Source of the DNA: a virus
Strand: one strand, 5' to 3'
DNA: 24,636 bases
Virus record (IMG/VR): IMGVR_UViG_3300047548_001091
Coordinates: 1 to 24,636 of that record
A model generated the notes under the pieces. That model was given only the letters and a program-made list of their open reading frames with translations. It was not told where the DNA came from and ran no database searches. Both the position numbers and the translations under genes were made by a program. Positions 1 to 24,636 of the stretch are shown in pieces; the first letter of the stretch is position 1, and the number at the start of each line of letters is the position of its first letter.

Positions 1-152
1 AAAGAAAAGCGTGTAAAAAAATTTATGATGAAACTAGGTGTAAATCTCTTCACTGGGATAAGAATACAAAGTATGGTAGACTACGTCATGAACTCCTTGA
101 CTTCATGATCATCGAAATGAAAAAAGATTTGAAAAATGGAAATCTAAAATGA
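1..152 (+). CDS. C-terminal end of a hypothetical phage protein (5' truncated by the window)
   Basis: An open frame runs from the window edge (first full codon at base 3) to a TGA at 150-152, giving a 49-residue tail rich in Lys, Arg and Asp. Its stop overlaps the ATG of the next gene in an ATGA arrangement, the same translational coupling seen elsewhere in the window, which supports it as a real gene end. No recognisable motif is visible, so no function is offered. Confidence 0.55.
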   Translation, partial: RKACKKIYDETRCKSLHWDKNTKYGRLRHELLDFMIIEMKKDLKNGNLK

Positions 153-373
153 AGTATTTTTTTGTATGGCTTTCGGAAAAGTATAACCATAAGTATACTG
201 CCCCGATTGAAGCTGACAATTTCAATGAGGCTGTAGAAAAGTTCAATAAAATTCATGGAACTGACGGAGTTATCGTTGACATTCAGATTTCAATCGAATG
301 TCAGGTTCCTTCCGGAAATGACGTCCTAGGACGTCAGAAAGGTAGTGGTGAAAATTTTTCGGAAAGGTATTGA
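149..373 (+). CDS. Hypothetical small phage protein (74 aa)
   Basis: Starts at the ATG overlapping the previous stop (ATGA). The N-terminal half reads like a small alpha/beta fold, with the segment NFNEAVEKFNK resembling the helix found in many small phage orphan proteins that act on unknown targets. No catalytic motif or membrane segment is seen. The 3' end lies inside a perfect 13-bp inverted repeat, so the last codons and the stop are part of a hairpin. It is the last gene of the cluster entering from the left; a promoter starts at its stop codon. Confidence 0.6.
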   Translation: MKYFFVWLSEKYNHKYTAPIEADNFNEAVEKFNKIHGTDGVIVDIQISIECQVPSGNDVLGRQKGSGENFSERY

Positions 374-387
374 CACCTTTCCGAAAA
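356..387 (+). repeat. 13-bp perfect inverted repeat (hairpin) across a stop codon
   Basis: The arms are TTTTCGGAAAGGT (356-368) and ACCTTTCCGAAAA (375-387) with a 6-nt loop containing the stop of the 74-aa gene. In RNA this is a strong hairpin. On the + strand it is followed by TAGTG rather than a U tract, so it is a weak candidate for a classical intrinsic terminator, though A and U at the base of the stem could help. It could also protect the 3' end of the transcript. The TTGACA of the next promoter begins in the loop. Confidence 0.6.
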
Positions 388-398
388 TAGTGTTAAAT
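370..398 (+). promoter_or_regulatory. Candidate sigma70-type promoter for the LemA-like gene
   Basis: A perfect TTGACA (370-375) is followed after 17 bases by TTAAAT (393-398; 4 of 6 matches to TATAAT). It lies just upstream of the LemA-like gene, which is also followed by its own terminator, so the gene looks monocistronic. The weak -10 lowers confidence. The -35 sits in the loop and right arm of a 13-bp inverted repeat, so that repeat could also act as a control site. Confidence 0.45.
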
Positions 399-450
399 GT
401 AATCTCTTTCATACAACGGCAATTAAGCCAACCAACCAAAGGAGCATAGT

Positions 451-1005
451 ATGAGTGGAAAAATGATCGCTGGTGTAGTTATTGGTCTGATCGTCATGGT
501 GACAGCCTACTTGGCCGGAACTTACATCCATTACCATAACCTCGGTGTCAGTTACGAAACGAAGCTGGAAGCGACGTGGAAGGAAAATAAGGTCACTCTG
601 AACACTTACACGACGAAGGTCAAGGAAGTGGCTCAGGTTCCTGACATGTACCGAGATGACCTCCAGAAGGTGATTCAGTCTACTTTCGAAGGCCGTTACG
701 GCGCTGATGGTTCGAAGGCAGTTTTCCAGTTTATCCGGGAACAGAACATGCCACTTGATCCGACTCTGTACCAGAAGATTCAGCAAGTGATGGAATCTGG
801 TCGTAACGAGTTCCAGATGAGCCAGAAGGTACTGATCGATACGCGAGCTGCATACGAGCGCCAGCTGGGTTACTTCTGGTCAGGTCTCTGGCTGAACATT
901 GCTGGATATCCGAAGGTTGATCTGGAGAAGTACAAGATCGTCACCCTTGCCGAAGTAGAGCAGAAGTTCGAAACTGGTCAGGATGAAGTGATCAAACTGC
1001 GGTAA
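451..1005 (+). CDS. LemA-like membrane-anchored protein
   Basis: A 184-residue protein with one N-terminal hydrophobic segment (about residues 6-26) after a short Lys-containing start, then a mostly helical soluble part. The pattern HNLGVSYETKLEATW just after the membrane segment, the long helical middle and the final YFWSGLWLNIAGYP stretch resemble the LemA family (PF04011), whose members have an N-terminal helix and an exposed helical bundle. The biochemical role of LemA is not established; phage copies are known. An AAAGGAG ribosome site lies 8 bases before the ATG. It has its own promoter and terminator, and its codons are richer in third-position G and C than those of its neighbours, suggesting strong expression or a separate origin. 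The family call is by resemblance, without a profile search. Confidence 0.65.
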   Translation: MSGKMIAGVVIGLIVMVTAYLAGTYIHYHNLGVSYETKLEATWKENKVTLNTYTTKVKEVAQVPDMYRDDLQKVIQSTFEGRYGADGSKAVFQFIREQNMPLDPTLYQKIQQVMESGRNEFQMSQKVLIDTRAAYERQLGYFWSGLWLNIAGYPKVDLEKYKIVTLAEVEQKFETGQDEVIKLR

Positions 1006-1013
1006 CTTAGAAT

Positions 1014-1042
1014 GAGGGGTCGAAAGGCCCCTCAACTATTTT
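1014..1042 (+). terminator. Rho-independent terminator after the LemA-like gene
   Basis: An 8-bp stem, GAGGGGTC (1014-1021) with GGCCCCTC (1026-1033, one G-U pair), is closed by a GAAA tetraloop and followed by AACTATTTT. It starts 9 bases after the LemA stop codon. The GC-rich stem, stable loop and short T run fit an intrinsic terminator. Confidence 0.75.
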
Positions 1043-1053
1043 AGGAGAACGAA

Positions 1054-1362
1054 ATGTCAGTTAAACCATTTACACCAGAAGAAGCCAGAAATCGCCAAGC
1101 CGAAAAAATTCCGGATTATGTCATCGAAGCAGTTAATGAGCTTATTGCCTCTCATGTTAGTCCGAAAGGACTTTCCGAGTTTTACATTCGAAGGAAAGAA
1201 ATTGAAGAAAAAGTAATTGAGATGAAGGTAGGAGTTGATATTAAAATCTCAAGTGAAGACTTGGAAATTGAATATCTCTACGGTAAGTATGGTTGGGACG
1301 TTAGCTGGTCAGACGAATGTAATTTCCCCGGTTTCAATTTTAAAGAGAAGAAAACAAAATGA
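1054..1362 (+). CDS. Hypothetical phage protein (102 aa)
   Basis: Starts at an ATG with a good AGGAG ribosome site (about 1043-1047). The protein is soluble and charged, with a helical N-terminal half (PEEARNRQAEK onward) and a C-terminal half containing aromatic residues (YGKYGWDVSW, about residues 71-80). The latter resembles the end of small phage proteins often annotated only as hypothetical. Its end overlaps the next gene by ATGA, so the two are probably co-translated. No function is assigned. Confidence 0.65.
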   Translation: MSVKPFTPEEARNRQAEKIPDYVIEAVNELIASHVSPKGLSEFYIRRKEIEEKVIEMKVGVDIKISSEDLEIEYLYGKYGWDVSWSDECNFPGFNFKEKKTK

Positions 1363-1649
1363 ATATTGTTCAACTTGAAGGTGGAAAGGGTGTCTACTCA
1401 GGTGAAACCCTAGTAGCATGGATTCTCGAAGGAGTCAATGGAAAACTCTTTGTCAAGAAAGCTCGATCTAACGACATTGAGGTAGAAGTTCCTGATATGG
1501 TTATTGCAGAAGCAGTAGCTTTTTATTTCATCAGGGCACATGAATTTTCTCTTGACATTAATAAGATTTCGTATGATAATGGCAGCCTCTTGGTTGAGAT
1601 GAGGATGCCCATCTCAACCATGGAACTAGTCATCAAGATTGAGGAGTGA
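1359..1649 (+). CDS. Hypothetical phage protein (96 aa)
   Basis: Its ATG overlaps the stop of the preceding gene (ATGA). The product begins with short beta-like segments (VQLEGGKGVYSGETLVAWILE) and looks like a small soluble alpha/beta protein; no signal peptide, cysteine cluster or catalytic motif is visible. A good TTGACA/GATAAT pair lies inside its 3' part and may serve the genes that follow. Confidence 0.65.
   Translation: MNIVQLEGGKGVYSGETLVAWILEGVNGKLFVKKARSNDIEVEVPDMVIAEAVAFYFIRAHEFSLDINKISYDNGSLLVEMRMPISTMELVIKIEE
1552..1580 (+). promoter_or_regulatory. Candidate internal promoter ahead of the nucleotidyltransferase and NAD genes
   Basis: A perfect TTGACA (1552-1557) and GATAAT (1575-1580, 5 of 6 matches) are separated by 17 bases. 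The element lies within the coding region of the 96-aa gene, about 73 bases before the nucleotidyltransferase start. No terminator is seen between here and the PRPP-synthetase and NadV homologues, so it could transcribe them. An in-gene match can arise by chance. Confidence 0.4.
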
Positions 1650-1652
1650 AAA

Positions 1653-2447
1653 ATGAAAGATTACCGGAACCAAATCATAATCCATGACTTAGAAGCAATG
1701 GAAGTGATGGAATGGAAGTGTAATATCATGGGAACCTTCATTCAAGGCTCTCAGAATTACATGCTTGATTATGAGGGTTCTGATGTTGATTCCATTTCAC
1801 TCGCCGTGCCATCTTTCAAAAGCCTGTGCTTGGAAGAACAGAAGTTCTCTTTCACTCATGTCCGTCAAAATAATGAGCATATCGACATCAAAGATTTTCG
1901 TTTGATCTTTGGCTCTTGGCTGAAGCAGAACGTGAAGTATCTGGAAATTCTGTTTTCCAAGTACAATACAATCGATGAACGTTATCGCGTTGTATGGGAT
2001 TCGATTACGGAGAATCGTGAAAAGATTTCTCGCTACGATCAGATTCGTGGGGTGAAATGTTGCTTCGGTATGGCCATGGAAAAGTACAAGGCTTTGAAGC
2101 ATCCGTATCCCTCTATCATCGAGAAGATCGAGAAGCATGGATATGACCCGAAGCAGCTGCATCATATAGTTCGTCTGTCTCAGTTCATTGAAGACTTCTA
2201 TATTGAAGGGAAGACGTTTGAAGAGAGCTTGATCCCAGAAGACCGTCAATTTTTGATTGAGCTAAAGACTAACGCAATGCCTCTTGAACTTGCAGAAAAG
2301 GTGGCAATGTCTCATATTCGTTTGATTGAGGATATGCGTAAGGAAGTTGAAGAGAAGTATAAGGATCATATGGTAGACGAGGAAGTTGAAGAACTTCTGA
2401 ATGAAGCAACTGTTGATATTTTCATGGAGACATACGATGTCCGGTAA
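1653..2447 (+). CDS. Predicted nucleotidyltransferase (DNA polymerase beta-like fold)
   Basis: A 264-residue protein with the nucleotidyltransferase signature: GS at residues 32-33, then SDVD at 43-46, whose two aspartates would bind metal, and HIDIKD at 76-81 supplying the third acidic residue. The rest is a helical domain with a charged C-terminus. The order GSQNY ... YEGSDVDS matches the family of stand-alone predicted nucleotidyltransferases (PF10127 type) found in many large phages. They transfer nucleoside monophosphates in principle, but the acceptor is unknown for most. The ATG has a GAGGAG site upstream and follows the previous gene by 3 bases. The last 11 bases overlap the next gene. 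It lies upstream of the NAD gene pair but no link is shown. Confidence 0.75.
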   Translation: MKDYRNQIIIHDLEAMEVMEWKCNIMGTFIQGSQNYMLDYEGSDVDSISLAVPSFKSLCLEEQKFSFTHVRQNNEHIDIKDFRLIFGSWLKQNVKYLEILFSKYNTIDERYRVVWDSITENREKISRYDQIRGVKCCFGMAMEKYKALKHPYPSIIEKIEKHGYDPKQLHHIVRLSQFIEDFYIEGKTFEESLIPEDRQFLIELKTNAMPLELAEKVAMSHIRLIEDMRKEVEEKYKDHMVDEEVEELLNEATVDIFMETYDVR

Positions 2448-2646
2448 AATGTTTGATCTGGAACAGTCAATTCTTGATTGCTGGAGAGTTACAAACGATG
2501 TTGAACTTGTCTATGACAACTTCGATAGCATGAGTAAAGACGAAGTCCTCAATGCACTTCTTGGAATCAAGCAGCTTTATGAACTGAAGTTTAATAAGGC
2601 TTGGAATGATTTTGAGGAGATGACAAAGTCAAAGAAGAAGGTATAA
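2437..2646 (+). CDS. Conserved small phage protein of unknown function (69 aa)
   Basis: I choose the ATG at 2437 over the upstream in-frame ATG at 2401 because 2437 has a GGAGA site 6 bases upstream and gives a short overlap with the previous gene. The product (MFDLEQSILDCW near the start, LLGIKQLYELKF in the middle) matches a widespread small phage family whose members share an acidic start and this LLGxKxLYELKFxKxW segment. It is predicted to be all-helical. The family has no assigned function that I know of. Confidence 0.7.
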   Translation: MSGKMFDLEQSILDCWRVTNDVELVYDNFDSMSKDEVLNALLGIKQLYELKFNKAWNDFEEMTKSKKKV

Positions 2647-2671
2647 TAAGGCCTTTTAAGGGAGAATTAAT

Positions 2672-3025
2672 ATGAAAGAGAAATACTCACGCAAGATTTT
2701 CTACATCGAAAGACTATATAATTTTTCGATCAAGGAGTCTGTAAAAGAAGATTTCTACAAGGTAGAATTTGAGAACGACTGCATCATTCTCAAATTGTTT
2801 GGGATTCGCGAGGAAAGCGAAGCTGAGAGGATTTCTCGTGAAGAGAAACAGGCTAAGGCTCGTGCCAGAAAGGAATCGGCTATCAAGAAGACAGAAGAAA
2901 ATAATGAGAAGCAAAAGATTTCAGGTCATGATCTTGGAATCAGTCAAAACAAGCTGAAAGCTCTTCGCCGTGCAGCTCGTGATGCATTTGGCAGCGAAGA
3001 TGCCTATGAAAAATCATTCAAATGA
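2672..3025 (+). CDS. Hypothetical protein with charged helical middle (117 aa)
   Basis: A strong GGGAG ribosome site precedes the ATG. Residues 1-48 look like a small beta-rich domain. Residues 49-85 are almost entirely Glu, Lys, Arg and Ala and probably form a single helix or coiled coil. The C-terminal 30 residues (SQNKLKALRRAARDAF) are basic and could bind nucleic acid, which is inference. It sits directly before the PRPP-synthetase homologue, 15 bases away, in the same orientation. Confidence 0.65.
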   Translation: MKEKYSRKIFYIERLYNFSIKESVKEDFYKVEFENDCIILKLFGIREESEAERISREEKQAKARARKESAIKKTEENNEKQKISGHDLGISQNKLKALRRAARDAFGSEDAYEKSFK

Positions 3026-3040
3026 TGAAGGGAGAAAACA

Positions 3041-3883
3041 GTGACAATTCGAATTCTTAACTACAATATGAAGCCGGTATATGTTGCTTTCAGCACGTTT
3101 CCCGGTGGCGAGGAGCATGTTCGCATTGGAGATTTGCAAAACAGCAATGTCGTCCGCGTTGAAGCAAAGATCACAAGCTCTTCTGAGTTTATGCGTCTTG
3201 TAATGGTTCTGGACGCCTTGAATCGGATGGAAGTTATGTGGGACTTGTTCATACCTTACTTCCCATATGCTCGTCAGGATCGCGTTTGTAATACCGGGGA
3301 GGCATTTTCTCTTGAAGTTGCCTCGACGATTCTCGATAGCATGTATAAAGTCGGATGTACATACAAGGTTGCAGATGTCCATTCTCCTGTTATCAAAACG
3401 CTCATTTATATTACTGAAACTCCTGCGTTTGACATTATTTCAAACTGGGCAAGGCTACACAACGTCCTGAAAACTGGAGAATATGTATTGGTAGCTCCTG
3501 ATAAAGGAGCAGTGAATAGAGTTTCCGAAGTGTCTAAAACACTGAACCTTCCTTTCATTCAATGTGATAAGGTACGCGACCCAGCCACTACCAAGATTAC
3601 AGGGATGAGTGTTCCGGAAAACCTTGATCCGAATGTCCATTACATGATCGTTGATGACATTTGTGATGGTGGCCGTACATTCATTGAAGTGGCTAAAGCC
3701 ATGAAGGCCAATGGAGCTACTAAGATCAGCTTGTACGTGACACATGGCATCTTCAGTAATGGGATGGGGGAGCTTTCAAAATATTTTGAGAGCATCTGGA
3801 CAACCAATTCATTCCATGATAGGATGCTTGGCTCATATAACGAAATGGAAATCCATTTCTTCGATATTTTTTCAATCATGTAA
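3041..3883 (+). CDS. prs: PRPP-synthetase homologue; candidate ADP-ribose pyrophosphate synthetase (Adps) of NARP1
   Basis: A 280-residue ribose-phosphate pyrophosphokinase-family protein, starting at GTG with GGGAGA 8 bases upstream. Visible family motifs: PYARQDR at 75-81 (ATP site), DVHSP at 112-116 (position of the metal-binding DLHA motif), APDKGA at 152-157, a flexible-loop region KVRDPATTKITG at 177-188, and VDDICDGGRTF at 204-214. The last is the ribose-5-phosphate loop, which in cellular PRPP synthetases reads DTGGT; here it is DGGRT, with an inserted Arg. The protein is about 35 residues shorter than cellular enzymes. It lies 11 bases before the NadV homologue. In NARP1 the homologous enzyme phosphorylates ADP-ribose to ADP-ribose pyrophosphate. 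The alternative is ordinary PRPP supply for NadV. Family call is firm; substrate is inferred. Confidence 0.88.
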   Translation: MTIRILNYNMKPVYVAFSTFPGGEEHVRIGDLQNSNVVRVEAKITSSSEFMRLVMVLDALNRMEVMWDLFIPYFPYARQDRVCNTGEAFSLEVASTILDSMYKVGCTYKVADVHSPVIKTLIYITETPAFDIISNWARLHNVLKTGEYVLVAPDKGAVNRVSEVSKTLNLPFIQCDKVRDPATTKITGMSVPENLDPNVHYMIVDDICDGGRTFIEVAKAMKANGATKISLYVTHGIFSNGMGELSKYFESIWTTNSFHDRMLGSYNEMEIHFFDIFSIM

Positions 3884-3894
3884 GGAGAAACAAA

Positions 3895-5505
3895 ATGTAC
3901 ACCGCTAACCCAATTACCGCTTTTGACTTTTACAAGGCCGATCATCGCCGTCAGTATCCTGATGGTACGGATATGGTCTACAGCAACTTCACCCCACGTT
4001 CAGATCGTCTTGCTAACGTCATTCGTGACCAGTGGGATGGTAAGATTGTTTTTGCTGGACTTCAGGCTTTGTTGATTCAGTTCTTCGTTCGGGAGTTCAA
4101 TGAGAAGTTCTTCAACCAGCCCAAGGAAAAGGTTGTGAAGGCATTCGCTCGTCGTATGCTGACCAGTCTTGGTCCGAACAATATTGGCACGAAGCACATT
4201 GAAGCTCTGCACGATCTGGGGTATTTGCCTATCCACATCAAGGCTCTCCCTGAAGGCTCTCGTGTGCCTATGAAGGTGCCCGTTCTGACGGTTAAGAACA
4301 CCCACCCAGATTTCTTCTGGTTGACAAATGCTTTTGAAACCGTTCTGTCTCTTGGTTTGTGGAAGGCATGTACCAGTGCCACTATTGCCAAAGAATATCG
4401 CAAGCTGCTGGATCGCTATGCTGCAATCACGGGAACTGATCCTGCATTTGTTGATTGGCAAGGCCACAACTTCTCCATGCGAGGAATGTCTGGTATGGAT
4501 GATGCTGTTGTGGCAGACTTTGGCCACCTGTTGTCTTTCTTTGGCACAGACACTATTCCCGGCATTGATTTTGCCGAAGAGTATTACGTAGCTGATGCAG
4601 AGAAGGAAATGATTGGTGGCTCTGTTGCTGCTACTGAGCACTCTGTCATGTGCATGGGTATGCAGGATGGGGAAGTAGAGACCTTCCGTCGTCTGATTGA
4701 AGACACCTACCCTGAAGGTATTGTCTCGATTGTTTCCGACACTTGGGATTTCTGGAAGGTGATGACGGAGATTGCTCCTTCTCTGAAGGACAAGATCATG
4801 GCTCGTAATGGTAAGGTGGTCTTCCGTCCCGACTCTGGCGATCCTGTCAAGATTCTGACCGGGTACACCCACAACGATGACGTGAATATCTTTGAGGATG
4901 CCCGCTATGAAGTTTATCTCTCAATAGATGGTAACTACTACCTGAAGGAAGATTGGGAGGGCAATGCTTGGGGGGATCGTTTTGTCAAAGAAAACGCCAA
5001 GCCTATCAGTGAGGTTGAAGTAAAAGGTGCTGTACAAGTCCTCTGGGAGACCTTTGGTGGCACAGAGACCTCTACAGGCTACAAGATGCTCGATAGCCAC
5101 GTAGGATTGATCTATGGTGACTCTATCACTCTGGAACGTGCCAAGGCCATTCTGGAGCGTCTGGAGGCCAAGGGCTTCGCCTCTGGCAACGTGGTGTTTG
5201 GGATTGGCTCTTACACCTACGAGTATGTGACCCGTGACACCTTTGGCTTTGCTATGAAGGCTACTGCTGGCTCTGTCAACGGAGAGCTTCGTGAAATCTT
5301 CAAAGACCCGGCCACTGACAGCGGGACTAAGAAGAGTGCTAAGGGCCTTCTGCGAGTGGAGTTTGAAAACGGCAGCTACGTGTTGTACGATCAGCAGACA
5401 CCGGAGCAGGAAGAACAGGGATGCTTGCAAACTGTGTTCAAGGATGGTAAGCTGTTCAACGGACAGACGCTTGGTGAGATTCGCCAGCGTCTCAAGAACC
5501 AGTAA
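3895..5505 (+). CDS. nadV: Nicotinamide phosphoribosyltransferase homologue (NadV); candidate Namat of NARP1
   Basis: A 536-residue NAMPT-family protein. Visible motifs: DFYK with Tyr13 and the YSNFTPRS segment (29-36); FSMRGMSG with Arg196; GTDT with Asp219, the residue that selects nicotinamide over nicotinic acid; TEHS with His249, matching catalytic His247 of human NAMPT; and RPDSGDP with Arg311 and Asp313 of the substrate site. All key residues are present, so it should be active. The usual reaction joins nicotinamide to PRPP to give NMN; in NARP1 the homologue joins nicotinamide to ADP-ribose pyrophosphate and yields NAD+ directly. The gene follows the PRPP-synthetase homologue with an AAGGAGA site and is presumably co-transcribed. 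It is richer in G and C at third positions than its small neighbours. Confidence 0.93.
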   Translation: MYTANPITAFDFYKADHRRQYPDGTDMVYSNFTPRSDRLANVIRDQWDGKIVFAGLQALLIQFFVREFNEKFFNQPKEKVVKAFARRMLTSLGPNNIGTKHIEALHDLGYLPIHIKALPEGSRVPMKVPVLTVKNTHPDFFWLTNAFETVLSLGLWKACTSATIAKEYRKLLDRYAAITGTDPAFVDWQGHNFSMRGMSGMDDAVVADFGHLLSFFGTDTIPGIDFAEEYYVADAEKEMIGGSVAATEHSVMCMGMQDGEVETFRRLIEDTYPEGIVSIVSDTWDFWKVMTEIAPSLKDKIMARNGKVVFRPDSGDPVKILTGYTHNDDVNIFEDARYEVYLSIDGNYYLKEDWEGNAWGDRFVKENAKPISEVEVKGAVQVLWETFGGTETSTGYKMLDSHVGLIYGDSITLERAKAILERLEAKGFASGNVVFGIGSYTYEYVTRDTFGFAMKATAGSVNGELREIFKDPATDSGTKKSAKGLLRVEFENGSYVLYDQQTPEQEEQGCLQTVFKDGKLFNGQTLGEIRQRLKNQ

Positions 5506-5516
5506 AGGAGAGAGAA

Positions 5517-5954
5517 ATGAAGAGTGACGGTAAGGCGATTCGATATAATCCGTGTATGGACTATTCCGAAGAATATATTGGAATTAAAATGCGGGTAGCG
5601 GATGACGGGGAATGGGTAACTGGAGAAGATTACGATCACGCACTTGGCGTGATCCGTAAGCTCCGGTCTCAGATTGAGAAGAAGAAGCGCCGCGAACAGA
5701 AGAAGCGCGTACCTTCTCTTTCATCCAAGAAATATCTCACTTTGAATGAGATTAAAAACATCAAAGTAGGTGATGTATATTTCATGAGCGGATATGAAGA
5801 TATTCCTCGTTCGAAAATTGTGATTGTCAAAACCTACAATAAGGAATTTCGTGACTACGGCTTTGATTGCGTCATTGAAGCGAAAGGTCTTACGCGTTTT
5901 ACTATTGGAAGTCGTAGGGTTGTTTATAAAGAAGTAAAACTGGAGAGAGTATAA
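5517..5954 (+). CDS. Hypothetical protein (145 aa) with a basic linker
   Basis: Follows nadV by 11 bases, with an AAGGAGAG ribosome site. An N-terminal part (1-50) leads into a strongly basic stretch (about 54-64, KKKRREQKKR) and then a C-terminal, probably beta-rich domain beginning YLTLNEIKNIKVGDVYF, which resembles small SH3-like folds of other phage orphans. No catalytic motif is seen. Co-transcription with the NAD pair is likely from spacing alone; a role in that pathway is not supported by sequence. Confidence 0.65.
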   Translation: MKSDGKAIRYNPCMDYSEEYIGIKMRVADDGEWVTGEDYDHALGVIRKLRSQIEKKKRREQKKRVPSLSSKKYLTLNEIKNIKVGDVYFMSGYEDIPRSKIVIVKTYNKEFRDYGFDCVIEAKGLTRFTIGSRRVVYKEVKLERV

Positions 5955-5955
5955 C

Positions 5956-6174
5956 ATGATTCCTGACGGGACTACTCATTACAAAATTATTGAAGGAGTT
6001 ACACAATTTTTCAAGAAATCTGACATGAGTAGTCACCGTCAGGAAACTTTGTATCATCTCTGGAATGATACGGAATGGGAGAAGATTCCAATCGAAATAA
6101 ACATGTCTAAGGGACATCGGGAACCTAAACTGATTATATTTTTCGATAAGGAGTTTGTTCATGCGAGCCGTTGA
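5956..6174 (+). CDS. Hypothetical small phage protein (72 aa)
   Basis: Starts one base after the preceding stop, with GGAGAG upstream inside the previous gene. The product is soluble, with several His and Trp residues but no CxxC pair. Its last 14 bases overlap the next gene. Unrecognised. Confidence 0.6.
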   Translation: MIPDGTTHYKIIEGVTQFFKKSDMSSHRQETLYHLWNDTEWEKIPIEINMSKGHREPKLIIFFDKEFVHASR

Positions 6175-6469
6175 CATTTTTGAGAAAATTGTACGGGAAA
6201 GGATAGGTTCACCATCTGTCTACAATCTTTACTTGCAAAAACTTGAATCTTTTGATGACGAGAATCCTGAATATCGTTATCGTGCAATTGATGAAGAATG
6301 GCAGAACTTCAGGGAAGGATTTATACAGTATCAGAATCAATTTTTCATTTGGCGATATGAGATCAGCAAAAAAGATGGAACTCCTCTTCTTTTGGTATTG
6401 ACAGAGGAAGAAGCTGCCAAGTATAATTCGAGAGAAGATTTGGTAGTCACTCCTGTCTATAAAAGGTAA
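6161..6469 (+). CDS. Hypothetical phage protein (102 aa)
   Basis: The ATG at 6161 is preferred over an in-frame TTG at 6155 because AAGGAG lies 7 bases before it. The protein is acidic and aromatic-rich (NPEYRYRAIDEEW about residue 40, FFIWRYEIS about 62), probably a small alpha/beta domain. A TTGACA at 6171 inside it has no convincing -10 partner. Unrecognised. Confidence 0.6.
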   Translation: MRAVDIFEKIVRERIGSPSVYNLYLQKLESFDDENPEYRYRAIDEEWQNFREGFIQYQNQFFIWRYEISKKDGTPLLLVLTEEEAAKYNSREDLVVTPVYKR

Positions 6470-6475
6470 ATTAAA

Positions 6476-6727
6476 ATGTCAAAGATAATTTCTCACGATA
6501 TACTTTCCGATACTCTTACTCTGTCTGAGTGTTCTGACGGTTTTTGGCTGTATGACAAAACTCGTAGTATGAATCTCTCTATGCGGGCAAAGACAGCAAC
6601 AGATGCTTTTGTTGAGGCTATTGAGTATTATCAAGGGCGGTTAAAGAATGTCGAGGCTTCCTACTATGCTTTGAATAAGAAGGTAGAGGCTTTTGTAGAA
6701 GATGTTACAGAATGCGAAGATTTCTAA
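6476..6727 (+). CDS. Hypothetical small phage protein (83 aa)
   Basis: ATG 6 bases after the previous stop, with no strong ribosome site, so it may depend on coupling. The sequence has a beta-hairpin-like start (LTLSECSDGFWLYD) followed by helices (ATDAFVEAIEYYQGRL, and a Glu/Lys-rich end). This organisation is common in short phage orphans. No function is assigned. Confidence 0.6.
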   Translation: MSKIISHDILSDTLTLSECSDGFWLYDKTRSMNLSMRAKTATDAFVEAIEYYQGRLKNVEASYYALNKKVEAFVEDVTECEDF

Positions 6728-6746
6728 CTTATCGAGATTTTATAAC

Positions 6747-6965
6747 ATGGCCACTAATTTCATTCAAGCGGAACCGGGAGAGCACATCTACCATACTGCC
6801 AATCGAGCAATTGATCATAGTAAGAAGTACGATCTAAACTGTACGATCCTCTCACATAACGGGATTAGGGTTACTGTTTCGAAAAATAGCGACGTCGAAG
6901 ATATCTTGGTTATCTATGATCTGAAACAAAGGCTTGCTAGATTGAGAGTATTGAATGATGTTTGA
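6747..6965 (+). CDS. Conserved small phage protein (72 aa)
   Basis: I choose the ATG at 6747. An in-frame ATG at 6702 would overlap the previous gene by 26 bases and add residues that do not fit the family. From 6747 the product reads MATNFIQAEPGEHIY, then TANRAIDHSK and NGIRVTVSKNSDVEDI, matching a recurrent small phage protein pattern: a helix with an Ala-rich face, then a beta strand with NGIxVxV and a final helix with DIxxIYxLK. Its function is unknown to me. Confidence 0.65.
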   Translation: MATNFIQAEPGEHIYHTANRAIDHSKKYDLNCTILSHNGIRVTVSKNSDVEDILVIYDLKQRLARLRVLNDV

Positions 6966-6977
6966 CTGGAGATTGAA

Positions 6978-7241
6978 ATGAGCAATAGTAACGATGAAAT
7001 TTCAGGTGCAATTTTTTTGTTTGGGATAGTTGTCGGATTTGTCATTATTTGGGGAATCCAGCAAATTGGCGGAGAAAAAATTTTTCCTGAAGTAATTGAC
7101 ACTGCAATTGAAATATGCTCTAATAACGGAGGAGTAAAGTTCTTCGTCGCTGAAGTTGCAGAAGAAGGAATAGAAGTCGAATGCAACAATGGCGTTTATG
7201 GCGATACTTCGTTTTACAAAAAGGAGAAGAATGATGGCTGA
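6978..7241 (+). CDS. Small single-span membrane protein (87 aa)
   Basis: One hydrophobic segment (about residues 10-28, GAIFLFGIVVGFVIIWGI) follows a short acidic start, giving a small inner-membrane protein with a larger soluble C-terminal tail. The tail holds two cysteines and an acidic patch. The 3' end overlaps the HD hydrolase gene by 11 bases. A small membrane protein in an early phage cluster could act on lysis, superinfection or host transport; the sequence does not discriminate. Confidence 0.6.
   Translation: MSNSNDEISGAIFLFGIVVGFVIIWGIQQIGGEKIFPEVIDTAIEICSNNGGVKFFVAEVAEEGIEVECNNGVYGDTSFYKKEKNDG
7096..7124 (+). promoter_or_regulatory. Possible internal promoter before the HD hydrolase gene
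   Basis: TTGACA (7096-7101) and TCTAAT (7119-7124, 5 of 6) are 17 bases apart, within the membrane-protein gene and about 107 bases before the hydrolase start. It is reported because it has the same perfect -35 as the stronger promoters further right; a chance match inside coding sequence is possible. Confidence 0.3.
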
Positions 7242-7701
7242 TTCCACACTGATTTCCAGAGCTGCAAGTTTTGCAGTTGAAAAGCATGGCCGTCAGATGT
7301 ACGGTAAGTATCCGTACTCCTACCACTTGATTGAAGTGGCCGATAATGTCAAGGAGATGCATCGAAAAAATCTTTTCGGTTTCGGTGGGCTTGATAAAAA
7401 CGTCCTTATTCAGATCGCATATCTCCATGATGTGCTTGAGGATACTGATGTCGAATACATTGAGTTGTGTGAGGAATTTGGCATTGAAATTTCTTCTCGT
7501 TGCCTCCTCTTGTCAAAGAAAGAAACTCCTGTTTACGAAGAATACATTAAAAAAGTGATGTCTGATCTTTACAGTCATGCAGTAAAGATTGCAGACACCT
7601 ATGCCAATCTTCACAACTCTTGGAAGGCCGGTAACGTTAAGAGGATCAAGAAGTACACTGATCAACTGAATCTTCTTCTCGGTGATATTAATGAGTCTTG
7701 A
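7231..7701 (+). CDS. HD-domain hydrolase, MESH1/SpoT-like (candidate ppGpp or nucleotide hydrolase)
   Basis: The start is the double ATG at 7231/7234 behind AAGGAG. The 156-residue product keeps the HD metal site: His32 (YHLIEVA), His66-Asp67 (LHDVLEDTD) and Asp122 (KIADTYANL). The LHDVLEDT and KIADTYANL wording is that of RelA/SpoT hydrolase domains and the small stand-alone MESH1 family, which remove pyrophosphate from (p)ppGpp; some MESH1 enzymes also take NADPH. It is close to the size of a stand-alone small alarmone hydrolase. Its end overlaps the deaminase-fold gene, so the two are probably made together. Loss of ppGpp would suit a phage wanting active transcription. Substrate is inferred. 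Confidence 0.8.
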   Translation: MMADSTLISRAASFAVEKHGRQMYGKYPYSYHLIEVADNVKEMHRKNLFGFGGLDKNVLIQIAYLHDVLEDTDVEYIELCEEFGIEISSRCLLLSKKETPVYEEYIKKVMSDLYSHAVKIADTYANLHNSWKAGNVKRIKKYTDQLNLLLGDINES

Positions 7702-8071
7702 AGCAGCCATAAAGCTCGCTAGGAGAATGGAATACGAAAAGGGTAAGCAGAGAATAGCAGCTGTTATTTGTGATAAGGGAGGAAACGTAGTATCCTATGC
7801 GACTAACAGCTATACGAAAACTCACCCTGTTCAGAAGAAGTATGCATGTCTTTCTGGATCAGAAGAAAAGCAATTTCTTCATGCTGAAATATCGGCAATC
7901 ATCAAAAGTAGATGTGATTTGAAAGATCATACTATTTTTGTAGCAAGAGTATTGCACGACGGTACTCCTGCATACGCAAGGCCTTGTGACATATGTCTAC
8001 TGGCAATTAAAGAATCTGGTATAAAGAAAGTTAATTACACAATGGTGGAATGTAATGAAAAAGATTTATAA
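7691..8071 (+). CDS. Cytidine/dCMP deaminase-fold protein
   Basis: The ATG at 7691 is used; an upstream GTG at 7682 is possible. The 126-residue protein has the zinc-dependent deaminase signature: HAE at residues 64-66 (His as ligand, Glu as catalyst) and PCDIC at 98-102 (two Cys ligands). Nucleoside and nucleotide deaminases with this site convert cytidine or dCMP-type substrates to uridine forms and would feed dTMP synthesis in a phage. It is shorter than typical dCMP deaminases and nothing here fixes the substrate, so a base- or RNA-directed role remains possible. Overlaps its neighbours on both sides. Confidence 0.78.
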   Translation: MSLEAAIKLARRMEYEKGKQRIAAVICDKGGNVVSYATNSYTKTHPVQKKYACLSGSEEKQFLHAEISAIIKSRCDLKDHTIFVARVLHDGTPAYARPCDICLLAIKESGIKKVNYTMVECNEKDL

Positions 8072-8279
8072 GTATATCGGCATTGCTGGAAAGAAAAGAA
8101 ATATCATGTATGGTTTTGCATTGATTTTTGACGGACTTATCAGGGTTCTTTCACTTGGTTATTTTGCATCAACTATTACAAGTGAGTCGGCTTCGAAGAC
8201 AGTCAGAATCTCTCTTAAAATGTTTAAAAAACGTCAAGAAGAAAAGGAATTGAAGGAGAAGCAGAATGCGAAAGGATAA
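8055..8279 (+). CDS. Small hydrophobic/basic protein (74 aa)
   Basis: Begins within the deaminase-fold gene (17-base overlap) and overlaps the following gene by 14 bases. Residues about 18-44 (YGFALIFDGLIRVLSLGYFASTI) are hydrophobic with a central Asp and Arg, possibly a membrane-associated helix, and the C-terminus is a highly charged Lys/Glu helix. This layout recurs in small phage proteins of unknown role. Confidence 0.6.
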   Translation: MKKIYKYIGIAGKKRNIMYGFALIFDGLIRVLSLGYFASTITSESASKTVRISLKMFKKRQEEKELKEKQNAKG

Positions 8280-8646
8280 GCTAATCGAACTCCTCCAGAA
8301 CATTGAAGGGAACCCAGATATCCTTATTTGGAATGGTTTTGTCGGTGACTGGATGGATATCGGAAGCATTGATGAGAACGATCTCGTTAAGGTCGAATTC
8401 AAATATTGGCTTGAATCTGTCAGACGAGAACGTTGTATTGATCGGAGAGATTGGGAATATAATATTCCCGATAGTGAAATTCCGGAACTCAGGAAAATCT
8501 ATTTAAGTCATAAATGGAGTTTCAATGACTTCGTAACTCTTCAAGATATTAAAGAAAAGCGTTGGAAGAAGAAAAGGATTTTCTTGATCAATCCGAAAGG
8601 CAGAGGAATTTCTGCCTTTGACAGATGCGGTGGAATCTCATACTGA
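8266..8646 (+). CDS. Conserved phage protein of unknown function (126 aa)
   Basis: ATG with AAGGAG upstream. The start (KLIELLQNIEGNPDILIWNGFVGDWMDI) matches a recurrent phage protein pattern in which a helix is followed by a WNGFVGDWMDI strand-turn. The C-terminal half is basic and aromatic. It looks like a small domain for protein or nucleotide contact, but no catalytic residues are seen. Confidence 0.65.
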   Translation: MRKDKLIELLQNIEGNPDILIWNGFVGDWMDIGSIDENDLVKVEFKYWLESVRRERCIDRRDWEYNIPDSEIPELRKIYLSHKWSFNDFVTLQDIKEKRWKKKRIFLINPKGRGISAFDRCGGISY

Positions 8647-8652
8647 GTACGA

Positions 8653-9003
8653 ATGATGACAGAAAAATATTCTAGTTTGCTTCAAGATATCGAATTACAG
8701 CAATATATGAATCCTGTTCCCGGAGTGAAGCGTTGGGTAGTATGTGCAGCTATTAGATGGGGAGATATCATCATCACTGGACCTCGTCACTACAGTCCTA
8801 CTATGATCAATACAATGAGACTGCTTCGGGAAGATGTTCTGGAAAAGATTTCGTCCATTGAAGAAGAACAAGGTTTCATTGACCAATGGGGGAATTTTAT
8901 GTCTCGTAAAGAGGCTATGGAGTGCGTTAAGGAAAGCGGGCAGCCGTTCGACGTTGAGAGGAATGTAGGAAACCTATATCTTTTCTCGGAGGGTCTTTAT
9001 TGA
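8653..9003 (+). CDS. Conserved phage protein of unknown function (116 aa)
   Basis: Two consecutive ATGs (8653, 8656) could be the start; no strong ribosome site is seen. The segments CAAIRWGDIIITGPRHYSPTM, EQGFIDQWGNFMSRKEA and the final LYLFSEGLY match a recurrent phage and prophage family with the pattern ITGPRHxxxTM ... EQGFxxxxGxFxxRxEAxxxA. The family has no experimental function that I know of; the conserved His and Arg suggest ligand binding. Its TGA overlaps the next ATG. Confidence 0.7.
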   Translation: MMTEKYSSLLQDIELQQYMNPVPGVKRWVVCAAIRWGDIIITGPRHYSPTMINTMRLLREDVLEKISSIEEEQGFIDQWGNFMSRKEAMECVKESGQPFDVERNVGNLYLFSEGLY

Positions 9004-9263
9004 TGATACTCGCTAAACTAAGTTATCCCGGATGGGATGTGGAAGTGGCTTCAGGGTACGAAGCTAAAGAAAAGCTCTGGCCTTGGATATGCTCATCCTG
9101 TAGGCAGGATATTGCCAGAGAGCAGGATGGACTAGAGCCTGACCACGAGTGCCAGTACAGGAGTGCTACTTTAGACCAGACATCTCTTGACGAAATGCTT
9201 TGGACAGCTTGTGGGTGTGAGTTTACAGTCACTGATGATAATGGCGATACCGGAGAATATTGA
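9003..9263 (+). CDS. Small zinc-ribbon-like protein (86 aa)
   Basis: The ATG at 9003 overlaps the previous stop and has GGAGGG about 9 bases upstream; an upstream in-frame TTG is not needed. Potential zinc ligands are the CSSC pair (about residues 30-33), a His-Glu-Cys motif (about 49-51) and CGC near the end. These could form one or two zinc sites. The rest is acidic. Small zinc proteins of this kind in phages often bind nucleic acid or host polymerase, but that is only inference here. Confidence 0.65.
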   Translation: MILAKLSYPGWDVEVASGYEAKEKLWPWICSSCRQDIAREQDGLEPDHECQYRSATLDQTSLDEMLWTACGCEFTVTDDNGDTGEY

Positions 9264-9610
9264 TGACGCAGATAGAAGAATTAGTTTTGAGACAGAAAGC
9301 AGCAGCTTTCGATGAGCTGATTTCCATTCTTAATAATGGGAAAAATTTCGTCGGTTACAGGATTTTCTCACTTAATGATTATGAAGGGCCTCTTACCCCG
9401 CTATACAATGACAAAGGTATTTTTTCTATAGATAAGGAAATGCTTGATAGAACGGTAGAATCTAATAAAAGTTTGAAGATTGATTATCTTCAAGTATGGG
9501 AATCTGTATTGCGCTGGGAATCTTCTAGCGATGATATAGAACAGATTATGTTATCATTAGTATCTCGGTCAAAAATGGTTGAGATCAAGAAACAATGTGG
9601 AGTATATTGA
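9263..9610 (+). CDS. Hypothetical phage protein (115 aa)
   Basis: Its ATG overlaps the previous TGA, with GGAGAATATTG before it. A helical start is followed by a FVGYRIFSLNDYEGPLTPLY segment and a helical end. No motif is recognised. The last residues include a single Cys and no metal site. Confidence 0.6.
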   Translation: MTQIEELVLRQKAAAFDELISILNNGKNFVGYRIFSLNDYEGPLTPLYNDKGIFSIDKEMLDRTVESNKSLKIDYLQVWESVLRWESSSDDIEQIMLSLVSRSKMVEIKKQCGVY

Positions 9611-9611
9611 G

Positions 9612-9896
9612 ATGAGTAGAATCAAAAACATTATCAAGGCTATAGACGAATCGAATGGTAGATTTGCTCCAGAGGAACCCTTTCTTTTTACCAAATGGCT
9701 TGATCAACAAACAGGAATCGTTTGGGAATTATTTTATAATGGGAGAGGTAGTGCTTGGATTCATAGTCCAATGGGTTTCACTGACGCGGAACAAAATGAA
9801 ATAATTGAAGCGTTCACAAGATTGTTCAATCGATACAAAGAGGCGCGAGCCAATTCCGTAATTGAAAAATATAATAGGTGCAATGATGCTTTCTGA
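9612..9896 (+). CDS. Hypothetical phage protein (94 aa)
   Basis: The ATG at 9612 is preferred over a TTG at 9579: it follows the previous stop by one base and has GGAG about 10 bases upstream. The product has a central beta-rich aromatic part (TGIVWELFYNGRGSAWI) and a C-terminal helix. Unrecognised. Overlaps the next gene by 14 bases. Confidence 0.6.
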   Translation: MSRIKNIIKAIDESNGRFAPEEPFLFTKWLDQQTGIVWELFYNGRGSAWIHSPMGFTDAEQNEIIEAFTRLFNRYKEARANSVIEKYNRCNDAF

Positions 9897-10143
9897 TAAG
9901 AAGAACTTTGAGATAGCCAACGTTTGCTACGCTAACGTATCTGGAAATTTTGCAACCTTCTGTAATCCTAAGTACAGAGGTCCAAATTTTACATGGGAGT
10001 GGTTCATTGAAGACTGCGAAAAAAGTGCAGTCAACTGGATGCACGTTCATCATGTAAAGGGCGACAAAAAACTTGTAGACGAAACTGCAAAGAAGTATGC
10101 TAAGGAAATTGCTGAACATCTTGTGAGACGTTTAAATGAGTAA
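9883..10143 (+). CDS. Hypothetical phage protein (86 aa)
   Basis: Starts at the double ATG 9883/9886 inside the previous gene; a TTG at 9862 is less likely. The sequence NFTWEWFIEDCEK and NWMHVHHVKGDKK shows an aromatic, His-rich centre that could hold a ligand or metal, followed by a charged helix. No family is recognised. Confidence 0.55.
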   Translation: MMLSDKKNFEIANVCYANVSGNFATFCNPKYRGPNFTWEWFIEDCEKSAVNWMHVHHVKGDKKLVDETAKKYAKEIAEHLVRRLNE

Positions 10144-10321
10144 TACCTTTAAGGTTACAAAAATTCTATTACAAATCGAGGAGTATAATCTAAAACGGGA
10201 GATGGAAATACTCCACGAAAATCTTCTCAAAAAGATAACTGAAGAATACACACAGAGAAAAAGAGAAAGATACTTTAAACTTCTAGAAGAGTACGAAGGT
10301 AGCAAAATTGAAGAATCATGA
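10136..10321 (+). CDS. Small coiled-coil protein (61 aa)
   Basis: Begins 8 bases before the previous stop. Almost all of it is a charged helix (Glu, Lys, Arg and Leu spaced as in a coiled coil, about residues 10-55). It may dimerise or bind a partner helix. Unrecognised. Confidence 0.55.
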   Translation: MSNTFKVTKILLQIEEYNLKREMEILHENLLKKITEEYTQRKRERYFKLLEEYEGSKIEES

Positions 10322-10457
10322 TTTCTCAGGCCATCTAGTTAAGCATAGGCACATGTACAACTTCTGCACAAGATGTGGTCTGATCCTTCTTAGGAACGAA
10401 GCTACGCAGAAGGCAGCCAGTAAGCCCTGTAAGGGCAGAGAAGAGAATGAAAAATAA
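10308..10457 (+). CDS. Small zinc-finger-like protein with TTG start (49 aa)
   Basis: An open frame starts at TTG 10308 with AAGGT 7 bases upstream and ends at TAA 10455-10457, filling what is otherwise a gap between two genes and overlapping both. The product contains CTRCG (Cys20 and Cys23), a later Cys at KPCKG, and His residues near the N-terminus, so a small zinc site is plausible. The wording FCTRCGLILLRNEATQ...KPCKG matches a recurrent tiny phage zinc protein. An ATG at 10353 would cut the N-terminal His residues. The non-ATG start makes it easy to miss. Confidence 0.55.
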   Translation: MKNHDFSGHLVKHRHMYNFCTRCGLILLRNEATQKAASKPCKGREENEK

Positions 10458-10659
10458 TTTTGACAAGCAGAGAATTGACTTCATTGTCCATAGAGATGGA
10501 TTGGAAGCAGCTATTGAATTCTCAAAAAGAACCCTCAAACAATATAAGGGATCGTTGAAGAAACGAAGTCTTATGAGGAGAAACCTCGTTATGGCTTGCC
10601 TTTCCCATAGAGAATTCTTGATCTCAAACAATCACTACTATGGAGCTAAAAATGATTAA
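10447..10659 (+). CDS. Hypothetical basic protein (70 aa)
   Basis: ATG with AGAGAAGAG upstream, overlapping the zinc-finger-like gene by 11 bases. The segment RDGLEAAIEFSKRTLKQY is a helix pattern seen in a recurrent small phage family in which RDG is followed by an Ala-rich helix and a basic YR/KK region. It is strongly basic overall. No function is assigned. Confidence 0.6.
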   Translation: MKNNFDKQRIDFIVHRDGLEAAIEFSKRTLKQYKGSLKKRSLMRRNLVMACLSHREFLISNNHYYGAKND

Positions 10660-11092
10660 TCTTTACTTCTCCAAAAACGTTGATAAGTTGGCAATCGTAC
10701 CTGTAAAGTGTACAGACGGTAATGCTTGGAAGTTTCACGACGGTTGCCTGTTTGTACCGAACAGTGCAAAGATTATCCAGATGTTCGATGCCCTCCATAA
10801 GACAAAGACGTTTGAACGGTTCAAGGAACTTATCATCAACCATAAGAACACAAAAAGTAATTGGGTCATTTCATGCATCTCAGATTTTCCGATTGATCTG
10901 TTTGAAATGGCTATCTGGCACGGGGTTATCTCAAGTAAAGAAGTCACATTGAATTTCATTGAAAACGATAAGATGATTACCTTGTTGTATAACTCTGAAG
11001 GGAACATTGATAACTTCGAATATGTCTATAGGTTCTTTGATGGAAATTTCTTTCTTGATATAAAGTACTTCTCAGACCACTTGACAAAGTAA
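10652..11092 (+). CDS. Hypothetical phage protein (146 aa)
   Basis: The ATG at 10652 has GGAG 6 bases upstream; the in-frame ATG at 10640 overlaps that site and is rejected. The product looks like an alpha/beta domain with aromatic strands (AWKFHDGCLFV, VYRFFDGNFFLDI) and no catalytic motif. The gene overlaps its upstream neighbour by 8 bases. The promoter at 11081 starts within its last codons. Confidence 0.6.
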   Translation: MINLYFSKNVDKLAIVPVKCTDGNAWKFHDGCLFVPNSAKIIQMFDALHKTKTFERFKELIINHKNTKSNWVISCISDFPIDLFEMAIWHGVISSKEVTLNFIENDKMITLLYNSEGNIDNFEYVYRFFDGNFFLDIKYFSDHLTK

Positions 11093-11109
11093 AAATGTTC
11101 CTTCATAAT
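11081..11109 (+). promoter_or_regulatory. Sigma70-type promoter
   Basis: TTGACA (11081-11086) and CATAAT (11104-11109, 5 of 6) are 17 bases apart. It lies at the end of the 146-aa gene and 21 bases before the next ATG, giving a short leader that includes the AAGGAG ribosome site. Confidence 0.6.
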
Positions 11110-11130
11110 CCTCGCATAAAGGAGCATGAT

Positions 11131-11508
11131 ATGAGTTTCAAGCGTAATGTAACCACTCGCGGTGTGATCTTCTCTGAGGACGGAGGCCTCCTTGAGATCA
11201 ATTCCATCTCTACTCACAGAGGATATATCTCCTTTGGCGTCGATTGCAATGAGCGGTTTTCTATCCCGCTGACTCAAAATGGTATCATTAAGTTCATCAA
11301 TCTCTTGAATCATTCTCTCGCCAATGGAGAAGAAACGGAAATCATTAATGAAGAGACCGGAGAAGAGATTACAGTATCCTTTGATAGTCAAGAAAAACAG
11401 TTCAGCTTCTACAGGAAGCATCTCTGGCTTGGCAATTTGAAACTTGAAAATCTTGAAATTTTTCTTAATGAACTAAAAAGAGTTGACAAGGAACTGAAAG
11501 GCGTTTAA
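11131..11508 (+). CDS. Hypothetical phage protein (125 aa)
   Basis: The ATG at 11131 is chosen because AAGGAG lies 7 bases upstream; the longer frame from 11095 would start upstream of the promoter -10. The product is predominantly beta-stranded at the start (VTTRGVIFSEDGGLLEINS) and ends in a helix that carries several Lys and Glu. No motif is recognised. Confidence 0.6.
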   Translation: MSFKRNVTTRGVIFSEDGGLLEINSISTHRGYISFGVDCNERFSIPLTQNGIIKFINLLNHSLANGEETEIINEETGEEITVSFDSQEKQFSFYRKHLWLGNLKLENLEIFLNELKRVDKELKGV

Positions 11509-11509
11509 T
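11483..11509 (+). promoter_or_regulatory. Candidate promoter before the SprT-like gene
   Basis: TTGACA (11483-11488) is followed by TTTAAT (11504-11509, spacer 15) or TAATAT (11506-11511, spacer 17). The leader that follows, CGAAACAGGAGATTGACC, is very like those after the promoters at 15557 and 17034, which supports a real promoter-leader unit although the -10 is imperfect. Confidence 0.5.
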
Positions 11510-11537
11510 ATCTCCAAATCGAAACAGGAGATTGACC

Positions 11538-12083
11538 ATGGCCCTTACTCTGTCTTATGTCGAAAACGTCGCCAACGAGTTGATTGCATTTCATCAGCTC
11601 AATGGAAACATTTCTTCCGATTGGAAGTTCAAGTGGAATCGTCGTTCTCAAGCACTTGGCCTTTGCTCTTACAAGGATTCAACGATTCAGTTGAGTAACA
11701 AGTGGGCTTCAGTTCTTTCTGAAGTTGAACTCCGTGATACCATTCTTCATGAGATTGCACATGCAATGACTCCGGGCGACGGGCATGGTACTAAATGGAG
11801 GATGGCATGTGTACAAATTGGTGCAAATCCAAAGCGGCTTGTCGATGTTCCTAAGGACGCAGCTCAGGAAATCAAAAAGAAAACTGTCAAGTATTTCATC
11901 GTTTACAAGTCTGATAGCGGAATTGAGAAGGTAGGTTATCGCGAAAGGATTAAGGTTAGCCTTTACGGACGGTCTATTTTCAACCGTCCCGAAACAAAGG
12001 GCAAACTTTTCTACGTTGAAGCTGACAAGTTTGATCGTCCGGACGTAGAAAAGTTCCTCTTCAAGGGAAACCCCGTCCTTTAA
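11538..12083 (+). CDS. SprT-like zinc metalloprotease
   Basis: The ATG at 11538 has CAGGAG 7 bases upstream and is preferred to an in-frame TTG. The 181-residue protein has HEIAH at residues 71-75 and a third His in GDGHG (His83), the HExxH...H zinc site of the SprT/Spartan family, preceded by the strand-and-helix pattern typical of the domain (LRDTILHEIAHAM). In cells, Spartan proteins cleave DNA-bound proteins; a phage copy could clear proteins from replicating or packaged DNA, which is inference. A C-terminal zinc ribbon found in some SprT proteins is absent. Its stop codon overlaps that of gp14 on the other strand. Confidence 0.8.
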   Translation: MALTLSYVENVANELIAFHQLNGNISSDWKFKWNRRSQALGLCSYKDSTIQLSNKWASVLSEVELRDTILHEIAHAMTPGDGHGTKWRMACVQIGANPKRLVDVPKDAAQEIKKKTVKYFIVYKSDSGIEKVGYRERIKVSLYGRSIFNRPETKGKLFYVEADKFDRPDVEKFLFKGNPVL

Positions 12084-12937
12084 CTCTCACTGAAGGGATT
12101 GTTCTCAGAGAATGAGATCAATCCCTCCTCTACCTTTTCTTCAGTATAATCATTGTCATTCATCATTGTATCTCTACCGACAGAGCTACCTTCAGATGCA
12201 ATATTTCTACTTGCAGTATCTCCAACAATCGGAGAAAGAGGATTCAATTCACCTGAAATCTTTGATAAGACAAGTTCATTCGTCGTAGAGTTGAAGAATA
12301 CAACTTCTCCTCCAAATCCTCCAAGCTGGGATACCTGTTCTCCGGGAACGAATGTTCCTGCACCAGCTTCAAGAATGATCGTAGTAGTCAATGCAAAGTC
12401 ATTGTAATCATCGATCTCTTCAATCCCAGTATTGAACTCTTCTCCAGTGTATTCGAAGTTCTTCACAGTGACAGTCCAAATGTACAGTTTTCCAAGCTGA
12501 TAGAATTGTTCTTCATTGCGAACGTTCGTGATCTCCATGGCACGACGGCGATTGTCAATAGCCCTAGGAAGCACCAGAACGTCCCCTTCACGAGGTCTTA
12601 CAACCTCAGGGTACTTGGATGTCACTTCTTCACTGAAACGCCTCATAGCGACGGCAAAGGTGGCTGAATCACGTATCTCCATCCCGAACTTTGAAAGGAA
12701 CTGGCCATCGTCTTGCCAGCTCTGCACATTCTCCATATAAAATTCCACAACAGACGCGGAATTGAATGAGGAAATCTGATCCTCTCCGAAGAATGAATCG
12801 AAGTTAGTCAAGTCTCTCGGAAGATAATAAAGGTCGATTCCTTTGCACTGGATAGACTCAATGATCAGGTCTTCAGCTAAAGATTGATCAAACTGGAATG
12901 CTGTATAGAAATCGCTGAAGTGTGGATTGGTAGCCAT
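12080..12937 (-). CDS. 14: Neck protein gp14 (T4 family)
   Basis: A 285-residue protein with the T4 gp14 pattern near the N-terminus: LAEDLIIESIQCKGIDLYYLPRDL (split here as residues 21-43), FGED at about 50-53, and PREGDVLVLP further on. gp14 forms part of the head-tail neck with gp13 and is added after DNA packaging. The length is near the T4 protein (256). A GAGAG ribosome site precedes the ATG, and the gene follows the 637-aa gene by one base, so both are one transcription unit. Its TAA overlaps the SprT-like TAA in a palindromic TTAA. The C-terminal tail is acidic and divergent. Confidence 0.85.
   Translation of the reverse strand: MATNPHFSDFYTAFQFDQSLAEDLIIESIQCKGIDLYYLPRDLTNFDSFFGEDQISSFNSASVVEFYMENVQSWQDDGQFLSKFGMEIRDSATFAVAMRRFSEEVTSKYPEVVRPREGDVLVLPRAIDNRRRAMEITNVRNEEQFYQLGKLYIWTVTVKNFEYTGEEFNTGIEEIDDYNDFALTTTIILEAGAGTFVPGEQVSQLGGFGGEVVFFNSTTNELVLSKISGELNPLSPIVGDTASRNIASEGSSVGRDTMMNDNDYTEEKVEEGLISFSENNPFSES
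12094..12126. repeat. Inverted repeat at the end of gp14, possible two-way terminator
   Basis: AGGGATTG (12094-12101) pairs with CAATCCCT (12119-12126) around a loop that itself contains TTCTCAGAGAA. It lies within the last codons of gp14 and just past the SprT-like stop, where convergent transcripts meet. On the + strand a loosely T-rich tract (CCTCTACCTTTTCTT) follows; on the - strand there is none, so its role as a terminator is uncertain. Confidence 0.35.
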
Positions 12938-12938
12938 T

Positions 12939-14852
12939 TTATCTCTCGATTATACTTCTAAAGGAAGACTTCTTCCTTGATTCAAAAAGTGATTTATCTG
13001 GATTCCGATACATAGTATGGGAGACTTCGAAGTCTTTATTTCTTCCTTTATTCTCAACGAACCCATGACCCTTATAAAACTTTGTCAGTCGTGAAACAGA
13101 TGTGGCTCCAAAATCGGTAGAAGGAGTTAGTACAACCTTCTTTCCAGTCATATCTGCGTAATTAGTAATATCTCTCATGGCGTTTGACCCATAACCTTTC
13201 TTCCTAAGATTCTTAAGAACTACGAGCTTATGAAGGGTAATTGAATGTTCATTTTCACTGGCGTCAATTTGAGTACCGTAAAGATTGTCATGTCTCCTTT
13301 TAATAAACTCAAGGTTATCGCCGTGCTCATTCTCTCTTAGAAGATTTCCATTCTTATAAAGTCTCTCAGCCTTAAGATTTCCATTTTCATCAAAATCTTT
13401 ATGAATGCCGTGAAGTTCTCCAGCTTTATATTTTTTGATCCTTGCAATGTTTCCATTCTCATGGAAATCTAGATGCTCTCCTTCTTCTAAACCTTTGTGA
13501 AAAATTCCTGTAGACATCAATTGCCCATTCTCATAGTACTTATGTATTTTCATGGCATGTCCATTACCATACGGAACTTTCTCTTTAGTTCTGTACAGGG
13601 GATTTCCTTCAGGTCTATTATGTGGGTAATAATGAGATGACCTTATGAAGTTTCCTTTTTCATCATTTTCAATAACACTTTCAAGGTTTCCAGAAGGGAA
13701 ATAAGACTTTTCAGTTCCTATCTGGTTTCCTTCATGAAAGTTACTTTCGTTTTGCAAGTTACCATTTTCATGATAACTTTTTTGAAGTCCATGAAGTTCT
13801 CCATTTTTATAATTAGTTTTTCCTGAAATTTTTCCAGTCTTGTAGTAACTAATTTTAGGGCCATTGAGTTTACCATTTTCATAAGTAGTTAATGAAATTG
13901 GAGTACCGTTATTTGAAGTTGTCTTCATTATCCCATGTGTTTCTCCGAAAGAATTTCTAGAATATTCTGTCGTCGTTGAACCATTATTTTCAATATGATG
14001 AGACGAGAAATCGTCATTGAAAGTTATTTTATGTTTAGTTCTTCCTTTAACAAAAGTCATTTCCTTTGAACCGTGTGCAAACCCTACTAACTTCCCAATA
14101 TATTGACCGGGAGCAGTGTGCATTATCGAACGGTTCTTCATAATGTATTCAGGGACGTCGATTCTATTCAATTGTCTCTCGTCTCTGAACTCGTGATTTT
14201 CAATATCCATGCGAGGGTCTGCAAGAACAGCAAACTTTCTATTGGGCATTGTAGGATGCTTAGAGGTATGCTCAATCGTATAGAAAGGATGTTTCTGACC
14301 TTCTGTATATTGGTCATATCTTTGCTTTCCAAGTTCGCTCTCAGCACTCACACACCATGTAGCTTTACCTTGGCAGATTCCGTGGTAAGGATTCTCTTTC
14401 TGTAGACTTGCTGCCTTTACCATACTTCCATGGCTGAAATGCTGGCGAATGATATGAGTGTCGCTCTTATGGATTACTTTAGTATCAGCATCTTCCATTT
14501 CAGCCTTTGTAGGAGCTGTTCCAACATGAGGTGATACAGCTGCCTCAAGGTCTCCAAAGGTCTTATATTGATTGGCTTTCTTCTTCTGGAGCTTGTCTTT
14601 GATTGCAGGCTTGGCAAACTCAGTCATCACCCTCTTGACATGCTCATGATTCTCTGCTACGCCTTCTCCGGCCACCTCGCGATTGGCAAGCCATTCCATG
14701 TCCCCCAATGACTTGTTATTATCTGGCAATGCGTTATGATAGAGGTGATTGAAGACCTCAGGATGAAGACCGTGATTGGCATGAAAGCGGTCTCTCATAT
14801 CATCTACAGCGGCTTCTGTCAAGAAGGATTCGAAAAGGGCGATAAGTGTCAT
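12939..14852 (-). CDS. Candidate packaged virion protein: WC-motif domain, YwqK-type repeats and C-terminal GNAT acetyltransferase domain
   Basis: A 637-residue protein in parts. (1) N-terminus MTLIALFESFLTEAAVDD: the LTE|A at residues 11-14 fits the T4 prohead protease (gp21) cleavage pattern LxE or IxE, like the capsid-targeting sequences of T4 internal proteins. (2) Residues about 155-245 hold GKATWCVSAESE ... YDQYT and a beta-rich part, a module seen in phage proteins of unknown role. (3) Residues about 320-508 are tandem repeats near YENGKLNGPKISYY and YHENGNLQNES, the YwqK/MORN-like pattern. (4) Residues about 535-616 are a GNAT domain, with RKKGYG (550-555) as the acetyl-CoA loop and KFYKGHGF (591-598). 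It lies beside gp14 and behind a late-promoter-like element, so a virion role is likely. Packaging and injection are inferred. Confidence 0.72.
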   Translation of the reverse strand: MTLIALFESFLTEAAVDDMRDRFHANHGLHPEVFNHLYHNALPDNNKSLGDMEWLANREVAGEGVAENHEHVKRVMTEFAKPAIKDKLQKKKANQYKTFGDLEAAVSPHVGTAPTKAEMEDADTKVIHKSDTHIIRQHFSHGSMVKAASLQKENPYHGICQGKATWCVSAESELGKQRYDQYTEGQKHPFYTIEHTSKHPTMPNRKFAVLADPRMDIENHEFRDERQLNRIDVPEYIMKNRSIMHTAPGQYIGKLVGFAHGSKEMTFVKGRTKHKITFNDDFSSHHIENNGSTTTEYSRNSFGETHGIMKTTSNNGTPISLTTYENGKLNGPKISYYKTGKISGKTNYKNGELHGLQKSYHENGNLQNESNFHEGNQIGTEKSYFPSGNLESVIENDEKGNFIRSSHYYPHNRPEGNPLYRTKEKVPYGNGHAMKIHKYYENGQLMSTGIFHKGLEEGEHLDFHENGNIARIKKYKAGELHGIHKDFDENGNLKAERLYKNGNLLRENEHGDNLEFIKRRHDNLYGTQIDASENEHSITLHKLVVLKNLRKKGYGSNAMRDITNYADMTGKKVVLTPSTDFGATSVSRLTKFYKGHGFVENKGRNKDFEVSHTMYRNPDKSLFESRKKSSFRSIIER

Positions 14853-14872
14853 AAAATATTCTCCAATGACCG

Positions 14873-14881
14873 TATTTAGAG
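14873..14881 (-). promoter_or_regulatory. T4-type late promoter element before the 637-aa and gp14 genes
   Basis: On the - strand the sequence reads CTCTAAATA, close to the T4 late promoter TATAAATA, and lies 21 bases before the ATG. The same CTCTAAATA is present before the LRV-repeat/gp13 operon, and a GTTAAATA lies before gp4, which supports a shared late element. It is back to back with the early-type promoter at 14884. Confidence 0.6.
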
Positions 14882-14883
14882 GC

Positions 14884-14911
14884 TTGACAAGAGGGTTTTA
14901 GACTTTATAAT
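14884..14911 (+). promoter_or_regulatory. Sigma70-type promoter opening the + strand island
   Basis: TTGACA (14884-14889) and TATAAT (14906-14911) are a perfect pair with a 16-base spacer. The -10 overlaps an upstream TTG start of the first island gene, which shows that the ATG at 14938 is the real start. It diverges from the late element at 14873. Confidence 0.85.
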
Positions 14912-14937
14912 TGTCTCAAGAAACGGAGGTCATCCAC

Positions 14938-15360
14938 ATGATCATTTATCGTTATGAAGATGCCGAGAAGCGTGTAGGGATTTACTGTCAGACTGACTCC
15001 AAGTGGAGAGAACTCTGCGGATTATTCGACATATCTCCCATTATTCATAATGGAAGTGAACATCCTTCTGTTGGAAGGTATGCTTCATATCAAGATGAAC
15101 ATCATATAATTGAAAATTTTGATGAAACTATGTACTGCGGATTCATCTCAACAGAACAACTTTGTAACTGGTTTGATGAAGAAATCAGAGCTGCACTTGA
15201 GCTTGTCAATTGCAAGATTTTCGTGTATGATGTACCTGACGAGTTCGTTTTCTCAAGTCAGTATCAGGCAATCTTCAAAATGGCTGAAGCCACTTGCCTC
15301 GGTGAATATGACTTGAAAGATGGTACTTTGAACCAAAACGAATTAGGAGAAGCAGCATGA
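14938..15360 (+). CDS. Conserved phage protein of unknown function (140 aa)
   Basis: ATG with GGAGG 8 bases upstream. The centre carries YCGFISTEQLCNWFDEE (about residues 64-80), which matches a recurrent phage pattern FGFxSxEQLxxWF; proteins with it are common in many phages, without known role. The N-terminal part is beta-rich and the C-terminal part helical. First gene of the island, followed by an ATGA overlap with the next gene. Confidence 0.65.
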   Translation: MIIYRYEDAEKRVGIYCQTDSKWRELCGLFDISPIIHNGSEHPSVGRYASYQDEHHIIENFDETMYCGFISTEQLCNWFDEEIRAALELVNCKIFVYDVPDEFVFSSQYQAIFKMAEATCLGEYDLKDGTLNQNELGEAA

Positions 15361-15551
15361 TCACTCATACCGACTACGACGGTCCTGTCAATAACAATAT
15401 TGTAACTGAAGACTACAAACTTCCTGAAAAGGTTGAAAAAATGAGTTTTTCTTACGACGGCGGAAGGCTTTCTATCTATATCAATGGAGAAGAGGCTTAT
15501 CAGGCTTATTTTGGAACTCGTGATTGTTGTGTAGAGATTGACAATAATTAA
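15357..15551 (+). CDS. Hypothetical small protein (64 aa)
   Basis: Its ATG overlaps the previous TGA (ATGA), so it is probably co-translated. The product is acidic with beta-like segments (MSFSYDGGRLSIYINGEEAYQAYF) and a Cys-Cys pair near the end. Unrecognised. A promoter starts 6 bases after its stop. Confidence 0.6.
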   Translation: MITHTDYDGPVNNNIVTEDYKLPEKVEKMSFSYDGGRLSIYINGEEAYQAYFGTRDCCVEIDNN

Positions 15552-15556
15552 AAGTG

Positions 15557-15584
15557 TTGACATTCACTATTCATTCTGTATAAT
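15557..15584 (+). promoter_or_regulatory. Sigma70-type promoter
   Basis: TTGACA (15557-15562) and TATAAT (15579-15584) are both perfect, with a 16-base spacer and CTG directly before the -10, as at 17364 and 17980. The following leader GCGAAACAGGAGAACTGAA resembles that before the SprT-like gene. Confidence 0.85.
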
Positions 15585-15613
15585 AGTATCCATTGCGAAA
15601 CAGGAGAACTGAA

Positions 15614-16045
15614 ATGAAAGATCAAATCTTGAATGTTGCAGCTGAACAGGTTCAGGCAGCAGCCAGTTTTGAATTTCGCGGGTGGAATGTGAGCATGTCG
15701 ACGATTACGCGAAGTGGTCATGTAGAGGTTCTCGTGTGGGATAATAATGGAACAAATCGTACCTTTTCAACTGTTGAAGAAGCAATTAACTTCGTTCTCT
15801 TTATGACAGAGGAAAATAACATGAATAATCTCTGCAAGGTTACGGTTAAGTTCCGGTCAGAAAAGACGATTTATGAGAAGTTGACTTGCTATGTCCAAAA
15901 AGAAGAACAATCAGCATCTGCGGCCCATAAGGTTATCGATGATTTGAAGCGTAAGCATTATCCCGATGCTAAGATTCTTGACTGGGAAGTTGACGATCTG
16001 ATAGAGGGCGAAATGCTTTTTGAAACAATTCCTTGGGATGATTGA
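15614..16045 (+). CDS. Hypothetical protein, apparently two joined segments (143 aa)
   Basis: The ATG at 15614 follows CAGGAGA; an upstream in-frame TTG at 15593 is rejected. Residues 1-69 form one short alpha/beta unit (FEFRGWNVSMSTITRSGHV) and residues from MNNLCKVTVKF (about 70 on) look like a second. An in-frame ATG at 15821 with GAGG 8 bases upstream could start the second unit alone. The end is strongly acidic. Unrecognised. It is followed by the next gene one base after its stop. Confidence 0.6.
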   Translation: MKDQILNVAAEQVQAAASFEFRGWNVSMSTITRSGHVEVLVWDNNGTNRTFSTVEEAINFVLFMTEENNMNNLCKVTVKFRSEKTIYEKLTCYVQKEEQSASAAHKVIDDLKRKHYPDAKILDWEVDDLIEGEMLFETIPWDD

Positions 16046-16046
16046 G

Positions 16047-16682
16047 ATGAATATTGATTTTCTGAACGATGTTTGGTACTTCAAGTACTTTAAAGACAAT
16101 AAAACAATTTACAGAGTCAGGCCTGATCACTGTAGTCCTAATAATATATTGGTGTCTTGGGATGGATATGGGAACGCTTCTTATTCAATCATGCAAGCCA
16201 AAGACTTACTAAAAGATGGAACTTGGCTACAGTGTAGTGCAAATGGTATTATTTTTATAAAAAGGAAAGAGGAGGCTAAAATGCCACATTTCACCAAAGA
16301 TATGTTAAAGACTGGAATGCGACTTGTAACACGCGAAGGGGAAGTCCGCGTGTTCTTTAAAAATATGTGGATTTTACATCAGCAAAAAGAGGATGGTGTT
16401 ATTACAAATAAAAATGGTCAATACACCTCTATTTCTTATTATGAAGATTCCTTAAAACATAGTCATAATGACCGGTACGACATTGTTGAGATTTACTCAG
16501 GCGCTGAGTCCGATAAACTTGAGCTGATGATGGACTTTGACTTCAAGGGGTCGTTGTTATGGAAGCGCGAGGAAAAGTCAAAGGCTGAAATCAAGTTGGA
16601 AGAAGCCATGGCAGCTCTTGAAAAGGCAAAGGAAGATGTTGAAGCAGCACGAGCTGAGTTGAGAGGAGAAACTAATGGCTAA
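16047..16682 (+). CDS. Hypothetical two-part protein (211 aa) with a strong internal start
   Basis: I use the ATG at 16047, one base after the previous stop; a TTG at 16020 is rejected and an ATG at 16038 is possible. Residues 1-78 (WYFKYFKDNKTIYRVRPDH) form one unit. From residue 79 (MPHFTKDMLKTGMRLVTREGEV) a second unit begins that resembles a recurrent stand-alone phage protein starting FTKxxLKTGMRVxxRxG. It ends in a long Glu/Ala/Lys coiled coil (about 176-208). Because a near-consensus ribosome site sits exactly before residue 79, both a full and a short product may be made. Confidence 0.6.
   Translation: MNIDFLNDVWYFKYFKDNKTIYRVRPDHCSPNNILVSWDGYGNASYSIMQAKDLLKDGTWLQCSANGIIFIKRKEEAKMPHFTKDMLKTGMRLVTREGEVRVFFKNMWILHQQKEDGVITNKNGQYTSISYYEDSLKHSHNDRYDIVEIYSGAESDKLELMMDFDFKGSLLWKREEKSKAEIKLEEAMAALEKAKEDVEAARAELRGETNG
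16271..16283 (+). promoter_or_regulatory. Internal ribosome-binding site and ATG within the 211-aa gene
   Basis: GGAGG (16271-16275), within AAAGAGGAGGCTAAA, lies 5 bases before an in-frame ATG at 16281. It is one of the best ribosome sites in the window, better than that of the 16047 start. The product from here (134 aa) would be the second unit alone. Confidence 0.6.
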
Positions 16683-17025
16683 GATATTTGTAGGGATTCC
16701 TTACGGTTTCGATCCAGTGTTTCAACAGAAATCGTATGAAACGACTCTGTTGATCTGTGCGAGAATCTTGAAGGAGGGAAATATTCCCGTATGTCCTATA
16801 CAGATTTGTCACCCTCTTGTCAAGAGTTATGGCGACAAGATGAACATACCCAATGAAGAATGGGAATCTATCTGCAATACTTACATGGATGGTTGTGATG
16901 CCATGTATGTTATCTGTAAGGATGGGTTTGTACGTTCTCCCGGACTGTTAAAGGAGATTAACTACGCTGAAAGGATCGGAATCCCTATCTCATTCCATCA
17001 TGAAGAAAGTTTCTTCTTTAGTTGA
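16675..17025 (+). CDS. Nucleoside 2-deoxyribosyltransferase-like protein
   Basis: A 116-residue protein overlapping the previous gene by 8 bases behind GAGAGGAG. Features of the nucleoside 2-deoxyribosyltransferase-like families of phages (DUF1937/DUF4406 type) are visible: a first strand with IFVGIPYGF, a helix and then GNIPVCPIQICHPLV, NEEWESICNTYMDGCDAMYVI, and GFVRSPGLLKEINYAERIGIPI, where Ser-x-Gly and the Glu of KEI occupy the usual active-site positions. Such enzymes break or exchange the glycosidic bond of nucleosides; the phage members are mostly untested. A base-, nucleotide- or NAD-related substrate is possible. Confidence 0.65.
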   Translation: MAKIFVGIPYGFDPVFQQKSYETTLLICARILKEGNIPVCPIQICHPLVKSYGDKMNIPNEEWESICNTYMDGCDAMYVICKDGFVRSPGLLKEINYAERIGIPISFHHEESFFFS

Positions 17026-17033
17026 AATTTTAG

Positions 17034-17061
17034 TTGACAGGAAAGGAAATTCCTGTATACT
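17034..17061 (+). promoter_or_regulatory. Sigma70-type promoter with an inverted repeat in the spacer
   Basis: TTGACA (17034-17039) and TATACT (17056-17061, 5 of 6) have a 16-base spacer. ACAGGAA (17037-17043) and TTCCTGT (17050-17056) form a dyad overlapping the end of the -35, the spacer and the first -10 base. The same dyad, in the same place, is present at 17961-17980, so it may be an operator. The leader CGACAACGGAGACTGACC resembles that before the SprT-like gene. Confidence 0.8.
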
Positions 17062-17087
17062 AAGCAAATCGACAACGGAGACTGACC

Positions 17088-17345
17088 ATGAACAAGAATA
17101 TTGATTCGGTTGCTAAAGAAACATTCATCCGCTTCCTTATCCGTGACGGTTTCTCTTCTGAATTCGCATCGAAGGAATTTGATTTGATTTTTAAGTGCGG
17201 TACACGAGATTCGTACTTGGCAGTCAGTCGGGTTGGTTATGAAAAGATTGAAGGCGGTCGTACTGGTCGCATCGATATCTTTCTCTCCTTCGAGAATGCA
17301 TACAACCATGCAGATTTTGAAGTAAATTACGTTCATACCGCTTGA
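17088..17345 (+). CDS. Hypothetical small protein (85 aa)
   Basis: ATG with ACGGAG 8 bases upstream, directly after a promoter carrying the ACAGGAA/TTCCTGT dyad. The sequence has a helical start (AKETFIRFLIRDGFSSEFA) and a beta-rich, Gly-containing second half (IEGGRTGRIDIFLSF). No motif is recognised. Another promoter begins at its stop. Confidence 0.6.
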   Translation: MNKNIDSVAKETFIRFLIRDGFSSEFASKEFDLIFKCGTRDSYLAVSRVGYEKIEGGRTGRIDIFLSFENAYNHADFEVNYVHTA

Positions 17346-17369
17346 CAATTTTTTTAAAGTCTGTAGAAT
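17342..17369 (+). promoter_or_regulatory. Sigma70-type promoter
   Basis: TTGACA (17342-17347) and TAGAAT (17364-17369, 5 of 6), spacer 16, with CTG before the -10 as in neighbouring promoters. A run of seven T in the spacer may bend or loosen the DNA. It begins at the stop codon of the previous gene. Confidence 0.7.
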
Positions 17370-17393
17370 GGCCAATATTGAAAGGAGAACATT

Positions 17394-17612
17394 ATGTACC
17401 ATAATACTCTCAATGAAGCACTTGAAGCAGCTGGAGAATCCCTTGTCAGTCTCTGGCCAATTGGCTTCAACATCGGATACGGCGAAACGGGCCGCTGTGT
17501 CGTGAACGGAACTTTCATTTCAGTGTATCGTGATACTCGCGGTCTCTACGAAGAAGCCATTTCGTATGCAAGCAAATGCAATGATTTTCAGTTGATTGTA
17601 AAGGACAATTAA
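17394..17612 (+). CDS. Hypothetical small protein (72 aa)
   Basis: ATG with AAAGGAG upstream. The segments SLVSLWPIGFNIGYGETGRCVVNGTFISVYRDTRGLYEEAISY suggest beta strands followed by a helix, similar in kind to small phage orphans. No catalytic residues are evident. It is followed after one base by the next gene. Confidence 0.6.
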   Translation: MYHNTLNEALEAAGESLVSLWPIGFNIGYGETGRCVVNGTFISVYRDTRGLYEEAISYASKCNDFQLIVKDN

Positions 17613-17613
17613 A

Positions 17614-17961
17614 ATGAATAAATTGGATCAGCTCTTCATCAGAGCCTGCAAGGTCAATAATGACACAGAACGGCTTATTTCAGTTCATCGTAGGTTCTAT
17701 TTCTCCGGACAACTTTCAAGGGAAAGGAGATTTGCTGTGATTGCTGGTCGTCTTGAGGGGATCGTCTTCGAGTACAATCCGTCAAAGCTCAGGGATTTTA
17801 TGGTCGATATGCATCCTGATAATAGTTGGAAGTTCGGTCTCGTCGAAAGGTCTGATCATTGGGAGCGGTGCGTTGCAGTTCTCTCCAGTTATATTCGATA
17901 CACGGAGGTCTCTAAGTTTCCCGGTATTACGCCACCGGCAAAATTTAGGTCAAAGGGTTGA
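17614..17961 (+). CDS. Hypothetical basic protein (115 aa)
   Basis: ATG one base after the preceding stop, without a strong ribosome site, so probably coupled to it. The product is rich in Arg and aromatic residues (VHRRFYFSGQLSRERRFAVI). It has no motif I recognise; the basic charge would allow nucleic-acid binding. A promoter begins at its stop codon. Confidence 0.6.
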   Translation: MNKLDQLFIRACKVNNDTERLISVHRRFYFSGQLSRERRFAVIAGRLEGIVFEYNPSKLRDFMVDMHPDNSWKFGLVERSDHWERCVAVLSSYIRYTEVSKFPGITPPAKFRSKG

Positions 17962-17985
17962 CAGGAAATAAGTTTCCTGTATAAT
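17958..17985 (+). promoter_or_regulatory. Sigma70-type promoter with an inverted repeat in the spacer
   Basis: TTGACA (17958-17963) and TATAAT (17980-17985) are perfect, spacer 16. ACAGGAAA (17961-17968) and TTTCCTGT (17973-17980) form an 8-bp dyad joined by TAAG. Half-sites and their position relative to -35 and -10 match those at 17037-17056. Confidence 0.85.
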
Positions 17986-18006
17986 GTTATTTCAAGAGGA
18001 CATTTT

Positions 18007-18321
18007 ATGAAAAATTTCGGTGCAGTAACTGATATCAAAGAGCTTATTGTTGGTGAGAAATATTACCTTGTAACTGCTCTTGCAAAGCGTTCTTGGATTG
18101 AGGAATTTATTTTCCTCGGTATGTCAAAAAGTCTTCCGGACTTTTTCTCTAACGTCAAGTCGCGAAAAGGTACTCTTGTCGTTACTGACAATTCCCTTAA
18201 TGATTGCAACGTGATCAAGAATAGCTACAACGATCACTACGTTTTCTTCAATGAAGATGACGCAAAGGCATACCTTGATTTCTGTATCAAGTCCCATAAG
18301 AAAGAAAATTACCTTAGGTGA
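18007..18321 (+). CDS. Hypothetical protein (104 aa)
   Basis: ATG behind AGAGGA, 22 bases after the -10 of the dyad-bearing promoter. The segment IKELIVGEKYYLVTALAKRSWIEEFIFLGMSK looks like a small SH3-like beta domain (VGxxYxxV ... FxFxGxS) and recurs in short phage proteins. No enzymatic motif. Confidence 0.6.
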   Translation: MKNFGAVTDIKELIVGEKYYLVTALAKRSWIEEFIFLGMSKSLPDFFSNVKSRKGTLVVTDNSLNDCNVIKNSYNDHYVFFNEDDAKAYLDFCIKSHKKENYLR

Positions 18322-18325
18322 TAAA

Positions 18326-18880
18326 ATGAACGTCGAAGAATTGAAATCGCGACTCAGTCATATGGATGAAGAAATTTCTTCTCTTCAAGCTACAATTGAA
18401 GAGAAGAAATTTGAACGAGAAAATCTCGAATTACAGATTTCGCGGATCGAACGTGAAAGTCTTTTCAATGACTATCTTATTGCCAAGTATCTTGAGGCAA
18501 ATGTTAAGTATGAAGATCATGTGAAGGGAACTGATTATTTTTACAAGTTGGGTATTATTCTCACTGGAGCATTCTCCGATACAAATCAGAGGTGCATGAG
18601 CCTTAAGTTTAATTCATTCAACAAGAATGAACTCCGTCTTTACTTGGACACTTTCGAAAGGGTTTCAAAGTTCATCAAGCCTCTTATTGACGGAACCCGC
18701 ATGGTCAAGTTGATGGAACCCAATCTGTCAGAATACGGTAGCTTTTACATAGAAGAGCGTGAAGGGGTTTACTATCTGACGAAAACAATCTATGCTAGGA
18801 CATTTACAGTTTTTCAGACAGATTTCCTTCCTGAATTGTTTGAATACTGCAACGAACATTACTCTTTTGAGAGGGATTGA
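18326..18880 (+). CDS. Coiled-coil phage protein (184 aa)
   Basis: The ATG at 18326 follows the previous stop by 4 bases with AGGTGA upstream; the longer frame from 18251 lies in another gene and is not used. Residues 1-45 form a heptad-like coiled coil (HMDEEISSLQATIEEKKFERENLELQI), and the rest is a mixed alpha/beta domain ending in an acidic tail. It may dimerise. No family is recognised. Confidence 0.6.
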   Translation: MNVEELKSRLSHMDEEISSLQATIEEKKFERENLELQISRIERESLFNDYLIAKYLEANVKYEDHVKGTDYFYKLGIILTGAFSDTNQRCMSLKFNSFNKNELRLYLDTFERVSKFIKPLIDGTRMVKLMEPNLSEYGSFYIEEREGVYYLTKTIYARTFTVFQTDFLPELFEYCNEHYSFERD

Positions 18881-18881
18881 T

Positions 18882-19049
18882 ATGATGGTAACGCGGGAAA
18901 ATTACATAACTGTACGGGATGACATGGAAGAAGTTGTCGATATCATGTTTGATGGAAAGTGGGTAACTGCTGAAACAAGTTCAAGTGCAGCTGAAAAATG
19001 GATCAGTGAGGATATCAAGCGAAGGAACTCCGTCAAAGAAGGTCTTTGA
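18882..19049 (+). CDS. Hypothetical small protein (55 aa)
   Basis: The double ATG at 18882/18885 follows GAGAGG and the previous stop by one base; the in-frame extension to 18792 is a shadow of the preceding gene. The product is acidic with aromatic residues near the start and no motif. It is the last gene of the + strand island; its stop lies inside the hairpin at 19021-19062, and it overlaps the opposing gene by 17 bases. Confidence 0.55.
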   Translation: MMVTRENYITVRDDMEEVVDIMFDGKWVTAETSSSAAEKWISEDIKRRNSVKEGL

Positions 19050-19062
19050 AAGAAGTTCCTTC
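19021..19062. terminator. Two-way hairpin at the convergent gene ends
   Basis: Outer arms GAAGGAACT (19021-19029) and AGTTCCTTC (19054-19062) and inner arms TCAAAGA (19033-19039) and TCTTTGA (19043-19049) nest as one imperfect hairpin with a 3-base loop. The inner arms contain the stop codons of the two converging genes. Position and symmetry suit termination from both sides. A T-rich tract (CACTTTTTCT) follows only some 10 bases downstream on the + strand, so the terminator mechanism is less certain than the hairpin. Confidence 0.6.
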
Positions 19063-19695
19063 CTTAGGAAACACTTTTTCTGCATGGTCGAAAAAGTTAG
19101 AGCCATCTCTTTTCAAGAGGTGGCGTTTTCTTTTGTCAATCTTCCATGCTTCATCAGGCTCTACGTCACCGAAGTTTGCAATATGAGCGCCATGATTGAC
19201 AATCAGGCTGGTCTTTTGCTCTGGAGTCATTCTCTTCACGAGAACCTTACCAGCCTTTGCAAAGTACATGTATTCCCCGTCATGTACCTTCTTAACAGTT
19301 GAATCTGCTAAGTGGTACGAAGCCATATGGTTCAGCCATGGTACAGACTTCTTATGAAGCAATTCACCGATTGAGTCTTCATCAGGCTGAATCTTCGACA
19401 GCTTTTCTCCAGAGAACTTGAAGACATACCCATGACGGCCTCCTCGTTCCTCTTCCTCAGGAGACATCTTGTAACCGGCCATATCACCGCCAATTGCATA
19501 AATCTGAGCGTAATGGAGGTGAGGAGTTGCGTATACAGCGCCTTTCACGGGAGCAAGCATACCTTTACGTTCCTTCTCAGGAACCTTGATACCTTTCTTT
19601 ATGATAGACTTTCCAGCCTCAGGATTTGACGTCCCGTGATAGAAAGTCATACCTTTTACTTCTTCTGTAGGATCAACTGACTCACGAATATCCAT
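19033..19695 (-). CDS. ADP-ribosyltransferase-like protein
   Basis: A 220-residue protein with MTFYHGTSNPEAG near the N-terminus (His20 in FYHGTS), then KSIIKKGIKVP and GAVYATPHLHYAQIYA (Tyr55). This HGTS ... ILxxGI ... VYxTxxxxxAxxYA order is that of H-Y-type ADP-ribosyltransferases, which move ADP-ribose from NAD+ to a target. The expected third residue (Glu, Asp or Gln) cannot be placed with confidence. The C-terminal third is basic. It overlaps the upstream gene by one base in the gp13 operon, so late expression and a possible place in the virion are likely. T4 also carries an ADP-ribosyltransferase, Alt, in its head, but no homology to Alt is visible. Confidence 0.65.
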   Translation of the reverse strand: MDIRESVDPTEEVKGMTFYHGTSNPEAGKSIIKKGIKVPEKERKGMLAPVKGAVYATPHLHYAQIYAIGGDMAGYKMSPEEEERGGRHGYVFKFSGEKLSKIQPDEDSIGELLHKKSVPWLNHMASYHLADSTVKKVHDGEYMYFAKAGKVLVKRMTPEQKTSLIVNHGAHIANFGDVEPDEAWKIDKRKRHLLKRDGSNFFDHAEKVFPKEGTSFKDLL

Positions 19696-20333
19696 TAATC
19701 TTCTCTTACTTCGAATCTACGCTTTCCATTTAGCTCAGTGAAAAACTTTCCGCCTGCATCTCCCTTGAATCTTCCGACAACTTCAACTTTCCCTTTCTTT
19801 TCTCCTGAAAGATAATGGAATGAAGCAATATCATCTCCGGCTGGCTTATGAAGGATAGATTCCTGTTCGATATGCTCACCAAGATCATTGGAGATAGGAT
19901 GGCTTCCGGAAATGGTCTTAAAATGATCCAGAATGCCCTCAGGACGATAGTTAGGAGAATCCTGATGGTTCACTACCACGAACGAGTTTTCATGCACTGG
20001 GTATGCGTTAGGTTCTCCATGGTTCTCAATATAGCCACCTTTAACAGGGATGTAACTGAAGTTGTTGGAATCAAGATGATCCTTCAGCATAGCAGTCTGA
20101 CGAGCATTTCTTTCAGTTCTAGCCTGATCACTCTCGCCTTCATGATATCGTTCACCGGACACAATGACGATCTCAGCCTTTGGGTCTTCAAAATGGGTCT
20201 TCAGACGACTAAGACTCTTTCTGGCAGTCATTTCAGTCAGAGATAGGGACTCTGCGATTGTTTTTACGTAGTCTACTGGAGCCTCATCACTTTCAATCAG
20301 AGTACCATAGATTTGTTCGATTTGCTTTCTCAT
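19695..20333 (-). CDS. Conserved phage protein of unknown function (212 aa)
   Basis: The central part reads IVIVSGERYHEGESDQARTERNARQ, split here as 55-79, then KGGYIENHG (98-106) and NSFVVVNH (116-123). This pattern, with an early strand, an ERNxRxxxMLxxHL helix, GGYIEN and a later FVVVN strand, recurs in T4-like and other phage virion-region proteins and resembles the DUF3293 type. The N-terminus has LIE|S at 12-14, a possible prohead-protease site. It lies 11 bases after gp13 with AAGGA upstream, hence probably late. Function unknown. Confidence 0.6.
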   Translation of the reverse strand: MRKQIEQIYGTLIESDEAPVDYVKTIAESLSLTEMTARKSLSRLKTHFEDPKAEIVIVSGERYHEGESDQARTERNARQTAMLKDHLDSNNFSYIPVKGGYIENHGEPNAYPVHENSFVVVNHQDSPNYRPEGILDHFKTISGSHPISNDLGEHIEQESILHKPAGDDIASFHYLSGEKKGKVEVVGRFKGDAGGKFFTELNGKRRFEVRED

Positions 20334-20344
20334 TTTATTTTTCC

Positions 20345-21088
20345 TTATGCCACTACAAATGCTACAGGAACGTTATGATTCCTGATTTCTTGTTCGTATT
20401 TCTCAATATCTCTTACAGCACTCTCATATATAGCATCGCCATTCAAGACAATACCGGAAGGGAGCTGTAAGTTCTGGAACTTTCTGAGGTTATTTCCCCA
20501 TACTCTCTGACCATAGGCGGTTGTAAGGGAGCGTAGCAGCCTATTTCCCCACAAAGCAGTATAGGTATCAGGGTCAAGGAATGCATAGCACTCAGCAATC
20601 AGATAATCGCCAACTGAGAACTTTCCCATGTCAGTGTCAAGATAAAGTCTGCCGGTACTCTGTCTGAATCTTGAAAGAGACTTTTCGCCAAGTAGCATAG
20701 ACATTTCAGCAAGATACTGGTTGACGATGAAGTATCCTGATGCATTTCCGAATTGAACTAAGTCCCAAACGGAAGCAGCATTGAACTGATACTGGAAGGA
20801 CATGAAGTTGTTTGATCCTGTTCCAATCACGCTTGAAGGGATTACCTTAATGATAGCTTGGACGTTTTCGGGAACGACAACATAACCATTATCGATGTCT
20901 GTCTGCGTTAAAACAACCTTCAAGAATGTTCTCTCAGTACCATTTTCATGGTATTCCTGCCAGAACTGCAATGCATCATCAACTACAACTTCCCATTGTT
21001 CTGGGGTTACATTGACTTTGATAGCAGGCTCGCCAAGCTGTGCCTTGCAATGATCGATCAATTCCTGTCTACTTGTAGGGAGTGCCAT
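20345..21088 (-). CDS. 13: Neck protein gp13 (T4 family)
   Basis: A 247-residue protein with the gp13 pattern: a start RQELIDHCKAQLGEPAIKVNVTPEQW, then VDDALQFWQEYHENGTERTFL (about 36-56), and LQLPSGIVLNGDAIYESA near the end, matching T4 gp13 (309 residues) in order and wording. gp13 joins gp14 at the head-tail neck. It is shorter than T4 gp13, with most of the loss in the middle. Its ATG overlaps the previous stop by one base. It is separated from gp14 by about 7.4 kb, in contrast to T4. Confidence 0.85.
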   Translation of the reverse strand: MALPTSRQELIDHCKAQLGEPAIKVNVTPEQWEVVVDDALQFWQEYHENGTERTFLKVVLTQTDIDNGYVVVPENVQAIIKVIPSSVIGTGSNNFMSFQYQFNAASVWDLVQFGNASGYFIVNQYLAEMSMLLGEKSLSRFRQSTGRLYLDTDMGKFSVGDYLIAECYAFLDPDTYTALWGNRLLRSLTTAYGQRVWGNNLRKFQNLQLPSGIVLNGDAIYESAVRDIEKYEQEIRNHNVPVAFVVA

Positions 21089-21486
21089 TATTCTTCCACC
21101 ATTTTTCTAAAGGGACTATATGCTCTTACCAATTCTCGCTCTTCCATTGTTCTCTTGGCAGAGTCTGAAACGTGCTTCTCTGGATCATTCATTAGGTATT
21201 TCAAATGTTCGTCATTGCCATGGGTAGCTACAGCTGTCCTTACAAGCATAGCCGGGTCAGATGCCAGAATATCTCTATGGTCATCATCTCCATGGATAGC
21301 AACTTCCATCCTTACCGTAGGATCGGGATGATTTACCAACACGTCAAGGTGACGCTTAATGCCACGCTTGGCTATGTTTCTAAGAGTCCCTGAGTCATTT
21401 GACTTGAGAAGCTGGTCAAGGTGTTTCTCATGACCTTTCTCAGCCAAATCTCTTTGGAACATGATATTTTTGAATGCTGGAGTCAT
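21088..21486 (-). CDS. LRV-type repeat protein (132 aa)
   Basis: Three tandem units of about 24 residues can be aligned: about 34-57, 58-81 (VRMEVAIHGDDDHRDILASD) and 82-105 (VRTAVATHGNDEHLKYLMND). The pattern VRxxVAxHGxxxHxxxLxxDP is that of leucine-rich-repeat-variant (LRV) or HEAT-like solenoids, which bind proteins. It is the first gene of the gp13 operon, so it may assist or decorate the neck; that is inference. LAE|K at 14-16 superficially matches a prohead-protease site, too common a motif to weigh. The ATG has no clear ribosome site. Confidence 0.65.
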   Translation of the reverse strand: MTPAFKNIMFQRDLAEKGHEKHLDQLLKSNDSGTLRNIAKRGIKRHLDVLVNHPDPTVRMEVAIHGDDDHRDILASDPAMLVRTAVATHGNDEHLKYLMNDPEKHVSDSAKRTMEERELVRAYSPFRKMVEE

Positions 21487-21491
21487 GGTAG

Positions 21492-21498
21492 TTAAATA
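21492..21498 (+). promoter_or_regulatory. Late promoter element before gp4
   Basis: GTTAAATA (6 of 8 matches to the T4 late TATAAATA; TTAAATA at 21492-21498) lies about 30 bases before the gp4 ATG and is followed by CAGTCATTG. The - strand element at 14873 is followed by a similar CGGTCATTG. It sits in a 42-base region between divergent genes. Confidence 0.5.
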
Positions 21499-21513
21499 CA
21501 GTCATTGATGGCT

Positions 21514-21522
21514 TATTTAGAG
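21514..21522 (-). promoter_or_regulatory. Late promoter element before the LRV/gp13 operon
   Basis: On the - strand this reads CTCTAAATA, identical to the element at 14873-14881. It lies 28 bases upstream of the ATG at 21486, the expected distance. It overlaps the 5' end region of the opposite-strand gp4 leader. Confidence 0.6.
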
Positions 21523-21528
21523 AGACTA

Positions 21529-21969
21529 ATGGCTTACACTGGAAGATTCTATCCGAGGAACCCATCTAAGTATAAGGGCAAATTGGATGACATTGTCTAT
21601 AGGTCTAGCTGGGAGAGGCTTCTATTTTCATGGTGTGACGAATGTCCGGACGTGAAGTATTGGTCATCGGAAGAAACCGTTATCCCTTACGTTTGCTCTA
21701 CCGACAATAAAGTCCATAGATACTTTATAGACTGCACTATAGAGTTTACATCAGGAACTAAACTTCTAGTCGAAGTAAAGCCAAAATGTCAGACTGTCAA
21801 ACCTAAGATGAAGAAGGGCAAGCGTACCAAGACTTTCTTGGTAGAGGCTTTCACCTACACTAAAAACGCATCTAAATGGAAGGCAGCTCAAGAATATGCA
21901 AAGAAACACGGTATGGTATTTCAGATTTGGACTGAAGATACATTGAGAAACCTCGGGATTAAAGTATGA
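21529..21969 (+). CDS. 4: Head completion protein gp4 (T4 family)
   Basis: The start is set at ATG 21529, not at 21508 or 21505, because MAYTGRFYPRNPSKYKG then aligns with the T4 gp4 N-terminus MAYSGKWVPKNISKYRG, giving 146 residues against 150 in T4. Further matches are IVYRSSWERLLFSW (22-35), SSEETVIPYVC (46-56), YFIDC (66-70) and LVEVKPK (80-86). The Asp and Glu-x-Lys arrangement resembles a nuclease-type core. gp4 acts at the portal side late in head maturation. The short overlap ATGAG with the next gene indicates an operon. The upstream ATG at 21508 may be a duplicated start-like sequence. Confidence 0.9.
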   Translation: MAYTGRFYPRNPSKYKGKLDDIVYRSSWERLLFSWCDECPDVKYWSSEETVIPYVCSTDNKVHRYFIDCTIEFTSGTKLLVEVKPKCQTVKPKMKKGKRTKTFLVEAFTYTKNASKWKAAQEYAKKHGMVFQIWTEDTLRNLGIKV

Positions 21970-22631
21970 GCCAGATAAACGCTAACAAAGCCGGATGGTC
22001 GATCTTTGATGAAATATATTACAAAGGCGTCATGTCTGGTCAGCCAGCATATGACAATAGAAAGAGCCTTGAATGGTTCAGGGAATACATCAAGAACAAT
22101 GTAAGAACTGCCAATGCGTTCAAAGCAGTATCAGATCGTCTTGAGCCTAAAATTACAATCGGTCAAATGTACATTTTTAAGTACTATGCAAAGTATGCTG
22201 ATGAACTTGACTACTGGGATGCCGTTCCATTGATTTTCCCATTTGCTGATGAAGGCGAAACCTTCTTAGGGATCAATCTCCATTATGCTCCCCCGAAAGC
22301 TAGAATTGTTATCATGAAGGCTCTCTATACTTTGATCAGTGATACGAAAATGGACCAGAAAACCAAACTTCGTCTTACTTATAAGAAGTTGCAGAGAATG
22401 TCCTCATTTCCTTATTTTAAACCTCTTGTAAAGAGGTATCGTAAGGATCATGTGAGATCGCTTTTCGTTAAGGTAGAAGTGAGATATTGGCCAGTTGCCA
22501 TTTTCTTACCCATTGCAAAATGGCAGAAGCAGAATGCCAATACCGTTTATCGTGATTTTAATACCGGTACGAGAGCCGCAAGAAATACACAAGTGAAGAA
22601 ACTAAGAAAAGTTGGGAAGGCTAAAATATAA
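21966..22631 (+). CDS. Conserved phage virion-region protein (221 aa)
   Basis: The ATG overlaps the gp4 stop (ATGA). The centre, MYIFKYYAKYADELDYWDAVPLIFPF (about residues 68-93), then FLGINLHYAPPKARIVIMKAL (about 99-120), is a strong phage family pattern: MYxFxYxAKxxxxLxYWDxxPLxxP with LGxNLHYxPxxxR. Members lie in tail and baseplate gene clusters of T4-superfamily phages. I cannot name a T4 counterpart with confidence; the position after gp4 is that of gp53, but the sequence does not look like T4 gp53. The basic C-terminus may touch DNA or a partner. Confidence 0.65.
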   Translation: MSQINANKAGWSIFDEIYYKGVMSGQPAYDNRKSLEWFREYIKNNVRTANAFKAVSDRLEPKITIGQMYIFKYYAKYADELDYWDAVPLIFPFADEGETFLGINLHYAPPKARIVIMKALYTLISDTKMDQKTKLRLTYKKLQRMSSFPYFKPLVKRYRKDHVRSLFVKVEVRYWPVAIFLPIAKWQKQNANTVYRDFNTGTRAARNTQVKKLRKVGKAKI

Positions 22632-23281
22632 TGTTTGATACAACTAAACTGAGGGAGAGTCTAGCACTCTCCAATCCAGCCTCACCGGCTTATTTTGAAC
22701 TTCGATTCGTTAAACTGCCTAACATATTCTTAGGCTCAAATCCTGCTGTTAATAAGTTCATTGTTAACAGAGGAGGACGAATTCAGAAATGGGGAGATAA
22801 TTTCCAAGACTTCAAGTTTAGATGCTCCGAAACAGACCTCCCTGCAAGGCAAATGATGACTCAGGAAAGAAGGTATGCAGGCCCTCAGAGACTTATTCCG
22901 TATGGAGTTGTCTATTCAACATTGAACGTCAATCTCATCGAAGGTAAGAACCTTAGAATGAGAGAACTGTTTGATACTTGGCAGGATTGTATTTTCGGAA
23001 CATCTGGAACTAGAGATAACCAAGTATACAGACCTCAATACTACGATGACGTCATTGCTGACCTTATGCTTGATGTCTATAGCAAAGATGGTAAGTTGGT
23101 AAGGTCTTACCTGATAACCGACGCTTTTCCGGTGTCTGTCAACCCGTCACAGTTGAGCTGGGCATCCGATAATCAGGTAATGACAATCCCGGTAGAATTC
23201 GCTTTCCATGAGTTTATTGGAAAATCTGAATGGAATAATAGTAGACAGGAAGGATCGGATTTCAATCCTAATAGAACCTAA
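22631..23281 (+). CDS. Tail-tube-type or baseplate tube protein (216 aa)
   Basis: The ATG overlaps the previous stop. Conserved wording, such as FKFRCSETDLPARQMMTQERRYAGPQRLIPYG (two runs, 61-80 and 81-92), FDTWQDCIFG, YYDDVIADLMLDVY and SQLSWASDNQVMTIPVEF, is that of T4-superfamily tube-fold proteins (gp19/gp48/gp54 group). These form or start the inner tail tube. Which member it is cannot be settled; the genomic place beside the hub gene gp26 favours a baseplate-tube role. No cysteine cluster or enzymatic motif is seen. Confidence 0.65.
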   Translation: MFDTTKLRESLALSNPASPAYFELRFVKLPNIFLGSNPAVNKFIVNRGGRIQKWGDNFQDFKFRCSETDLPARQMMTQERRYAGPQRLIPYGVVYSTLNVNLIEGKNLRMRELFDTWQDCIFGTSGTRDNQVYRPQYYDDVIADLMLDVYSKDGKLVRSYLITDAFPVSVNPSQLSWASDNQVMTIPVEFAFHEFIGKSEWNNSRQEGSDFNPNRT

Positions 23282-23307
23282 ATTAGGGTATAGATAAGAG
23301 GAAAATC

Positions 23308-24024
23308 ATGAAACTGCCTAAACTAGACCTCCCGCTTTATAAGACTACTCTCCCTGTAAGAGGAGATCAGATCAAGTATCGTCCTTACACAGTGAAGGAA
23401 GAAAAGATAATCCTGATTGCCGCTACCACTGGAGAGGCAGAACAGTTAGAAGACGCTGTTACTCAAGTCCTTGAGAACTGTTGCTCAGTTGAAGTTGAAA
23501 AACTTCATCCTACCGACGTCGAATGGTTATTCATCAAGAACCGTATTGTTTCAGTTGGAGTAGAAGCAACTGTAGATATTCCGGTATTCAAATGTACTAC
23601 ACCTGAATGCCCTGAATCTATTACTACAAAGGTTAATCTCGAAAATGATGTCGTTGTAAAGGGTAAAGAGATTCTTGAAAACACTGAAGGTTTTGTAAAG
23701 AAGAAGGACGGCTGGCTTGTTATGTTTACTGAAGACATCGGTATGCAATTCAAGATCAATACTTCCAAGAGTAAAACTGAAGGCGATGTTTTATGGGATT
23801 GCTTCGTTTCAATGTATATCTCAGATCAAGTAATCTCAAAAGAAGATATCACGAAAGAAGAATACATCGCCTACATGGATGATCTGCCAAGACCGTATGC
23901 CGACAAGATAGAATTCTTGTTTGCTAACCAGCCATGGCTGGTAGCTACTGTTAAGGGAAAATGTGAGCATTGTGGTAAAGAGCATTCTGTAGAAGTTTCA
24001 GGAATTCTCGATTTTTTAGAATAA
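23308..24024 (+). CDS. 26: Baseplate hub protein, gp26 family
   Basis: A 238-residue protein with the T4 baseplate-protein (PF12322 type) start KLPKLDLPLYKTTLP and RPYTVKEEKIILIAA (25-39), a helix with CC and VEKLHPTDVEWLFIKNRIVSVG, then two Cys pairs that could bind a metal: C96/C101 and C219/C222 (KCEHCGKEH). gp26 takes part in building the central hub of the baseplate. Length is near the T4 protein (208). It follows the tube-type gene by 26 bases with AAGAGGA upstream and abuts the next gene. Assignment is by motif memory, not by profile. Confidence 0.78.
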   Translation: MKLPKLDLPLYKTTLPVRGDQIKYRPYTVKEEKIILIAATTGEAEQLEDAVTQVLENCCSVEVEKLHPTDVEWLFIKNRIVSVGVEATVDIPVFKCTTPECPESITTKVNLENDVVVKGKEILENTEGFVKKKDGWLVMFTEDIGMQFKINTSKSKTEGDVLWDCFVSMYISDQVISKEDITKEEYIAYMDDLPRPYADKIEFLFANQPWLVATVKGKCEHCGKEHSVEVSGILDFLE

Positions 24025-24215
24025 TGTATTGTGAAACGGATATTCACAATTACTACACCTTGAACTCAACTTGGACACGAAAAGGAATATTCGGACTCCA
24101 AGAAATAGACGAGATGTTGCCATTTGAGCGTCTTGTGTATCTTGACGTGCAGAATGCACAGATTGAAAAAGAGCTTGAGGAAATAGATAGGCTTAAGAGA
24201 GGAATAACTTCGTGA
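24024..24215 (+). CDS. Small baseplate-region protein (63 aa), possible gp51-like role
   Basis: Its ATG shares one base with the previous stop (TAATG). The sequence IHNYYTLNSTWTRKGIFGLQEIDEMLPFERLVYLDVQ contains MLPFERxVYL, a pattern typical of the short protein that follows gp26 in several T4-superfamily genomes; those are sometimes called gp51, the hub assembly catalyst. T4 gp51 itself is much longer, so the name is not certain. The C-terminus is an acidic helix. The next gene overlaps by 4 bases. Confidence 0.55.
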   Translation: MYCETDIHNYYTLNSTWTRKGIFGLQEIDEMLPFERLVYLDVQNAQIEKELEEIDRLKRGITS

Positions 24216-24636
24216 GCGAAAAAGAAGAACTAAAAAAGAGTCAGCGTGAAGAGAGAATTCAAAAACAAAAAGAAAAGGAAGCAATTCGTCTCGAAGAAGC
24301 CTCTCAGGATAATGAGATATACACCAATGAACTCCTCAAAGAGATTCTTCGTCAGTTAAAGGTGGCTAATACTCCTATCAAGAAGATAGGACAGGCCACC
24401 TCTTCAATTTTCAAATCAGACCCAATTCAGACTCTTCCAAATCAAGAAGACATGAAAGATATGCCTGAAGCTCATCGCAACGAAATTGAGAGGATGAGAA
24501 AGGAAGGCGTTAAAAACAAGTCCATTGGAGGGAGAGTAGGAAATATTGCAAGATGGAGTCAGGAAAGAGCTGAAGGATTTGCCGGTGCAGCTGACAATAC
24601 ATTCCAGAGAGCGGCTTCTCAGGGTATTATAAAAGG
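24212..24636 (+). CDS. N-terminal part of a large tail or baseplate protein (cut by the window end)
   Basis: A GTG start at 24212 with GAGAGGA about 9 bases upstream overlaps the previous stop; the frame is open to the window edge for 141 codons. The first 50 residues are an extended charged coiled coil (KSQREERIQKQKEKEAIRLEEA) followed by NELLKEILRQLKVA and a Gly/Ala-rich helical region. This is compatible with the start of a tape-measure or hub protein (gp29/gp28 positions in T4), but no motif decides it. Confidence 0.6.
   Translation, partial: MSEKEELKKSQREERIQKQKEKEAIRLEEASQDNEIYTNELLKEILRQLKVANTPIKKIGQATSSIFKSDPIQTLPNQEDMKDMPEAHRNEIERMRKEGVKNKSIGGRVGNIARWSQERAEGFAGAADNTFQRAASQGIIK

Follow-up and report, generated by a model that had tools for sequence, protein, structure and literature searches.

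Two adjacent genes carried by an uncultivated T4-type myovirus very probably, judging from their sequences, form a NARP1 operon comprising Adps and Namat (Table 1). By analogy with verified relatives, Adps would pyrophosphorylate ADP-ribose at its 1-hydroxyl with ATP as the donor, yielding ADP-ribose pyrophosphate, from which Namat would make NAD+ in a single reaction with nicotinamide. In an infected cell, the two enzymes would restore NAD+ from the two products set free by NAD+-cleaving defences (TIR, SIR2 or SEFIR effectors), countering systems that kill such cells through NAD+ destruction. As NARP1 is already known and relatives of both genes occur in well over a thousand public phage records, we claim no new kind of system, and the pair is a solid but ordinary addition to known NARP1.

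The stretch of DNA analysed (the window) is an entire IMG/VR virus record of 24,636 bases and probably represents only part of a larger genome. Its structural genes are of T4 type (Table 1), and the nearest matches of the DNA end protector were those of Sinorhizobium phages phiM12, phiM7 and phiN3 (41%). The Adps and Namat candidates sit within a run of same-strand genes, flanked by small same-strand ORFs of mostly unknown function, and 11 bases separate the stop codon of the first from the start codon of the second. In addition to the Shine-Dalgarno-like site preceding Adps, AGGAG-type sites were found 5' of the Namat start (about 3883–3887) and of the start of the next gene. A promoter/terminator scan gave little information, showing modest enrichment of promoter-like sites and terminator-like sites no more numerous than in shuffled sequences.

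Table 1. Features of the Adps–Namat pair and T4-type structural genes in the window.
Feature	Position	Strand	Basis
Shine-Dalgarno-like purine-rich site, 5' of Adps start	3030..3034	+	read in sequence
Adps candidate, PRPP-synthetase fold, 280 aa, GTG start	3041..3883	+	homology, tree, specificity columns, model
D209-G-G-R-T-F214, altered ribose-5-phosphate loop (E. coli Prs DTGGTL)	3665..3682	+	alignment
Namat candidate, NAMPT/NadV fold, 536 aa, ATG start	3895..5505	+	homology, tree, residues
Arg38 codon; aligned with SPbetaL1 Namat Arg40, clamp-loop residue stacking on adenine	4006..4008	+	alignment
Namat insertion, about 48 residues (323–370), predicted disordered	4861..5004	+	alignment, prediction
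GSYTYEYVTRD, residues 438–448, Namat selectivity-clamp helix motif	5206..5238	+	alignment
Neck protein, T4-type	12080..12937	-	
Head-tail adaptor, T4-type	20345..21088	-	
Head closure, T4-type	21505..21969		
DNA end protector, T4-type	21966..22631		
Tail tube, T4-type	22631..23281		

Elsewhere in the window, several other products showed similarities: an HD-domain protein that looks like the small hydrolases of alarmones ((p)ppGpp/ppApp) (7189–7701, plus strand); a protein like DUF1937/nucleoside 2-deoxyribosyltransferase (16675–17025, plus strand); and a product that matched the S-adenosylmethionine lyase family at sub-threshold level (19695–20333, minus strand; E 0.003, below the gathering score). 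The gene adjoining the neck gene (12939–14852, minus strand) encodes 637 aa with NG-rich, MORN-like repeat units, as read by eye, and an acetyltransferase-like C-terminus. PADLOC returned no useful match.

The first-pass annotation had described a PRPP-synthetase homologue 11 bases upstream of a NAMPT/NadV homologue, and both ORFs are indeed present with homology far beyond chance. The Adps candidate matched phage and cellular ribose-phosphate pyrophosphokinases (phrog_619, 1e-74; TIGR01251, 8e-37), and the Namat candidate matched phage nicotinamide phosphoribosyltransferases (phrog_448, 3e-206) and PRK09198 (6e-174). An AlphaFold2 model of the Adps candidate (mean pLDDT 95) adopts the fold of PRPP synthetases and its top PDB fold matches were PRPP synthetases and their relatives; the alignments used for structure prediction consisted solely of the window and retrieved-locus rows. 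In the PDB, the Namat candidate scored best against 9w5x/9w5w (528 bits), compared with 215 bits to mammalian NAMPT, and the 9w5x sequence is identical to a gene of phage SPbetaL1 (100% over the 313 residues searched), identifying it as the SPbetaL1 Namat. Because both proteins match the broad Prs and NAMPT superfamilies, and relatives are annotated accordingly in public records, homology alone cannot separate NARP1 from ordinary nicotinamide salvage, in which a true PRPP synthetase would feed a true NAMPT (NadV) and an NMN adenylyltransferase of the host, or of an unseen part of the phage genome, would complete NAD+. Namat, moreover, can still make NMN from PRPP in vitro, with roughly half the activity of human NAMPT (PMC12774641), so a PRPP-based role is conceivable.

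Phylogenetic placement, in which branching of both proteins with ordinary Prs/NadV would have refuted the NARP1 reading of the first-pass annotation, put both proteins with the verified NARP1 enzymes. The trees took as verified references the pairs of SPbetaL1 (PMC12774641) and DyoEdafos (PMC13232231), for which activity has been demonstrated; the remaining rows were further pairs from phages and bacteria, NAMPTs, and housekeeping PRPP synthetases drawn from E. coli, two archaea and nine bacterial genomes. The Adps candidate grouped with both verified Adps (46 rows), apart from 13 PRPP synthetases (SH-aLRT 99), and the Namat candidate with both verified Namats (52 rows), apart from 12 NAMPT/NadV proteins that include KVP40 and a mammalian NAMPT (SH-aLRT 100); in each case the group is one side of a branch, and calling it a clade requires a root on the opposite side. 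These were quick trees with a poorly resolved inner order, above all for Adps, and the place of the Adps candidate, which shares at most about 41% identity with other Adps, is poorly resolved within its group.

Alignment across the 46 Adps and 13 PRPP synthetase rows showed no variation in either group at K177, R179, H114, D205, D206 or T213, and ATP-dependent pyrophosphate transfer should therefore be intact. The ribose-5-phosphate loop, on the other hand, had been described as replaced, and the alignment bears this out: D224-T-G-G-T-L229 of E. coli Prs corresponds to the altered window loop (Table 1), so that the window reads DGGRTF where PRPP synthetases have DTxGT-L. No residue is shared between the 46 Adps rows and the 13 Prs rows at two columns, Gly210 and Phe214: the former is Gly, Arg, Phe or Tyr in Adps and Thr or Ser in Prs, and the latter is Phe in every Adps row (46/46) and Leu, Ile or Met in Prs. 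The proposal that the loop favours Adps over a plain PRPP synthetase is thus strengthened, as the loop tells the two enzymes apart throughout the family, with VDDICDGGGTF in DyoEdafos and VDDLSSFGGTF in SPbetaL1 among the verified enzymes. A second argument, that the protein is about 35 residues short, holds as a measurement (280 aa against 315 aa in E. coli) but is not diagnostic, since PRPP synthetases of archaea have chains of similar length in the PDB (about 285 aa), and we have discarded length as evidence for Adps.

Both the loop and the clamp signature accompany pairs from a spread of phages. Ten more phage records were sampled across the ranking: the clamp region was of Namat type (GS or GA) in every pair and no loop read DTxGTL, although some sequences diverge, with the loop VDDICDGAASF in ICP1 and clamps ending in SRD in Aci01-1 and Acj9. 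At one bacterial locus, by contrast, a clamp-less NAMPT (GGALLQKVNRD) adjoins a synthetase with an intact IDDLVDTAGTL loop, a contrast that amounts to essentially one independent case. Most other loci were gathered by similarity to the window Namat, and the count of clamp and loop co-occurrence is for that reason not unbiased. A pattern search of IMG/VR with the Adps protein returned nothing, the patterns being too narrow for a family this divergent, and loci were reached via Namat instead; the two phylum searches drew largely the same genomes and are treated as one sample.

The Namat candidate carries both the catalytic residues and the adenine clamp. The contacts to nicotinamide and ribose, and the clamp, are known from the published Namat–NAD+ structure (PMC12774641). 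Residues Arg196, Asp219, His249, Arg311 and Asp313, which the first-pass annotation had listed as kept, align with R192, D215, H245, R306 and D308 of the SPbetaL1 Namat; also matching are F193, S194, A246, G408, D409, G438, S439, T446, R447, D448, D11 and Y13 of the window protein. The nicotinamide and ribose contacts checked are kept, apart from Ala362, replaced by Ser (Ser410 in the window; Ser is found in most Namats), and Phe392, replaced by Tyr. In the clamp helix, Tyr440 and Tyr444 occupy the two adenine-contacting positions, and position 6 of the motif is Glu, where Gln or Asn is usual, although Glu also occurs in related sequences. A PRPP-specific NAMPT/NadV would lack the adenine clamp and group with NAMPT, whereas the window protein has the clamp and groups elsewhere; KVP40 NadV and cellular NAMPTs have GG[AG]LLQ at the clamp-helix site and a different loop. 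With the clamp present, the ribose-5-phosphate loop altered, both proteins outside the Prs and NAMPT groups and no NMN adenylyltransferase found in the window, the salvage explanation appears very unlikely.

A NAMPT-family gene would also be expected in a NARP2-type pathway, the combination of NAMPT with an NMN adenylyltransferase known from KVP40-like phages. However, KVP40 NadV lacks the clamp, carrying GMGGGLLQQLDRD in its place, and although KVP40 NadV and cellular NAMPT share the NAMPT fold and the catalytic His, Arg and Asp with the window Namat, they are only 32–36% identical to it and form a separate group (SH-aLRT 100). Searches for an NMN adenylyltransferase (PF01467) and for NUDIX gave no match within the 24.6-kb window, itself a genome fragment, and the pair therefore does not look like NARP2, which we regard as exceedingly improbable. 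A search of the window for a RyR domain, run with no positive control, also gave no match.

The window pair can be set beside the two experimentally verified phage systems. SPbetaL1, a Bacillus phage with a verified NARP1 (PMC12774641), has the same Adps–Namat gene order, although it is a phage of a different type. Its Namat is 52% identical to that of the window, with the same clamp helix and catalytic residues and with Arg40 equivalent to window Arg38, and its Adps has the same catalytic set and likewise a non-DTGGTL loop; the two Adps proteins, however, are only 25% identical, the window protein belonging to the DGGxTF loop subtype. DyoEdafos, a Mycobacterium phage whose Adps and Namat are active in vitro (PMC13232231), has an Adps loop almost identical to the VDDICDGGRTF of the window and a Namat 50% identical to that of the window (clamp GSFTYQHNTRD), but a cADPR glycosidase, RyDEP, lies between its two genes, whereas nothing lies between those of the window. 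The 48-residue insertion in the window Namat is absent from both verified Namats, SPbetaL1 included, and from two bacterial Namats aligned in detail. As insertions of other lengths occur at the same site in other phage homologues (Magnus, GAP31, PaoP5, FelixO1 and L005), a hypervariable loop seems a better description of it than a new domain; being predicted disordered, at a site where several phage homologues vary, it was discarded for now as a functional novelty.

The closest relatives of the window Namat are bacterial proteins (about 58–65% identical), most with an Adps homologue nearby, from Verrucomicrobiales, alphaproteobacterial, cyanobacterial and Bacteroidota genomes or MAGs. A chromosomal bacterial NARP1 pair, that of Paenibacillus foliorum, is known to be active (PMC12774641). 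More widely, clamp-bearing Namat homologues are common in bacterial genomes and MAGs (loci L097–L176 and L203–L247), spanning Bacteroidota, Pseudomonadota, Verrucomicrobiota and others, and many have an Adps homologue nearby. One locus in a record named Acinetobacter phage MD-2021a (L084) looks bacterial (fepC, an AraC regulator and TauE) and has the gene row Adps–Namat–NMN adenylyltransferase/ADP-ribose pyrophosphatase.

This distribution bears on what the chemistry might be for. The pair could serve mainly as auxiliary metabolism that keeps NAD+ high, for example by recycling ADP-ribose from phage ADP-ribosyltransferases, and not as counter-defence. The same pair is abundant on bacterial chromosomes, where its role is unsettled, and because of this frequency and the bacterial origin of the closest Namats a broader metabolic role is conceivable. 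The window also encodes a 220-aa protein (19033–19695, minus strand) with weak similarity (25%) to a phage protein that carries an ADP-ribosyltransferase annotation, and this product is possibly an NAD+-consuming enzyme of the same phage. Published NARP1 pairs nevertheless rescue cells from NADase defences (PMC12774641), and both roles can coexist; we consider a mainly metabolic function rather unlikely. The evidence thus favours the NARP1 reading of the first-pass annotation, with catalysis and anti-defence activity remaining predictions from the verified relatives.

The most useful by-product of this analysis, and the part worth following, is the Adps loop signature. According to PMC12774641, the structure of Adps is unsolved and its substrate selectivity obscure. 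We regard it as an evenly balanced proposition that the loop swap (Thr225 to Gly, Phe, Tyr or Arg and Leu229 to Phe; typically CDGGxTF for xDTxGTL) is a main determinant by which a PRPP synthetase becomes an ADP-ribose pyrophosphokinase, and that it also provides a simple sequence test by which many phage and bacterial 'ribose-phosphate pyrophosphokinases' would be re-labelled as Adps. With the signature in hand, exchanging two to four residues offers a direct test of selectivity. For the phage itself, the finding is that an uncultivated T4-type phage carries a complete candidate pathway for rebuilding NAD+, and its hosts therefore probably use NAD+-depleting defences.
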